A stretch of 64,000 bases of DNA from Streptomyces sp. NBC_01591. GTDB taxonomy: Bacteria; Actinomycetota; Actinomycetes; Streptomycetales; Streptomycetaceae. The stretch's first letter is position 1. Each line of letters starts with the position of its first letter. The position numbers were made by a program, and so were the translations under genes. Positions 1 to 64,000 of the stretch are shown here, one piece after another. Location of the stretch: NCBI RefSeq assembly GCF_035918155.1, contig NZ_CP109327.1, forward strand, positions 1 through 64,000. The letters are read 5' to 3'. A model generated the notes under the pieces. That model was not told the origin of the DNA. It saw only the letters and a list, made by a program, of their open reading frames with translations, and ran no database searches.

Positions 1-182
1 GCTCCGCGAACACGACGCGCCGTCGCTACGCGACGGAAGACGACCACGCACTCCGTGTGGTCCGGGACTTCGTCCCGGGGATCCGGGCCACTCCGTGGCC
101 CTTGAGTCCAACTCCGCTGGACTCTGGCCCTGTTCGCTCCGCGATCAGGGCGACGGGCCGTGCTCCGCACGGCCCTGGGCTG
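1..182. repeat. Tandem hairpin array, telomere-like
   Basis: At least seven short inverted repeats follow one another almost without gaps. Clear ones are CCGTCGC/GCGACGG, CCGGGAC/GTCCCGG, GGGCCAC/GTGGCCC, GAGTCCA/TGGACTC and GGGCCGTGC/GCACGGCCC. Apex triplets on the plus strand are TAC, TTC or TCC, so the minus strand has GTA, GAA or GGA, all of the GNA type. The first bases look like the right arm of another hairpin, so the array probably continues beyond the window. No coding frame fits. Streptomyces telomeres are known for packed palindromes with compact loops, and the next gene is a helicase of a subterminal type. The telomere reading is inference; the hairpins are seen directly. Confidence 0.7.
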
Positions 183-300
183 GCTGCATGTGCGGGCGTC
201 AGGGCCTGGGTGTGCTCGGCTGCTTGATGGGGCATCTCTTTTCCGCTGACTCGTGGTCGGTTTCGGGAAGAGATCAGTCCGTCTTATGGAAGCAGAAAAA

Positions 301-2787
301 CTATGGAATCTTCGAGATGTCTGCGGGCCCCTCTTCGGAGACGTCGCGGGCGGTTCCGGACCGGTCCTCTCGGAGGATCTCGTCCATCAACTTGCCTTGA
401 TCTTCGGGTAGTTGACCTGCTTTCTGTTTGGTGCGGGTCTTGCACAGCCACGGGCCGATCATGACGCTTTCGCCGTCGGCCTCGATCCATTCTCTGGCCC
501 CTGGCGGGCGGCCGTGACGCTCTACGAAGGCGCGCAGCAGCAGCGCTGTCTGCTCGAAGGAACGGCGTTTCCTGGTACCGGATGTGACAGTTGTTCTCGG
601 CGTTTTCTTCAGCGGGACTTGATCGGCGGTCAGGCCGAGGCTGGTGAGAAGGTCGCGCTGGCCGGAGTTGAGATCGTGCCAGGTGGTGAACTGACGGTGC
701 AGCCAGCTGCCGGCCTTCACGCCGTCGATCACCGTGTCGCGGCGCAGCGTGGCCGGGTCGTGGCCTGGCTTCGATATGGCGCTTGATCAGGTGGTATTTG
801 CGGTGCCAGTCGGGGCCGTGCGGGAGCGTCCAGTGCGGGTCGAGGGCGGTGAGCTGGGCTTCGCGGCTGGGGGCGAGACGGCCTTTGCGGGCCAGGGACC
901 GCTGATCGACGAGGAACTGACCGCCCGGTTCCTGGGAAGGGATGGCGAGGTGGCCGTGTTCGGTGTGGAAGGCCTCAACGGTGGCCATATGCCCCTGCCA
1001 GGCGGCTTCGCTGTCGTCCCAGACCATGCCCAGGTCTTCGAGCTCGGCAATCCAGTCCTCGGCGAGAGAACCCTGGTGATAGGCGGTGCGTTGCCCGGTG
1101 ATGAACTGGCCGAGCCGGTAGCCGTAGGCATCCTCGTAGTCGGCCGGGACACGCAGGTGACCGTGCTCGGTGTGATAGCGGACGGCGGCCGCGAGTCCCG
1201 CGCGGCGGGGTGCGGACAGAACCGCACCAGCAGCGGGCCAGGCCAACAGGTCCATGGCCCGGGCGATATGCCCGGGGTCGAGCGTGAAGTCGAACCGGAA
1301 CCGGCGTGTGATCAGGGTGTGGGTGTTGGCGTCCAGGCGGCGCTTGGCGTTCTTGCGCGGGGCCCGGGCGGCAATCGACTGGTCATGATGCCGGAGCGCA
1401 GCGGTGACCAGCCACAGTGCCTCGTAGGGGGTGGAGAGGAGGTCGGTGGGGTCGGCGTCGGGTGGGGTGTAGGCGGGGATGACCAGGCTCGCCGTCTTGC
1501 GCTCGATGGTCGGGGGCTTACGCAGAGCGCGGCCGAGGCCGCCTGGACGATGCGGCGCACGCTCGCCGTACGGTCCGCGAACACGACCGCGTCCACGGCC
1601 GGCAGGTCCACTCCCTCGCCCAGGACCTGGGCATTGGTCAGCACGCCGCGGTCGGCATCGGCGAAGCCGGTGAGGATGGCGTGGCGCTGGTCGGGGGTGT
1701 GGGTGCCGTTGATCGACTGCACGAGAAGGTCGTCGGCCCATACGGGGCGTTGATTCCCAGGGAGGGCACGCAGCGTATGGGGAAACTGGCGGGCGAAGTC
1801 GGCGGCGTCCGCGACCTGCTGGAAGTACACGATCACATGCTTGAGGTGGTGCTCCGTCATGGCCCTGAGGACGGCCAGGTGCAGCGCCGTCGTGCGACGG
1901 GCACTCGGCGCGAACCCGGTGTGGGCGTCGCCGGAGTTGGTGAGGACGGTGCGCAGGTCGGTGCTGGTGATCGTGGGCACGAGGAGCTGGTAGTCGGCCA
2001 GGACGCCGTCCTCGATCGCGTCCGCGTGGGAGTAGGTGTGCAGGCGCGGGCCGAAGACCTTCGGATCGTCCATCGACGCGATCAGAGAGGGAGCCTCCCA
2101 GGCCGGGACGGTGGCCGCGGTCCGCTTCGGCTGGGGCCGTGTATCGGGGGCCTCGGTCAGGCGCGGAGCCTCCCACTCGTACGGGGTTGCGGTCATGTAG
2201 AGGCGGCGGTCGGCCAGGACACGCTGGTGGTCGTGGATCATCGTCCACTGCTTGTCCCAGCTCCCCGCCGTGCGGTGCGCCTCGTCCACGACCAGGAGGT
2301 CGAAGACAGGGGCAGCGAAGACGCTGTGCTGGGACTCCTCGATCCTGGAGAGGGAATCGAACGTGACGAACACCGTCGCCCGCTCACGCCGTTTCCTGCA
2401 CTGAGCAAGCCAGTACGCCAGGTACTCCCCCGAACCCGTACTCACCGCCCCCGCACCCGCCAGCACAGGATGCTTACGGGCATCGGAGGAAGAGACCGCC
2501 ATCAACGGCTCACGGCGCCCCTCCGCGCGGGCCGCGGCCGCCCACTGACCAATCAAATCCAGGCCCGGCACCGCCACCAGGAGATACCAGACATCGAGAG
2601 CTTCCGCAGTGCGCAGCGCGGTCAGGGTCTTCCCCGTCCCACACGCCGAGACAATATGCCCACGCGAACCCGGGCGCTTCAGATGCCGGGCTGCGCTGTC
2701 CACCGCCTGCTGCTGATCTGGGCGCAGCACACGACGTTCGGGGCGAACCGAGATGGGCGGGCCGTCGTAGTTGGGGTCGGTGGTCAT
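301..2787 (-). pseudogene. HA-domain DEAD/DEAH helicase (TtrA-like), two frameshifts
   Basis: The ATG at 2787 has GAGGA about eight bases upstream. The N-terminal half has helicase motif I (CGTGKT), motif II (VVDEAH, a DEAH box), motif III (TATP) and a C-terminal helicase core ending near IVQALGRAL. After it come helicase-associated (HA) repeats of the W..H...(E)F...HGHL type. The frame breaks twice. Near 1537-1545 the VQA/LGRAL junction is off by two bases. Near 766 one extra base separates HIEA from GHDPATLR. Restoring both gives one protein of about 825 residues. Streptomyces telomere-adjacent helicases (TtrA) have this kind of architecture, and this gene reads toward the hairpin array. 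Two sequencing errors could explain the breaks; otherwise it is a decaying gene. Confidence 0.8.
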
Positions 2788-2840
2788 CAAGTGGTTCCTC
2801 AAGGACACGGGAGGAGACGTTGAGGCTGGAGCGGCGGTGG

Positions 2841-3260
2841 TCAGCAGTACGGCCAGTGGATTCCTTGTCCGCGGCCTCTGATCGCACGCCATTCAGGGAC
2901 GGGGACCCGGCCGGCCGCGGCATAGATCCAGCCCTTTTGGTGGTAGACGCGGTTGAGGAGCGTGTCGAGGACGTGCCAGTCGGCGTGATGCCCGCAGGCA
3001 CTGCACCGGTTGGGGTTGAAGCTGCGGCCCCGCTGCCAGGCGGGGCGGTCGTGCAGTTGCGCCGCGATGTCTGCCGTGTCGCCGTCCGGTGCCGCCAGGA
3101 TGCGGCGTGCCATGGCGACGGCCTCGGGGAAGTCCGTGGTGGTGAACTCCTCGCCGCGCGGGCTGTATGACGGCAGCAGCCCGAACACCCACCACAGGGA
3201 GAAGGAGCACCGCTCGCACGGCGCCTCGTATGCCAGCACGTCTACCTGCAGCGAACTCAC
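2841..3260 (-). CDS. Cys-rich hypothetical protein upstream of helicase
   Basis: About 139 residues from a GTG at 3260 that is preceded by a strong AAGGAGG. Longer readings of the frame exist but lack such a site. The protein has a CxxC pair near the N-terminus (CERC) and a second cluster near the middle (CSACGHH), so a zinc ribbon is likely. It is rich in Trp and His. It ends 53 bases before the helicase start on the same strand, so the two are probably co-transcribed. I do not recognise the family. The pairing suggests a nucleic-acid-related accessory role, which is inference. Confidence 0.6.
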   Translation of the reverse strand: MSSLQVDVLAYEAPCERCSFSLWWVFGLLPSYSPRGEEFTTTDFPEAVAMARRILAAPDGDTADIAAQLHDRPAWQRGRSFNPNRCSACGHHADWHVLDTLLNRVYHQKGWIYAAAGRVPVPEWRAIRGRGQGIHWPYC

Positions 3261-3488
3261 CAGGCCGCACCTCCTTACACGGTGATCCTGGCACATCGTT
3301 TCTTGGCGCTGGGCGCGGTCTGGCAGGGGGGCAGGTAACTGGTAGAGAGTCCGTCCGGTAGCGCTCAAGTCCGGCGACAAGGGCGACGGCGGTGTCCGCT
3401 GCCTCTCGGCGCTGCGCTGGTTCGCGGGCGGTGTACATGTGGCCGAGGGGCAGAAGAGGGTGTCAGCCGTCGCGTCTTCGTCCACGAC

Positions 3489-3521
3489 AGGCGCCTCCGT
3501 CCCGTAAGGGAGGAGGCGCCT
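3489..3521. terminator. Hairpin terminator
   Basis: AGGCGCCTCC pairs perfectly with GGAGGCGCCT across a 13-base loop. It lies upstream of the helicase operon and probably ends transcription entering from outside. Confidence 0.55.
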
Positions 3522-4169
3522 TCTCGGATCAGAGGGTGTCGTCCATGGACGCTTTCCCGGTGCTCCAGCAGGTCGGACCAGAGCCAGCCGCTGCCTGAGC
3601 CATCAGGCCTGCAGCTCGGCCTCTGGCCGGCCTGCTTCGGACGGTTGCCCTCGTCCCTGCCAGAGGAAAAGGGCACACCAGTCCTGATTTATCTAGTGGC
3701 CAGTCTGCCGCCAAGCATGACTAGCCAGTCTTCTTCACCAGTGAGCCGACAAAACTCATGCGGTGAAACGCAGGGTCCTGGTCCTGTAAGGATCCTGCGA
3801 ACAACCCCGAGCATGAAGGTCTGGGTGACTCCTTGCACGCCTTGAACTGAGACGGGAGCTGACCCAACGTCGACTCGCCCCGGATTCCTGCTGGCCAGTG
3901 GCCGGACAGGAGTCAACTCGGGCTTGGATACGCGGTGGACCAATGTAGTTGGGGCCCGCGTGGGTGGCGTTGCGCCTGTCAGAGTAGGGCGTGGAATCGA
4001 GTCCTGCGCAGGCGGGAGCGCCAACTCCCGGTGGGGCTCGATCCGGCTGAGCCTGAAGTCCGCGTGGGGTGTCGCCAACGCCTTCGGACCGAAGGCCCAG
4101 TGAGCCGACATCAGCAAGTACGGCGGCGGTACGCCGCCGCCGTACGCGAGCTCATGAGGAGCCCACCCG
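3522..4169. other. No convincing gene
   Basis: About 650 bases between the terminator hairpin and the small membrane gene. Both strands have open frames, but their composition is that of GC-rich shadow frames. I see no family motif, start context or RNA structure worth naming. Confidence 0.5.
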
Positions 4170-4496
4170 GTGAAGCCCCCGCGTACCGACGAGGCGGCCA
4201 TGTCGTCCGTCGTACTGTCCGGCCGGACGCAGTCCGCGCCCGCAGTGATCACGCCTTCCCGTTTCGGGATGGCCCAGGCGATCGTGCTGGTCGCCTTTGT
4301 GACCGCGGCAGTTGTCCTCTGCCTGGCCGCGCACATGCCCGTGAACACCGTCTACGACGTCCTTCTACTTCTCGGCGGTGCCGGTTCCATCGGTGTCGCT
4401 GTTCTCCTCGCCGCAGGTGTCAGTGACCGGCGGCGAAGCGGGAACTTCCTGCGCCGGATCGTCACCGCGGTCCTGAACAACGGGTCGGGGAGCTGA
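4170..4496 (+). CDS. Small two-TM membrane protein paired with HTH gene
   Basis: A 108-residue protein from GTG at 4170, with GAGGAG eight bases upstream. ATG at 4200 is an alternative start. Two hydrophobic segments lie around residues 36-55 and 62-82, separated by a short polar turn. The C-terminus is basic (DRRRSGNFLRR). It ends six bases before an HTH gene on the same strand. The same layout, small membrane protein then HTH protein with a gap of a few bases, recurs at 57.9-56.9 kb on the other strand. Function unknown. Confidence 0.6.
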   Translation: MKPPRTDEAAMSSVVLSGRTQSAPAVITPSRFGMAQAIVLVAFVTAAVVLCLAAHMPVNTVYDVLLLLGGAGSIGVAVLLAAGVSDRRRSGNFLRRIVTAVLNNGSGS

Positions 4497-4502
4497 GGCG
4501 GC

Positions 4503-5279
4503 ATGGCGCGACCTGAGAACCCGATCGACTACACGGTTCCGGAGGTGGGCATGCTGGCCAAGTACCTCCGGGACCTGCGCAGCCAGTCCGGGATGACCTT
4601 CCGTGACCTGGCCGGCATCACCCCCACCTCGTCGGAGTCGGCACTGAAGCGGGCCGTGAAGGGCGGCTCGCGTCCTCCCAAGCAGGTCGTGGTCATCGAG
4701 CTCGTCGAGGTCACTGACGGCGATCTCGGCCACGCCCTGAAGCTTCTCGCCGGGGCCGAGAAGGCCGCGGCCGAGGCGAGGCGCGAGGCGAGGCGCTCCA
4801 CGGTTCTGCCGAAGCCTGGCCTCGCGTGCACCCGGGCCGAACTGGGGCAGGCGATGCGCGATGCGTACAACGCGGCGGCACGACCGACGCTGGACGAAAT
4901 GGTGGACCGTGCGGGCCTGGCCCTTCCCCGCAGCACGGCCCACCTCATCGTCAAAGCCCGCAACGTGCCCCGGGATGTGCGCACGTACCTGGCGTTCCTG
5001 CACGGCATCGGTGTGCAGGAGGCCGAACTGCATCCCTGGATCAAGGCCTGGGTCAGGGTTGTGGGCTGGGGAGCCGGGGTGCTCGAGCAGAAGGTGCTCG
5101 GTAGGCCGCACACCCGCTTCGAGTCAGTCTTCGATCAGTGGGTCCGTGGCCTTCTGCGCAGCCCCAGCCTGATGGCACGCCTGCATCCTGGAGCGATCGC
5201 CGACAGACCCGACGTTCTGGTGGAGCTCGTCGGCCGCCGCTTCGTCAATGGATTCGAGGAACTGGACATCGCCGCCTGA
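4503..5279 (+). CDS. HTH regulator-like protein with two helical repeats
   Basis: 258 residues. It opens like a Streptomyces HTH family (ARPENPIDYTVPE), followed by a predicted XRE-type helix-turn-helix around residues 18-60 (LRDLRSQSGMTFRDLAG). A second, similar block lies around residues 100-165. The middle is Ala/Glu/Arg-rich and probably helical. The spacing to the upstream membrane protein implies one operon, and a strong hairpin follows. Likely DNA-binding. Partner and signal are unknown. Confidence 0.6.
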   Translation: MARPENPIDYTVPEVGMLAKYLRDLRSQSGMTFRDLAGITPTSSESALKRAVKGGSRPPKQVVVIELVEVTDGDLGHALKLLAGAEKAAAEARREARRSTVLPKPGLACTRAELGQAMRDAYNAAARPTLDEMVDRAGLALPRSTAHLIVKARNVPRDVRTYLAFLHGIGVQEAELHPWIKAWVRVVGWGAGVLEQKVLGRPHTRFESVFDQWVRGLLRSPSLMARLHPGAIADRPDVLVELVGRRFVNGFEELDIAA

Positions 5280-5289
5280 CCTCGATGAG

Positions 5290-5321
5290 GCTGGGGTGAT
5301 CGAGGGATCGGTCACCCCAGC
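5290..5321 (+). terminator. Terminator after HTH gene
   Basis: GCTGGGGTGA pairs with TCACCCCAGC over a 12-base loop, starting about 10 bases after the HTH stop codon. Confidence 0.65.
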
Positions 5322-5348
5322 ACGAGCGGCGGGCGAGGGACACCCGGG

Positions 5349-5597
5349 AAGATCGAGGCGCTGGTCAGCGGGCATGGTGAGCTAACCCGGACACCGTGGT
5401 TCCCCTCTCGTGCCAGTGAGCATCTGATGATCGCCTACGAGGAACCCGAGATCGATCCGCGGTGGACCGAGACGTTCGAGGTCGTCGAGGGCGCTGCACA
5501 CGGGCGGGTGCTGCGACTGCTCGAACACACCGCGCCGGAAGAGAAGCTGGCCGGCTGGTCACTGCCGGCGATCCACAGGACCGGGCCGGGTGTATGG
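5349..5597 (+). pseudogene. Gene remnant, unknown family
   Basis: An open frame with protein-like composition (KIEALVSGHGEL, TPWFP, then an acidic stretch from ATG at 5427). It has no clear start or ribosome site and runs into the tail of the convergent helicase, where the protein-like character stops. Probably a truncated gene. I cannot name it. Confidence 0.3.
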
Positions 5598-5599
5598 GA

Positions 5600-8020
5600 T
5601 CAGTGTGCTCGTCCGGCGGCTCCGCCGTGGGTGCGTCGGTTCCGATGTTGCCCCGCCGACGGAATGCGGGGCCTGGGCAGGGCGGCTGGGGCATCGTCGC
5701 ACCGGAGTCCAGGAAGCCATTCCATGCCGAGCGCCTCAACGGATTCGGTCTCTTCACGGCTGAGGCGGGCCGCGCCGGCCAAGTCGCGCAAGTCGGTGAT
5801 CCACTGACCCAGCGGGAAGCAGGAACTGCCGTGGGTGTCGGTGTAGTCAACGGGGACGCGCAGATGCTGGTAGCGGCGGAAGAAGCGCCGGGCGGCGCGC
5901 AGTCCGTGGGCGTGCGTGGCGCTCTGGCTGCCGAGGGGACGGCACAGGGCAAGGGTGAGGGGGCCGCGCTGCAGCGGCAGAGCGGCCAGGAGTGTCTGCT
6001 GTGCTTTGGCGAGAGTAGGGAAGGCATCGATCTGCTCGTCTAGCCAGCGAGTGAGGTCGTCCGCGTCGGCGGGGAGCGGGCCCGGGTAGAGAGACAGGTC
6101 CGTGTCGGCCTCGCGGGCACGCGTGTACATGCGCTGCCACGCCGCGTGCCAGGCGGGGTTCCACCAGCGGTCGATGTCCTTCAGGGCGCGGGCGTAGGGG
6201 GCGGGCAGGGTGCTGTCGGCGGCCAGGCGGCGCTGCTCGGCAAGCCAGGCGCCCAGTGGTCGACCCTGATAGGTCTCATCCGGTTCCGGGAGCAGATGGC
6301 CGTGGGCACGGGCGTAGTCCTGGGCAACGGGGAGGAGGTTTTCGGTGCTGTCTTCGGTGTGGGCCCAGGGCATGGTGCAGGTGACCAGGGCGGCGACTCG
6401 GGCTGCGGAGAGGTGTCCGGCGGCCTTGAGAGCGCGCTGGTACCCCAGCCAGCAGCCGAGGTGGAACCCGTCATCGGTGATGTGGTTGCTGGGCACGTTC
6501 AGATGGCCGTGGGTGTCGAAGAATGCCTGCGCGCAGGCCATCCCGTTCTCCCAGACATCGGGTTCGGGCTCCATGATCCGCAGCATCAGGTGCGGGGCGA
6601 TCTCCGTTGCGCGTGCCGGGTGAATGGCGAGGGCCGGTGCGGGCGGTAGCAGCCGGGCGCCGTTGATCGGCAGGCGGTGGAAGTAGTGCTCGTCGTACGC
6701 CTTGAGCGCGATCATGACCTGGTGCAGGAGGTGGTACGGGGTCCCGAACGTTGCTGCCTCGGGGCGCTGCCCGGGGCCGAAGAGCACCGGGATGACCAGT
6801 GTGGAGATCTTGTTCATACCAGGGCCGATGCGCAGAGCGCGGCCGATCGCCTGGACGATGTCGATGGTGGACTGTTTGGGGTCGGCGAAGAGCACGGAGT
6901 CGGCCAGCGGGAAGTCGACACCTTCGACACATAGGCGGACGTTGCACAGCACGCTCAGCTCCGCGAGAGTGCTGGCGTGCTGGTCTTGCGGAGGCTGGGC
7001 AAACCGGGTCAGGTGCTCTCGCCGCTCTGAACGGCTGTTACGGGAATGGATGCTGGCGACCCATAGGCCGTGGGCGTGGCCGCCGGGGATGGCTGCGGCG
7101 GTCTCGGGCAGGGTTTCGGCGAAGGCATCGCTTTGCGCGATGCTGCGGCTGAAGACGACCGTGCGGCGGATGCTGTGTTCCTCGCGCGCTCTGAGCAGGG
7201 CCAGCTGGGCCGCCGCTACCCGCATGGCATCGGTCTGGGGCGTGCGGCTGGCCCCCTTGCCGGCGGTCAAGAGGGTGCGCAGGTGCGGGTCGTGGATCTC
7301 GGGGGCGGCGATGCGGTAGTCGGCCAGGCGTCCCTCATGGATGGCCTCGGCCAGCGAGTAGCGGTAGGCGACAGGTCCGTAGAGGGAGACGTCGTCCATG
7401 GAGGCGATCGGTTCGGTGACGATGTCTCGGTTGACGTCCCAGATGCGGGGCGTGGCGGTGAGGTAGAGGCGGTGGCGGGCGGGGATGGCGTCGTTGTCGT
7501 GGATGACGGCCCACGGTTTGCCGCGGGCGCCGGCGGTACGGTGGGCTTCGTCCACGACCGCGATGTCCCAGCGCGGCAGCAGATGGCGCTGGTGAGCTTC
7601 GACGAGCTTGGGCAGCGAGGCGTAGGTGGCGAAGGCACTGACGGGACCGTCTGCACCGCGTACGACGGCAGCCAGCCGGGCGGGGTCGCTGGTCATGGTG
7701 AGCACGCCGCTCAGGATGGGCTCACTGGTCTGTGTGTCGGAGCACAGGCCCAGGAAGTGGCCCGGCCGGCCGGAGGTGTGCCAGACGCGGGCGGTCTGGT
7801 TGAGCAGTTCCAGGGTCGGCATCACGGTCAGGCTGCGGCTGTCGGAGGTGAGCTCGTGGGCGATGTGGACGGCGAGGTGGGTCTTTCCGGTGCCGCACGG
7901 CATGATCACCTGCTGGCGTTCGTATCCCATAGCGAAGGCGTTGAGGACGCAGTCGGCCGCGGCGCGCTGGCGTGTCCACAGTTCGCTGGGCAGGCGTTTG
8001 GCGGGCTGGTCGTGCAGCAC
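5600..8020 (-). CDS. DEAD/DEAH helicase with HA repeats
   Basis: About 806 residues from GTG at 8020 (GGAG seven bases upstream); an in-frame start at 8095 is possible. Motif I is MPCGTGKTHL, motif II AVVDEAH, motif III LTATP, and motif VI ends VQAIGRALR. The C-terminal third holds helicase-associated repeats (FFDTHGHLNVPSNH, DYARAHGHLLPE, FRRYQHLRVP) with the usual W and H spacing. It is intact, unlike the related helicase at 0.3-2.8 kb. The last ~40 residues after GMEW look unrelated to the repeat, so the 3' end may be a junction with foreign sequence. Likely an ATP-dependent DNA translocase or helicase. Confidence 0.8.
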   Translation of the reverse strand: MLHDQPAKRLPSELWTRQRAAADCVLNAFAMGYERQQVIMPCGTGKTHLAVHIAHELTSDSRSLTVMPTLELLNQTARVWHTSGRPGHFLGLCSDTQTSEPILSGVLTMTSDPARLAAVVRGADGPVSAFATYASLPKLVEAHQRHLLPRWDIAVVDEAHRTAGARGKPWAVIHDNDAIPARHRLYLTATPRIWDVNRDIVTEPIASMDDVSLYGPVAYRYSLAEAIHEGRLADYRIAAPEIHDPHLRTLLTAGKGASRTPQTDAMRVAAAQLALLRAREEHSIRRTVVFSRSIAQSDAFAETLPETAAAIPGGHAHGLWVASIHSRNSRSERREHLTRFAQPPQDQHASTLAELSVLCNVRLCVEGVDFPLADSVLFADPKQSTIDIVQAIGRALRIGPGMNKISTLVIPVLFGPGQRPEAATFGTPYHLLHQVMIALKAYDEHYFHRLPINGARLLPPAPALAIHPARATEIAPHLMLRIMEPEPDVWENGMACAQAFFDTHGHLNVPSNHITDDGFHLGCWLGYQRALKAAGHLSAARVAALVTCTMPWAHTEDSTENLLPVAQDYARAHGHLLPEPDETYQGRPLGAWLAEQRRLAADSTLPAPYARALKDIDRWWNPAWHAAWQRMYTRAREADTDLSLYPGPLPADADDLTRWLDEQIDAFPTLAKAQQTLLAALPLQRGPLTLALCRPLGSQSATHAHGLRAARRFFRRYQHLRVPVDYTDTHGSSCFPLGQWITDLRDLAGAARLSREETESVEALGMEWLPGLRCDDAPAALPRPRIPSAGQHRNRRTHGGAAGRAH

Positions 8021-8307
8021 AAGACGGCTCCGGCGCAAGGGCAGGTGACGGGTTTCTAAGGGGCAGGATGCGGACGAGCCCGCGGCGCAGGGCACTCACC
8101 CCGGCCTGTCTCACCCGTTGGGGTGAACGCCCCGGGCCCTCTGGGTCCTCACCGTGGTAGGGAGCGGAGTGCGGTGGAGATCCGGTTCATTGCGGGCGTG
8201 GCGTCCTGGGCAGGACAGCCGGTGCGGGAGGCGCGATGTACGGCGGGCGGCAAGCATCGTGATTGGACGGTTGCCGGGCCGCCTGGGCAAAGGGGTTGGG
8301 GAATACG

Positions 8308-9336
8308 GTGTGGAGCAGAAGTCTGCCGCGGCGGCCGGTCCGCTTCGTGGCCAACGAGTCGAACTGTTCGTTCTTGTGGCGGGTGGCCGGGGCACAGGGG
8401 GTGGAGGTCGGCTTCCTGCTCGCCGAACTCGGCGACGGGCCGCCGGGCCAGGAGGCCCTTCAGCCATATCTGGCCGAGGTGTTCCTCAGCGGTGCGGCGG
8501 CAGACCGGCTCGCGGAGATGCTCGGGGTGCCGTCCGCGCGGCTTCGGTGGGCCCTGCCGCATCTGCGCGAGGCACATCTTCTGCCGGGTGGGCAGGCGCG
8601 GTGGGAGTGGCCGTGGCAGCCGCTGGCGCACTATCTCGTGCCGGCTTGCGGACTGTGTACGGCGGCACGGGGCGCCGGCCTTGGTGGGGTGTGGCTCGTC
8701 TGGCCGGAGCGGTGGCGGATCTGCGAGCGGCACGGCCGGTTCACGCACGTGCGTCAGAGGAATGGGGCGGGAGTGGATCTGGCGCCGCTGCCGGAGTCGG
8801 TCGACGCCCACCGTCGGCGGGGCCGGCTTGAGCGGCGGTTCGGGCCGGCCGGAGGGTTCCTGGTCTCGGACGCCTTCGCCCTTACTGGGTGGTGGTGGCG
8901 CCGCGCCCCTCTCACCCGGCGGTGGACCGGGCGGGCCGGGCGGGCGGGACTGCAGCCCGAAGTCGTCGAGACGGCATGGCTGTTGGTGTATCCGGAGGTG
9001 CTGCAGGTAGCCCGGGCGCTGCTGCGCTACGAGCAGCAACGCGCCGCTCTGCCCGGCGGGCCCTGGGCTGCGGCCGAGTCCCGTCTGGTGGCCGAGCTGT
9101 CCCAGCTGGCGGATGCGCTCGAACTGCCGCCGGGCAGGTGGCAGGTCCCGGTGGCGGAGTGGCTCGCCCGGCATCAGCGGTGCGCGCCGGCCACCAGGGA
9201 TGACGAGTGCGGCGGGCGCCGCCGTGGCCGGAGGCCGGTCACAGCGCTGATCCACCGCGACGACGAGCACCGGGCGCCGCTGGAGAACCTCTGCTGCCTG
9301 CCCTGGGACTGGAGTGACTCGTTCACCGTCGTATGA
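8308..9336 (+). CDS. TniQ-family target-selection protein (first copy)
   Basis: 342 residues from GTG at 8308, chosen because conserved TniQ-like sequence begins just after it (LPRRPVRFVANES). The N-terminal part matches the TniQ pattern that ends in SFLWRVA. Midway is a zinc-binding arrangement, CGLC, then W..W.ICERHG. TniQ/TnsD proteins choose target sites and recruit the TniB/TnsC ATPase in Tn7- and Tn5053-like elements. It is first in a run of transposition genes on one strand, and the module ends with another TniQ at 19.4 kb. Confidence 0.7.
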   Translation: MWSRSLPRRPVRFVANESNCSFLWRVAGAQGVEVGFLLAELGDGPPGQEALQPYLAEVFLSGAAADRLAEMLGVPSARLRWALPHLREAHLLPGGQARWEWPWQPLAHYLVPACGLCTAARGAGLGGVWLVWPERWRICERHGRFTHVRQRNGAGVDLAPLPESVDAHRRRGRLERRFGPAGGFLVSDAFALTGWWWRRAPLTRRWTGRAGRAGLQPEVVETAWLLVYPEVLQVARALLRYEQQRAALPGGPWAAAESRLVAELSQLADALELPPGRWQVPVAEWLARHQRCAPATRDDECGGRRRGRRPVTALIHRDDEHRAPLENLCCLPWDWSDSFTVV

Positions 9337-9505
9337 GCTCCCGCCCACAGCGGCACGCCCCGTCTGGTTTCGCACACGTATCTGCCCTGTTCCCTCGATC
9401 GTGGGGTGGAGCCGGGTGCGGCTGCGCATGCCCCATCCGTACGTGGATGCTGGAGCAGGGGCACGCACGGTGCGGCCCACGACAACAGCCAAGGGGGCGG
9501 CGGAC

Positions 9506-10240
9506 ATGCCAGGGGCCCCGGTCAGCGCATGCGACATCACCGTCTGCTACCTCGACCGGTTCGGACGACAGCGCGAGTGCCCGGTGTCAGAGGCCGGCGA
9601 GGTGCCGTTCGAGGAACTGGCACCGCTGGAGCGGCCCGTGCCCTACCCGGGACGGCAGTCGTTCGTCACCAACGCGTGGGCCTCGGCCACCGACCAGTTG
9701 CTGGCCTGCGGCTCGCTGCGGCAGCAGCGCTGCGGCATGGTCCTGGACCGCGACTTGGCGGTCGGGCTGCGCAGCGCGGGGCCGATGGAGCTGCGCTGGA
9801 GCCAGCAGGGGCGCCGCCACCGCCTGCGGCCAGCGTTCGTCGCCTTACGGGCGGGCTGGCGCGAGGTGATCTGCGTGCAGCCGGAGCAGTTCACCGACCG
9901 GTGGCAATCCGAGCAGGCGGTGCTGGCGGTGGCTGCGGCAGCAGCAGGCTGGCAGATCCGGGTGATGGAACCTCCCACCGGGGTGGAACTGGACAACCTC
10001 CAGCTTCTCTACGCCGCCCGCAGCCCACGATGGCTCACGGCAGGGCAGGACCAGTTGCTGGCACAGCAGTTCACCTCGCCTCGAACCATCCGCTCTGGGC
10101 TACGAGCCGCCGCCCTGCCCCCGTACGCGGGGGTGGACCTTGCCTATCACCTGATCTGGGCGCAGCGGCTGCATACCGACATGGGTGTCCCGCTCACCCC
10201 GTCGTCGACGGCATGGGCCCGCTCAGGGGAGGCCGTGTGA
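9506..10240 (+). CDS. TnsA-like protein lacking catalytic residues
   Basis: 244 residues from ATG at 9506 behind AAGGGGG. Position between tniQ and the DDE transposase, and the fold-like pattern, match the TnsA endonuclease of heteromeric Tn7-type transposases. The order is an S-x-x-E helix, a PDF strand, then a V-K-P strand. At those places this protein has Q73 (SLRQ), A110 (RPAF) and Q125 (CVQP) instead of the expected Glu, Asp and Lys. The alignment is by eye. If right, the nuclease is inactive. It overlaps the next gene by GTGA (10237-10240), so the two are translationally coupled. Confidence 0.6.
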   Translation: MPGAPVSACDITVCYLDRFGRQRECPVSEAGEVPFEELAPLERPVPYPGRQSFVTNAWASATDQLLACGSLRQQRCGMVLDRDLAVGLRSAGPMELRWSQQGRRHRLRPAFVALRAGWREVICVQPEQFTDRWQSEQAVLAVAAAAAGWQIRVMEPPTGVELDNLQLLYAARSPRWLTAGQDQLLAQQFTSPRTIRSGLRAAALPPYAGVDLAYHLIWAQRLHTDMGVPLTPSSTAWARSGEAV

Positions 10241-12621
10241 CCTCGGCTTCGCGGCACACCGCAGGTGCGGGGGCGCTCGCCGCTGCTGACACCCTGGCTG
10301 TGGGGGACACTATCCGCTTCCGCGGCGTGGCCTGGGTCGTGACCGCCTTCCACGGACCGCGTCTCTTCCTCGACGCCGCAGAGTCGGCAGAGCCTGTGGA
10401 GCCGCTGATCATCCTGCAGACGGCCGTGACCTCGGCCTCCGACTTCGCCGTGCTGAACCGGGCGGCGCCGCGCAGTTCGCTGCCCGGCCGCCTCGGCGAG
10501 TTCCGTGCGCTGCCGAAGGATGTACGCAAGGCCGCCCTCGCGTGGGAGCGGCATGTCAAGGAAGTACTGCACCAGCAGGCCCCGAACGTTCCCGCCACCA
10601 CCGAGCCCCGACCGGCCTTCGACCCGCAGCGGCGCACCCTGCGTTAGCGCTACCAGGCCAAGGCCGGCCAGTTGTCGCAGGCAGGAACACCGGTGTCCGC
10701 GGCCACTGTCGAACGGAAGTGCGCGGCCTGGCGCAAAGAAGGCCTGATGGGCCTGGTCGACAAACGCAGCCTGCGCAGTACGGCCCCGCACGGGCGCGTC
10801 GATGCGCGGGTGGTCGACCTCGTGTGGGAGATCCTGGACGACGAACGCGACAAGGGCCTGTCTCCGGGAACCCTGTCCCGGCTGATCGACCGGGTGCAGC
10901 AGACGGTCCGGACCCGCTACGCGCAGCTGCTGGCCGATCCGAAGACCGCCCGGGGCCTGGTGATCAGTCCGGCGACGTTCTACCGGCTACTGGAGCGCCT
11001 CGGGATCACCGCGCAGAACGCGCACGACGCGGCGGCCCGCCACGCGGCCGGACCTGCCACATCCGCAGAGCGGCCGGTCGCCCGGCGGGCGACCTGGGCC
11101 CGCTGGCCCGGGGAACTGGTGCAGATCGACACCACCGGACTGGACGTCCTCGTCCTCGGCGACGACGGACGGGGCATCTCTGTGGAGCTCACCATCGCCA
11201 TCGACGTGGCCACCCGCAGCATCGTGGGCTCTCTGCTCGTGCCCAAGCGCACCGGCCGCACAGGCGGGACGGGACGGTGGACCGCCGGGCGGGCCACCCG
11301 CTCGTTCGACACCATGCAGGTCGTCGCCCAGACCACGGCCCCGCTACCCGCGCGCCCGGGCTGGGCACCGGAAACCTTCATGGAAGGATCCGACCTCCCC
11401 TTCGAGGACCTCCTGGCGGCCGACCCCCGCTTCGCCGGCGCCGCCGCCAGGCCCGTCATCAAACCCGAAACACTCGTCATCGACCACGGCTCGCCGTTCA
11501 TCTCCGCGGACTTCACCCGCGCCTGCCACTGCATGGGCATCGAAGTACGCGAGGCACGGCTGCGCACCGCCGTCGACAAGGCCATCGTGGAGCGCGCCAT
11601 GCTGGCGGTGAAAACCGGCTTCAGCCAGTACCTGGCCTCCTACACCCATCACCGTCTGGACCTGCGTGGCAAACGCGTCCGCAAGCAGCCTCTGTGGACA
11701 ATCCCCCAGCTCCAGGAACTGTTCGAGCAGTGGGTGGTTCTCCGCTGGCAGCAGACCCCTCACGCAGCACTTCGTAGTCCGTTCACTCCTGGGCTGTGCC
11801 TGACTCCCAACCAGATGTACGCAGCCCTGGTGTCCCTGCGCGGCTACCGGTCCACCACGCTGACCGCGCAGGAGAACCGCAAGCTGCTGCCGACGGTGTG
11901 GGTCCGGGTCAGCCGCAAGGGCTTCCAGATCAACAACCGCACCTACAACCTCGACCGGGGAAAGCTGGACCTCTTCCGTGGGCCCTCCGGCATCGCAGCG
12001 CAGCAGGGGCGCTGGGAGGTCCACTACTCCCCCGACCACCCGGAAGTCGCCTGGCTGTTCAACCACCGGGCCGAGCCGGGCACCGACCCGTGGGTCGAGG
12101 TGCCCTTCATCCACCGCCGACTGCTCAAGGACCGGTGGACCGAGGAAACCTGGGACCAGGCCCTGCGTATCCACCTCGCCGCCGGCGGCAGCCGCCGTGA
12201 CGAGGCCGCCGTCACCCGGGCCACCGCTCAGCTGCTGCGCACCGCGGCCGCCGGGCCCTCGCCTACCGCGGCCAGGCCGGGTCCCCGCGCGGCTGCCGCG
12301 GTGCCCCGCCCCGCGCGGCCGACGCCCACCACCAAGCCCTACGCCGACGGCCTGCCGCCCCTGGACCCGGACTCCGTCCGCCCCTTCCGCTCCCTCGACC
12401 GTCCCTCCGGAGAGCTGTTCGACACGCCCGAGCCCGTCCGTGGCGCGGGCCTGAGCCTGGACGACTTCCTGGCCTCCCTGCCCGGCCTCCACCCGCCCGG
12501 CCCCACCGATCCCGGGCCCGTGGGCGACAACAACTGCAGGCCCACCCCAGACACCACCCAAGGTGACAGCAGCACCGGCCCTCCCCCACCGGGCAACGGG
12601 CGACAGGGAGATGACCGGTGA
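10237..12621 (+). pseudogene. TnsB/TniA DDE transposase with in-frame amber codon
   Basis: Reading starts at GTG 10237 and runs in one frame to TGA at 12621, except for TAG at 10645-10647. The context (RRTLR, stop, RYQAKAGQL) suggests a GAG-to-TAG change, because the frame and the family pattern continue directly after it. A weak TTG at 10672 could restart translation. Downstream is the rve core with D153 (VQIDTT), D271 (VIDHGS) and E307 (AIVERA), numbered from TTG 10672. That is a D-D-35-E arrangement. The tail is Pro/Ala-rich, as expected for contacts with the TniB/TnsC ATPase. Without suppression it yields a 136-residue N-terminal fragment. Confidence 0.8.
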
Positions 12622-12992
12622 AACCCCCCGTACGTGACGCTCAAAGTGTCCCGCCGCCCGCGTCGGCGCCGGCCCTGTCTCCTGGGTCACCGACCACTCT
12701 GCACGGCTGGCGCGCCCGCGTACGGCACCAGCCGGCCCCTCCCCCGATCCCGCCGGTCGACGGCCCCGTGCCCGTCGACGAGGACGACCCCCGGGTGCGT
12801 TACCACGCCCAGCTCAGCCTCGTCGAAACCACCGACATCGCCACAGGCATGAAGACCGCACGGCGGATGCTGCGCCTCAACGGCGAACGCCGCCACCCCT
12901 GCCAGCACGTCGCCATCGACAGCGACTGCCGCGGTACTGGCAAACGCACCCTGCTGCACCACATCGGGCTGGCCCACCAGGGACGCCGCGAG

Positions 12993-13050
12993 AATCGGCC
13001 ACCATGAAGCCGACATTGTGCCGGTTCGCCGCGTACTCGGGACCGGGGTC
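12993..13050 (-). pseudogene. Peptidyl-tRNA hydrolase fragment
   Basis: On the minus strand the HtrA-like frame runs into PGPEYAANRHNVGFMV, the signature near the start of bacterial peptidyl-tRNA hydrolase (Pth), including its catalytic His (RHNVGF). Only about 20 residues are present before the sequence turns back into tniB. The join to HtrA falls where both families have a Leu-Gly-x-x-Gly-like stretch, suggesting recombination at microhomology. Confidence 0.65.
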
Positions 13051-13790
13051 CCCGAGGGTGACCTCGGCCGTTGCCGTCCGGCCGTCGCGCTGGTAGGTCA
13101 GCGTCACCCGGTCGCCGGGCTTGTGGGTCCAGATCTCGCCGATCAGGGTCGGGCCGCTGTCGATCACGGTGTCGTTGAACTTCGTGATGACATCGCCCGC
13201 CCTGAGGCCGGCCCGGTCCGCGGGGCCGTCCTTCGACACGGCTGCCGTACCGTCCGCCCCCTGGTCGGAGATGACCGCGCCGCCGGTCTTCTCGTCCATG
13301 CTGACCGTGGCTCCGATCACCGGGTAGACCGGCTTGCCGGTCTTGATCAACTGCTGGGCGACGTTCGTCGCCTGGTTGATCGGAATCGCGAAGCCGAGGC
13401 CGATGGAGCCCGCCTGGGTCTGGCCGACGCTGCTGCCGGTCGACTGGATGGCCGAGTTGATGCCGATGACCGCACCGCGCGCATCGAGCAACGGGCCGCC
13501 GGAGTTGCCCGGGTTGATCGAGGCGTCGGTCTGCAGGGCGCTCATGTACGAGTTGCTGCCGCCGGAGCCGTCACCGGAGGCGACCGGGCGGTTCTTCGCG
13601 CTGATGATGCCCGTGGTGACCGTGTTGGACAGGCCGAACGGGGCGCCGATGGCAATCGTGGAATCGCCGACCGCGACCTCGTCCGAATTGCCGAGGGCCA
13701 GCGGAGCGAGCCCCGACGGCGGGTTCTTCAGCTTCAGAACGGCGACGTCGTATCCCTGCGCCCGGCCGACCACCTCGGCGCCGTACTTCT
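13051..13790 (-). pseudogene. HtrA/DegP-like protease fragment
   Basis: About 245 residues of a trypsin-like serine protease followed by a PDZ domain. The catalytic Asp strand (GYDVAVLKL) and Ser loop (NPGNSGGP) are present, and the PDZ-like part includes GLRAGDVITKFN. The N-terminal membrane anchor and the catalytic-His region are missing. The fragment is embedded in tniB and joined to Pth on one side and an acyl-CoA synthetase fragment on the other, so it is not a working gene. Confidence 0.8.
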
Positions 13791-13856
13791 TGCGAGGTCG
13801 CGCGGGTTGGCGGTGACCTCGGCGAGCAGCCCCTGCCAGATGGTGGGGACGGCGGC
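13791..13856 (-). pseudogene. Acyl-CoA synthetase fragment
   Basis: On the minus strand about 21 residues read AVPTIWQGLL then NPRDLA, a pattern typical of long-chain acyl-CoA synthetases (AMP-binding enzymes). It joins the HtrA fragment near 13791 and tniB near 13857. It is too short to be a gene. It is the third unrelated piece of the insert. Confidence 0.5.
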
Positions 13857-14589
13857 CACGGCATCGACGACAGCCGCATCCCCGTCGTCTGCGTCAACGC
13901 CCCGCCCGAACCCGGCACATCCGCCGACTGGTCCGCGGCCCTGGCCGTCTTCCTCGGCTGGGATCTGTACCGCCCGGACACCGAGCAACGGCCCGTACAG
14001 CGCATGAAGGACTTCACCGGGCCTGCGGTCCACGTGATGCGCCATGCCCGTACGGAGGTCTGCCTGATCGACGGAATCGACCGGCTGCGGCCCGAGGACC
14101 TGCAGCCGACGTTCGACTACCTCGCCGACGAACTGGGCCTGACCGTCTTCTGGAGCGGCATCGGCTCCAGCGACATCCTGCGTGAGGCCCGCGCCGCCCG
14201 CTTCCCCGCCCTCAGACGCCTCACCGAGGCTACCGCCCCCATCCGGCCACGCTCAGTCCCCACACTCTGGGTCAACCGGCTCCCGCCTCGCTGCACGGAA
14301 CACCCCGACGAATGGGCCGGCACCCTGGCCACCCTCGACAGCCTGCTGCGGCTACGGCACCACAAACTCGGCAGCCTCCTGGACCACGAGGAAGAGCTCT
14401 ACCGCATCACCGACGGACTCATGGAACACCTCACCCCGCTGATCGGTATGGCCGCCCAACTCTCCATCCTCGACCGCACCGAAACCCTCACCCGCGATGT
14501 CCTGCACGACGCCGCCCGCTACCTCGACCTGCCTCTCGGCTGACGGCGTCGGCGCCATCCGTGGCGACAGCCCCGCACGCAGGTCCTGT

Positions 14590-14859
14590 TCAGCAGGCGT
14601 GGCGAGGTTCATCGGCGTGACATCGCAGCACCGGCGCGGCCGGTGGCGCTGGGCTGTGCCGGGGAGTGCGGGTGCGTGTGCCACATGCCCAGGAAGTGGC
14701 TGATGCTGCCGGTGTCTTCCGTCCGGCGGCGAGGTGGACGCTGACACCGTGCTGGAAGTAGGCCTCGGTCAGCGGAGAGTCCGGGGGCGGGCTGGTCGCC
14801 TCGCCGACGAAGATCACGCCGCTGGCCTCGTCGACGAGCAGGGTGCCTCCCGTGGCCAT
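14590..14859 (-). pseudogene. JAB/MPN-domain protease remnant, frameshifted
   Basis: From ATG 14859 the frame reads GGTLLVDEASGVIFVGEAT and FQHGVSVHL. The continuation GSISHFLGMWHTHPHS, with the JAMM metal motif HTHPHS, lies in another frame on the same strand, so there is a frameshift near 14715. The C-terminus is missing. JAB domains cleave ubiquitin-like conjugates or act in CBASS-type and related immune operons. The remnant sits beside a putative defence operon, so it may be the last trace of a larger island. Confidence 0.6.
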
Positions 14860-14988
14860 TCACGTCTGTCCCTGCAGCTGCGACGACGGCATGCTGCCGC
14901 CTGGCCGGGCGCCTCGACGGGAGGGTGGGGGTGACCGTACGACCCGTCTGTGACGGCACGCCATAATGCTCCTGTTATAGGAGGGGTC

Positions 14989-15819
14989 GTGAGTCTGTCG
15001 TTTTCTCACCAGTTCAACGTGCAGGCGGTCGCAGCGGAAGGTGGTCCCGCCCGGTTCGGGACGAATGTGCTGGCCGGCCTCGTCGACGGGATCGACACGT
15101 TCCGGAACGAGTTGGAGCAACAGCGGCGCTCACGCAGCCTTGGGGCCGGGATGCTCGGGGCGTTCTTGTGGGTGGACGACACTGAACTGCTGCGCCGGAT
15201 AGCCGGGTTCCCGTCCGCATGCGTGGTGGTCAGTAAACAGTCAAGGGGCCCACGGTCCCTGGAGAGACTGCGCAAGGTGGCCAACGCGGTGAAGGGCGCG
15301 GCCGGCTTCCCCGCTCGGGCGCTGCCCAATCTGGAGGGACTGAGCCTCCATGAGGACGGCGCGGCGCCTGTACTCGGTCCCGGCTCTGCGTCACCGGACA
15401 TCCAGCTGCCTGCGCTACGCAGCCTCGGTTACCGCAAGGCCGGTGATCATCTCGTTCCGATCCTGCACACCAAAATGTTGCTGCTGGGTGAGCTGTGGCG
15501 GCACGACGAAGACGGGTTGGGCGGGGTGGCCGATGTCATCGGCTTCCGGCCCAGCCGGCTGTGGCTGGGAAGTGCCAACGGCACGGAAAGCTCCCGCCGC
15601 AGCCTGGAGTTCGGGCTGTGGACACGGGACCCCGGTCTCATGAAGGCCGCGCAGAAGTTCCTGGTCGAGGTCGTTGCCCAGTCCGAGGAGCTGGATCCCG
15701 ACAGCAACATCCTGACCCCAGACCTGGTTGAACCGGACTACGACGACGAGGAGATGTGGGAGGCGCTCACCACGCTCAGCGACGGCTCAACCGATGACGG
15801 CCACAAGGACGACGTATGA
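14989..15819 (+). CDS. Phospholipase D-like protein, defence operon gene 1
   Basis: 276 residues from GTG 14989, preceded by GGAGG. The C-terminal half has one HKD-type motif, H160-x-K162 (LHTKMLLLG), followed by S195-A-N197-G-T, as in PLD-superfamily nucleases. The tail is strongly acidic. Many PLD nucleases have a single motif and work as dimers. The stop overlaps the start of the nuclease-STAND gene (ATGA, 15816-15819), so the products are made together. The likely role is a nuclease or phosphodiesterase effector, or a partner of the STAND ATPase. The target is unknown. Confidence 0.7.
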   Translation: MSLSFSHQFNVQAVAAEGGPARFGTNVLAGLVDGIDTFRNELEQQRRSRSLGAGMLGAFLWVDDTELLRRIAGFPSACVVVSKQSRGPRSLERLRKVANAVKGAAGFPARALPNLEGLSLHEDGAAPVLGPGSASPDIQLPALRSLGYRKAGDHLVPILHTKMLLLGELWRHDEDGLGGVADVIGFRPSRLWLGSANGTESSRRSLEFGLWTRDPGLMKAAQKFLVEVVAQSEELDPDSNILTPDLVEPDYDDEEMWEALTTLSDGSTDDGHKDDV

Positions 15820-18176
15820 CGGGGACGAGCGAAACCATCGCCCCCGGGTCGCCTCGCTTCGCCCTGCACACCCTGGGCTGGCGCGCCTTTCAGGACCTGT
15901 GCGCAGCTGTGCTGCGGGAGGTGTGGGGACAGTCCGTACAGGCGTTCGCGGACTCCAACGACGGGGGCAGAGACGGCGCCTTCTACGGCACCTGGCAACC
16001 GCCCGACGAGCCCGGAGGCGTGCAGGATGTGCCGCCGGGCCCCTTTGCGCTGCAGTGCAAGCACACCAAGAAGGCGGATGCCACACTCGCCCCGTCGGAA
16101 CTCGAGGACGAATTCGCCAAGGTCCGTGCCTTGGTTAAGCGCGGGGTATGCGCGACCTATGTGCTGCTGACCAACGCCCGGGTCAGCGGCCTGTCCGAGG
16201 AAAAGATCCAGCGGCGACTACGCGCCTGCGGGGTGGCACACCCCCTGGTCCTCGACGGGCAGTGGCTGAGCGACATGATCGCCTCACATCGAGAGCTGCG
16301 GATGTTCGTCCCCCGTGTCTATGGACTCGGTGACCTGTCACAGATTCTCGACGAACGCGCCTACACCCAGGCCTCAGTGCTGATGAAGTCCGCGCCGGAA
16401 CAGGTCTCCACGTTCGTCGTCACCAGCGCCTACCGCAAGGCCGCCCGCGCACTGCGCGACCACGGCTTCGTACTGCTGCTCGGCGACCCGGCCGTGGGCA
16501 AATCCGTCATCGCCCTGATGCTGGCCATCAGCGCCGCCGACAACTGGAGCTGCGTGGCCATCAAGCCGCGCACCTCCGACGAACTGGTACAGCGCTGGAA
16601 CCCGCACGAGAAGGACCAGTTCTTCTGGCTCGATGACGCCTTCGGCGCCGTCCGCCATGAGGAGATCCTCACCCACGCCTGGGCACGGGACCTGCCGCAC
16701 GTGATGAGCGCCGTGAAGAACGGGGCCCGGGTCGTGCTGACCTCCCGCAACTACATCTACAACGAGGCCCGGCCCCTGCTGAAACCGTATGCCTACCCCC
16801 TGCTGCACGAACAGCAGGTCACCGTCGATGTCGCCGACCTCGCCCGCACGGAGCGGCAGCAGATCCTCTACAACCATCTCGCTGCGGGCGATCAGCCGGC
16901 GGACGTGCTCAGCCGGATGAAACCGCACCTCGAAGCCGCAGCCGACGCCGAGCCGTTCCGCCCCGAAGCCGCACGGCGCCTCGGACTCCAGGCATTCACC
17001 ACGGGGCTGTCCCTGACCCGCGAGAGCATTACGTCCTTCATGGCCCGGCCCCGGCAGCTCCTGATCGATGTCTACGACCAACTGGACGTACACGCCCACG
17101 CAGCCCTCGCCCTCGTGTACGCCACAGGTCAGGACAAGGGGCTGCCCAGCCCCCTCGCCCTCGATCCGGCCCAGCGCGACATCATCGATCGGGCTGGCGC
17201 CGCCCCCGGCGCCGCCAGCCGGGCCATGACCACGCTGACCGGCACCTTCCTCACCGAGGCGACCGCCCTTGACGGGCAGGCGTACTGGTCATTCCACCAC
17301 CCCACTCTCCGGGAGGGCTTCGCCACCTGGCTGACCACCCAGGCCCACTTGCTGCCCATCGTCCTCACCGGCATGACCGACCGGGCCCTGCTCTCCCGCA
17401 CGGACTGCCTGCCCACCGGCAGCGAACAGCGCCAGGGCACTCTCCTGCGTATCCCGCCGCCTCTGTACCAGGCGACGGCCAAACGGATCTCCGCGTTGCG
17501 CCGACATCGCCGCAGTCCTCTGAGGGATTGGCAGGAGGAGTACGAGCGTCGACAGAGCGTCTTCTCCTACTTGTCGCGGGACAGCAGCGACGGCTTCCTA
17601 CGCGCCTACCTCATGGAAGATCCCGATCTCCACTCGGTGCTCATGGACTTCGGCACGCCGGCCAACGACGACATCCGCTCGCGGGTACTGGCCCGCCTCC
17701 ACCGCGCCGGTTTGCTCCCCGAAGACATCCGGCAGCAGGCGATCGCACGTATGACGGACCTAGCCGTCATGGCACCCGACGCCTCGTGGATTGAAGACAA
17801 CGACTTGCACCATGCCTGGCACGTCCTCCTCACGGAAGAGGAACGCGAGAACCTGTTCGAGCACGTATGCCGTGAACTCGTTCCCCGCCTCGAACAACGG
17901 GTATACGACTGGGCCTCGGAGTTCAACGGCGACCCAGACAACGACCCCGTCGACGACGCGCTGTTCTGGTACAGCCAAGCCTTCGAGCGACGGCTGGACG
18001 ATGACACCGCCGGTGAGTTCGACCGCGCACAAGACATCTACCAACAGATCCGCGAGGATCCGGACGAAGCACACCGCGACTGGGCTCCCGATCCTCTTCC
18101 CTACCGACGAGAGACCCCACAGAACAGCCAACCGATCCCAGAACAGCGCAGTCTTTTCGACGACATCGACCACTGA
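15816..18176 (+). CDS. Restriction-endonuclease-like STAND ATPase, defence operon gene 2
   Basis: 786 residues. The N-terminus looks like an Mrr-type PD-(D/E)xK nuclease: helix FQDLCAAVL, D53 in GGRDGAF, then Q80-C-K82. A P-loop NTPase follows with Walker A G223-DPAVG-K229-S and Walker B WLDD (D273, D274). That order, nuclease then NTPase then a long helical C-terminus, matches Avs-like and nSTAND3-type antiphage proteins. The C-terminal ~450 residues are probably the sensor. It is coupled to the PLD-like gene upstream. The expected role is to sense an invader and trigger nuclease activity. The exact two-gene combination is not one I can name. Confidence 0.75.
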   Translation: MTGTSETIAPGSPRFALHTLGWRAFQDLCAAVLREVWGQSVQAFADSNDGGRDGAFYGTWQPPDEPGGVQDVPPGPFALQCKHTKKADATLAPSELEDEFAKVRALVKRGVCATYVLLTNARVSGLSEEKIQRRLRACGVAHPLVLDGQWLSDMIASHRELRMFVPRVYGLGDLSQILDERAYTQASVLMKSAPEQVSTFVVTSAYRKAARALRDHGFVLLLGDPAVGKSVIALMLAISAADNWSCVAIKPRTSDELVQRWNPHEKDQFFWLDDAFGAVRHEEILTHAWARDLPHVMSAVKNGARVVLTSRNYIYNEARPLLKPYAYPLLHEQQVTVDVADLARTERQQILYNHLAAGDQPADVLSRMKPHLEAAADAEPFRPEAARRLGLQAFTTGLSLTRESITSFMARPRQLLIDVYDQLDVHAHAALALVYATGQDKGLPSPLALDPAQRDIIDRAGAAPGAASRAMTTLTGTFLTEATALDGQAYWSFHHPTLREGFATWLTTQAHLLPIVLTGMTDRALLSRTDCLPTGSEQRQGTLLRIPPPLYQATAKRISALRRHRRSPLRDWQEEYERRQSVFSYLSRDSSDGFLRAYLMEDPDLHSVLMDFGTPANDDIRSRVLARLHRAGLLPEDIRQQAIARMTDLAVMAPDASWIEDNDLHHAWHVLLTEEERENLFEHVCRELVPRLEQRVYDWASEFNGDPDNDPVDDALFWYSQAFERRLDDDTAGEFDRAQDIYQQIREDPDEAHRDWAPDPLPYRRETPQNSQPIPEQRSLFDDIDH

Positions 18177-18404
18177 CAGACGGCCAGAACGCCGCCCCGG
18201 GCCCCGCGTCCGCAGCGTTCCCGTGGCTTCCGTCACGCCCTCCAGCAAGACCCCTGCCAGACACCGCTCCCTGCCGATCACGAGGACGCACACCCGCGGC
18301 TCCACAGCGAAGCCGGAACCGGGTGGGCGGCGGGCGTGCATCATCCGCCTCGAACCAACCCAGCCGCACCGGCACGTGCAAGCGAGCAGAGGAAAGGGGT
18401 GGTC

Positions 18405-19371
18405 GTGCATCAGATTTCTCAACATATCTGCAGGCTTCTCACTCAACTTGCAGCAGTACAGGTCAAACACCCTTACGACGTGACAGAACAGGACCACGAC
18501 ATGTCTCATCCGCCTGCAACACCCCAGGTCAGAGGCATACCTCCGCTACAACAAAAATGAGAACTCACACCAGGCAGTCACCGCACGGCCGTCCCTGATC
18601 GTCACCGGCCCCGCCGGCGCCGGGAAGACCACCGCGCTGCTCCAGGTCGGTCGTGCCTGCCACCTCGCCCACACCCGACGCCACGGCCCCACAGCCACAG
18701 CCGGGCAGGTGCCTGTCGCCTACGTCCTGGTCCCGCCCGCCGCCAGCGCCAAGACCCTGGCCACCGAGTTCGCCCGCTACCTCGGCATCCCCGTCGCCGC
18801 CGGCATGTCCCAGGTCCAGATCACCAACGCGGTCTGCCACACCTACACCGCTGCCGGCGTCCAGCTGGTGATGATCGACGAGGTCCACCGGCTCAACCCC
18901 CGCACCACCACCGGCGCCCAGAGCGCCGACCTGATCAAAGACCTCACCGAACGCATCGGCGCCACCTTCGTCTACGCCGGAATCGACGTCACCACCACAC
19001 CTCTGTTCACCGGGGTGCGCGGTGCGCAGCTCGCCGGACGCGCTTCCCTCATCGACTGCGCCGCCTTTCCCGCCCGCCTCGGTGAGAGCGAACCCTTCCG
19101 CGACCTCATTACCGCCATGGAAGGCGCGCTCGACCTGCGCCACCACCGGCCCGGAACTCTCCCCCAACTGGCCCCGTACCTGCACGAACGCACCGCCGGC
19201 CGTATCAGCAGCCTCGCCCGCCTCATCCGCCAGGCCGCCATCGCTGCCCTACTCGACGGCACCGAACGCATCACCAGAACCAGCCTCGAAGCCATCCGCC
19301 TGGACCACCTCGCCGAACAGCACTACCGACCCCACACCCGGCCCCGAAGCCGCAGCGCCAGCACCCTGTGA
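18405..19371 (+). pseudogene. Second TniB/TnsC-like ATPase, N-terminal frameshift
   Basis: The likely start is GTG 18405 behind GGAAAGGGG. The first ~42 codons end in PPATPQV. Near 18531 one extra base shifts the frame, after which EAYLRYNKNEN leads into a clean Walker A (VTGPAGAGKTT), Walker B (LVMIDEVHRL) and sensor-like region (TFVYAGID). The C-terminus overlaps the tniQ start. It differs clearly from the first TniB. Tn7 family elements often carry one TnsC, so two may reflect a distinct element type. A working start downstream of the frameshift is not obvious. Confidence 0.7.
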
Positions 19372-20324
19372 GCCGGACAGACGTTACGGACCGTGCCGTA
19401 GCAGAGGCCGGCGCCCCACAGTGCAGCGCCGTCACCGCAAGGGCATGGCTGCAGGTCCCGGCAGCCGCGCCGGGCGTGTTCCGAGTACGGCCGCTGCCCG
19501 GCGAAGCGACCGCCTCGTACGCCCAACGTATCGCTATGTCCTATCAGCTGACTCTGCCCCAGCTCCTCGACGGGGCTGGTATCGCCCTCCACGGCCACGG
19601 CACACTGCCGGCAGCCGAACTCCACCTCAACCACAACGCGGCCCGGCACCTCGCTGCCCTCGCCCGGGTCCCACTCCCCAACCTCCTGCGTGCCTTGCCC
19701 CGCCCCGCCCTCAACGACACCGCCCCCAGCGCCGAGGCCGCCGCACGCTGGAAGCGGCTCAACGCCGCACAGCAGCCCGTCCGCGCCTGCACCCTGTGCA
19801 CCCACCACCGCAGCCACGGCACCACCGACACCGCCTGGGTTCACCCACCGCCGCACCGGCTGGTGTGCCCGCGTCACCACCAAGCCGCCCCCGACCCACG
19901 GCTTGCCTCCCCCATCCACACGTGGGCCGTGCCCCAACTCGCGGCCGCGCGCCACGCCCACCAGCGCCTGCTACGACATCCCGGCGCCGCTACCGCCTGG
20001 ACCGCGGCACGCGCCATCACCACCCGCTGGTACGACCACCAGCAACATCTCACCCACCGCTGGCACACCCGCCTGACCCGACTCTGCGCGGGCAACCCCC
20101 ACCTGGCCACCACGGGCAGCGCCTCCCCCGCACTCCTCGCGCGCGACCTGGTGATCTACCCGGAAACCGTCGCCCTCACCCGCGCACTCGCCACCCTGCC
20201 GAACCGGCCACACCGCACCACCAACGACGCCCTCGGCCTCATCGCTCACCGGTTGAACCTCACCCACCTGACCCCCAGCGCGAACGACCCCCTCCGTATC
20301 TTCCTCACCCACACACACCACTGA
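19368..20324 (+). CDS. TniQ-family target-selection protein (second copy)
   Basis: 318 residues, GTG 19368 overlapping the tniB stop. The opening VFRVRPLPGEATASYAQRIA is typical of TniQ. A zinc-binding cluster follows (CTLC, later W and VCPRHH). The remainder is helical and His-rich. It is the last gene of the transposition module and the most intact of the late genes. TniQ proteins direct integration to a chosen site. Confidence 0.75.
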   Translation: MSRTDVTDRAVAEAGAPQCSAVTARAWLQVPAAAPGVFRVRPLPGEATASYAQRIAMSYQLTLPQLLDGAGIALHGHGTLPAAELHLNHNAARHLAALARVPLPNLLRALPRPALNDTAPSAEAAARWKRLNAAQQPVRACTLCTHHRSHGTTDTAWVHPPPHRLVCPRHHQAAPDPRLASPIHTWAVPQLAAARHAHQRLLRHPGAATAWTAARAITTRWYDHQQHLTHRWHTRLTRLCAGNPHLATTGSASPALLARDLVIYPETVALTRALATLPNRPHRTTNDALGLIAHRLNLTHLTPSANDPLRIFLTHTHH

Positions 20325-20590
20325 CCAGCCAAACCGCGCTTTGAAGCCCGGATAGAACGCAGCCGCCTATAGACGCACCACTACATCAACGGGAAACCCA
20401 AGATCATTCCCACACAGCCACCGGACCGCAGGCCAAACGCCCGAACAACCAAACCGAACGCGATCCCAGGCCACACCCATCACACCCGAACACAGCCACT
20501 TCAGCCGTCCCGAGTCCCACTCCAAAGACGGAACACCAGACCAAAGCAGCCCAACCCCCTGAACATCACTGCTCCGTCACAGTTGCCGAG
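20325..20590. other. Non-coding; possible right end of Tn7-like element
   Basis: No gene on either strand. A-rich for this window and enriched in CCACA and CGAAC words. It ends where a truncated AraC-type gene begins, as expected if a transposon end lies here. I could not match any sequence here to an inverted copy left of 8.3 kb, so the terminus is not defined. Confidence 0.35.
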
Positions 20591-20947
20591 GTGTGGAGTC
20601 GGCTGCGCGCCGGCCACGGACAGGTATCCGCCAAAGAATTGGCCGCTGCCACGGGCCGCGGCAGTCGGCGGCTCCAGGTGCTGCTCCGCGAGCAGATCGG
20701 ACTGCCGTCGCGAACCGCCAGCCGAATACTGCGGTTTCAACGGGCGCTCACCTTACCGACTGGTGCCTGCAGGTCGCTGGCTGACCGGGCGGCTGTGTGT
20801 GGCTACTACGACCAGGCACACATGAACCGCGACTTCCGCGACCTTGCCGGACTCACCCCGGCACAGCTATGCCTTCTCACCGACCGTGCCGTTTCCCGAG
20901 GCAGGGCTCCTATCGAAGGACGGCTGGCCAATGTCTTCGATCATTGA
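20591..20947 (+). pseudogene. AraC-family regulator, C-terminal fragment
   Basis: About 118 residues resembling the DNA-binding half of AraC/XylS regulators: a first HTH (ELAAATGRGSRRLQVLLRE), then the signature around SLADRAAVCGYYDQAHMNRDFRDLAGLTP. The N-terminal ligand domain and a normal start are missing. The upstream break coincides with the end of the Tn7-like module, so insertion or deletion there probably truncated it. Confidence 0.65.
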
Positions 20948-21112
20948 AGCCGTCGTGGGCCCGTCGACGGTCCGGTGCGACTTTCCGCCGGGACCGCCAC
21001 GACATCCTCCGGTGACCGCTCCCGGCGGGGCCGGTTCGCCGCCGGCGGGCTGCGTTCGGCACGCTACCGACGGGACATTTCGGCCCCGACCGAACCGTCC
21101 TGCACTGGAACG

Positions 21113-21661
21113 TCAGGCCCGGTCCGGCAGCAGTTCCGCGTTGAGTACGGCGATGCCCGCCTCGCCCTCCTCGAACAAGGCGATCAGCTCCTCGGGCCCG
21201 GCATCCGGACCGGCGGTGTGGTCGACGAGGAGGACCGGCTGGAACTCCCCGCCCTGCTCGACGGGGACGAAGCCGGTGGTCAGCTCGCGGCGGAGCAGGA
21301 CGACCCGGTCGGCGTCGAGCGGATCGGAGGGCAGTGCTCCGGACAGTACGCGCCCCTCCTCCGGGCGCGCCCGGAGGCTGTGAGCGAGGACGTCCCGGCG
21401 GGCGAGGAGCGTCACCGCGAGCCGGTCACCGGTCCGCTCGTAGCGGGCGGCCAGATCCTCCGGCAGCAGATAGAAAACGCCCTCCTCACCCTCGTGCCCC
21501 CGGTCGAGAAGAAGCCGCGCCAGCCGGGCTCCGGGCTCGTCGGCGTGCGAACCGAGCCCCAGAAGCACATCACGCCCACCGGGCCCGAGGGAGGGCACCG
21601 CCCCGATCCACAGCTCGGCGGAGCCCTCCGGGGCCTGCTGGATGTCGTCGTCCTTCGTCAT
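21113..21661 (-). CDS. Hypothetical protein, 183 residues
   Basis: Starts at ATG 21661 (TKDDDIQQAPEGS). Composition is acidic and globular, with no TM segment or signal peptide. Arg and Leu are arranged as in a soluble alpha/beta protein (RDVLLGLGSHADEPG). I do not recognise the family. A truncated gene begins divergently about 78 bases upstream, suggesting a shared promoter region. Confidence 0.5.
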   Translation of the reverse strand: MTKDDDIQQAPEGSAELWIGAVPSLGPGGRDVLLGLGSHADEPGARLARLLLDRGHEGEEGVFYLLPEDLAARYERTGDRLAVTLLARRDVLAHSLRARPEEGRVLSGALPSDPLDADRVVLLRRELTTGFVPVEQGGEFQPVLLVDHTAGPDAGPEELIALFEEGEAGIAVLNAELLPDRA

Positions 21662-21738
21662 GGCGGCGATCCAAGCACACGGCACCGACAGGCCGTTGTC
21701 AGTGCGCTGCTCGCGGCGCAGCGCCCGGGGGTGACCCG

Positions 21739-21838
21739 GTGACCACCTCGTACGCCCCGAAGGAGCCCCTGCCCGCGCTCTCGGCGGATCTGCGGCCCCT
21801 GGCGGTGGAGGCGCTCGACCGGATCCTCACCAAGGAGT
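21739..21838 (+). pseudogene. 5' end of a gene cut off by IS5 debris
   Basis: From GTG 21739 about 33 codons have protein-like sequence (TTSYAPKEPLPAL, then LAVEALDRILTKES). The frame then meets a reversed IS5-family fragment. It is divergent from the 183-residue gene. Only the N-terminus remains. Confidence 0.4.
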
Positions 21839-22165
21839 CTTGGACTGCTCGGCGATCGCGTGGTCGCGGGTGGGCACCAGGGTGCCGTCCACGATGAGCA
21901 CGGTGTCCTTCGCGAACCGCTTGCGGGGATGCAGCGCGAGTGACGGGCCGAGGTCGTCGCTGATGCGGTCGGCTGCGGACTTCGGAACGCCGAAAGGCGA
22001 AGCAAGTTGACGCAACGTCAAGTTCGTGCGGCAGTGGGCCGCCACGAGCAGCACCCGGTCCTCCAGGGGAAGAGACCACGGGCGGCCCTTACGGACCGGA
22101 TCCTGGAAAACACCATCAAGATCACACCAGCCGAGGAGAACGAGCGGCCTGTGAAACGGACGCAA
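21833..22165 (-). pseudogene. IS5-family transposase N-terminal fragment
   Basis: About 110 residues: PLEDRVLLVAAH, TNLTLRQLASPFGV, then TVLIVDGTLVPTRDHAIAEQSK. This is the start of an IS5-family DDE transposase, including the first catalytic Asp strand (IVDGT). It breaks off at SKTP where the truncated neighbouring gene begins. No right half is found in the window. Confidence 0.75.
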
Positions 22166-22198
22166 GATGCAAAGTGGGCGGTCAACCTGGCACTCGGT

Positions 22199-22408
22199 TC
22201 ACAACGCCGTGAGGACGAAGGTCAGCAGCGCCAGGGACAGGGTGGCGCTGCCTGCGAAGGCCACGGCACCACGCAACAGGGCGGTGGCGTAGGTGGCTCC
22301 GTCGATGCGAGCGAGCAGGCCGGCTGCGGCTCCGACGAGCGTGCAGAAAAGCGCGACGACCGAGAGGAGGAGGACCAGGAGCATCAGGTGGTTGGTGGAG
22401 GTGTTCAT
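22199..22408 (-). CDS. Small two-TM membrane protein divergent from NLR
   Basis: 69 residues from ATG 22408 with GGAAGAAGG upstream. Two hydrophobic helices fill most of it (LMLLVLLLSVVALFCTLVGA and a second from GAVAFAGS onward). It is transcribed away from the NACHT gene, with about 120 bases between starts. Small membrane proteins beside NLR-type genes can be effectors or guards. That role is inference here. Confidence 0.5.
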   Translation of the reverse strand: MNTSTNHLMLLVLLLSVVALFCTLVGAAAGLLARIDGATYATALLRGAVAFAGSATLSLALLTFVLTAL

Positions 22409-22530
22409 GCCTTCTTCCCGAGGTGGTTGACGACGGCGACTTCGATGAACTTCGCGGTTTTGGTGTTCACAGGGGTTCAGGCCGAACAAAGATGAATGAA
22501 GACGGTCGCCCAAGAGAGGAGAAGCAGGAC

Positions 22531-25446
22531 ATGGAGGAGGTGCACGAGGATCCGTTGGCGGAGCTCGCGCTGCGGCTGCGCACCCTTAAGACACAGCGAG
22601 GCCTGCAGATGGCTGGGCTGCAGCAGCGGACAGGGCTAGGGCGAACAACGGTCAGCCAAGCGCTGAGCGGTCATAAGGTGCCATCCGAGGCCACGCTGGT
22701 GATCTTGGCTAAGGCGCTGGGTACGGAGGTAGTCCCGTTGCTGGCCTTACGCCGCGCCGCCGCGTGCATGCCGCAGGTGGGGGAGGGCTCTCCGAGAAGA
22801 GTGCTTCGTAGGTCGGTGCGGCCGACGGTGCAGCCTTCGTTCGAGGAGCGGTACCTCAGCTACGTCGCGGAGCGGCATTCCCGGCTGACTGTCGTAGGGC
22901 TGGACCTGAGCCGGCCAGAACGTGCACACTGGCCGCTGGACGCGGCGTACTTGAGCTTGGAACTGGCGGAGCAGCCAGAGAGTTGGCCTTCGAGTAGCGA
23001 GGAGGCGGACCGGCCATCCGTTGTGGTGAAGCGTGCAGAGAACGCGTTGGCCAGCTGTCGACGGGTACTTCTGCGAGGGCTCGCCGGCAGCGGAAAGACA
23101 ACGCTGCTGCAGTGGTTGGCTGTCGCCACAGCGCGCGATGAGCTGCCGGATGAACTGGCGGACTGGCGGGGGAAGATTCCGTTCGTCCTGCCGCTGCGCA
23201 CACTGGTGCGGCGTGGGCCCCTTCCGGAGCCACATGAGTTCCTCTCTGCGGTCGGAACACCTCTGGCCAGCTCCCAGCCTGAGGGATGGGCCGATGGCGT
23301 GCTCGCCAGAGGTGAGGCCCTGGTCCTGGTCGACGGCATCGACGAAGTCCCCCAGGAGGATCGGGCTGCCACACGGGACTGGCTTGAACAGCTCTTGGCG
23401 GCCTACAAGGACGCATACTTTGTGGTCACCACCCGGCCGTCAGCGGTTCCCGAAGGTTGGCTGGCTTCGTCGCGCTTCACCGAATTGTCCGTACGGCCCA
23501 TGAGTGCCGCTGACACGGGCATGTTCGTCGGTCGGTGGCATACCGCTGCCCGGCACAGTGCGGCGACCGACACCGAACGCTCGCAGCTGCGTGATCTCGA
23601 AGCAGTGCTCCTGGTGACGGTACGTGCTCAGCGTGACCTGGCACAGTTGTCCAGCACTCCCCTGATGTGTGCGCTTATCTGTGCGCTGCACCGGGACCGC
23701 CGCGGTCATCTGCCTCATAGTCGTATGGAGCTCTACGAGGCAGCACTGTCGATGCTCCTCGTGCGCCGTGACCTTGAGCGCAGCATCGACGTCCCAGAGG
23801 GCATTCAGCTCACCGAGCACCAGAACGTCCAGCTTCTTCAGCGTCTGGCCTACTGGCTCATCCGCAACCGCCAGACAGAGATGGGCCGGGCAACCGCGCT
23901 GGCCCTAGTCAGTGACGCGCTGCCGGCCATGCAGGCCGTGGCCGAGCAAGGCACTGCCGACCAGGTTCTGACTCACCTGGTTGGACGCAGCGGGCTCCTG
24001 CGCCAGCCCACCATGGACACCATCGACTTCGTGCACCGCACTTTCCAGGACTACCTCGGGGCCAAGGCCGCCATCGAAGCCCACGACTTCCCACTCCTGG
24101 TCAACAACGCCCACGATGACCAGTGGGAGGACGTCGTACGCATGGCTGCCACCCACGCCAGGCCAGTCGAAAGCGCCGATCTGCTACGGCGCCTCGTCGA
24201 ACGCGGTGATGCTGAGAACCAGCACCGTCCCAGGCTCCACCTCCTGGCGGCAGCCAGCCTGTACTACGCGACCGAAATCGAGCCCGACACTCGCAGACTG
24301 GTCGAACAGCGTGCGCGTGTCCTGATGCCTCCCCGCTCCGCGGAGGAGGCGGAGGCGCTTGCCGCGCTGGGGCCGGGCGTCTTGGAGCTGCTGCCGGGGC
24401 CCCAAGGCCTGGAAGACGATGAAGTGGGTCCCGTCATCGAAACTGCAGCCGCCATCGGCGGCGACCAGGCCTACGCCTTCCTCTACCGCTTCGTACAGTC
24501 CATGCCTTCTGACGCAACGCCCTCCGCGCTATTCCGGCGCTGGGAGCACTTCGAGGCTGATCAATACGCCCGCGACTTACTGCTCCCCCTTCCGGATCAG
24601 GAACGTCTGTTTCTGGAAGTACACACCGCTGATCAGCTGAACGCGCTGCGACTCCTGAAACCCATCACCAACGTCGCCTTCCGAGGGAAGTTCACCGCAG
24701 GCGAGATCGTCGAACACCTCTCACCTGAACACACCGAAACTCTGCGGATCTACTCCGGCCAATTACTCCAAGACTTAAATTTCGCTCGCGGATTGCCAGC
24801 CCTAAAGGAACTAACCATCTCCGAATGCACCCAAATCACAGAGATAGAAGAACTTGCAGGACTTCCGTTGCTCAATTTGAGCCTCCTTCACTTACCGGAC
24901 GAATTCTCCTTTGACGCATTGGATTCCCTGCCCAAAATAACCAATCTTACCCTCTACACGCGTCTGCCCTGGGAAACCCTGGCGGAACTGCCAGCACCCA
25001 AAGGTCTGACGCGGCTAGAGCTTGGCGGCTGGGTCGGCACACGCTTGGCCGGCATCTCCAGGTGGCAGCAACTGCAGGAGTTAGTAATTAACGCCGCACC
25101 CAGCAGCGGAGAGTGGCAAGAACTTTCCACGCTCCCCCGCCTGACTGAGCTGTGCATTTCAGAATACGACCTCAACCACGCCGCCCCAATGCCCAGCATC
25201 ACCTATCTCCGCCTTCTCCCAAATTCAGAAATACAGCTGGATCTAGTCCCGGACCTCTTCCCAAATCTCGAAAGCTTCTTCATTAACTGTCGCTCGGCAC
25301 GAACTTCCATGATTGACATCACTCCACTGAGCCATATCGAGGGAATCCAGATCTCCATCAGCTACGCAAGCAATGTCGTCGGTCTCGGAAAATTCGCCCC
25401 AGACGCAGTCAGGCTGTACCCGCGACCGCGGACAGCAAGCAGTTGA
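22531..25446 (+). CDS. HTH-NACHT-LRR protein (bacterial NLR)
   Basis: 971 residues from ATG 22531, chosen for the AGGAG-like site 22515-22520; ATG 22492 is possible. Residues ~10-65 form an XRE helix-turn-helix (TGLGRTTVSQALSG). A NACHT-type NTPase follows with Walker A G183-LAGSG-K189-T and Walker B LVLVDGIDEVP (D268, D271, E272). The middle is helical. From about residue 745 there are repeated leucine-rich units (LKELTISECTQITEI, LTNLTLYTRL-like). NACHT STAND proteins detect phage and trigger defence. An HTH in the effector position suggests DNA binding or transcriptional output. Base composition of the LRR part (24.77-25.4 kb) is clearly less GC-rich than the rest. Confidence 0.8.
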   Translation: MEEVHEDPLAELALRLRTLKTQRGLQMAGLQQRTGLGRTTVSQALSGHKVPSEATLVILAKALGTEVVPLLALRRAAACMPQVGEGSPRRVLRRSVRPTVQPSFEERYLSYVAERHSRLTVVGLDLSRPERAHWPLDAAYLSLELAEQPESWPSSSEEADRPSVVVKRAENALASCRRVLLRGLAGSGKTTLLQWLAVATARDELPDELADWRGKIPFVLPLRTLVRRGPLPEPHEFLSAVGTPLASSQPEGWADGVLARGEALVLVDGIDEVPQEDRAATRDWLEQLLAAYKDAYFVVTTRPSAVPEGWLASSRFTELSVRPMSAADTGMFVGRWHTAARHSAATDTERSQLRDLEAVLLVTVRAQRDLAQLSSTPLMCALICALHRDRRGHLPHSRMELYEAALSMLLVRRDLERSIDVPEGIQLTEHQNVQLLQRLAYWLIRNRQTEMGRATALALVSDALPAMQAVAEQGTADQVLTHLVGRSGLLRQPTMDTIDFVHRTFQDYLGAKAAIEAHDFPLLVNNAHDDQWEDVVRMAATHARPVESADLLRRLVERGDAENQHRPRLHLLAAASLYYATEIEPDTRRLVEQRARVLMPPRSAEEAEALAALGPGVLELLPGPQGLEDDEVGPVIETAAAIGGDQAYAFLYRFVQSMPSDATPSALFRRWEHFEADQYARDLLLPLPDQERLFLEVHTADQLNALRLLKPITNVAFRGKFTAGEIVEHLSPEHTETLRIYSGQLLQDLNFARGLPALKELTISECTQITEIEELAGLPLLNLSLLHLPDEFSFDALDSLPKITNLTLYTRLPWETLAELPAPKGLTRLELGGWVGTRLAGISRWQQLQELVINAAPSSGEWQELSTLPRLTELCISEYDLNHAAPMPSITYLRLLPNSEIQLDLVPDLFPNLESFFINCRSARTSMIDITPLSHIEGIQISISYASNVVGLGKFAPDAVRLYPRPRTASS

Positions 25447-25625
25447 GGTGTTCGCACAGCCTCGTCCAGGACCACGCCGATGTCGTGCAGATAGAGGCTG
25501 AGCAGATAGTCGGCCAGCGGTGACGAGCCTGCCCTGGCCTCGTGAGAGGGCGCGCGAGTTTCGTGCTTGGTAGGGGTCTGTCAAACGAGCGGCTCTGTTC
25601 GTCGGTGGTGACGGTGCGTTCTCCT

Positions 25626-25716
25626 TATTGCAGGAGGATGCGGTGACGGAGGAGGTCGAATCCTGCTCGGCCGCGCATCTGCCGCATGATCTTCTTGGTT
25701 CGGGTATTGACGCCGG
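25626..25716 (-). pseudogene. ISL3-family transposase C-terminal remnant
   Basis: The minus strand reads GVNTRTKKIMRQMRGRAGF then LLRHRILLQ and a stop, the characteristic end of ISL3 transposases. About 30 codons remain. The upstream side is cut by the IS6 element. Confidence 0.6.
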
Positions 25717-26578
25717 CGTTGTCACGTTGGTGCGGTGTTGATCGATTGAGGGCGTGTCAGGGTGTGTAGGGGTCGGGTGGGGGGGCTTGGCTTACGCTGC
25801 GATGGGCTGGTCGGTGGCGCCGGTGATCTCGTCCCAGATGGCGAAGCGGGTGGTCGTCTCGGTGTGGTATTCGGTGGCGGTCATCAGGTGGCGGCGTGGT
25901 CGGAAGTGCGGTGAGATGCCGCTGAACGCGGACAGGAACCGCTGGGCCCCGCCGGTACTGCGGAAGCCCTTCATCGCGCGTTCGCGCTGCCTCGTCGGCT
26001 GATGACTGTTCTCGGCCCGGTTGTTCAGACCCTTGTGGGAGCGATGCTCGACGGAGGGCATGACCTCGCGGTGGGCCGCGCCGTAGGAGCGCAGCTTGTC
26101 GGTGACAACCACCCTCGGCACCGAGCAGGTCTTCTTGAGCAGTTTGCGGAAGAACCGCCTGGCCGCAGCGGTGTCCCGCCGGTTCTGGACCAAAATGTCG
26201 AGCACGTTGCCATCGGCGTCGACGGCCCGCCACAGGTACTTCAGCTCACCGTTGATCCTGAGGAAGACCTCGTCCAGGTGCCACTTGTCGCCCGGCTGCA
26301 CACGCCGGCGGCCCAGGCCGTTGGCGTAGGCCTGCCCGAACTTCGTACACCAGCGGCGGACCGTCTCGTGGGAGACGATCACGCCGCGCTCGAGCATCAG
26401 CTCCTCGACCTCGCGGAACGACAGCAGGAAACGGAAGCACAGCCACACGCAGTGCGCAATGATCTCCACCGGGTACCGGTGCCCCCTGTACGACGGCGGC
26501 GCGCTGTCCACGGACGCCCCCTCCCAGCACGACCAACCAGAAGATCATCCCAGGCCGGTCAGTCAACGTGACAGTGCC
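25715..26578. mobile_element. IS6-family insertion sequence, complete
   Basis: Bounded by imperfect inverted repeats. The left end reads GGCGTTGTCACGTTGG and the right end, complemented, reads GGCACTGTCACGTTGA. One transposase gene fills it. The left flank is an ISL3 remnant and the right flank an integrase remnant, so it sits in older transposon debris. I did not find a certain target duplication. Confidence 0.7.
25792..26511 (-). CDS. IS6-family transposase
   Basis: 239 residues, the usual IS6 length. It opens with YRGHRYPVEIIAHCVWL and a helix-turn-helix (VIVSHETVRRW). The DDE core has W-H-L-D-E (KWHLDEVFL), VVTDKLRSY and NRAENSHQ in the right order and spacing. It starts about 65 bases inside the right end and reads toward the left end. 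It appears intact and could be active. Confidence 0.85.
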   Translation of the reverse strand: MDSAPPSYRGHRYPVEIIAHCVWLCFRFLLSFREVEELMLERGVIVSHETVRRWCTKFGQAYANGLGRRRVQPGDKWHLDEVFLRINGELKYLWRAVDADGNVLDILVQNRRDTAAARRFFRKLLKKTCSVPRVVVTDKLRSYGAAHREVMPSVEHRSHKGLNNRAENSHQPTRQRERAMKGFRSTGGAQRFLSAFSGISPHFRPRRHLMTATEYHTETTTRFAIWDEITGATDQPIAA

Positions 26579-26765
26579 GCTCCACGCCTTGCGCGCGATC
26601 GAACAGTTCTACAACTCCCATCGGCCGCATCAGGGCATCGCGAATGCCCGCCCGCTGTATCCATTGCCCACGCCGATCACTGTTCCGGACGAGATCGCCC
26701 GCCTCGACATACGCCGCCGCGATCGCCTCGGCGGCATTCTCCACGAGTACCGACATGCCGCATGA
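26579..26765 (+). pseudogene. Integrase-core transposase, C-terminal remnant
   Basis: About 62 residues: FYNSHRPHQGIANARPLYPLP then ARLDIRRRDRLGGILHEYRH. This is the tail of a common actinobacterial rve-type transposase. The gene body upstream has been replaced by the IS6 right end. Confidence 0.65.
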
Positions 26766-26840
26766 CCTCAATGGATGACGTTTTCGGCAAGGGCAACGTC
26801 AGTCGCATGGGAACCACGCTACTCGCCCGGCGCACAGGGC

Positions 26841-26872
26841 TCAGGCCCCGGCGGATTCGCGCGGGGGCCTGA
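26841..26872. terminator. Hairpin terminator
   Basis: TCAGGCCCC pairs with GGGGCCTGA around a 14-base loop. It lies between the integrase remnant and a small secreted-protein gene, and may serve both. Confidence 0.5.
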
Positions 26873-26938
26873 ACGGTTTTGACCGGTTGATAGTCAGCGG
26901 GGGTTGTCGTTGACCATCGTGCGGGAGATTCCTTTCTG

Positions 26939-27109
26939 CTACTCCGGCGGCGAATCGACGATGGCGTCCCAGTAGCCCGCTACATCGGACGCGTCGATCC
27001 GCAGGTAGGCAGGGCCGTTGGAGCCGTCGTCAGCGTGCGCGGGTGCGGTGGCGGCCAGTGCGCCGAGGGACAGGGCCACGGCCCCGATGATGCGGTGTGT
27101 GGTGTTCAT
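26939..27109 (-). CDS. Small secreted peptide, 56 residues
   Basis: From ATG 27109 the protein reads NTTHRIIGAVALSLGALA, a short signal peptide with a likely cleavage after AHA, followed by a mature part of about 30 residues (DDGSNGPAYLRIDASDVAG, ending DSPPE). The composition is real-protein-like, but no good ribosome site is visible. Export through Sec is expected if translated. Function unknown. Confidence 0.45.
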   Translation of the reverse strand: MNTTHRIIGAVALSLGALAATAPAHADDGSNGPAYLRIDASDVAGYWDAIVDSPPE

Positions 27110-27347
27110 AGCGGATGTAACTACGAGGCTGGCAGACGGTTACGGGGCCGCAGTCCGTCAGTTGGGCTCACCCCCATGTCCTTCGAGTTAGCCGGGGAGG
27201 ACACCTAACTTGCCTTACTTGCCTGACAAGCAAGCAACGACCTGACTTCTAGGGATAGTTGACAGACCTAGATAACGATCGTCGGCGCCGGGGTCCTCGG
27301 GCGGGTGCTCGGCGTCTCGGTAGCGGGGCAGGCGGTAGACGGCCTCG

Positions 27348-27357
27348 GCGTACGGCG
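27348..27357. repeat. Left target-site duplication of composite transposon
   Basis: GCGTACGGCG directly abuts the MITE end at 27358. The identical ten bases, same orientation, abut the ISAs1 end at 30947-30956. Ten bases agrees with the target duplication size of ISAs1-type elements. Confidence 0.75.
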
Positions 27358-27507
27358 CAGGGGCATTGCATAGTCGCGATCGGTCCGGTTCGTCTGCCTC
27401 ATGCGTGACGTGGCGTCATGTCCCGGCCTGGTCTGAGATGCCCCCGGGAAGCAGAGCAGGCACGGTGCCGGTGATCATGTGGTTGTCGGCGATCAGGCAA
27501 CGACCTG
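27358..27507. mobile_element. MITE derived from the ISAs1-family IS
   Basis: 150 bases. The outer end begins CAGGGGCATTGCATAGTCGC and is identical to the 30946 end of the IS for 131 bases. The inner end, complemented, reads CAGGTCGTTGCCTGATCGC and resembles the other IS end (CAGGGCCGTTGCCTGATCGC at 29557). It is therefore an IS deleted for its transposase, keeping both ends. It could be moved in trans. Confidence 0.75.
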
Positions 27508-27612
27508 GGCCCTGGCCGACCACAGCTAACCTCGCCGTTTCGGGTGGGCTGAAGCGGCGTCGCTGATGACCAGCTGTGGGGTGGTCAAGGCATATTGATC
27601 CTCTGCGAGCTC

Positions 27613-28863
27613 TTATTCGGGTACATGCTCCGGGACAGTGCAACGAGCCGGGAGGTTGCGGACGGCCGAGAGGAGGAGAGGGATGGTGCTGGCCAGGAGG
27701 ACGAGTACACCGCTGAGCAGGAGTGTTTCGGCTATGCCGATGTGAGCAGCCACCGGGCCTGCCACGGCGAGGCCCAGGGGCGTGCAGATAAAGGAGACCA
27801 GCGAGTCATATGAGCTGATCCGGGACATGGACTGCTCGGGAACATGAGTGTGGACCGTGGTTCTCCACAGGACCTCGAACACATCAATGCAGATGCCAGC
27901 CACCAGCATGCTGGTGGCGATCAGCCAGGTTGGGGAGCCCCCGGCGAGGAACAGGTAGGCCGGGAAGAAGCCGAAGGTGACGAAAACGCCCGTACGCAGG
28001 GGGTAACGGGGACGGATGCGGATCGCGATCAGGCTGCCGAGGACGAAACCGGCCGAGTGGGCGCCGAGAACGACCGACCAGGCGACCGCCCCGCCCAGCT
28101 CCTGCTTGGCCACCGCCGGGCCCAACACCATGATGGCTCCTCCGAAGGAGGCGTTGACGATGGCGAACTGGCCTACGACCGGCCACATCCAGCGCAGGGA
28201 GGAGAACTCTGTCCAGCCGCTGCGCAGTTCGCTGAGGAGACTGGTCGGCGCCTCTGTCGCGGTGAGTGCCCGCGATGCCGTACGAGGGCGGCTGAACATC
28301 AGCAGCACGGCGGACAGGAAGTAGGTGGCGGCGTCGGCCGCCAAGGCCCAGCCAGGCGCGACGGCCGCGACGAGTACTCCGCCGGCGAACACGCCTCCGA
28401 TACGCGAGAGGTTGGCCGCTAGGCGCAGCAACGCATTCGCAGGCTGAATGCGTTCGGCGTCGACGAGCTGGGGTACGAGCGCGGTGGCGGCTGGTTGGCT
28501 GACAGCGGAGGACGCGCCGTTGACGGCGGCGAGGACGATCAGAAGGTTCATCGGCACGCTGCCGTGCAGAAACAGGGCGGCGGTGAGCGCTTGGGAGCAT
28601 CCGGCGGCGGTCTCCCCCACGATGATCAGACGCTGGCGGGGGAACCGGTCCGCGAGGACTCCGCCCAGCAGAATCAGACCGAGCTGAGCGACTGTGCGGG
28701 TCCCCAGCAGTAGTCCGAGTTGGGACGGGGAGCCGTCAGGCAAGGCCAGCACGGCGAAGGCGAGGCCCAGCGGTGCGATGACGTTGCCCGTCAGGGACGA
28801 TGTGCGGGCGAGGAAGAACAGGAGGAAATTCCGCTCCCGCAGCAGGCTGAGATCACCTTTCAT
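27613..28863 (-). CDS. MFS efflux transporter
   Basis: 416 residues with about twelve hydrophobic helices. The loop between TM2 and TM3 has the MFS pattern G-x-L-ADRFPRQR, typical of drug:proton antiporters and of exporters such as those for enterobactin. ATG 28863 overlaps the stop of the GrpB-family gene upstream (TCAT, 28860-28863), so the two are translationally coupled. As transposon cargo it probably confers efflux of a toxic compound. The substrate cannot be read from sequence. Confidence 0.8.
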   Translation of the reverse strand: MKGDLSLLRERNFLLFFLARTSSLTGNVIAPLGLAFAVLALPDGSPSQLGLLLGTRTVAQLGLILLGGVLADRFPRQRLIIVGETAAGCSQALTAALFLHGSVPMNLLIVLAAVNGASSAVSQPAATALVPQLVDAERIQPANALLRLAANLSRIGGVFAGGVLVAAVAPGWALAADAATYFLSAVLLMFSRPRTASRALTATEAPTSLLSELRSGWTEFSSLRWMWPVVGQFAIVNASFGGAIMVLGPAVAKQELGGAVAWSVVLGAHSAGFVLGSLIAIRIRPRYPLRTGVFVTFGFFPAYLFLAGGSPTWLIATSMLVAGICIDVFEVLWRTTVHTHVPEQSMSRISSYDSLVSFICTPLGLAVAGPVAAHIGIAETLLLSGVLVLLASTIPLLLSAVRNLPARCTVPEHVPE

Positions 28864-29498
28864 GAGCTGCCATGGGCGCTGGGAGGTTCAGCTCTCATGG
28901 CACGTTCGAGGATGTCCGCGATGACTTCGCTCTTCGCGTCGGCGTAGTGCTGCATGTACGTCCATGTCCGCTGTGCGAGGTCCCTTTTGGTTCGGGCGTA
29001 GAGGTCGCGATCGTTCGTGTGGGCGCGCAGCCAGTCGCGGAAAAGGATCATGCGCTGAATCTCGGGGCAGCCGGTGGAGAGCACGTGCAGATTGGCTGAT
29101 TCGGCACTGGGCGCGAGGTCGGGCTTGCGCAGGACGCGGTGCTCATACCAATCGGGCTCCCGGACCGCGAGCGCGTAACCGAGGGGAGCCAGGCTGGGCA
29201 CGTAGGCGGATTCGTCGGCGGAGTCGGGAACGATCAGCAGGATGTCGATGACCGGTTTGGCGGGCAACCCGGGTACCGAGGTGGACCCTGTGTGTTCGAT
29301 CCGGTGTGGCAGCGCGCCCAGCTCGTCGCTCATCCGGCGGGCCTCCTCCGCGAACGCGGCGGCCCATTCCGGCGTGTACTCCATCAGCTTGATGTTGCTG
29401 TTGAGTAGGGGGGGCGTCTTCAGGTTCGCCGCTTCGATCTCCTCGTCAGTCATCGAGACGCGGGGGATCTCCTGCTCTTGACGTTCCTGTGGCATCAT
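28860..29498 (-). CDS. GrpB-family nucleotidyltransferase-like protein
   Basis: 212 residues from ATG 29498, with AAGGAC eight bases upstream; ATG 29453 is a shorter option. It carries the GrpB/UPF0157 pattern RIEHTGSTSVPGLPAKPVID, the GS-x(n)-D core of a nucleotidyltransferase fold. Other family segments are ADESAYVPSL and RDWLRAHTNDRDLYARTKR. Members near resistance genes may modify small molecules or nucleotides; the reaction is unknown. It is the first gene of the transposon operon, with TTGACA about 40 bases upstream as a possible -35. Confidence 0.75.
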   Translation of the reverse strand: MMPQERQEQEIPRVSMTDEEIEAANLKTPPLLNSNIKLMEYTPEWAAAFAEEARRMSDELGALPHRIEHTGSTSVPGLPAKPVIDILLIVPDSADESAYVPSLAPLGYALAVREPDWYEHRVLRKPDLAPSAESANLHVLSTGCPEIQRMILFRDWLRAHTNDRDLYARTKRDLAQRTWTYMQHYADAKSEVIADILERAMRAEPPSAHGSS

Positions 29499-29556
29499 GA
29501 CATTTCGTCCTTGTTCGGTTCGCTTGTCAACTCCAATAGGCTAGAGGGTAGTTAGC

Positions 29557-30946
29557 CAGGGCCGTTGCCTGATCGCGATCTGTCCGGGTTGATCACGTGA
29601 GGCCGAGGGTCGACAGCGGCCGGTGGTAGTCGCGGCTGGTGCGGCGGAGGGCGGCGGCGATGTTGGTCTCGCCGTTCTGGCGGAAGACGCTGATGGCGAG
29701 GTTGCGCAGGCCGGCCATGGTGCGGGGCAGGTGGCCGGTGCGGACCTTGGAGTCGTCCTCGCAAAAGGTGCGGTCGCGGACGTGGTGCAGGCGGTTCTCG
29801 ATGCCCCAGTGGCCTCTGATCCAGGTGGCGAGTTGGGCCGGTGTCGCGTCGAAGACGTCGAGGCTGGTGATCACGTAGACGCGCTCGGTGGTCAGTTTCC
29901 CGGTGCTCAGCTCGCGCCGCCACCGGACGATCTGGATGGCCTGGCGGGCGCCGGGATAGCCGAGGTGGTGGAAGGCGACGACCTTGATCCGACGGATCTC
30001 GTCGCGGTGGTGGGCCCGGTCCCGGGTGCGGTGGTCCAGCGGGATCTCGGCCCAGGGCAGCTTGGTGACCTGCGCATACAGTCCGGGGTGGTTCTTCTTC
30101 ACGATGGCCAGGTAGTCGTCGGCGGAGGTACGCACCATGGCTGTGTTGGGTGTGCAGGGCGTCGCCGGTCAGCACGGTGTTCTCCACGTTGATGGTGTCC
30201 AAAAGTGGCTGGAAAGATGGAATCTCGTTGCTCTTGGAGGCGACCTGACGCTGGGCCAGGACCACGCCGTGGTGGTCCATCGCGGCCAGCAGCTGGACCG
30301 CAGTGGTCGTGGCGGTGCGGGAGCCGCGGACTGTCTTGCCGTCGACCGCGATCGCCCGCAGAGCCGGCTTCGGCGGCGGCTCGGACTCTTCCGGCCGTGG
30401 CGTTCTGGCCTGGAGGTAAGCACCGATGGCCGCATCCAGCGCGTCGCCGTCGACGCGTTGGAGCAGGCGACGGACGGTGGCGGCGTGCGGCGCCGGCCGG
30501 ATGCCGGTGAACGGTCGGCCGGGAAGCCGAGCACACCCAGGACGGGCTGCGGGGCATCGCCGATCCATTCACCGATCGCGATGAGAGACCGGGCACCGGT
30601 CAGGACGGCTGCCGCGGCCGCGCACAACAGGGGGAGCAGCGGATACCGTCGTCCTCGCAGGCCACGCGGATCGGGCACCCAGACTAGGAAGCGTCGCAGG
30701 TCAGCGGCGTCCTGCGTAGTGGCGCAGAGGTTCGGGAGGGCCAGATTCCCCAGCCCGGCGGGCATGGGCGATGATGTCCGGGCAGGCACGGTCTCGCTCG
30801 GTTCTCATGGGTCTTCGACAACCACATGATCACCGGCACCGTGCCTGCTCTGCTTCCCGGGGGCATCTCAGACCAGGCCGGGACATGACGCCACGTCACG
30901 CATGAGGCAGACGAACCGGACCGATCGCGACTATGCAATGCCCCTG
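29557..30946. mobile_element. ISAs1-family insertion sequence
   Basis: About 1.39 kb between end sequences CAGGGCCGTTGCCTGATCGC (29557) and, inverted, CAGGGGCATTGCATAGTCGC (30946). The ends agree at about three quarters of positions over 20 bases. It holds one degenerate transposase on the minus strand and forms the right half of the composite transposon. Confidence 0.75.
29593..30789 (-). pseudogene. ISAs1-family transposase, two frameshifts
   Basis: The N-terminus reads FLVWVPDPRGLRGRRYPL and ARSLIAIGEWIGD. After about 30530 the sequence continues in another frame (GIRPAPHAATVRRLLQRVD, ALRAIAVDGKTVRGS). After about 30140 it returns to a third ([39 protein letters not shown]). Together these cover a whole ISAs1 transposase, including the catalytic Asp in VDGK and the Glu region in W-G-I-E-N. 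It cannot produce a full protein as read, so this copy is probably inactive. Confidence 0.8.
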
Positions 30947-30956
30947 GCGTACGGCG
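30947..30956. repeat. Right target-site duplication of composite transposon
   Basis: GCGTACGGCG, identical to 27348-27357 and directly adjacent to the IS end at 30946. Confidence 0.75.
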
Positions 30957-31182
30957 TGAGGTCGGCGGGGTGGAGGTCCAGGCGCCGGGCGAGTTCGAGG
31001 ACGACGTGCAGCGGCTGGTTAGGCAGGGCGTCCATGGTGACGTCGTGCTCGTGGACGCCGAGGAGGTCGGCGAGTTCCCATACGGAGAGGCCCGCGTTGT
31101 GCAGGCGGCGGCGCAGTTCATCGCCCCAGCCCCGGGGCTGGTAGCGCGGGGCCAGTGGAAGCGGTCGGTCACCAGTCGGGGC
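30957..31182 (-). pseudogene. HTH-type gene split by the composite transposon
   Basis: On the minus strand the frame reads PRYQPRGWGDELRRRLHNAG, SVWELADLLGVHEHDVTMD and LARRLDLHPADLTPYA, a cryptic HTH-like fold. It stops at the target site. Across the transposon the same frame resumes at 27357 with EAVYRLPRYRDAEHPPEDPG and ends near 27232. The start is also damaged: GTG 31182 is one base out of frame. Probably a small DNA-binding or regulatory protein. The family is common in Streptomyces but unnamed to me. Confidence 0.55.
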
Positions 31183-31357
31183 CGTCCTCGGAGAGGATCA
31201 CCACGTCCATGCGGCGTGCGGCCATCCAGTCGGTCAGGAGCGCCGGGCCGCCGCCGATCCCCGCGACTTCGCAGAAGCCGCGGTGGGGAGCGCTTGCCCA
31301 TTGGTCCTGGGTGGGGGCGCGCGGTGGACGTGGGTGCGCTGTCGTGTCCCCCTGCAC
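31169..31357 (-). CDS. Short hypothetical protein upstream of split HTH gene
   Basis: About 62 residues ending ALLTDWMAARRMDVVILSEDG-PDW. The last half is strongly protein-like and its stop overlaps the probable start of the split HTH gene, so the two formed an operon. The N-terminus is uncertain. Function unknown. Confidence 0.4.
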   Translation of the reverse strand: MQGDTTAHPRPPRAPTQDQWASAPHRGFCEVAGIGGGPALLTDWMAARRMDVVILSEDGPDW

Positions 31358-31474
31358 GCCCTGGTCAGGCTCTTGCAGAGCGAGAAATGATCTGGAAGAC
31401 GTCGGGCTGTCCGGCGGAAAGCCCCGTCGGCCTGCTCAGTGCATCCGGTCGACGGAATCGAGAGGGCATGTTCC

Positions 31475-32605
31475 ATGAGCGTTGAACAGGACGAGGCGAC
31501 CACCACGGTCACCGCGGCAGACGTGGCCCGGATCGCGAAGCAGGGTGTCTTCGCGACACCGACTTCGCTCGACCCGAAAGCCGTCAATGTGGGCCATGCG
31601 CTGATCGCCACGCTGCAAGGCGCGGCGGAAAAGCCGCTGCTGACCGATGACCTCCAGCGGCTCACGGAGCAGGTGCGGCAGAAGGCCACCATCGGCTTCC
31701 CCCGCATCACCTCCGCCGACGGGATCCGGTTGTCGGCACACACCATCAAGCTCAATGCCCCAGAGCCCCGGCCGGTGGTGATCGTGCCGTCCGACTGGAC
31801 GCCTGCCGGCTGGCCCCTGTTCGAGCACACGTATCTCAAGCTGGCGCTGCGCGGCTACCACGTGCTGGCCTACACCCCCCGCGGGCTCGGGCTTACGGCA
31901 GACGTGCACGGCGGCGGGTACATGGACGGCCCGTGCACCTCCGGAGGGACGATCGACGTGGCCGGCCCCCTGGACTGGGCCGACGGCTCGACCGTGATCG
32001 ACTACGCTCAACAGCACTTCAACCCGAGCCGTATCGCCTTCTTCGGCAGGGCCTACGGCGGGCTCATCAGCCAGCTCGTCGCGGCGCACGATCCTGGCGC
32101 CCGTGTGGACGCCGTCGTCGCGCTGAGCACGTGGGAGGACCTGGTCGCCGGCCACCAGAACGACCGCGGACACCTCGCCGCGGTCGCCGACCTGACCAAC
32201 TTCACCGGCGGACCGGTGAAGCACAAGTTCGATGAGGACACGCAGCAGATCCTCGCGGACCTCCAGGCCGGAGAAAACCCCGACGATGTCGCCTCGTGGG
32301 CGATGCAGCGGGCTGCGTTCTCCTACGTCGGGCAAACCAATGCCCGTGGCACCGCGACGTTCATCTCCCACGCCGGGAGCGATGCGCTGTTCCCGCTCAG
32401 GCAGATCACCAAGCACTTCGAGCAGCTCACCGTGCCCAAGCGACTGAGCCTGCAGAACGGCAGCCGGCCCGCACCTGAACACGCCGGGCTGACCGTCCCG
32501 CTCAGCGACACCGCCCCGACACTCGACGAAGCCTTCGCCTGGCTCGACCACCATCTCCTCGGGGCCGCCAACAACGTACCCACCTGGTCACCGGTCAGCA
32601 GCTAG
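31475..32605 (+). CDS. Alpha/beta hydrolase-fold protein lacking the Ser nucleophile
   Basis: 376 residues from ATG 31475. Fold and order match X-Pro dipeptidyl-peptidase/CocE-type or acyl-hydrolase relatives: VVIVPSDWTPAGWP, YHVLAYTPRGLGLTA, the elbow IAFFGRAYGGLISQL, D303 (SDALFP) and H336 (PEHAGL). The elbow should be G-x-S-x-G, but Ala193 replaces Ser. The codon is GCC, one change from TCC. With Asp and His still present, it is either a pseudoenzyme or a recently inactivated enzyme. There is no signal peptide. It stands alone between a broken operon and a lectin gene. Confidence 0.7.
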   Translation: MSVEQDEATTTVTAADVARIAKQGVFATPTSLDPKAVNVGHALIATLQGAAEKPLLTDDLQRLTEQVRQKATIGFPRITSADGIRLSAHTIKLNAPEPRPVVIVPSDWTPAGWPLFEHTYLKLALRGYHVLAYTPRGLGLTADVHGGGYMDGPCTSGGTIDVAGPLDWADGSTVIDYAQQHFNPSRIAFFGRAYGGLISQLVAAHDPGARVDAVVALSTWEDLVAGHQNDRGHLAAVADLTNFTGGPVKHKFDEDTQQILADLQAGENPDDVASWAMQRAAFSYVGQTNARGTATFISHAGSDALFPLRQITKHFEQLTVPKRLSLQNGSRPAPEHAGLTVPLSDTAPTLDEAFAWLDHHLLGAANNVPTWSPVSS

Positions 32606-32826
32606 TGACCCGAGACGGGATTGGGTGGCCCGCATCGCTCCTGTCGAGCCCGTTTTCACGAATGCCAGGTTCACCTGAAAGCGCTGGCCGCAGCCGGTGG
32701 GCGTGACGCGGTGGCTTCGTTCACTCCCGCCCCACTCGTAGTCGCGGCGACCACTCCGTCCAAGAGCCCATTTCGCAGCGGGGCCCCCGCCGGGGTGCTT
32801 TCCGGCAGGGGCTCCGAAGGCGTGGC

Positions 32827-33249
32827 TCAGCCGAGGCGGAAATGCTGGTTGGGCTTGTTCTTGTCGGTCCACTGGACGAGCTTGGCACCGTCCGCGGTGT
32901 CCTCGCCGACGACGGACAGGAGCTTGCCGCTGTGGCGTGCCTCCAGGGAGAAGTACCCGTCGTCCTTCTGGACGAGCTTCCACTCCTGGTTGGGCTTGCC
33001 CTTGTTGGTCCACTGGACGACGGTCCCGCCGTCCTCGGTGTCCGAGGCGGTGACCGACAGGGCCTTTCCGCTGTGCACGGCAATCACGTTGTAGTAGCCA
33101 CCCGTCGTCGCCACCAGGTTCCAGTGCTGGTTGGGCTTGTTCTTGTCGGTCCACTGGACGACCTCGGCGCCGTCCTCGGTCCCCGAGGCGGTGACGGACA
33201 CGAGCTTGTCGCTGTGACGGGCCACCAGAGCGGCAGTGAAAACGGCCAT
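32827..33249 (-). CDS. Ricin-type beta-trefoil lectin
   Basis: 140 residues from ATG 33249 behind GAGGAG. Three repeats each end in a QxW-like element (NKPNQHWNL, GKPNQEWKL, NKPNQHFRL), with aligned KLVSVTASG, KALSVTASD and KLLSVVGED strands. This is a single complete ricin-B-like trefoil. There is no signal peptide, so it is cytoplasmic or exported unconventionally. Such folds bind galactose-type sugars. Related carbohydrate-binding folds lie at 39.4 and 39.9 kb. Confidence 0.8.
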   Translation of the reverse strand: MAVFTAALVARHSDKLVSVTASGTEDGAEVVQWTDKNKPNQHWNLVATTGGYYNVIAVHSGKALSVTASDTEDGGTVVQWTNKGKPNQEWKLVQKDDGYFSLEARHSGKLLSVVGEDTADGAKLVQWTDKNKPNQHFRLG

Positions 33250-33293
33250 GAGTTCTCCTCGTTCAGTGATCAATTCGACCACCGGCATAACGA

Positions 33294-33575
33294 TCACTGC
33301 CCCGCCTCCGTCGTGATCAACAAGCTGTATGACCAGAAAGCGCCCTGTGAGGGCTCGGGATAATCGGCCGGCTCGAACAGCCGTCGGTTCCCGACAGCCG
33401 GACTCCAGCAGTCGATCGGGCAAGGCGGCGCGAAACGCCCGGCTCCGGGCGTGGTTACCAGCCCGATGGCCTGGGCGGCCAGTTCGGTGCCCTGCAGACG
33501 GTCCTCGATCTTGGCGAACGCCGTCTCCCATGAGGTGGAGGTGTCGTCCGCGAAGGGAAGCGAAGCCCGGGTCAC
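33294..33575 (-). CDS. Hypothetical protein, 93 residues
   Basis: Protein-like sequence (FADDTSTSWETAFAKIEDRL, then CWSPAVGNRRLFEPADYP). It ends about 45 bases upstream of the lectin start on the same strand. No family recognised. It may be a fragment, since the N-terminus lacks a clear ribosome site. Confidence 0.35.
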   Translation of the reverse strand: MTRASLPFADDTSTSWETAFAKIEDRLQGTELAAQAIGLVTTPGAGRFAPPCPIDCWSPAVGNRRLFEPADYPEPSQGAFWSYSLLITTEAGQ

Positions 33576-33774
33576 AGCAGGTGCCCAGTGGGAGCTCTCA
33601 CTCCCCTGACCAGGTAATCCTCACCCAGTGACCAGCTAATCCTCACGACTTGTCCAACATCATCGCCCGGTCATCAGCGCTCAACACCCCAATGAAACAA
33701 ACCGAATCAGCCCGGCCCACAGCACCCAAGACCGGACACCGAACCGAGAACCACCCCAGACAAAGAAGCGAAGA

Positions 33775-34128
33775 CTCCCAGGCCATGTCCTCGTCCTTGA
33801 TGTCGTGGCCCTCCGCGCGGAGCTGGGCGACGGCGGCGTCCAGGTAGCGGGTGTTCCACAGCACGACGGCGTTGAGGACGAGTCCGAGGGCGAGCTGGTC
33901 CTCCTGGCCGTCCCGGTACGCCTGGCGGATCTGCCCGCGGCCACCGTGGCAGATCGCGCGGGCCAGGCGGTGGCGTGACTCCTGGACGGTGAGCTGCCGG
34001 TTCATCAGGCGCCGGTAGGTGTCGTCCACCGGGTCGACCAGGGCGAGCAGGTGCATGGTCTTGTCGATGCGCCCGTACTCGGCGAACGCCGCCCCCAGCG
34101 GTGTGGGGTGCCCCTCGCGGCCGAACAG
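33775..34128 (-). pseudogene. Tn3-family transposase C-terminal fragment
   Basis: About 115 residues: LGAAFAEYGRIDKTMHLLALV, RHRLARAICHGGRGQIRQAYR-DGQEDQL, LNAVVLWNTRYLDAAVAQL, GHDIKDEDMAW. These are the last conserved blocks of Tn3 TnpA. The usual final residues are replaced after DEDMAW, and no N-terminal half or 38-bp ends are visible. A relic. Confidence 0.75.
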
Positions 34129-34495
34129 ACTGGCCGGCCGCCGATCCCCGAGGCGCTCCCGCCCGCCCCACCCCCACCCCTTTCTCTTTCGGCAGTTCGG
34201 GCAGCAGGGGGTGCGCAGAGGGGATGCCAGCACCCCGACCACGCCCCTACAGGCATGGTGACCTGCACAAACACCCGACGCCTTGGTGAGAGGGCGCAAC
34301 AGATACCGCAGGAGAACCCGCGGGGCATGACGCAACAGGTGCCGCAGGAGATTCCGGCTCCGGGACATCGGCGGGCCCAGGGCACGGTCGCCATGCCGAC
34401 GCCGACCGCCACCCTGAGGCCGCGGGGGGTGCCTCCGGCACCACATGCTGGAACAACCGCCGGTGGGCTACCGACCTCAAGGAGGAGGCCTGCGG

Positions 34496-34711
34496 TCAGT
34501 GACCTTTACGGCGCTGTGCGTCGAACCGGCGCAGCACCCGGACCAGACGCCACACTCCGGCCGCCGCTCCGAGCAGCGCACCCCCCACCAACGCGCCCTT
34601 CCCCGCTGGACCAGAGACGCCAAAAGCCAGTGCGAGAGCCAGAGCGACGGCAAAGACCGCCGCAGCCAGCACGACGGCAGTCACCAGAGCAAAAACGATC
34701 TCCACCGTCAT
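34496..34711 (-). CDS. Small two-TM membrane protein
   Basis: 71 residues from ATG 34711 with AAGGA close upstream; a longer start at 34750 lacks such a site. TM1 spans VEIVFALVTAVVLAAAVFAV and TM2 lies in the Gly/Ala-rich second half, followed by a basic tail (RVLRRFDAQRRKG). It lies downstream of the membrane HTH gene on the same strand but 100 bases away. Function unknown. Confidence 0.5.
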   Translation of the reverse strand: MTVEIVFALVTAVVLAAAVFAVALALALAFGVSGPAGKGALVGGALLGAAAGVWRLVRVLRRFDAQRRKGH

Positions 34712-34805
34712 TGCGTCCTTTTCCCACCGCGACTCACGCCCCATATCCATGCTGCAAGTCTCACATCACGTCAAGCCATTGCGCCTGGACCGAACAGCAC
34801 CTGGC

Positions 34806-35984
34806 TCAGTGGCCGCAGCCGGACATGGGGGTGTCGAGGTACTTCCAGGTCTGGGGTCCGACCTGGCCGTCGGGATTGAGACCGCTACAGCTCTGCACGG
34901 CACGTACGGCGACGTCGGTACTTTCTCCGAACTTGCCGTCGACGGTGAGTGTGTAGTCGTAGTTGGAGTTCAGCAGGCACTGGATCTGCTTCACCTTCGA
35001 GCCGACCATGCCCTTAGCCATGACCTGGGTGCGGTCCCAGTTGTAGCGGCAGCTGGCGCGGCCGGCGGCGCCGGGCGAGGCGGCCGTACTGGGAGAGGCA
35101 GAAGCAGAGGCCGGGGAAGAGGCCTGGTCCTTGGCTGAACTGCTGGGGCGCGGTGGCTTCGTGTTCGTGTCCTCCTCGCCCGTGGAGTCCTGGTCCTTGT
35201 CCTTCTTCTCGTCGTCCGGCGGAGTCTTGGTCGGTGCGGTGCTGCTCTTCGGGGGCACGGGGGTTTCGTCGGCCACTGGTTGGTCGTCGCCGGGGCGGTT
35301 GTCGCCGCCGGTCTCGGGCTGGGAGACGGCGGAGTCCTTCGTCTCGTGGACCGAGTACCAGCGTCCGACCAGCAGCAGCGCGGCGAGGGCAGCGGCGATC
35401 AGCGCGAGGATTTTGATCCTGCTTCGGGGAGCAGCGGCCGGCCTTGCCGGTTCGGCCGGGCCGGGCGTGGATGGTGCGGGAGCCGGGGTGGCCGCTGCGG
35501 GTTTCGGAGCTGCGGTGCCAGGAACGGTGTCCGGGACTGTCGGCGGCACGGGGTCCGCGGCTGCCGACGGTGTGGGGTCTGGGGCTGCTGTCGGTGGTGT
35601 GGGGTCCGGTGCAAGGGCTGTCGGCGGTGTGGGGTCCGGTACGCCTGGTGCGGAGTCCGCCGGTGCCGGAACGTGCGCTGCTTCGGACGGTGCTTCGTCC
35701 TGGGTGTCTGCGGCGCGGCGGGCCTGGTCGGCGGTGTCCCAGAGGCCGAGCAGGGTGTTCTTGTCCAGGCCGCGGCGGGAGCAGAGTCGTTCCACGGCTG
35801 CCCGGGGTGGGAACGCGGTGCCTTTGAGGACCCGGTTCCACGAGGAGCGTGAGTAGCCGGTGTCGTGGGTGAAGGCGTCCAGGGAGAGGTTCTTGGATGT
35901 CTTGACCTGCCGTAGTGCCTGGAGCAGTGCGGTGACTTCCGGCAGTGGCTGTGCGGGTGAATTGTCGCCTTGGTTGGGTTGCAC
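34806..35984 (-). CDS. Transmembrane HTH regulator with peptidoglycan-binding domain
   Basis: 392 residues from GTG 35984 behind GGGGGAGA. Residues ~15-75 form an HTH (SLDAFTHDTGYSRSSWNRVL). A long Pro/Thr-rich linker follows, then one TM helix near residue 200 (ILALIAAALAALLLVGRWY), then an acidic Ser/Lys linker. A C-terminal PG_binding_1-type domain ends it (VGSKVKQIQCLLN, TVDGKFGESTDVAV, GPQTWKYL). Topology places the HTH inside and the PG-binding domain outside. It is divergent from a lysin with the same domain type, so a wall-sensing regulator is plausible. Confidence 0.75.
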   Translation of the reverse strand: MQPNQGDNSPAQPLPEVTALLQALRQVKTSKNLSLDAFTHDTGYSRSSWNRVLKGTAFPPRAAVERLCSRRGLDKNTLLGLWDTADQARRAADTQDEAPSEAAHVPAPADSAPGVPDPTPPTALAPDPTPPTAAPDPTPSAAADPVPPTVPDTVPGTAAPKPAAATPAPAPSTPGPAEPARPAAAPRSRIKILALIAAALAALLLVGRWYSVHETKDSAVSQPETGGDNRPGDDQPVADETPVPPKSSTAPTKTPPDDEKKDKDQDSTGEEDTNTKPPRPSSSAKDQASSPASASASPSTAASPGAAGRASCRYNWDRTQVMAKGMVGSKVKQIQCLLNSNYDYTLTVDGKFGESTDVAVRAVQSCSGLNPDGQVGPQTWKYLDTPMSGCGH

Positions 35985-36207
35985 AGGTCTCCCCCTGGTG
36001 CCGATGTGATCGTCGTGTTCCAGAGCCGTTCCTTTTCGCAGGTCAGGGGCCTTGTGGGACGGCCGGGACGGCGCAGTACGGCTGGAATGGCGATCAGGCT
36101 ACCGGTGGGACGGCGGTACCCCGAATCTTCATCTCGTCGACGCCGCAAAGGCGCCGTGTGAATCGCCCTCCGGATGTGTGCCGGTGGGTCTGACGAGGGG
36201 TGAAGTC

Positions 36208-37917
36208 GTGTGCATCATCAGCAAGAAGACGGGTCTTCAGGCGGGTGCCATGGTGGCGGTCGCGGCCGCCGGATTTGGCCTGATCAGCTACTCCGGCAAC
36301 GAGCAGGCGCAGGCGAACAGCCCGGCCGCGTACAGCGTGAAGGGCTTCGACACCAGCCACCACAACTCCCACCCGATCCAGTGGTCGGCAGCCGCGAGGG
36401 CCGGGTACTCGTTCGTGTTCCAGAAGGCGACCCAGGGCACCGGCTACCGCGACCCGCAGTTCGCCGGTGACTTCGCAGGCGCCTCGCAGGCCGGGCTGAT
36501 GGCCGCGCCCTACCACTTCTACGACTCCGGTTCCGGCGTGGCCCAGGCCGACCACTTCGTCCGTACGGCCCGGGCCGCCGGCTACGACGGCAAGCGGCCC
36601 GGGCAACTTCCCCCGGTGGTCGACCTGGAGAAGATCCGCGGCCGGTGCCCGGCCGGGGTGAACAACACCCAGGTCGCCGCGTTCCTCTCCAAGGCCCGTC
36701 AGGCGTTCGGGGTGAACCCCATCGTCTACACCTCGAAGGACTTCGCCGACACCTGCCTGCGCGGCAACACCGGCGCCCTGGCCAACAGCCCGCTGTGGCA
36801 GCCCCGCTACGAGAGCGGAACGCGTGAGCCCGCTCCCGTCGGCGGCAGGTACTGGTCGATCTGGCAGTACACCGAGAACGGGACGGTACCCGGCCTGCGG
36901 GGCAAAGCCGACATCAACGTCTACAAGGGCACACTGACCCAGCTCCGCGCACTCGCCCACCTCAGCCCCGGCCAGACCCCCACCCGCCCGGGAACAGGTT
37001 CGACAACCCCGCCTGCTCCGCCCACGACGCCGCCTGCTCCGTCCACGACGCCATCTGCTCCGTCCACGGCCGTCTGGCCGCTGCTCAAGAACGGGACGCG
37101 CGGCGTCAACGTCACCACCGCCCAGCACCTGCTGGCCGCGGGCGGCCAGTCCGTCACCGCCGACGGGATCTACGGCCCGAACACCCGGAACGCCACCGCC
37201 GCGTTCCAGCGCTCCCACGGCCTGACCGCCGACGGCATCATCGGCCCGAACACCTGGAACAAGCTGGTCCGCACCGTTGGCCAGGGCTCGAAGGGATCCA
37301 CGGTGAAGGCGGCCCAGGCGCAGCTGGCCGGGTATGGCAACCGCATCGCGGTCGACGGGGCGTTCGGCCCGGCCACCCAGGCCGCGGCTGCCGCGTTCCA
37401 GCGGTCCCACGGCCTGACCGCCGACGGGATCATCGGCCCGAAGACGTGGAACAAGCTCGTCAACGGAACCAAGACGAGCACCCCGACCACGCCTGCCCCG
37501 ACCACGCCCGCTCCGGCGAACGGTAGGCTGACCCAGCGCCAGGCCCTCACGCAGCTCGCCGCGGCCGGTATCAAGGCCCCGGTCGGGCGGACCTCTTTGG
37601 CAGGTGTCCGTGCCCGGACCATCCAGGGCGTCATCGCTCTGAAGAAGGCCAGCGGCTGCACCATCGTCATCACCGGCGGCACCGAGTCCGGCCACAGCAC
37701 CCGGGGCAACCACTCCCACGCCAACGGTTACAAGCTCGACCTGCGTACCCGTGACGAGGGCCGCTGCGTGACCAACTGGATCAAGACCACCCAGCGCAAG
37801 GGCGCCCCGCGGGGCAACGACGCCCGCTGGCACGGCACCCTCAACGGGATCTCCGCCGAGTACGTCTACGAAATCCCCCGCAGCGGCGGCATCCACTGGG
37901 ACATCACCCTCATCTGA
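36208..37917 (+). CDS. Secreted lysin: GH25 muramidase, two PG-binding domains, M15-like peptidase
   Basis: 569 residues from GTG 36208 behind GAGGGG. A signal peptide (QAGAMVAVAAAGFGLISYS) ends near QAQANS. The GH25 lysozyme domain opens KGFDTSHHNSHPIQW and has PPVVDLEK and WSIWQYTENG. A Pro/Thr linker leads to two PG_binding_1 repeats (both with AFQRSHGLTADGIIGP). The C-terminus looks like an M15-type zinc peptidase (GNHSHANGYKLDLRT, then IHWDI). It would cut both glycan and peptide bonds of peptidoglycan outside the cell. The combination resembles a phage endolysin made secretory, or a competition enzyme. Confidence 0.85.
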   Translation: MCIISKKTGLQAGAMVAVAAAGFGLISYSGNEQAQANSPAAYSVKGFDTSHHNSHPIQWSAAARAGYSFVFQKATQGTGYRDPQFAGDFAGASQAGLMAAPYHFYDSGSGVAQADHFVRTARAAGYDGKRPGQLPPVVDLEKIRGRCPAGVNNTQVAAFLSKARQAFGVNPIVYTSKDFADTCLRGNTGALANSPLWQPRYESGTREPAPVGGRYWSIWQYTENGTVPGLRGKADINVYKGTLTQLRALAHLSPGQTPTRPGTGSTTPPAPPTTPPAPSTTPSAPSTAVWPLLKNGTRGVNVTTAQHLLAAGGQSVTADGIYGPNTRNATAAFQRSHGLTADGIIGPNTWNKLVRTVGQGSKGSTVKAAQAQLAGYGNRIAVDGAFGPATQAAAAAFQRSHGLTADGIIGPKTWNKLVNGTKTSTPTTPAPTTPAPANGRLTQRQALTQLAAAGIKAPVGRTSLAGVRARTIQGVIALKKASGCTIVITGGTESGHSTRGNHSHANGYKLDLRTRDEGRCVTNWIKTTQRKGAPRGNDARWHGTLNGISAEYVYEIPRSGGIHWDITLI

Positions 37918-37950
37918 TCCCCCTCCAAGTCGACTGACACCTGCGCCACC

Positions 37951-37997
37951 AACGTCCGGTGGGCGGCACCCCATGCGGGTGCCGCCCACCGGACGTT
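37951..37997 (+). terminator. Strong terminator after lysin
   Basis: A 21-bp perfect stem beginning AACGTCCGGTGGGCGGCACC, with a five-base loop (CATGC), 33 bases after the lysin stop. Confidence 0.85.
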
Positions 37998-38414
37998 TCA
38001 GACGGGCGTAGCGGCGAGGCCGTGGTCAGGTTCGGGGTCGATGTCGTCGCAGGACCGGGGGTGAGGATGCCGGTGGCCGCAGTGTTGGCGAGGTACTGCG
38101 GGGGTGGCTTCGAGCAGCAGCTCGCCGATCGCGTGGGCGTGGGAGGCGAGGTCGTCGACGGTCCGGCGCGGGTGTGGCGAGAACCAGGATCCGTTGGCTG
38201 GGCCTGGTGCTCAACGCCGCCGCCAGTCAGATGGGTGGCCCTGGTCCGCGGGTGCCGAACCTGGCTGGTGGGGAGAGGCGTACGGGCGCGGTGGAAGCCG
38301 CCGGGCGTACTTCAGGTCCGCTCGAACCGGGGGTTTGTCTCCGGCAGGAGATCAAGAGATCGGTCCTGCTCATACCGTGTGATGTGCCGCACCCCTGCTG
38401 AGCAAGGAGTATCT
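37998..38414. other. No convincing gene
   Basis: About 415 bases between the lysin terminator and the next gene. Open frames are present but none has family-like sequence. The last 60 bases probably carry the promoter of the gene at 38415. Confidence 0.45.
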
Positions 38415-38777
38415 GTGGCCAACAACTTTCAACTCGGTGAGATCCCGCACGGTTTCGCGTTCACCGAGACCGGCGGTCTCATCCACTACAAGCACACCAT
38501 CATCCTGACCGTGCCGCCGCCCAACGCCGGCCCGTGGGGCGACTGCTGGCTCAGCTTCGGCTGCGCCTGGGCGGACACCAAACTCGGCGTGAGCATCTAC
38601 ACCGGCAGCACCTGGGGCGGTGTCCAGCCCCGGACCGTCCCCGACAACGGCAACCGCCTCGGCGAACGGCTCCCCGCCGGCACCCAGAAAGTCGTCATCG
38701 GCCGCATGAAGAAGGACGGCGGAGACTCCGCAGACGACGTGCCTATCAGCTGGCTCCTCGAATACCTCGGAACCTGA
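38415..38777 (+). CDS. Hypothetical beta-rich protein, 120 residues
   Basis: GTG 38415 follows AAGGAG at 38404-38409. The protein is rich in Gly, Trp and Thr (GLIHYKHTIILTVPPPNAGPW, CWLSFGCAWADTKLG) and reads like a small all-beta fold, perhaps carbohydrate-binding. No signal peptide. It stands alone and ends at a hairpin. I do not recognise the family. Confidence 0.6.
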   Translation: MANNFQLGEIPHGFAFTETGGLIHYKHTIILTVPPPNAGPWGDCWLSFGCAWADTKLGVSIYTGSTWGGVQPRTVPDNGNRLGERLPAGTQKVVIGRMKKDGGDSADDVPISWLLEYLGT

Positions 38778-38787
38778 CACACCCCCA

Positions 38788-38829
38788 CCGGTGCCCCGGC
38801 CCGGCCCACCAGCCGGACCGGGGCACCGG
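38788..38829 (+). terminator. Hairpin terminator
   Basis: CCGGTGCCCCGG pairs with CCGGGGCACCGG, starting 10 bases after the stop codon at 38777. Confidence 0.75.
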
Positions 38830-38834
38830 CCTGC

Positions 38835-38869
38835 CCACCGGCCACCGGCCACCGGCCACCGGCCACCGG
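38835..38869. repeat. CCACCGG microsatellite
   Basis: Five exact head-to-tail copies of the seven-base unit CCACCGG, directly after the terminator, followed by a degenerate sixth. Probably a replication-slippage product. No coding frame is involved. Confidence 0.8.
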
Positions 38870-39069
38870 CCACGGTCCAACTTCTCCCCACGACGAACAC
38901 CGCCGGCGCCGACACCGGTCCGGCGACACCGCCCTGGACCTCGTCGTTCTCACCCATACCCTTCAGGATGCGCCGCACCGACAGCCCAGGGCCGTGCGCA
39001 CCAATCCCGACAACCCCATAGAATCACCACTCACCCACCATCAAAAACTGACCCGCAATCAACACCCGA

Positions 39070-39100
39070 AGGGCCCGAGAGAAACCCTCTCTCGGGCCCT
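39070..39100. terminator. Hairpin terminator
   Basis: AGGGCCCGAGAGA and TCTCTCGGGCCCT form a 13-bp perfect stem with a five-base loop. There is no intact gene immediately on either side, so it may belong to a lost gene. Confidence 0.65.
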
Positions 39101-39354
39101 GAAACGTACTCAGAATCCACCCTGCGGGAATCCCATAAAGAATCCCTTGAATCCGAGCAGGAAGAAGGACGAATTTGAGATGAAAAACGATCACGACAGC
39201 GACGGGGCGGCCGCCCACGGCACGACCCAGGCCCCGACCACAGCAGGTCACAGATGAGACACTCCCAGGCCAGACCACCCACCACCCCGACCAGCCCGTT
39301 CCCGACTGGTTCTCAACCAACCCGCAACACCCCAGCCCACACCACTCCCAGCAC

Positions 39355-39490
39355 ATGCTGGCGGGATCGACGCCCCACACGTTCGTCCGGGAGCCCACCG
39401 CGATGCGCTTGAGGCTGCCGGAGACGTTCACCCGCGGGTTCGAAGCCCCCTGGTCCCCGGCGTACCGGAAGATTTGATTGCCGCCGTTAA
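39355..39490 (-). pseudogene. Tectonin-type beta-propeller remnant
   Basis: The minus strand reads NQIFRYAGDQGASNPRVNV then GSLKRIAVGSRTNVWGVD, the repeat pattern of tectonin (TECPR-like) lectin propellers. Only about one repeat remains, and the sequence beyond is not protein-like. A relic of another carbohydrate-binding gene. Confidence 0.5.
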
Positions 39491-39877
39491 CGCGTAGTGC
39501 CTTGTTTGCGGTGCTATGCACCGCAGTTGGCGAGCTGGTTGGGCCTATGAACTCGCGCTATCCCACACGGGACCCCGGTCCCAGACCTCTGGCTGACCAG
39601 TTCCACATACACCGAAGGGCGCAGGGCGGGCCGTATCCGCCACTTCTTTCGTGTCCGCACGCGGTCGGCAAGAGGATGCACCCGCTCGCACCTTTGTCCT
39701 GAAAAGACTGTTCGCCCAGTACGCGCGCTATCAGTTCAATTCATCTGAAGGTGTGCTTTGCATGTATTGCCCGGGCGCGTCGTCGCCGCCGCCGACACCA
39801 TCCGAAGTGTCGGGCCCCGCCTGCTGTCCAGAGCGGGAACCGGCTCAGCGCGGATCCACCGAAGAGAGGAACCAGTG

Positions 39878-40456
39878 ATGGCGAACGAGTTGCGTTACGG
39901 CGACCGGCTGCACCTGCAGAACCTCTATCAGGGCGACGGGGGCTACCTCGACACCAATGGCACTTCCAGCGCGCCAGGGGCCAAGCTGGCAGTTTCCACG
40001 GCCCCCACCGCCACGCGCGCGCCGGGCACCGGTACCTGGGAGATCGTCTCCGGTTCCTGCCAGGCCGCCGGCTCCCCGGTGAGGAGTGGCGACATCGTCT
40101 ACCTGCGCAATCTCTGGGACGGTAACGGCGGCTACCTGGACGTCAACGGCGCAGCCAGTGCTGGCCAGCAGAGCTCTGGTGGCATCTACGACGTCACTAC
40201 CGCCTGGGGCAAGGACCGCGACGAGAACAGCAGCCGCTGGCAGATCTTCGACACCACCTCCGCGCCCCTGGACGGCCTCGTCCGCTTCAACGACACCGTC
40301 CAGCTGTGGAGCACCTACCACAACAGGGGCGGTTTCCTGGACACCAACGACGTCAGCACCGCGACCGGCGCCCGGTACGACGTGGACACCAGCGCCTACT
40401 CCAACCGCGCCAACGCCGACGTCGCCTTCTGGAAGGTCCTGCGACCGCAACCCTGA
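39878..40456 (+). CDS. Three-repeat beta-trefoil-like protein
   Basis: 192 residues from ATG 39878 behind AGAGGA. Three internal repeats align: GDRLHLQNLYQGDGGYLDTNG, GDIVYLRNLWDGNGGYLDVNG and NDTVQLWSTYHNRGGFLDTND. Each is followed by an Ala/Thr/Tyr-rich strand (YDVTTAWGK, YDVDTSAYS). Threefold symmetry of this size suggests a beta-trefoil of the agglutinin or fascin type. No signal peptide. It is not close to the ricin-type gene in sequence, so it is a separate family. Likely glycan or filament binding. Confidence 0.7.
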   Translation: MANELRYGDRLHLQNLYQGDGGYLDTNGTSSAPGAKLAVSTAPTATRAPGTGTWEIVSGSCQAAGSPVRSGDIVYLRNLWDGNGGYLDVNGAASAGQQSSGGIYDVTTAWGKDRDENSSRWQIFDTTSAPLDGLVRFNDTVQLWSTYHNRGGFLDTNDVSTATGARYDVDTSAYSNRANADVAFWKVLRPQP

Positions 40457-40500
40457 CCCCCTCACCCCAGCCAGCCTCACCCCGGCGGCAAACGACACGA

Positions 40501-40532
40501 AGCCCTGACGGCCTACACGAGCCGTCAGGGCT
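40501..40532 (+). terminator. Terminator after trefoil gene
   Basis: AGCCCTGACGGC and GCCGTCAGGGCT, a perfect 12-bp stem with an eight-base loop, 45 bases after the stop. Confidence 0.8.
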
Positions 40533-40869
40533 CCTTCGCACTCGGGCTGGCAGCTCCCCGCTCCCCGCTCCTCACGACAGGCGGAACGAGTCATCAGCCC
40601 GTTCGGCGCGTCAGCCAATGGAGGGGGTGGAGTGCCGCCCACCGGGCGTTTCGCGGGCGCGGCAGCACTCAGGTGCCGCACCATCGCTGAGGGAGTGTCA
40701 GGCGGGATGGCAGGGCTGTTCCTCGGCGGTGCGGCCACCGGTTCCGAAGGTCCGCCGCGGGGACGGGGCGCCGCCGGGCGAGAACCGAGCACGCCTCGGG
40801 CTCGCAGTTCATCGAGGTCGGACAGACGCTCTCCGGGAAGAACATCGAGCAGGTCGGCCTGGGCGGCGC

Positions 40870-40987
40870 GAATGCTGGGCGCGGGAGCCTGGGGGCCTGC
40901 GCCAAGGGCACGGCCGTGGGTGTGCACGGTGACGCGTCGGCCGCCCGTGCCGGCGGGCTGGTGCACGGTGATCGGCGCGCTGGTCAT
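40870..40987 (-). pseudogene. Remnant of a conserved small Streptomyces protein
   Basis: From ATG 40987 the reading TSAPITVHQPAGTGGRRVTV resembles the N-terminus of the remnant at 59125 (SSAPILVHRPSPTGGRRVT). It then loses family character. Both appear to be 5' fragments of the same small gene family. About 670 bases from 40533 to 41205 hold nothing else I can support. Confidence 0.35.
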
Positions 40988-41205
40988 GACTCCAGCGTGC
41001 TCCCGGCGCTCCGGTCCTGCCATCGCGGCGGTTTCGTACTCGGTCAGGAAGGGGCACCGAGCGTGCACTTTCGTTCATGGCGGAGGGTGGCCGTGCCCCG
41101 GCGCTTAGAGTGCGATCGCGCGGTGTCCCTCTTCGCGGGTTTCCCTCCGGACCAGCTGGCTGGAGGGAGGAAGTGCCTCTCCCGGCCTTGTCGAGGAGGC
41201 AGATC

Positions 41206-41301
41206 ATGAAGTGGGACGATGCGCCGGACTACGCCGCGTGGAGCTTCTACCTGAGTGCAGTCGAGTTGCTGCTCGACTTACTCAGTCGGCTCCCGCTGTA
41301 G
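41206..41301 (+). CDS. 31-residue microprotein with strong ribosome site
   Basis: ATG 41206 follows GGAGG with good spacing. The product has an acidic start (KWDDAPDYAAW) and an amphipathic Leu-rich end (AVELLLDLLSRLPL). A terminator hairpin starts 17 bases after the stop. The start signal, length and terminator argue for a real short gene. It may be a signalling peptide, membrane-active peptide or leader. It is too short for ordinary gene prediction, and I know no family. Confidence 0.5.
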   Translation: MKWDDAPDYAAWSFYLSAVELLLDLLSRLPL

Positions 41302-41317
41302 CCCGGCGACCGCTCCG

Positions 41318-41346
41318 CGGGGCCGTTCCTTCAGGGGACGGCCCCG
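41318..41346 (+). terminator. Terminator after microprotein
   Basis: CGGGGCCGTTCC pairs with GGGACGGCCCCG (one G-T pair) around a short loop. Confidence 0.7.
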
Positions 41347-41465
41347 TTCCTGCGTCTCACGACGACACCGCCGATGCTACGCACGCGGGCACTGCACAGC
41401 TACCAACTTCCAGCGAACGGAGTATGCCAGGGGCATACTCCGTTCATTGCCTGGGCTGCGGCTAA

Positions 41466-43224
41466 GGGCTCGTAAAGAATCAACACGTTGGTTTGGTCTC
41501 TGTCGTGAGGGTCGCGCCGTGTGCGGTGGCGTGGACGAGGAGTCCTGCCAGGGTGCTGAGGTGTGCTGCTGGGGGCTGGGGTGTGTGCGCGTGCTGGTCC
41601 ATCAGTCGTCGGATCTCGCTGGTGGTGTGGCGGATGGTGTCCTTGCTGACGGCGAAGAGGTGGGCCAGCACGGTAGGCGGCAGAGCGAGGTTTTGTTGCA
41701 GCACGGTGGCCAGGACCCGGTCGGCCAGGTCGAGTTTGGCTTTGCGGCCGCCGCCCGGGGCCCGGCGCCGGGTGCCGCCGTCGCGTCGGGTGGCCGGGTC
41801 CTGTTTCTGCAGCGCCTGCCAGCCAGGGGTCAGGGTCTCGGTCAGCTCGGCCAGTGCGGTGCAGGTCATGCCGGTCAGCGCGGGATGTGACAGGGCACCG
41901 CGGTCGAAGACCGCCGCCGGCCCGGGCGTCGGCCTGGTGGGGTCTGCCGGGCTGGCGGGGTGGGGGTGCACGGTGTAGTTCCATTCGCCGTGGAAGGCAT
42001 GTCCGGTGACCGGCGCCGCGTTCAGCTCGGTGTCGCTGACCTTCACACCGGTGGGATAGGTGCCGGTGTCGAGTTCGGCGTGGACGGTGAGACCGGTGCG
42101 GGTGGTGGTCGCGGCGATGGACTGCACGACGACCTCGTGGCTGTTCAGCGCTCTGCCGCGCCAGTTCATGGTGATCGCGGAGAACAGCCGATGCTCCACC
42201 TTGTTCCACTTCGATGTGCCCGGCGGCATGTGGCAGACCGTGACGGCCAGGCCGGTCCGGGCGGCGAACGCGGCCAACTCGGTCTTGAAGGCCCGGGTGC
42301 GGTAGCCGTTGGAGCCGCCGGCATCGGCAGTGATCAACAGACGTCTGGCCTGCGGGTAGTCGAGGCGTCCTTGCCCGTTCCACCAACGGCGGATCGATTC
42401 GACCGCGAAGGCTGCGGTGTCGTGATCCGTACCGACATTCACCCAGCCGGTGTCCGCCGCCAGATCGTAGATGCCATAAGGCAGGGCCTTGCCCAGTGCA
42501 TCGCTGGGGAAGTCATGGACGTCAACCCGCACGGGTTCACCGGCCGGCCGCCATTGACGTCCCGCATTCTTGAAATCCCCGACGACTTCCTTCTTTTTCG
42601 TGTCCACACTGACCACCGGCTCGCCCTCCGCCTGATGGTCCTTGACCTGGTCGTTGATGTACCGGAACTGCGCGTCCCGGTCGGGGTGCTGAGCGCCCTC
42701 AAGGGTCTTGGCATTGGCCTGCAGACTGAAACCGTTCTCCCGCAGCAGCCTGCCCACGGTCGGCGCCGACGCGGTATGGCCCTGCCGCGTCAGCTCCCCG
42801 GCCAGAGACCGCAGCGACTTGGTCGTCCACCGCAGCGGCGACATCGGATCCCCCGCTCATCCGGCTCGACCAGCGCCAGCAACGCCGGAACGAGCAGCCG
42901 GTCAAGCTTCTCGGCGCTCTTGCGACCGCCGCCGTCCCGGCGGACCCGGCCATCGGGCAGTGGGTCCTCACCGCCCTCCAACTCGAAGACACCCTTCCGC
43001 ACCGTCGTCTCGCTCACCCCTGCGGCACGCGCGACGGCCCGGACCCCACCGTGCCCCAGCAGCCGGGCCTCGGCGGCCAGCGCCAGCCGCTGCTGCCGCT
43101 CATTCAGATGAGGGAACAACACTCCGAATCTCAGGGCAAGTTGGTCACGAACCTCACTCGGTATGCGCATACCACACCAACGACAGGGAGACCGTGAAGC
43201 AACGTGTTGATTCTTTACGAGCCC
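41466..43224. mobile_element. ISAzo13-family insertion sequence with intact ends
   Basis: Perfect 25-bp inverted repeats begin GGGCTCGTAAAGAATCAACA at 41466 and, inverted, at 43224. A three-base TAA is found directly outside both ends (41463-41465 and 43225-43227), compatible with a short target duplication. One transposase lies inside. It sits between the microprotein and a small gene without visibly breaking either. Confidence 0.85.
41480..43170 (-). pseudogene. ISAzo13 transposase with one frameshift
   Basis: From ATG 43170: PSEVRDQLALRFGVLFPHLN, a helix-turn-helix (AVARAAGVSETTVRKG) and PALLALVEPDERG. The catalytic part continues in another frame from DPMSPLRWTTKS (about 42850), with VSVDTKKKEVVGDF, ITADAGGSNGYRT and KVEHRLFSAIT. 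The break is at a run of five G (minus strand) where six would restore the frame. A sequencing slip, a real lesion or frameshifting are all possible. The stop falls within the left inverted repeat. Confidence 0.8.
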
Positions 43225-43349
43225 TAAATACGAAACAGGAAACATCCGTAAGCCGCGCCCGCGGCCACGAGCGTGCCATGCAGGCTGAACACATGCCCGC
43301 GGCCGCGGAGTCGCGGCCTGAGGGCACCACGGCGACCAGGGAGAAATTC

Positions 43350-43637
43350 ATGCGGATCAGTGCGGGAGACAGTGAGTTCTACCGGTGGCTGCTTCACCAC
43401 GCCCGGCTGATGAACTGGGACCTCGACGCGGTCGACGAGCTGGACGGTGTCACCGTCCCGCGGCGCCGCTTCTTCCTCGTGTGGGCGTCGATCGCACTAA
43501 CCAACGGGCTCACTCCCGCGCAGACCGGGCAGCTCGCCCGCGGTCTCGGCGTCACCCCGGACGAGGTGACCAACGCGTACACGCCAGAACTGCGGGCCAC
43601 CACCATCGACGAACTCAACCAGGCACTCCGGTACTGA
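43350..43637 (+). CDS. Hypothetical protein, 95 residues
   Basis: ATG 43350 has GGGAG just upstream. Sequence is helical and protein-like (EFYRWLLHHARLMNWDLDAV, LTPAQTGQLARGLGVTPDEV). The second half has a helix-turn-helix-like rhythm. No family recognised. Convergent with rpoA. Confidence 0.5.
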   Translation: MRISAGDSEFYRWLLHHARLMNWDLDAVDELDGVTVPRRRFFLVWASIALTNGLTPAQTGQLARGLGVTPDEVTNAYTPELRATTIDELNQALRY

Positions 43638-43776
43638 GGAGCGGAGCGGCGTTGCACGGACCGGGGTCGTTGGTTGCCTGGCCGTGAAGGCCCCAGCGGG
43701 GAAGGGGCGGACGCCCAAGCGGTGGCGCGCATCCGGCGCGGACGGGCGCCAGCGCCGAACCTCGTGAATCGCCCTG

Positions 43777-44799
43777 TCAATACTGTTCGGTCTCGACGAA
43801 CCCGGCGTCGGCGTCGTCGCCAGCGCCGAACGCGTCCGCCGCGGCCGTCGGGTCGAATCCGGGCGGGCTGTCCTTGAAAGTCAGGCCCATGCCGGCCAGC
43901 TTCGCCTTGACCTCGTCGATCGACTTCGCACCGAAGTTACGGATGTCGAGCAGGTCGGCCTCCGAGCGGCCCACGAGCTCACCCACGGAGTGGATGCCCT
44001 CGCGCTTGAGGCAGTTGTACGAACGGACCGTGAGCTCCAGCTCCTCGATCGGCAGCGCGAGGTCAGAGGCGAGGGCGGCGTCCGTCGGGGACGGGCCCAT
44101 GTCGATGCCTTCGGCGTCGATGTTGAGTTCGCGGGCAAGACCGAACAGCTCGACCAGGGTCTTACCGGCCGAAGCCATGGCGTCACGGGGACGCATGGCC
44201 TGCTTGGTCTCGACGTCGACGATCAGCTTGTCGAAGTCGGTGCGCTGCTCGACGCGGGTCGCCTCGACCTTGTACGTGACCTTGAGCACCGGCGAGTAGA
44301 TGGAGTCGACCGGGATACGGCCGATCTCCTGGCCCGCCTGCTTGTTCTGGACGGCGGAGACGTAGCCGCGACCGCGCTCGACGGTCAGCTCCATCTCCAG
44401 CTGGCCCTTGCCGTTCAGCGTGGCCAGGACCAGGTCCGGGTTGTGGACCTCGACACCGGCCGGCGGGGCGATGTCAGCAGCGGTGACCAGGCCGGGGCCC
44501 TGCTTGCGCAGGTACATCACGACCGGCTCGTCGTGCTCCGAGGAGACGACCAGCTGCTTGATGTTGAGGATGAGGTCGGTGACGTCCTCCTTGACGCCCG
44601 GCACGGTGGTGAACTCGTGCAGGACACCGTCGATCCGGATGCTGGTGACAGCAGCGCCGGGGATCGAGGAGAGGAGCGTACGGCGGAGAGAGTTGCCGAG
44701 GGTGTAGCCGAAGCCCGGCTCCAGCGGCTCGATCACGAACCGGGAGCGGAACGCATCGACAACCTCTTCGGTCAACGCGGGACGCTGAGCAATCAGCAT
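43777..44799 (-). CDS. rpoA: RNA polymerase alpha subunit, extra-operonic copy
   Basis: 340 residues from ATG 44799 behind GGAGG, the full length of Streptomyces RpoA. The N-terminal domain has the assembly segment [17 protein letters not shown]. The C-terminal domain keeps the UP-element contact motifs (VRSYNCLK and NFGAKSIDE) and the acidic tail. The usual neighbours (rpsK/rpsD upstream, rplQ downstream) are absent. Instead it lies between a small hypothetical gene and an NLR pair, near mobile elements. It reads like a working second alpha subunit, perhaps for stress-specific or inhibitor-resistant transcription. If the host lacks another copy it is the only one, which the window cannot show. 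Confidence 0.9.
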
Positions 44800-45139
44800 A
44801 GGGTGCTGCCTCCATTTTTCGGCGCCCGCTATTTGACGCCGTAGACACCGCACGGTATCGGCAATACGACCTCACAAGAGGCCGCACCGCCCGGCTCGGG
44901 GCAAAGCACAGATTTCCGCAGGATGGAACGGCGCACAGGAGTGAGTGCGGACCTGGATGCCCTCGGGATGAGCTGGTAGCCGCAGCGCCATCGGCGGGAG
45001 GACGGCAGCTGGCACGGATGCGTCGGCGGGGGTGGGCTTTCCTGTTTGGCTGGGGCGAGGGAGCGCTGGGCCGCTACGGTCTCAGTAGAGCTGACGGCAC
45101 ATTGGATTCTCGGCTCTTGAGATTTGAACTGCTTTGTTC
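44800..45139. other. Divergent intergenic region, rpoA / NLR pair
   Basis: 340 bases holding the upstream regions of rpoA (minus) and of the membrane/NLR pair (plus). No clear gene. I could not identify a promoter with confidence. Confidence 0.4.
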
Positions 45140-45592
45140 ATGTGGTCTGTTGCGGGAAGGTCGGTGAGCTTTGTGGCTTCGGCGGGGGTGGCGCGGGTGT
45201 GGGTGTGGGTGACGGCGGTGGTGGCGTTCCTGGGAACGGTGGGGCTGGTTTTGGTGGCGGTTCTGGCTGATCTGGACACGGCTGGTCAGGCTGCGAGCGT
45301 GGTGGGTTCGATGGTGGCGCTGGTGGCGTTGCTGGTGTCGGTGGTCGCGCTGTTCCGCGGCGGTGGATCCGCGAGCGGGCGCCGTGTGCGTGGTGGTCGT
45401 GGTGCGGTCGTGGCCGGTGGTGACATCACGGGCTCCGCTCTCGGAAAGGACTCGAAGGTGACCGGTCCCCGCACCCCGCCGAGGATGGGCTCCTCGCGGC
45501 GGGATGGGGATGATGTGCGTGCCGGGCGGGACGGGGTCGCGGCTGGTGGCGACATCACCGACAGTGCCCTGGGTGAGGGAAGCGAGCGGTGA
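45140..45592 (+). CDS. Two-TM protein sharing a motif with the adjacent NLR
   Basis: 150 residues from ATG 45140; GTG 45164 after GGAAGG is an alternative. Two TM helices (VWVWVTAVVAFLGTVGLVLV and VVGSMVALVALLVSVVALF) are followed by a soluble basic tail with two copies of a Gly-rich motif, AGGDITGSALGKDSKV and AGGDITDSALGEG. The same motif occurs near the N-terminus of the next gene. Its stop overlaps that gene's start (GTGA). Membrane effectors that share amyloid-like motifs with an NLR are known in bacteria. This arrangement fits, making it a candidate membrane-perturbing effector. Confidence 0.65.
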   Translation: MWSVAGRSVSFVASAGVARVWVWVTAVVAFLGTVGLVLVAVLADLDTAGQAASVVGSMVALVALLVSVVALFRGGGSASGRRVRGGRGAVVAGGDITGSALGKDSKVTGPRTPPRMGSSRRDGDDVRAGRDGVAAGGDITDSALGEGSER

Positions 45593-47949
45593 GCCTTTTC
45601 CCTCGGGCCCGTCGCGGGCGTAAGTCTGGAGACGGTGCGACTCCCCCAGGGGCGGGGGCGGCGCGCAGAGTGTCCGCTGGGGCAGGTGGGGTCGCGGCGG
45701 GCGGGGGGATCACCGGTTCCGCGCTGGGTGACAACAGCCGGGTCACGTATGTGGACAAGCAGTACGTGGCAGAGGCCGGCGTGCCGGTGGGGTGGCCGGT
45801 GGTGGTGGGGACGGTGCCGGTGCTGGCGTCCGCGTTCCAGCCGCGCGAGGTACTGCGTCAGGCGGTCGACGAGGCCCGCGGGCACGGCCGGAGCGTCGTG
45901 CTGGCGAGTGACACCCCGCACGGTGAGCGGTCGCGGTCCGGTACGCGTGCGTCTGTGCAGGTGATGTCGGGCGGCGGCGGGGTGGGCAAGTCGCAGCTGG
46001 CCGCCGCCTACGCCCGTGAAGCGGTCACGGACGGCGCCGATCTGGTGGTGTGGACGCCGGCAACCGATATCCAACAGGTTCTGACCGTCTATGCGCAGGC
46101 CGCTGCGCTCGTGCAGGCGCCCGGCCATACCGGCACGGACCTGGAAACGGACGCACGAGCCTTCCTCAGCTGGCTGGCGGCCACCGACCGACGATGGCTG
46201 GTCATCCTGGACGACATCACCAACCCGGATGCGATCGAGCCCTGGTGGCCAGACAGCCAGCGCGGCACCGGCTGGACCCTTGCCACCACCCGCCTCAAAG
46301 ACCCGCGCCTGACCGGCGGCGGCCGGACCCGCATCGACGTCGACGTCTACACCCCAACCGAAGCAACCGACTACCTCACCACCCGCCTCACCCACGACCA
46401 CAAAGCCCACCTGGCCGACCACCGAGCCCCGGCCCTCGCCGAGGCACTCGGACACCTGCCGCTGGCACTGGGACACGCCGCCGCCTACATGCTTCGCGAG
46501 AACACCTCCTGCAGCACCTACCTGGAACAGTTCACCGACCGCGCCACGCACCTGGACAAACTCCTGCCCCACTGGGCCGACGCCGAACGCTACGGCCGGC
46601 AGGTCACCACCACCCTGCTCCTCGCCCTCGACGCCACCGACCAGGACCCCCACGGACCCCTGGCCCGCACCGCCCTCCGCATCACCGCCTACCTCGACCC
46701 CGCCGGACAACCCGCCGCCCTATGGACCACCAACGCCTTCCTCACCTACCTCATCCAGCAACAGCGCGCCGCCGTCCCGGCTCGGCGGAACCTCGGCCTG
46801 CGCCGACGGCGCAGGAGCGCGGTGCGGACCGTCACGGGTGACGAGGCAGCCGCAGCGCTGCGGCTCCTCGACCGGTACGGACTGATCACGTACGACTCCG
46901 CCGACAACCCCCGAGCGGTGCGTATCCACGCGCTCACCGCACGCGCCGTGCGCGAGACCACTCCTCAGGACCAGCAGCCGACGACCGCCGTCACCGCCGC
47001 CGACACCCTCGTCGAAATATGGCCAGACCCCGACCACACCCAGCGCGAACTGGCCAGCACGCTACGCGCCAACACGGATTCCCTCACCACCCATGCCGGA
47101 GAGTCCTTATGGACGCCCGACGCCCACCCCGTGCTCTACCGCACGGGAGCAAGCCTCCTCAATGCTCACCTGCACAGCGCCTCCTCGACGTACTGGGAAC
47201 ACATGGTCGCCGACTGCGAGCGGCTGCTGGGCGACGAACACCCCGACACCCTGGCCGCCCGCGCCAGCCTCGCCGCCTCCTACTGGCAGGCCGGGCGCAC
47301 CAACGACGCCATCGAAATCGAAGAGCACGTCCTCGCCGAGTACGAGCGACTCCTCGGCAACGAACACCCCCACACCCTGGCCGCCCGCGCCAGCCTCGCC
47401 GCCTCCTACCGGCAGGCCGGGCGCACCAACGACGCCATCAACCTGCTCGAACACGTCCTCGCCGAGTACGAGCGACTCCTCGGCAACGAACACCTCGACA
47501 CCCTGGCCGCCCGCGCCAGCCTCGCCGCCTCCTACCGGCAGGCCGGGCGCACCAACGACGCCATCGAAATCGAAGAGCCCGTCCTCGCCCAATGCGAGCG
47601 ACTCCTCGGCAACGAACACCCCCACACCCTGAGCGCCCGCGCCAACCTCGCCGCCTCCTACCGGCAGGCCGGGCGCACCAACGACGCCATCGAAATCGAA
47701 GAGCCCGTCCTCGCCCAATGCGAGCGACTCCTCGGCAACGAACACCCCGACACCCTGAGCGCCCGCGCCAACCTCGCCGCCTCCTACCGGCAGGCCGGGC
47801 GCACCAACGACGCCATCGAAATCGAAGAGCGCGTGCTCGCCGATCGCGAGCGGTTGCTTGGCAACGAACACCCCGACACTTGTTCTGCTCGTGATGCTCT
47901 GTCCCGGTGGCGGTCGGCGGGGGATGGTCTTGGGGAGCCTCCGTTGTAA
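45589..47949 (+). CDS. NB-ARC STAND ATPase with TPR sensor (NLR-like)
   Basis: 786 residues from GTG 45589. Residues ~30-50 carry AGGGITGSALGDNSRVT, matching the upstream membrane protein. The NB-ARC ATPase has Walker A G128-GGGVG-K134-S, Walker B WLVILDD (D208, D209) and the GLPLA-like box (GHLPLALGHAAA). A winged-helix-like stretch follows. The C-terminus holds six 42-residue TPR repeats with ERLLGNEHPDTL and SYRQAGRTNDAI. TPRs probably sense a trigger and oligomerisation would then template the membrane partner. Translationally coupled to it. An IS6 fragment begins right after the stop. Confidence 0.8.
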   Translation: MSLFPRARRGRKSGDGATPPGAGAARRVSAGAGGVAAGGGITGSALGDNSRVTYVDKQYVAEAGVPVGWPVVVGTVPVLASAFQPREVLRQAVDEARGHGRSVVLASDTPHGERSRSGTRASVQVMSGGGGVGKSQLAAAYAREAVTDGADLVVWTPATDIQQVLTVYAQAAALVQAPGHTGTDLETDARAFLSWLAATDRRWLVILDDITNPDAIEPWWPDSQRGTGWTLATTRLKDPRLTGGGRTRIDVDVYTPTEATDYLTTRLTHDHKAHLADHRAPALAEALGHLPLALGHAAAYMLRENTSCSTYLEQFTDRATHLDKLLPHWADAERYGRQVTTTLLLALDATDQDPHGPLARTALRITAYLDPAGQPAALWTTNAFLTYLIQQQRAAVPARRNLGLRRRRRSAVRTVTGDEAAAALRLLDRYGLITYDSADNPRAVRIHALTARAVRETTPQDQQPTTAVTAADTLVEIWPDPDHTQRELASTLRANTDSLTTHAGESLWTPDAHPVLYRTGASLLNAHLHSASSTYWEHMVADCERLLGDEHPDTLAARASLAASYWQAGRTNDAIEIEEHVLAEYERLLGNEHPHTLAARASLAASYRQAGRTNDAINLLEHVLAEYERLLGNEHLDTLAARASLAASYRQAGRTNDAIEIEEPVLAQCERLLGNEHPHTLSARANLAASYRQAGRTNDAIEIEEPVLAQCERLLGNEHPDTLSARANLAASYRQAGRTNDAIEIEERVLADRERLLGNEHPDTCSARDALSRWRSAGDGLGEPPL
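47205..47895. repeat. 126-bp tandem repeats encoding TPR units
   Basis: Six in-frame units of exactly 126 bases, the inner ones nearly identical at DNA level. CTCCTCGGCAACGAACACC recurs about every 126 bases from 47350. The high nucleotide identity suggests recent duplication or gene conversion. Confidence 0.85.
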
Positions 47950-48289
47950 AGAGGGACCGCGAAGATCCTGGTGGGCGGGGCGTCTTTCTGGTCGTGCATG
48001 AGGCGGTCGTGCGGGTGCGGCGGCGCAGGGCGGCCGCGTAGCGGGGGCCGAACCGGTCGCACCACCGGCGGATCGCCTCATGGGAGACGGTGATCGCGCG
48101 TGCCAGGAGCAGCTCCTCGACTTCGCGGAAGGAGAGCGGGAAGCGGTGGTACAGCCATACTGCGTGGGAGATGACCTCCGCCGGAAACCGGAACCCCTTG
48201 TACGACGGCCCTTCCCCGGCGCCCTCCGCCACCAGCTACTCCCGAACGATCAACAAACCCGGCTACCATTCCGGCCCGGAGACCACTCA
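47950..48289 (-). pseudogene. IS6-family element, truncated and split by IS4
   Basis: Minus strand from ATG 48232: YKGFRFPAEVISHAVWLY, FPLSFREVEELLLARAITV, SHEAIRRWCDRFGPRY. This is the N-terminus of an IS6 transposase. It stops near 48020, with the rest of the IS gone. Its outer end was separated by IS4 and is found at 50104-50120 (complement GGCACTGTCAAGTTGA). Confidence 0.7.
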
Positions 48290-50091
48290 AGGCCACGAAG
48301 TTAAGGGCGTGGGGGAAACTGCAACTCGCCTGACGGTTGGGGACCTTGGGGATGCGAGAACGGGACCTCTGGTAGAAGCGGGAGACCGACCAAAGTCTTC
48401 CTGCCGCGAGAGGTCCCGTTGTCCGACCAGTCTGCCACCACGACGCTCACCCGTACCATCACGGTTGCGGATGGTGTCTTCGCTCCTGGCCACCTGGGCG
48501 AGCTGACCCAGTACCTACCCTTCGAGCTCGTCGATGACGTGCTGGAACAGACGCGAGCCGTGCAGCACCGGCTGCGACAGCTGCCGTCCCGGGTGGGTGT
48601 GTACTTCGTGCTGGCCTTGGGGCTGTTTCCCGGTCTCGGGTACGCGCGGGTGTGGGACAAGCTGGTCGCTGGCCTGCACGGACTACCACTACCGGCCCCG
48701 TCGGAGAAGGCCCTGCGCGATCTACGCCGACGGCTGGGGCCCGCTCCGTTGAAGGCACTGTTCGAGGTCATGGCCGGGCCCCTGGCTCAGCCCGCGACGC
48801 CGGGGGTGTGCTATCGGCGATGGCGGACGGTCGCTTTCGACGGCTGCAGCTCCATTGAAGCCCCTGACCAGCCCCGTATCCGCGCTCTTCTGGGCAAGAT
48901 CCGGCGTACCCGTGGCGGCCTGGAGGGCTATCCACACCTGCGGCTGATGGCCCTGTGCGAGACGGGCACCCGCGGACTGCTCGGTGCGGTGTTCGGCCCG
49001 ACCAACACCGGAGAGACGATCTACGCCCGTCGGTTGCTGCCGCTGTTGAACCCGAGCATGCTACTGCTCGCCGACCGGGCCTTCGACGGCAGCGGCTTCC
49101 TCACCGCGGTGGGCGACACCGGAGCCCAGATGCTGATCCGCCATCTGGGCCGCGCTGCCCGACGGCTCTTTCCTCACTCGCATCGACGGCCGGACCTTCC
49201 GCATCATCGACGCAGACGTGACCGTCATGTGCGGCGACGGGCACCGCATCCGCGACCGTTACCGGCTCGCCACCACCTTGCTGGACCACCGGGCCGACCC
49301 GGCCGCGCGCCTCGTGCACCTGTACCACGAACGCTGGGAGGTCGAGTCATCCTTCCTGGCCCTGCGCCACACACTGTTCGCCGGCCGAGTCCTGCGATCG
49401 GCCGACCCCTTCGGCCTGGAGCAAGAACTCTGGGCCCAGCTCGCCCTCTACCAGACGTTGCGCCGCGCCATGGTCGATGCCGTGGAGTCCGCACCGGGGA
49501 CCGACCCCGACCGCGCTGGCTTCACCGTGGCCCTCCAGGCCACCCGCGACCAGGTCATCACCGCGAGCGGCATCATCCCGGCCACCGCCACCCCTCGGGC
49601 CGAAGCCATCGGTAAAGCCATCCTGAACAACCTCCTGCCGCCTCGCCGCGCCCGCCTCAGCGCCCGGAAAGTGAAGTGCCCTGTCTCGCGCTACCCCGTC
49701 GAACAGAACGAAAAGCGCCCCGCACGCAGCCAGAACATCGTGTCCATCGCCGTCGACGTCCTTGCCCGTGCCGCCTCACGACCCTCCCCGCGGCTGCCAG
49801 AGACCATGAACGCCCGCTCCGGGACGAGCCGCTGGGACCGGGCCCTCCAGCTCCTGCGCACCGAGCCAGACCGGTCCTGGCGGACCATCGAACTCGCCGC
49901 CGCTCTAGAAATCAGCCACTACCGCAGCTTCTGTGCCCAGTTGGGACAATGGACCAAAGAAGGGATACTGCAACGCCTCGGACGCGGGCGCTACACACTC
50001 GCTGCGGAGTTGATCGCTCCCACCTCGTCCCAAGGTCCCCAGCTGTCAGGCGAGTTGCAGTTTCCCCTGCGTCCTTAACTTCGTGGCCTTG
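48290..50091. mobile_element. IS4-family insertion sequence with 12-bp target duplication
   Basis: GGAGACCACTCA occurs immediately before 48290 (48278-48289) and after 50091 (50092-50103), a size normal for IS4. The ends are long imperfect inverted repeats of about 60 bases (AGGCCACGAAGTTAAGG... and its complement). The insertion split the end of an IS6 element. Confidence 0.85.
48419..50078 (+). pseudogene. IS4-family transposase, internal frameshift or deletion
   Basis: The first part reads TRTITVADGVFAPGHLGELT, GLGYARVWDKLVAGL, RTVAFDGCSSIEAPD and LLLADRAFDGSGFL, the DDE region. After MLIR (about 49140) the coding frame changes, continuing as LPDGSFLTRIDGRTFRI, then YHERWEVESSFLALRHTLF with the catalytic Glu of the YREK-like box. 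Residues seem to be missing at the switch. The copy is likely dead. Confidence 0.75.
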
Positions 50092-50120
50092 GGAGACCAC
50101 TCACTCAACTTGACAGTGCC

Positions 50121-50403
50121 GACTCAGAAGTTCAGCGAGCGTCTGGAGTTGGTCCTCGTACTCGCCGGGGCTCGCGTCCAGCTCCTAGTCCGTGAGCCCG
50201 CGTTTCGTCGCCATCCCGCGCAACATGGCGTACATCTGTCTCTGGCCGTCGTCATAATGCTTGATCATGTTGTTGCGGGTGTCGGTGTCGACCTTGGCGT
50301 TCTCCTCGTTCACGTGAACCGTGGCTCGCCAGGTTGTACCGCCCCACCAGCGGGCGCTGTCACCCGGACGTGGCACCGCCCTGGTCGCCTTGGCCTCGGC
50401 CAT
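50121..50403 (-). pseudogene. Hypothetical gene fragment with in-frame amber
   Basis: ATG 50403 leads to WWGGTTWRATVHVNEENAKVD and MYAMLRGMATKRGLTD, then TAG at 50185-50187. The same frame continues with protein-like ELDASPGEYEDQLQTLAELL until it meets the IS6 end at about 50120. So the natural C-terminus was cut off by the IS and the TAG may be a later mutation. Family unknown. Confidence 0.45.
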
Positions 50404-50623
50404 GGGTGCTGGCCAGGGTGACGAGCGCGATGTGAGGGACGGCGTTCAGGCAGAGTTCCGCCGCCGTGCTCGGATCGGTCGCGGTGCGCGCCTCCTGCAG
50501 CGCCAGCAGACCGGTCAGCACCGCGGAGTCGACCGCCTCGTCGAGAACCTCGTCCGCGGCGAGTTCGCCGCCGGCCACCAGCTCGCGCAGCCAGGCGGCT
50601 GCCTCTGCGGACCGGTCCGCCAC
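50360..50623 (-). CDS. Hypothetical protein, 87 residues
   Basis: ATG 50623; DRSAEAAAWLRELVAGGELA, then TGLLALQEARTATDPSTAAE and NAVPHIALVTLASTHG. Helical and acidic. It overlaps the start of the following fragment and probably forms an operon with it. Not recognised. Confidence 0.45.
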   Translation of the reverse strand: MADRSAEAAAWLRELVAGGELAADEVLDEAVDSAVLTGLLALQEARTATDPSTAAELCLNAVPHIALVTLASTHGRGQGDQGGATSG

Positions 50624-51271
50624 CGCGCGGCCAGCTGGCTTTGTTCATGAAAACGGGTTCTGGCTCAACTTCTGTTTGCGCCGTGAGGCGCTGTTGGTTC
50701 GAGTGGAGGTGGAAGGCCTGCACCAACCCGCTGTCGCAGCAGCTGGGTTGAAGCTGAGGGCAGCCTGATCCGGGTGATGCCGGGGAGGGTGAGAGCGGCC
50801 CTGACGAAGCCGGGACGTGACCAGTACTGCCAGATGGGGCGGGTCCGGCAAGTGTGATGGAGAGGAGTACGCGAGGAACCGGCGTTTTACGTCTCTTAAC
50901 GAGCCTCCGGCTCCAACCTGGTGGATCTGGGCCGGAAGCGGTGCGTACTCGGGTCATCCTTTCGGGTGGTCTGACAACTCCTGGGTCGGTTTACGAAAGC
51001 TGGCCGGGAGGCCACGAGGAAAGCCTGCGGCGTACTCGTGGCGATGCCGCAGGGACACAGTCGGGCTCCTACTCCGTCGAGCGAACCACAGTGAACACGG
51101 GAACCGTCCCGAACCTCGCCCCGCTACCTGTCTCCAGCAGGCTGCCGGGGCTGGGCGCATCGACCGCCGATCGGTCCGGGACGGGGCGGAGCCGCCGTAG
51201 TACTCCGAGGCCGGGAAAGCCGGCCGCATGGGGAAGGGCGGCAGCGGTATCGAGAAGGGAAGGACGCTGCA

Positions 51272-52726
51272 ATGCCGGAAGATGCCCCGCCGAATGGCGG
51301 AGCCCCGGGCCCTCGGGCCCGGGTACTGGAGATGCAGGCCAAGCTTCACCGTTGGGCGGTGGCCGATCCCGGCCGCCGGTTCGATGACCTGTTCAACTTC
51401 GTGCACGATCCGGCGACGCTGTTGGTGGCGTTCGACCGGGTCGCGGGCAACCGGGGAGCCCGGACTCCCGGCGTCGACGGCCTGACCGCCACCGACGTCG
51501 AGGAATCCATCGGTGTCCCCGGATTCCTGAACGACCTGCGGGTCGCCGTCAAGGGCGGTGCGTTCTGTCCTCTGCCGGTGCGGGAACGCAGCATTCCCAA
51601 GCCGGGAGGCTCGGGAAAGGTCCGTAAACTCGGGATTCCGACGATCGCGGACCGGGTCGCTCAGGCAGCGCTGAAACTGGTGCTGGAACCGATCTTCGAG
51701 GCCGACTTCAAGCCGGTCTCCTACGGGTTCCGGCCCCGACGGCGGGCCCAGGACGCCATCGCCGAGATCCACTATTTCGGCACCCGGGGATATCGCTGGG
51801 TGCTGGATGCGGACATCGAGGCGTGCTTCGACTCGATCAACCACACGGCCCTGATGGACCGAGTGCGTCATCGGGTGAAGGACAAGCGTGTCCTGTCGCT
51901 GGTCAAAGCCTTCCTCAAGGCCGGGATTCTTACTGAACTCGGTGAGAACAAGGAGACGTTGACCGGCACCCCGCAAGGCGGCATCCTCTCCCCGCTGCTG
52001 GCGAACATTGCTCTGTCGGCGCTCGATGAGCACCTGCACGAGACGTGGGAGCCGGGCGGGACGATGGCCACCGAAGGTAAACGCGCCCACCGGCGCCGCA
52101 AGGGTCGGCCGACGTGGCGGGTCGTCCGCTACGCGGACGACTTCGTCGTCCTGGTGCACGGCACCGAGGCCGACACTGCGGCACTGCGCGAAGAAGTCGC
52201 TGACGTGCTCGAACCTCTGGGATTGCGCCTGTCGCAGGCGAAGACCCGGATCGCGCACATGAGTGATGGGTTCGACTTCCTGGGCTTCCGCATCCAGTGG
52301 AAACGCAAAGGAGGCACGGACAGATGGCACGTCTACACCTTCATCGCGGACCGGCCCATCCGGTCCTTGAAGGCGAAGGTCCGTGCTGTGACAGGCAGGA
52401 CATCGCAGCAGGATCTCGCCACCGTGCTGATCAGACTCACTCAGATCATGCGCGGTTGGGCCAACTACTTCAAGCACGCTGTCGCCAAGCATGTCTTCAC
52501 GAAGCTTGACGCCTTCGTGTGGTGGCGTCTGATCCGCATGCTGCGGGAACGTCACCACTGGAGTTGGGGCGAAGTCCGCCGCCGGTTCACCACCCCCACC
52601 GGGCGGTGGCTACCGATCGCGGCGGACGGGGCCGAACTGTTCCAGATCGCATCGGTCACGGTCAGCCGTTACCGATACCGGGCCAGCAGGATCCCCAACC
52701 CATGGCACCCTGCGAACCCCGTCTGA
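51272..52726 (+). CDS. ltrA: Group II intron reverse transcriptase/maturase
   Basis: 484 residues from ATG 51272 after GGAAGGA. Reverse-transcriptase blocks are complete: RSIPKPGGSGKVRKLGIPTI, YGFRPRRRAQDAI, VLDADIEACFDSI, TPQGGILSPLLANIAL, and the catalytic RYADDFVV. Domain X (maturase) has RGWANYFKH, and the C-terminus ends ASRIPNPW. No HNH endonuclease is seen, so retrohoming would rely on RT and DNA-binding functions. The protein binds and splices its own intron RNA and copies it into DNA. Intact. Confidence 0.9.
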   Translation: MPEDAPPNGGAPGPRARVLEMQAKLHRWAVADPGRRFDDLFNFVHDPATLLVAFDRVAGNRGARTPGVDGLTATDVEESIGVPGFLNDLRVAVKGGAFCPLPVRERSIPKPGGSGKVRKLGIPTIADRVAQAALKLVLEPIFEADFKPVSYGFRPRRRAQDAIAEIHYFGTRGYRWVLDADIEACFDSINHTALMDRVRHRVKDKRVLSLVKAFLKAGILTELGENKETLTGTPQGGILSPLLANIALSALDEHLHETWEPGGTMATEGKRAHRRRKGRPTWRVVRYADDFVVLVHGTEADTAALREEVADVLEPLGLRLSQAKTRIAHMSDGFDFLGFRIQWKRKGGTDRWHVYTFIADRPIRSLKAKVRAVTGRTSQQDLATVLIRLTQIMRGWANYFKHAVAKHVFTKLDAFVWWRLIRMLRERHHWSWGEVRRRFTTPTGRWLPIAADGAELFQIASVTVSRYRYRASRIPNPWHPANPV

Positions 52727-52742
52727 CGGCAGAGACCGTGGA

Positions 52743-52776
52743 GAGCCCGTTGCGCTGAGAGGCGCACGGCGGGTTC
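52743..52776 (+). ncRNA. Group II intron domain V
   Basis: 34-nt hairpin: GAGCCCG pairs with CGGGTTC, an inner stem TGCG/CGCA is capped by a purine-rich loop. This is the catalytic core of the ribozyme and lies 17 bases after the maturase stop. Confidence 0.8.
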
Positions 52777-52915
52777 GGCGAGAGGTCCGGAGAAACGGAC
52801 CGGGAGCAATCCCGGCACCGCGCTCCGGGCCTACTCAGCGGTGCCGACACGGTGAGTGACAGCTGGGAATGAGTGGGGCGGTGTGCACCGGGGCTGAGGG
52901 GGTCGGGCCGTGGTG

Positions 52916-53311
52916 TTACAGGGCGATCAGCCCTGCTGCTGTCTCCCGGAAGCCACAGGCGTCGAAATAGAACGAGCGCAGATGTTCCTCGAAGTCGACG
53001 TGGAGCCACTCGCACTTCGCGGCACGGGCTTCTTTGGCTGCGACTGCGACAAGCGCGGCGCCAACCCCTATCGACCGAAGATGCTGGGCGACCACCGTGT
53101 CCAGAATGAAGGCGTGTGCTCCGCCGTCCCAGACAACGTTGACGAATCCGATCAGATCGCCATTTTCCCTCGCGCAGACCCAGCCAAGGCTGTGGCGCTC
53201 AAGCCGTGCTTGCCAGTCGGTCTGAGCGACCGGGGATCCGAAACCGTCGGCGTGCAATCTGTTGAGGGATGCGTTGTCGAAGTCGCCTTGCCACTCATAC
53301 TTGATCGCCAC
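52916..53311 (-). CDS. GNAT-family N-acetyltransferase
   Basis: 131 residues from ATG 53311. The acetyl-CoA site motif is QHLRSIGVGAALVAVA, preceded by strand FILDTVVA and followed by WLHVDFEEHLRSFYFDACGF. It is a single-domain GNAT of typical length and appears complete. The substrate is unknown; candidates are small amines, antibiotics or protein N-termini. It stands between the group II intron and an ISL3 relic, so it may have arrived as passenger DNA. Confidence 0.8.
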   Translation of the reverse strand: MAIKYEWQGDFDNASLNRLHADGFGSPVAQTDWQARLERHSLGWVCARENGDLIGFVNVVWDGGAHAFILDTVVAQHLRSIGVGAALVAVAAKEARAAKCEWLHVDFEEHLRSFYFDACGFRETAAGLIAL

Positions 53312-54842
53312 GTCCAGATCCTAGTGCCGAGAAGGTACTTGGTCCGCATCGACTACTGGGCGAGGAGAACCCGCTTCCGGAGGAGACGGAAGCCGGCACG
53401 GCCGAACATCTGGCGCTTGAGCATCTTGATCCGGTTGACATGGCCTTCGACGACACCAGAGCTCCAGGGGAGGGTCAGGCCGGCGATGACGGCGTCACGG
53501 TCGCGGCCGATGCCCGCGGCGAGGGTGTGGAGGCTGGGGAGATCGTCTTGTCTCACGGCGGTGAGCCAGTCCGGCAGGAGCTCGCCCTGGCGCTCGGTGA
53601 GCATGGTCGCGAAGGACCGGACGTGCCTGGTGAGTGCATCGATTTCGGGACAGTTGGCCCGGACGTGCTTCAAGCGGAGTTGTTCAGTCTCGGAGAGGCT
53701 TTCCGGTCGGCGGAGGACCCACCCGGCGACGATCCGGGGCGAAGGCGCACGGGCCGTCACCGGCCCTGGTGAAGTGCGTTTCTGGCGGAGGTAGGCGCGA
53801 ACCCGCTGGTAGCTGCCCGTGTAGCCGAGCGGAACGATCTCCTCCCACAGCTTCCAGGCGTTCGTTCCGCCCTCGTTCCAGCGGTCGTCGAGATAGGGCT
53901 TGTACTCGTCGAGAACCGAGCGCCGTGCTTGCCACTGACCGGTGAAAAGATCTTCTGGCCTGGCAGCGTCCGCGTACCGTTTGACGGTTCGGCTGGTCAT
54001 GCCGAGCTGCCGCTGGATCGCGCGGCGGCTGTGCCCCGCCTCCACCAGGGCGTGGACCGTGGCGTGAACGGTCCGGGTTCGGTCGGCGAACCGGTGGCCG
54101 GTCGGCCAAGGCGAGTCGGAGGACTCCTGCACAGGTCCTGGCTCCGCCTCGGGCGTTTCAGGTGTCTCGGGCACCAGGACACGCAGGCATCGCCGGTGCT
54201 GGGCGATGCTCCGCTCGGCTGCCTCACTGAGGTTGTGCCAGAGGTGCCACCGGTCTGCGACCTGCACGGCCTGCGGGGCGCCGACGGCGGCGCCTTCGGC
54301 GAAGAACGGCGCGCGGTCCCGGCAGACCACCTCGATTCCGGGCCGCTGGGCCAGCCACGCAGCCAGGGTCGACGACTCCCGGTCAGGCAACAGGTCGATG
54401 GGCCGGCGGGTCTCGACGTCCACAAGAACGGTCCCGTAGTGGCGGCCCTTGCGGGTGGCGTACTCGTCGACGCCGACCACCCGCGGAGCGGGCACCTCCG
54501 GCTCGGGAAGCGCGTCGACCAACCGCAGGACCGTGCTGCGGCTGACCGCCCCGCCCACGATGGCAGCCAGCCGGGCACCGGCCCGGCCGGCCAGGGCAAG
54601 ACCGATCGAGGCCAGGGTCGAGCGGAGCCGCTCGGTCCGCTGACCGTTTCTCCGGGTCAGGCCGGGTATCTGCTCGACGAACGTGCGACGTCCGCACTCA
54701 ACGTTCCCGCAGGTGAACCGGCGGACCCGCAACTGGAGAACCACGCTTCGTCCCGCGCTCGGAACCCTCTCTGTCAGCCTTGGGTGAGACATCCCGTTCT
54801 GCGGGGTTAGCCTGAGAGGGCACGACAGGAGAACCGTCCCTT

Positions 54843-55226
54843 ATGCCCAGTACAGAGCCCGTCGGGTCCGAGCCGGCGCCGAGGCCGAAGCGCCGCACTT
54901 TCACCTCGGAGTACAAGCTGCGAATCGTCGCCGAGTACGACGCCGCGCCCAGGAACGAGAAGGGTGCGGTCCTGCGCAGGGAACGGCTCTACCACTCGCA
55001 TGTCAAGGAGTGGCGGGCCGCCCGGGATGCCGGGGCCCTGGAAAACCTGGTCGACCGCCGGACCAGCCCGGCCCGTGCGAAGAAGTCCGCCGCGGAGGTG
55101 GAGAACGAAAAGCTGCGGCAGCAGGTGGAGCGGTTGCAGAGGGACCTGGCACGGAACAAGGCCGCACTCGAGGTGATGGGAAAAGCTTCCGCGCTCTTGG
55201 AAATGATCTCCGAGAGCGCGGACTGA
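54843..55226 (+). CDS. IS3 OrfA (HTH protein)
   Basis: 127 residues: RRTFTSEYKLRIVAEYDAA begins a helix-turn-helix, and a leucine-zipper-like coil (ENEKLRQQVERLQRDLARN) follows. It binds the IS ends and regulates transposition. Its end overlaps orfB. A GGGAAAA heptamer at 55178-55184 in the correct phase predicts -1 frameshifting to make OrfAB. Confidence 0.85.
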   Translation: MPSTEPVGSEPAPRPKRRTFTSEYKLRIVAEYDAAPRNEKGAVLRRERLYHSHVKEWRAARDAGALENLVDRRTSPARAKKSAAEVENEKLRQQVERLQRDLARNKAALEVMGKASALLEMISESAD

Positions 55227-56251
55227 AGCCTGCCGCCGACCCTGTCGTGGACGAGGCGTTCACCAGCGTCGAGGTTCAGCTGGGCATCACGGCCGCCTGT
55301 CGGCTGACCGGCCGCTCCCGCGCCACGCATTACCGTCGGCTCCGGCCCCCACCACCACGCAGAACACGTGCCCCACAGATGCAGCCGTCGGCCCTGACGG
55401 CCGAAGAGCGTTCTGCGGTACTCGAGTTGATGAACGGCGACGAGTACGCCGAGCTGGCGCCCGCGCAGATCTGGGCCCGCGAGCTGGATGCCGGGCGCTA
55501 TCACTGCTCCGTCTCGACGATGTACCGGATCCTGCGCGAGCAGGATCAGTCCGGTGAGCGCCGACGGCAGGCCACCCATCCCGCCAAGGCGGTGCCCGAG
55601 CTGGTCGCCACCGGGCCCTCGCAGGTGTTCACCTGGGACATCACCAAGGCGGCCGGGCCGGCCAAGGGCGTCTGGTATCACGCCTACGTGATCATCGACA
55701 TCTTCAGCCGGTATATCGTCGGCCACACCGTCGAGCGAGCCGAATCAGCTGTGCGGGCCGAGGAGCTGATCCGCGAGACCATCGCCCGCAACGGCATCGT
55801 GCCCCAGACCGTGCACGCGGACCGCGGCACCTCGATGACGTCGAAGAAGGTCTCCCAACTACTGATCGATCTGGGCGTGACGCGGTCGCACTCGAGGCCG
55901 AAGGTCTCCAACGACAACCCTTACAGCGAGGCCCAGTTCAAGACCACGAAGTACATGTCGGATTATCCTGAACGGTTCGATTCGCTGGCCCACGCCCGCG
56001 AGTGGTTCGACGCGTTCATCGCGTATTACAACCATGAGCACCGGCACTCGGGTATCGGCTGGCACACACCAGCCTCCGTCCACTTCGGGACCGCCGAGGA
56101 AGTCCGCGACCAGCGCGCGGTCACCCTCGCCGAGGCATACGCCCGCCACCCCGAACGCTTCGGCCGCCGCCCCAGACCACCCGAGATACCCCAGACGGCC
56201 TGGATCAACGACCCGGCCAAACGCAGGGAACCCGCACCACAAACCTCATAG
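55185..56251 (+). CDS. IS3 OrfB (DDE integrase part of OrfAB)
   Basis: From the frameshift site the sequence continues KSFRALGNDLRERGLKPAAD. The integrase core has VFTWDITK (Asp), VHADRGTSMTS (Asp) and NPYSEAQFKT (Glu), followed by FIAYYNHEHRHSGIGWHTP, the IS3 signature. There is no strong start of its own, consistent with production as an OrfAB fusion. It appears intact. Confidence 0.85.
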
Positions 56252-56649
56252 CGTCACGACCGTCTCACTGGACTTGAAATCTTCCGGAACATCATCGGGA
56301 AATCGCAGGTAGGAGCCGTGCACCTTGGCTGACCATGCCCCACAACCCGGACACGAGGCACCAGCTGCGGTGCACCGCACATCAACACGCACTATCGCGA
56401 TGTTCACGTCTACCGACAGCACCGCGACATCCGCGATCGACGGGAACAACAGCTCCTCCAGCCGGAACAAGATCTCATTCACAGCCACGAACTATCGGCC
56501 CAGCCACGCATGCCACTGCTCGTTTTGAGGCAACTTACCTGGCCGCCCCAGGGAGTTCAGTCGTTACTCACAGTGCACGGACCACACAACCTGAGCCAGA
56601 ACCACTACTGGTGAATAAAGCCACCGGGCTTACGGCTGCACCGCCCGGG

Positions 56650-56961
56650 CTACGCGTCACGGAGCAGGCGTAGTTGAAGGGTCTTCTCCAGGGCTTGGGA
56701 AGCGGCCGGGCGTGGGCGGCCAAATGCGGCAAGGACGGGTGTGGCGCTGGTTGGGCTGGGTTTTTTGTGAGGCTGAAGGCGGTGGGCTGGGCGTTCGTAG
56801 CGTCGCGGGATCCGGATGGGCAGGCCGGAGCGAGTCTGGCCTGCTGGCGGGTAGGGGCGCTGCGGGCCCTTCCAGATGCGGGGCATGTCGGTGTTCATGT
56901 AGTCGCTCACCACTTGGTCACGGAGGTAGTCGTAGTCGGGGCCGTTCGCGGCTGCGGTCAT
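56650..56961 (-). CDS. Hypothetical protein downstream of HTH gene
   Basis: About 103 residues from ATG 56961: AAANGPDYDYLRDQVVSDYM and NTDMPRIWKGPQRPY look real, while the C-terminal half is Arg/Pro-rich and less sure. It overlaps the end of the HTH gene by about 44 bases. No ribosome site is obvious. Confidence 0.35.
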   Translation of the reverse strand: MTAAANGPDYDYLRDQVVSDYMNTDMPRIWKGPQRPYPPAGQTRSGLPIRIPRRYERPAHRLQPHKKPSPTSATPVLAAFGRPRPAASQALEKTLQLRLLRDA

Positions 56962-57651
56962 CAGTAGGACGGGGGGTTGGGGTGGCACGGCCGTCCGCGA
57001 CGCGGATCTCGACGACAGCCGGAGGCTGGCGGGCGTGGGTTTGCGCGATCCGGTCCCACGCTCGTTCCCACGGTCTGACTTTGCGGGGGGAAGCGCCGAG
57101 GGCTTCCATGAACGCGGTGACGTGCTCGCGGGAGGGGACCGCTTCCCCCCGCAGAACGGCGCTCAGACTGCTCTTCGGGAGCCGGAAGTGCCGGCCATCA
57201 GCGGTCCGCCCGGCCTCGGATTGCAAGTAGCCCAGAGACGGCTGGCCCTCCCTGGCACGGACCTGGATCATCGCCCGGCGTAACTGACCGAAGGTCTCGA
57301 TCAGTTCCGGGTGAGTGAGTGCGGAGCGCACCGAGGTGGCCAGGTCCTGGAACTCTGTGGTGGTCTCCTCTCGACGCCGGAGTTCTTCCTCGGAGCGGCG
57401 GGCGGCTTTCCACAGGCGGATCGCGTCTGCGGGATCGGCGTCGCAGGCTTGTGCGTAGGCTTCGACGAGTTTACGGGAGGGGACTTTCCCGCTGGCGCCG
57501 CGCGAGAGCATGGTCGCGGTGAACCGGTATCCGATCAGTTTGGCCATCGCCGCGTAGGTGACGCCTCGGCGCTCGCGCTGGGCACGTAGCCACAGCGCGA
57601 GCGCTTCGGACTGCCGGGTTCTGCGGCGACGGCGTTCTCACGCCGTCCCAT
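56918..57651 (-). pseudogene. HTH regulator-like gene with N-terminal frameshift
   Basis: ATG 57651 gives GRRENAVAAEPGS. After about 57612 the family sequence continues in another frame as SEALALWLRAQRERRGVTYAAM, KLIGYRFTATMLSRGASGK and AYAQACDADPADAIRLWKAA, a clear XRE HTH with its typical following helix. One base is missing at the joint. ATG 57547 would give only the later part. It follows a small membrane protein by seven bases, as in the pair at 4.2-5.3 kb. Confidence 0.6.
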
Positions 57652-57658
57652 AGGTGGG

Positions 57659-57886
57659 TCAGACTGCCTCGGGCGAGGGCGCTGTCGTCGTGCGCATCGC
57701 CCTCAGCGAGCTGACGGCGACGTAGAGGGCGCCTGCGATGAACTCAAGAGCGCCGAACATCGGCAGGCCGGCCAGGGCGAGGGCTCCTGCCACGAGGATG
57801 ACGACGAGGATGATGACCACCTCGCCGGGCGTCAGCGCGCCCGGGTAGGCGCTGGGCGAGGACGGCGGGAAGAGTGATGAACGCAT
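57659..57886 (-). CDS. Small membrane protein paired with HTH gene
   Basis: 75 residues from ATG 57886 behind GGAGA. A hydrophobic block (VVIILVVILVAGALALAGLP, then FGALEFIAGALYVAVSSL) forms one long or two short TM helices. N-terminus Pro/Ser-rich, C-terminus polar. Same gene order as the pair at 4170-5279. Confidence 0.55.
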   Translation of the reverse strand: MRSSLFPPSSPSAYPGALTPGEVVIILVVILVAGALALAGLPMFGALEFIAGALYVAVSSLRAMRTTTAPSPEAV

Positions 57887-58224
57887 GCGTGTCTCCAACT
57901 GGCGTCGCGTCAGAACCCTGAATAGGGCGCGGACTTGGGCTGCACCGTGAACAGCTGACGGGGACTTCCAGGTCCGGTCCGTCAACGTTCGGCGATCCTC
58001 TCACCAGTAACCCGACCATCACAATGCGTGGCCCTTCGGGCAAGGGCGTTGATTCATGAACGTCCAGAGCCCGGGTCCGCGATGCGGGCGAACGGGTGGA
58101 CGAGCCGGCAGCCGGCTACCAGGAGGCTGCAGGTCAGGAGAATGAAACCAATTTTTTCATTCGTTTCCGTCCATCCGGCGTTGCCGAAGGCACGCACGCG
58201 ATGACACCCTCCTAGCAACGCTGT

Positions 58225-58244
58225 CTCGGGTACTCGTACCCGAG
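58225..58244. promoter_or_regulatory. Perfect palindrome, possible operator
   Basis: CTCGGGTAC and GTACCCGAG are separated by two bases. The near-zero spacer favours a protein-binding site over a terminator. No adjacent gene makes its target obvious. Confidence 0.4.
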
Positions 58245-58314
58245 GTCTCCCTGGCGTCGTGGCTGCACCATGGAACAGGGACCGGGCATCACCGCGTTCC
58301 AGCGCGGCGCCCCA

Positions 58315-58350
58315 GAGGGTGGCGCATCCTCACCGGATGCGGCCACCCTC
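58315..58350. terminator. Hairpin, possible terminator
   Basis: GAGGGTGG-CGCATCC pairs with GGATGCG-GCCACCCTC, with a small bulge and five-base loop. Confidence 0.5.
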
Positions 58351-58918
58351 CGCACCCTCATAAGCCAAAGCAGTCAACCGGTTCATGGAATCTGTCCCTG
58401 CACACATACGGCTTCACCCACGGCATAACGAACTCCCCCTCCCCCGACGGGCAGCACCCCCTTTCCGCAGCCGATCCACCAACCGGGCCAGGAAGTCCCC
58501 GTCCGAGCGGCAGCGGTGCCTGAGCGCGGGAAAGCCCCGGCTGGCCGGGGAAGACCGGCCGGGACCGTGAGGTGTGTGGGTGCGGAGGGTGGTCACCTCT
58601 CGGCGGAGGGCTCCATGGGGCTCCAGCCGAACGATCGACAGGGCTGCTCGGCGCGGGTGACGGCCCCGCTCACGGTCCACCGGGCCGTGCTGGCGCAGTG
58701 CACCGACCTCGCCGGTGACGGTTCTACCCCCGGCCGGGCGCAAGGCGCACCGGATGCCTGACCTCATGTGAGGTTCCGCTGGACGTGGTAGTGCCACCAC
58801 ACCAGGCCTCGCGAACTGCGGCGTTCGAAGGAGAGGCGATCTTATGGCTCAGGGCCTCGCACGCATCCAGGTGCGAGACCCTGAGCCGCGGCCCTCTACC
58901 ATTCGGTCTGAATGGGGG

Positions 58919-59116
58919 TCACCAGCGGGAGTGGAAGTACAGGGCGTGGAAGGCGGCGCGCAGCGGGGCGGCTCCCGCGCCAGTGTCCGTCCAAGTGGAG
59001 CCGGCGTCATTGGAGTACGTCATCGCGTGCCTGCCCTTGGTCAGCACGCGCAGCTCGCTGTGGTCGATACCGGCTTCCTTGCGGTAGAGCACGATGTGAC
59101 CGGCCACCCATCGCAC
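58919..59116 (-). CDS. Hypothetical protein, 65 residues
   Basis: RWVAGHIVLYRKEAGIDHSE, LRVLTKGRHAMTYSNDAGS, then APLRAAFHALYFHSRW. Protein-like throughout. It starts back-to-back with the remnant at 59125. No ribosome site or family is certain. Confidence 0.4.
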   Translation of the reverse strand: MRWVAGHIVLYRKEAGIDHSELRVLTKGRHAMTYSNDAGSTWTDTGAGAAPLRAAFHALYFHSRW

Positions 59117-59124
59117 CCTGGGCC

Positions 59125-59235
59125 ATGAGCAGCGCGCCGATCCTGGTGCACCGGCCGTCGCCCACGGGTGGGCGTCGGGTCACCTGCTGCGGGCAGATTC
59201 TCGGGCTCGCGCACGGCGATGGGGCCACAGCACCG
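59125..59235 (+). pseudogene. Remnant of a conserved small Streptomyces protein
   Basis: ATG 59125: SSAPILVHRPSPTGGRRVT and CGQILGLAHGDGA. The frame then continues without family character. A similar N-terminus lies at 40987 on the other strand. Probably a 5' fragment. Confidence 0.35.
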
Positions 59236-59373
59236 CTTTGCCGCCGTCGGGCGGCGAGCGACCGGAGTCGCTGTAGGCCCGGCCGGGTCCGCGCCCTGCG
59301 CCGGCGCGGTGACGCGTCGGCCGGCGCCGCCGGTGTGGCGGCGCCGGCCTGCCTGACGCGGCTGGTGGACGGG

Positions 59374-59982
59374 TCAGGCTGCCTTGAGCTGGGCCGCTAT
59401 CCTCACGACGCGTTCGGCCTGGTGGCGGGCGGCGGCGCGGGTGGTGTCGTCCACCGGGTTCGTGCCCTGCCCGTCCACGTGCGAGGTGCCGTAAGGGTTG
59501 CCGTCGGCGAACTTGACCGGGTCCGTGAAGCCGGGGGCGACCACGATGCCGCCGAAGTGGTGGACGCTGGTGTAGAGCGCCTGGAGCGTCGTCTCCTGTC
59601 CGGCGTGGAGGGTCGCGGACGAGGTGAAGCCGCTGTAGACCTTGTCGGCCAGCTTCCCCTGTGCCCACAGCCCGCCGAGGGTGTCGATGAACTGCTTGAG
59701 CTGCGAGGAGAGGTTGCCGAACCGGGTGGCGGATCCGAACAGTACGGCGTCGGCCCACTCGATGTCCTCGGGTGTCGCCTCGGGGATGCCCGCGGTGGCG
59801 GCGTGGTTGGCTGCCCACGCCGGATTGGCCTCGATGGCCGCCCGCGGGGCCAGCTCGGCGGCCTTCACCAGGCGGACCTCGGCACCGGCCTTCACACCGG
59901 CATCGCGGAGCTCCTCGGCTATCTCGGCGATGGTGCCGGTGGAGGAGTAGTAGACGATCGAAAGCTTGACGGGAGTAGCCAC
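59374..59982 (-). CDS. wrbA: NAD(P)H:quinone oxidoreductase, WrbA type
   Basis: 202 residues, flavodoxin fold: the FMN loop LSIVYYSSTGTIAEIAEEL, AVLFGSATRFGNLSSQLKQF, and the WrbA-type GGIVVAPGFTDP. It reduces quinones by two electrons and so protects from redox-cycling or electrophilic quinones. Two TetR-type operators lie 55-98 bases upstream (60037-60080), one of them placed within the likely promoter. It belongs to the regulon controlled by the TetR gene at 63 kb. Confidence 0.85.
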   Translation of the reverse strand: MATPVKLSIVYYSSTGTIAEIAEELRDAGVKAGAEVRLVKAAELAPRAAIEANPAWAANHAATAGIPEATPEDIEWADAVLFGSATRFGNLSSQLKQFIDTLGGLWAQGKLADKVYSGFTSSATLHAGQETTLQALYTSVHHFGGIVVAPGFTDPVKFADGNPYGTSHVDGQGTNPVDDTTRAAARHQAERVVRIAAQLKAA

Positions 59983-60036
59983 GGCAGCGGCTCCGTTCCT
60001 TGTGGGGATTCTGGTGGGGTTGTCGCGAGACCGAAC

Positions 60037-60080
60037 TAGACGACCGGTCCACTAATTCAAGGTAGACGACCGGTCCAGAT
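60037..60080 (-). promoter_or_regulatory. wrbA promoter with paired TetR operators
   Basis: Two GACCGGTC cores (60042-60049 and 60068-60075) have centres 26 bases apart, in wider TAGACGACCGGTCCA contexts. On the minus strand TTGAAT, a 16-17-base spacer containing the inner core, and TAGTT look like -35 and -10. Confidence 0.7.
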
Positions 60081-60131
60081 GATTCAAGGCCGGGTGCCGC
60101 GGTTACGGCGGGAGCGACGAGGCCCGTGCGA

Positions 60132-60434
60132 TCAGGCGGTGACGGCAGTCCTGCCCGGGTCGTTGGGGTGGGACTGCAGGACCGTCACCACCGAGGTCAT
60201 CCACGGCCAGAGCGGCAGTGCGCCGAGCACCTTCTCGTACAGCTCACCCTCGTCGGCGGCCCGCCACAGACCGATGCTGCGCAGTTCGCCCACCGGGCGC
60301 CACAGCCTGACGAGGTGACCGGCCGCGGCCAGCTCCCCAGCCCTTACGGATTCCTCGGCGCGACGGCGGTCGACCTCCGCCGGGTCGGTGCCCTCGGGAA
60401 CGGTGGTGGTGAGCTCGACCAGGAACTCCTTCAT
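60132..60434 (-). CDS. Muconolactone delta-isomerase-like protein
   Basis: 100 residues from ATG 60434 behind GGAGAAG. KEFLVELTTTVPEGTDPAEV, GHLVRLWRPVGELRSIGLWR and YEKVLGALPLWPWMTSVVT match the MIase family (small ferredoxin-like enzymes acting on muconolactone and similar rings). Divergent from the SDR gene, sharing the operator region at 60561-60600. Part of the quinone/aromatic-related regulon; the true substrate is unknown. Confidence 0.8.
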   Translation of the reverse strand: MKEFLVELTTTVPEGTDPAEVDRRRAEESVRAGELAAAGHLVRLWRPVGELRSIGLWRAADEGELYEKVLGALPLWPWMTSVVTVLQSHPNDPGRTAVTA

Positions 60435-60560
60435 GGCACTTCTCCTTCTCTCTGCGGGGCCTACCGGCCCCTCGTGACGACGCACACGAGGCGGCGCAGC
60501 CGCCCTTCCGCGGGCGCACACCCTGCCGCCACGACGGTACGCACGCCTTTTGAAATATTT

Positions 60561-60605
60561 CGACCGGTCGTCTACTTTGACATAAGTGACCGGTCGGCTA
60601 GTCAT
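60561..60605 (+). promoter_or_regulatory. SDR promoter with paired TetR operators
   Basis: GACCGGTC at 60562-60569 and 60588-60595, centres 26 bases apart. TTGACA (60577-60582) and TAGTCA (60599-60604) frame the second core, as at wrbA. The first core lies just upstream of -35 and may also act on the divergent isomerase-like gene. Confidence 0.75.
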
Positions 60606-60636
60606 CTCATCCTCATCTCCCTGGAAGAAGGTCATC

Positions 60637-61350
60637 ATGAGCACGCAGGTTCAGAAGGTCGCGGTCGTCACGGGTGCGTCGCAGGGCATCGGAGCCGGGA
60701 TTGTCACCGCCTACCGCAAGCTGGGCTATGGCGTCGTCGCCACCTCGCGCCGCATCCCCGCGTCGGACGACCCCGACGTCGTCACCGTCCAGGGCGACAT
60801 CGCCGACCGCGCGACCGCAGAGCGCGTCATCGCCGCCGGCGTCGAGCAGTTCGGCCGTATCGACACGCTGGTCAACAACGCGGGGATCTTCGTCGCGAAG
60901 CCCTTCACCGACTACACCGAGGACGACTACGACGCGGTGCTCGGCGTGAACCTGGACGGTTTCTTCCGCATCACCCAGCTCGCGGTGGAGCGCATGCTCG
61001 AGCAGGGCGGCGGTCACGTCGTGCAGATCACGAGCACGCTCGCCGACCAGGCCAGCTCCAGTGTGACCTCCGTACTCGCCTCTCTGACCAAGGGCGGACT
61101 GCAGTCCGCCACCAAGGCGCTGGCCATCGAGTACGCCGGCCGCGGCATCCGCAGCAACGCCGTGGCGCTGGGCACCATCAAGACACCCATGCACCCCGAG
61201 GAGCATCACGCGGCACTCGCGGCACTGCATCCGGTCGGCCGTATGGGCGAGGTGAGCGACATCGTCGACGCGGTCGTCTACCTCGAGAACGCCCCGTTCG
61301 TCACAGGCGAGATCCTCCACGTCGACGGCGGCCAGAGCGCCGGGTACTGA
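60637..61350 (+). CDS. Short-chain dehydrogenase/reductase
   Basis: 237 residues from ATG 60637 (GGAAGAAGG upstream). NAD(P)-binding TGASQGIGAG and NNAG are normal, and the Ser is in ITST. At the YxxxK site it reads LASLTKGG, so the catalytic Tyr is absent while Lys stays. This variant occurs in some SDR subgroups. C-terminal FVTGEILHVDGG is typical. It may reduce a carbonyl product of the regulon with altered chemistry. It is followed 217 bases later by the nitronate monooxygenase. Confidence 0.85.
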   Translation: MSTQVQKVAVVTGASQGIGAGIVTAYRKLGYGVVATSRRIPASDDPDVVTVQGDIADRATAERVIAAGVEQFGRIDTLVNNAGIFVAKPFTDYTEDDYDAVLGVNLDGFFRITQLAVERMLEQGGGHVVQITSTLADQASSSVTSVLASLTKGGLQSATKALAIEYAGRGIRSNAVALGTIKTPMHPEEHHAALAALHPVGRMGEVSDIVDAVVYLENAPFVTGEILHVDGGQSAGY

Positions 61351-61567
61351 GCGCGGGCACTCAACGCCTGGCTTCGCCCGCGCGGGCCCGAGGCGGGGCG
61401 CGCCACCGTGCCCGTGCCCTTGCCAGCCGCCCCGGAACCGGCTGCCGACGGCCCGGCGCCGACGACGAACCGGCCGGCACCGGCCCCCTCGGGGACCGGC
61501 CCGGGGCGGGCCACTGCCTCCTGCCGGACCAAGTCCGTCCCCATCTCACGAGGAGAGAAGACACTCC

Positions 61568-62599
61568 ATGACCTCGCCACTCGACGGCCTCGCCGTGGAC
61601 AACCCGGTTCTGGCCGCGCCGATGGCCGGCGGTCCCAGCACCCCCGCACTGGTCGTGGCGGCGGCCCGTGCGAACGGACTAGGGTTCCTCGCCGGCGGAT
61701 ACAAGACCGCCGACGCACTGGCCGAGCAGATCGCCGAGGTCCGACGCCACGACATCGCCTTCGGGGTCAACCTCTTCGCTCCCAACCCCCTGCCGGTCGA
61801 TCCGGAGGCCTTCCGACGCTATGCCGCCGCGATCGCCCCCGAAGCCCGGGTCTACGAACTCGACATCCAGGCAGCGGAAATCGTCGAGGACAACGACCAC
61901 TGGTCGGACAAGATCGACTTGTTGCTGTCCGCACCGGTACCGGTCGTCAGCTTCACCTTCGCCATCCCGGACACAGCCGTCATCGCCTCACTGCGCGCCG
62001 CCGGAACCCTGGTCGTCCAGACGGTCACGTCACCGGCGGAGGCCCGCCTGGCCGCGGACGCGGGCGCCGACGTACTGGCCGTACAGGCGTCGGCCGCCGG
62101 AGGGCACTCAGGCACACTCACCCCAGAACGTGTTCCGGCCTCCGTCCCACTGACCGATCTGCTGGGGCAGATACGGGAGGCGGTGTCGCTGCCGCTCGTC
62201 GCCGCGGGCGGGCTGGCCACCCCGGCCGGCGTGGCCGAGGCACTACGCGCCGGGGCCGAGGCGGTAATGGTCGGTACGGTCCTGCTGCGGGCGGACGAAG
62301 CCGGTACGTCGCTCCCCCACAAGGCGGCCCTGGCCGACCCGAAGCGCCGCCGGACCGTGGTGACCAGGGCGTTCACAGGCCGGCCCGCACGGGCTCTGGC
62401 CAACCGGTTCACCGACCACTACAGCGGCCTCGCCCCCTCTGGCTACCCCGCCCTGCACCATCTGACCAGGCCGATGCGCCAGGCCGCCGCCGCGGCCGGC
62501 GACCCCGAGCGGATCAATCTGTGGGCCGGGACCGGGTACCGCCAGGCCACCGCCGAGCCCGCCGCCCAGATCCTGCGGAGACTGGCCTCCCACGTCTGA
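61568..62599 (+). CDS. Nitronate monooxygenase family (FMN)
   Basis: 343 residues from ATG 61568 with GAGGAG upstream. A TIM-barrel enzyme: PVLAAPMAGGPSTPALVVA, LGFLAGGYKT, DVLAVQASAAGGHSGT, LVAAGGLATPAGVAEALRAGA-EAVMVGT. These are the FMN and active-site regions of 2-nitropropane dioxygenase-like proteins, which oxidise nitronates or reduce quinones. It probably belongs to the SDR transcript. The regulon as a whole looks like electrophile or quinone detoxification. Confidence 0.85.
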   Translation: MTSPLDGLAVDNPVLAAPMAGGPSTPALVVAAARANGLGFLAGGYKTADALAEQIAEVRRHDIAFGVNLFAPNPLPVDPEAFRRYAAAIAPEARVYELDIQAAEIVEDNDHWSDKIDLLLSAPVPVVSFTFAIPDTAVIASLRAAGTLVVQTVTSPAEARLAADAGADVLAVQASAAGGHSGTLTPERVPASVPLTDLLGQIREAVSLPLVAAGGLATPAGVAEALRAGAEAVMVGTVLLRADEAGTSLPHKAALADPKRRRTVVTRAFTGRPARALANRFTDHYSGLAPSGYPALHHLTRPMRQAAAAAGDPERINLWAGTGYRQATAEPAAQILRRLASHV

Positions 62600-62704
62600 A
62601 CGCCCTCGGCGCCCGACGCACACCAAGGCACCGGCAGTCCGGGACCTCCGGGCCAACGGGACTCTGGCGCCCGACACTCCGACCCGCCGGCAGCGGACCG
62701 GGGC

Positions 62705-63325
62705 TCATGCCTCGGCCGCTGCCTCCTGCGGCGCCCGGGCGCCCAGCAGAGCCAGGCAGTTCGCCCAGAGAACGCTCAGCTGGGACGTGCTGTTGTAGAG
62801 CTTGGCGAACAGCACCTGTCCTTCGAGCTGCGCGACGACCGATCGCGCCGCCTCACGGGTGTCGGCGACAGTGACCTCGCCACGCTCACGCGCCTCGGCG
62901 ACGACCGACTCCACCATGTCGACCTGGGCGTCGAAGATCTCCTGCAGGCGTCGGCGGATCGCTTCGGTCTGATTGCTCAGCTCCAACGTGAGGTTCCCGA
63001 ACAAGCAGCCGGAGACGGTGCCACAGCTCTTCTGCCCCGCGCGCTGGATCGCCTCGGTCTCCTCGAAGAGCTGCCGCAGCCGCTGCAGAGGGTCGGCGTC
63101 GCCGCGCAGAACACGGGCCCACTCGCGACGCTGGTCGGCCCAGTGCTCGTCGAGCACAGTCAGCGCCAGAGCCTCCTTGGACTCGAAGAAGTAGTAGAAG
63201 CTCCCCTTGGGCACCCCGGCCGTCTTGCAGATCTCGGCCACGCCCAGCGCCGAGTAGCCACGCAGCTCGATGAGCGACTGCGCGGTGCTGATGATCTTTT
63301 CCCTGGCGTCACTGGTCCGTCCCAT
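62705..63325 (-). CDS. TetR-family repressor of the oxidoreductase regulon
   Basis: 206 residues from ATG 63325. The N-terminal HTH is typical (GVAEICKTAGVPKGSFYYFFESKEAL). The ligand domain has CGTVSGCLFGN with two cysteines, as in regulators that sense electrophiles or flavonoid-like aromatics. Paired operators lie just upstream and also before wrbA and the SDR/isomerase genes, so it likely represses itself and the regulon until a reactive aromatic compound appears. The Cys-based sensing is inference. Confidence 0.8.
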   Translation of the reverse strand: MGRTSDAREKIISTAQSLIELRGYSALGVAEICKTAGVPKGSFYYFFESKEALALTVLDEHWADQRREWARVLRGDADPLQRLRQLFEETEAIQRAGQKSCGTVSGCLFGNLTLELSNQTEAIRRRLQEIFDAQVDMVESVVAEARERGEVTVADTREAARSVVAQLEGQVLFAKLYNSTSQLSVLWANCLALLGARAPQEAAAEA

Positions 63326-63339
63326 GGTTGCAAGTATAC

Positions 63340-63370
63340 GACCGCTCGACTATTTTGTACTGGACCGGTC
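63340..63370. promoter_or_regulatory. tetR/SnoaL intergenic operators
   Basis: A variant core GACCGCTC (63340-63347) and a perfect GACCGGTC (63363-63370), centres 23 bases apart, between the divergent TetR and SnoaL-like genes. TATACT on the minus strand near 63334 may be the repressor's -10. Confidence 0.65.
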
Positions 63371-63466
63371 GGCTAGCAACTCCGCGGGACCACTCGGTCG
63401 CAATCCGCGACCGTCCGCAGCTGGAGCCGCTGCCCGCACACCCACGCGCAGATGAGAGCTAAAGCA

Positions 63467-63832
63467 ATGACCCACCCGATGCATGACGTCCTTCGGCGCT
63501 GGAAGGCCGCTTTCGACGGCCACCAGCCCGACACCATGGCCGATCTGTTCACCCCGGACACCCTCTTCCAGGGCTTCGGACCCGCCGTCCTCACCGGCCG
63601 GGACGCGGTGCGGGGCTACTACACAGCCGTACCGGCCGACCGAAGGGCCGAGGCAACGATCCTGCACACATACACGATCGGCGAGCAGGTCGCCGGAGGC
63701 TTCGCGGACGTCACGTTCGGCGACGCGCACGACTGGGAGGCCCATGTACATCTGTCGCTGGTCCTCCGCCTCGACAACGCCGGCTGGCAGATCCGCCAGT
63801 ACCACGTCTCCCGCGTCGACGCCGAGCACTAG
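63467..63832 (+). CDS. SnoaL-like / NTF2-fold protein
   Basis: 121 residues from ATG 63467. LRRWKAAFDGHQPDTMADLF, FTPDTLFQGFGP, TGRDAVRGYYTA and VHLSLVLRLDNAGWQIRQYHVSR match SgcJ/SnoaL-like NTF2-fold proteins (cyclases, isomerases or binding proteins). Divergent from TetR and under the same operators. Its role is probably to handle a small hydrophobic compound. Confidence 0.75.
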   Translation: MTHPMHDVLRRWKAAFDGHQPDTMADLFTPDTLFQGFGPAVLTGRDAVRGYYTAVPADRRAEATILHTYTIGEQVAGGFADVTFGDAHDWEAHVHLSLVLRLDNAGWQIRQYHVSRVDAEH

Positions 63833-64000
63833 GGCCTGCCTGGAGTCGTGATGACGTGGATCGAACATTCTGCGGCCACTCAACGATCACGCTTGACTGC
63901 TTTCCGTAAGCGCTCGCGAGAGCGGATCAGCGCCGAGATAGGGCACAACCTGTATGATTTCCGTGAGGACTGATTCGTCGGTTGCCGAACACATGTAGCA
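63833..64000. other. Right edge, no gene seen
   Basis: After the SnoaL-like stop there is no frame with family character before the window ends. CGCTCGCGAGAGCG near 63911 is a short inverted repeat. Confidence 0.4.

Follow-up and report, generated by a model that had tools for sequence, protein, structure and literature searches.

A glycine-rich motif shared by a two-TM protein and an overlapping NB-ARC-TPR gene suggests a putative homotypic receptor/effector module in Streptomyces

Bacterial NLR-associated amyloid signalling sequences have been described as ten classes, BASS1-10, whose partners are effectors with a Bell domain (Dyrka et al. 2020, as presented in PMC7889193, PMC8086366, PMC9815663 and PMC12261475). 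As these sources describe them, the Bell domain is a small helical bundle with a transmembrane (TM) helix and BASS motifs are also carried by CHAT and TIR effectors (PMC7889193), and the RHIM-related bacterial class, BASS3, has formed fibrils and foci (PMC7885112, PMC9815663). A portable adaptor that couples interchangeable effectors to sensors has likewise been described for the EAD conflict systems (PMC7159879).

The window analysed here is a 64-kb stretch at the start of contig C1 of a Streptomyces genome (10.25 Mb, 3 contigs). The original prediction held that a short motif occurs twice in the tail of a two-TM protein and once near the N-terminus of the overlapping NB-ARC-TPR gene, and both the coordinates and the sequence confirm this arrangement (Table 1). 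The two-TM gene has further open starts at ATG 45140 and TTG 45134; GTG 45164 is likelier than ATG 45140 because the homologue P0001 begins MSFVAS. The two-TM protein has two hydrophobic segments by a hydropathy rule; searches of Pfam and PADLOC (both at E<=1) and of NCBIfam (E<=0.1) gave no match for it. The receptor has an intact P-loop (GGGGVGKS) and matches Pfam TPR_10 (8.5e-49) and, just below the cut-off of 23.5 bits, NB-ARC (1.2e-4, 21.9 bits); it passes NCBIfam NF040586 (FxSxx-COOH system TPR protein; 311.2 bits against a cut-off of 300) and has no PADLOC match.

Table 1. Positions of the two genes and their motif copies in the window
Feature	Position	Strand	Details
Putative two-TM effector gene	45164..45592	+	142 aa from GTG 45164; TM hairpin followed by the tail that carries both copies
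Motif copy 1 core AGGDITGSALG (two-TM tail)	45413..45445	+	Sequence
Motif copy 2 core AGGDITDSALG (two-TM tail)	45542..45574	+	5 residues short of C-terminus
GTGA start/stop overlap, 4 nt	45589..45592	+	Receptor GTG 45589, two-TM stop TGA 45590-45592
NB-ARC-TPR receptor gene	45589..47949	+	786 aa
Receptor-side motif core AGGGITGSALG	45697..45729	+	Receptor residues 37-47; one copy
Receptor TPR array	47207..47879	+	126-bp unit, 5.3 copies, 91% matches

Beside the pair lies a gene (window 43777-44853, minus strand) whose product we take to be akin to RNA polymerase alpha (rpoA). The genome holds six copies of it at 97-100% identity; four are identical and adjoin four identical copies of the pair, and the others lie at 253 kb and 5.2 Mb of C1. 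On contig C2 (1,272,728 bases) the identical pair copies are found about 45 kb from either end, and on C1 they lie at 45 kb and 8.76 Mb, as though in terminal inverted repeats common to a chromosome and a linear plasmid. The rpoA-like gene was not found in the loci of other genomes, most of which reach only ~1 kb upstream.

Searches of the window's genome showed that the motif is largely confined to this gene pair with its copies and paralogues. The 34-residue motif region of the receptor found tail copy 1 at E 1.1e-4 and the tail of a paralogue at E 4.6e-6, and 18 of its 21 matches (E<=10) were copies or paralogues of the two genes, the other three lying elsewhere at E 0.38, 1.37 and 5.32. 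With the second tail motif as query, 18 of 19 matches fell in pair genes (remaining match, E 7.8), and below E 0.3 the motif searches returned copies and paralogues of both genes only. The whole two-TM protein gave 13 of 15 matches in pair genes and two elsewhere (E 0.157 and 0.252), both in frames with an internal TAG. Occurrence of the motif in unrelated, non-adjacent proteins, which the original prediction had named as evidence against itself, amounts in this genome to nothing below E 0.38 for the motif queries and to two weak matches for the whole protein.

The motif of the window is rich in Gly and Ala, with a core that has no aromatic residue and no Gln. Of 24 residues, tail copy 1 has 16 in common with the receptor, and 12 of these are encoded by different codons. 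The tail copies agree with each other at 14 residues, 10 of them differing in codon; tail copy 2 and the receptor likewise agree at 14, but here the codon differs at five and is exactly the same at nine. Nucleotide identity among the copies is 57-62%, which together with the codon differences makes a recent duplication unlikely, a conclusion that the comparison of tail copy 2 with the receptor would not by itself support. We read the resemblance as a probably old likeness maintained by selection.

A profile of the two-TM protein matched 79 of 392 genomes of the genus (E<=0.001). In an overlapping sample of 391 genomes from the order it matched 58 (E<=1e-4), all of them Streptomyces, one of the ten genera sampled. 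Among the matches listed, the homologues with a named host were all from Streptomyces except P0088 (Streptacidiphilus), and a plasmid collection yielded one partial match. Tails are internally duplicated (z>=4) in 75 of 88 cases, and a loose motif pattern was present twice in 76 of 90 homologues, once in five and not at all in nine. In an alignment of 28 sequences (A1), the motif columns (0.60 and 0.58) equalled the TM segments (0.53 and 0.58) in conservation, with lower values in the linkers (0.37 and 0.31). Neither the family nor the motif was named in the listed titles and abstract openings of open-access literature, searched without the motif letters.

AF2 modelling of the two-TM protein placed helices at residues 14-43 and 45-74 (numbered from ATG 45140) and drew both tail repeats with the same short-strand pattern at moderate confidence. 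The best models reached pLDDT 70.9 for the whole protein and 74.7 for the tail alone (pTM 0.36 and 0.46), with five tail models ranging from 41.6 to 74.7. Comparison of the models with PDB folds, HET-s included, gave nothing significant, and the PDB sequence search gave a single insignificant match (E 0.9). The predicted tail fold is consistent with, and no proof of, a beta-arch; the shared strand pattern of the repeats speaks for the reading favoured below, and the modest model scores and missing fold matches speak against it.

To see whether the motifs of the two partners vary together, we compared them in the window, in 10 named loci and in 80 further regions, one of which belongs to the genome of the window. 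Of the 115 ORFs that matched the two-TM profile, 90 were kept (length <=600, a stop codon, and a match that either began in the TM part or scored >=33 bits); around ten weak or contig-end places from the genus-wide profile search were left out (G037, G050, G058, G149:C2, G201, G242:C1030, G297, G309:C27, G320 and G344), and seven retained members with no internal duplication are doubtful (L063, L076, L098, L104, L116, L120 and L128). A downstream ORF, picked by coding bias without use of the motif, was available for 86 of the 90, and 56 of these qualified as P-loop receptors (pattern within 320 aa, length >=450). Each two-TM tail was scored by local alignment against the N-terminus of the downstream protein, and the partners were shuffled 20,000 times.

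True pairs scored far above shuffled ones, both in the whole set (64.2 against 46.6, sd 1.7) and for the 56 P-loop receptors (74.9 against 49.8, sd 1.85), with 0 of 20,000 shuffles reaching the observed value in either case; many of the rows are kin to one another, so that full-set shuffles make the pairs look more independent than they are. The difference held when one pair was kept per receptor cluster at 70% identity (45 pairs; 74.7 against 48.6), 50% identity (20 pairs; 77.4 against 50.1) and 35% identity (10 families; 74.4 against 47.8, sd 4.6), again with 0 of 20,000 shuffles in each, and we regard the ten-family shuffle as the fairest test. Partners also matched within the largest receptor family (n=35; 76.0 against 52.2, sd 2.6; 0 of 20,000), while of four small families of 3-5 members one was borderline (855 of 20,000) and three were not significant. 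In 55 of the 56 receptors the N-terminal 160 residues outscored every other 160-residue block of the same protein. A second set, 20 of the best new places from the order draw, gave 67.0 against 52.3 (sd 2.6), and its 15 P-loop receptors 68.7 against 53.0 (sd 3.2), both with 0 of 20,000; one member, L157, probably repeats L009, because both lie on a 6,808-base contig.

Some counts weigh against the receptor/effector reading favoured below, as do the uneven results of the small families. Seven of the 56 P-loop receptors scored below 50. Thirty of the 86 downstream genes are not P-loop receptors by the above rule; eight of these match the motif all the same (SW>=54) and 22 do not; downstream of L015 and L018 no motif match was found although the two-TM motifs are intact. 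In the second set, five of 20 downstream genes have no P-loop pattern, two of them (L168 and L171) matching the motif and three not. As to ranking, the true partner was the single best-scoring one in only 7 of 86 cases, because close relatives abound; the second set gave 3 of 20. One genome (G380, locus L049) carries three pairs close together; for two of these tails the top score is that with the receptor of the same pair, and the third scores 85 with a neighbour's receptor and 73 with its own.

The variants on this two-TM scaffold that match between partners include GGDITGSALG, GDMxxNAIG, SVAAGGDIGSVSTGD, GGSNAAGGDI and the RHIM-like SGSNIQIG/GGHNVQIG; TGRAxTxGGxANTG is matched more weakly (SW 40-41). 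Two loci (L117 and L118) carry IQIG/FQLG-type motifs, which we call RHIM-like, on the same scaffold with a matching motif in the partner, and a looser one is found in L121. On the contrary side, no Pfam family reaches its curated cut-off in the L117 receptor candidate; the small protein of L118 has only one TM segment by the hydropathy rule, and as a query it found four relatives, none of them a named Bell protein.

Receptor architecture varies as well. Besides NB-ARC-TPR receptors (the window, L049, L066, L099, L102, L113, L119 and others), we found NACHT-HEAT receptors (L060, L061 and L084), an nSTAND5-TPR receptor (L068) and a WD40 receptor (L062) in which the P-loop pattern is present and an NTPase is not among the matches listed. 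The partners of L012-L014 and L016 carry the motif and have no P-loop pattern; they form one family, 75-90% identical outside the N-terminus, and the two that were scanned (L012 and L013) showed TPR and PF20698 PIN-TPR-GreABC and no NTPase family. Possibly another kind of partner follows the two-TM gene in L052 and L073: a protein in which a similar motif precedes a stretch resembling a coiled coil and then hydrophobic segments, and for which neither a P-loop pattern nor a Pfam family above its cut-off was found.

The effector side appears exchangeable as well. In L119 an alpha/beta-hydrolase with a GHSMGG sequence replaces the small protein, bearing two tail motifs and an ATGA overlap with a motif-bearing NB-ARC-TPR partner. 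Among 120 listed relatives of this hydrolase the motif tail is present in two (itself and P0096) and PF19956, which sources call effector-associated domain 2 in four rows, in 49 by our count. Two proteins thus support the hydrolase swap, and a single family supports the TPR-PIN swap. We also examined the upstream side of 20 receptors whose match reached the motif columns with no adjoining two-TM profile match: nine (L141, L147 and L150-L156) are preceded by another small membrane protein with repeats resembling the receptor's, mostly TGxAxAxGGTAVTG-like, and nothing clear was seen upstream of the other 11. A second small membrane-type protein, divergent and with TGKADGIDGGTAHTG-like repeats, was observed beside a paralogous pair (L005:735-1139, minus strand).

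Taken together, the matched variants, the RHIM-like variants and the effector and receptor swaps strongly support the pairing logic put forward in the original prediction, that of adjacent genes with a motif at the effector C-terminus and the receptor N-terminus and a membrane-type partner, while amyloid formation by the motif and membrane damage by the small protein are predicted. The genes overlap by 4 nt here and an in-frame NTGA overlap is present in 46 of the 56 P-loop receptor pairs. Some two-TM genes have no adjacent receptor, among them a paralogue in the window's genome (C1:254483), which counts against the pair reading.

Two-TM genes and receptors are also seen apart from each other. 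L006 and L128 are two remnants in the same genome, one a two-TM gene with no receptor and the other a receptor with only an opposite-strand two-TM fragment. Five further two-TM-family genes with motif tails (L096, L097, L106, L108 and L110) have no receptor picked downstream; the gene after L106 is presumably an aspartokinase.

Linkage, layout and matched variation of the two genes were observed, and the motif was also seen on an enzyme that looks like an effector and on partners in which no NTPase is recognisable. The matched variation between partners suggests that the receptor activates the membrane protein by like-with-like assembly. Judging from sequence, we favour a two-gene receptor/effector module with homotypic beta-arch, probably amyloid, coupling, in which the two-TM hairpin is the likely membrane effector, and give this reading a probability of about 0.68. 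The NB-ARC-TPR receptor would sense a trigger through its TPR array and oligomerise, as such receptors are known to do; its N-terminal motif may then nucleate a beta-arch and serve as template for both corresponding motifs of the tail, and the clustered two-TM hairpins would disrupt or depolarise the membrane, so that the cell stops or dies. The module would presumably serve in defence.

The same coupling might operate without amyloid, if the motif were a small homotypic docking repeat (e.g., one rung of a beta-solenoid) and bound the receptor in fixed stoichiometry. Such docking would suit the compact short-strand repeats of the AF2 models and a Gly/Ala-rich motif whose core has neither aromatic residues nor Gln, but RHIM-like variants occur on relatives of the same scaffold and the layout resembles that of amyloid pairs as published, and we consider it rather unlikely. 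Equally improbable in our judgement is a role for the two-TM protein in anchoring or regulation, for instance by holding the receptor at the membrane, and not in killing: Pfam revealed no enzymatic domain in it and some two-TM genes have no receptor next to them, yet in L119 a tail of the same kind is borne by an effector-looking GHSMGG hydrolase. A short Gly-rich motif in high-GC genes, with nine identical codons among the 14 residues that tail copy 2 has in common with the receptor, could also raise the suspicion of a chance or low-complexity resemblance, or of a recent duplication across the overlap. This explanation, which we reject as very improbable, is contradicted by the shuffle tests, by the genome specificity of the motif searches and by the codon divergence in the other two copy comparisons.

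Beyond the favoured module of receptor and membrane effector, the Streptomyces tail may be a swappable address code, in which a single kind of short self-assembling repeat, having diverged into many pair-specific forms, plugs exchangeable effectors (two-TM hairpin, lipase-like hydrolase) into equally exchangeable sensors (NB-ARC-TPR, NACHT-HEAT, WD40 and NTPase-less TPR-PIN) and can replace a folded adaptor domain; we hold this tentatively, at somewhat less than even odds. If true, it would supply many natural matched and mismatched pairs for testing prion-like templating by bacterial NLRs, offer a way to study specificity between parallel pathways in one cell (the three pairs of G380), and suggest that NTPase-less sensors can use the same connector.

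Among known systems, EAD systems as described share the interchangeable effectors and sensors, and the L119 hydrolase family elsewhere carries PF19956; here, however, a short repeated motif replaces the folded EAD. Motifs of the RHIM, BASS3 and fungal PP kind find a parallel in L117 and L118, and more loosely in L121, where such motifs lie on the small protein and are matched in the partner, whereas the motif of the window lacks a core with Gln. BASS pairs, in their published descriptions, resemble the window pair in their adjacent or overlapping genes with the motif at the effector C-terminus and the NLR N-terminus, and resemble this family in their Streptomyces hosts, single or repeated motifs and RHIM-like class (BASS3); their receptor with NTPase and repeats has its counterpart here in the NB-ARC match (just under the cut-off), the TPR and the P-loop. 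This comparison of BASS1-10 with the GGDITGSALG class covers layout and architecture as given in published descriptions. Going by the description of Bell, the small protein may differ in being a two-helix TM hairpin with no further helix predicted, and unlike BASS as described, the motif also occurs on TPR-PIN proteins (no recognisable NTPase) and on a hydrolase. HET-S/NWD2, as described, likewise pairs a membrane-type effector, whose tail holds two pseudo-repeats, with a neighbouring NLR that has a single one at its N-terminus, but the two-TM protein has a two-helix hairpin in place of a HeLo/HELL domain (none in Pfam at E<=1). As regards the beta-solenoid amyloid fold of that system, our tail model shows repeated short strands at moderate confidence with no significant PDB match. 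By analogy, BASS/Bell pairs and HET-S/NWD2 are the known systems that this gene pair appears to resemble most.
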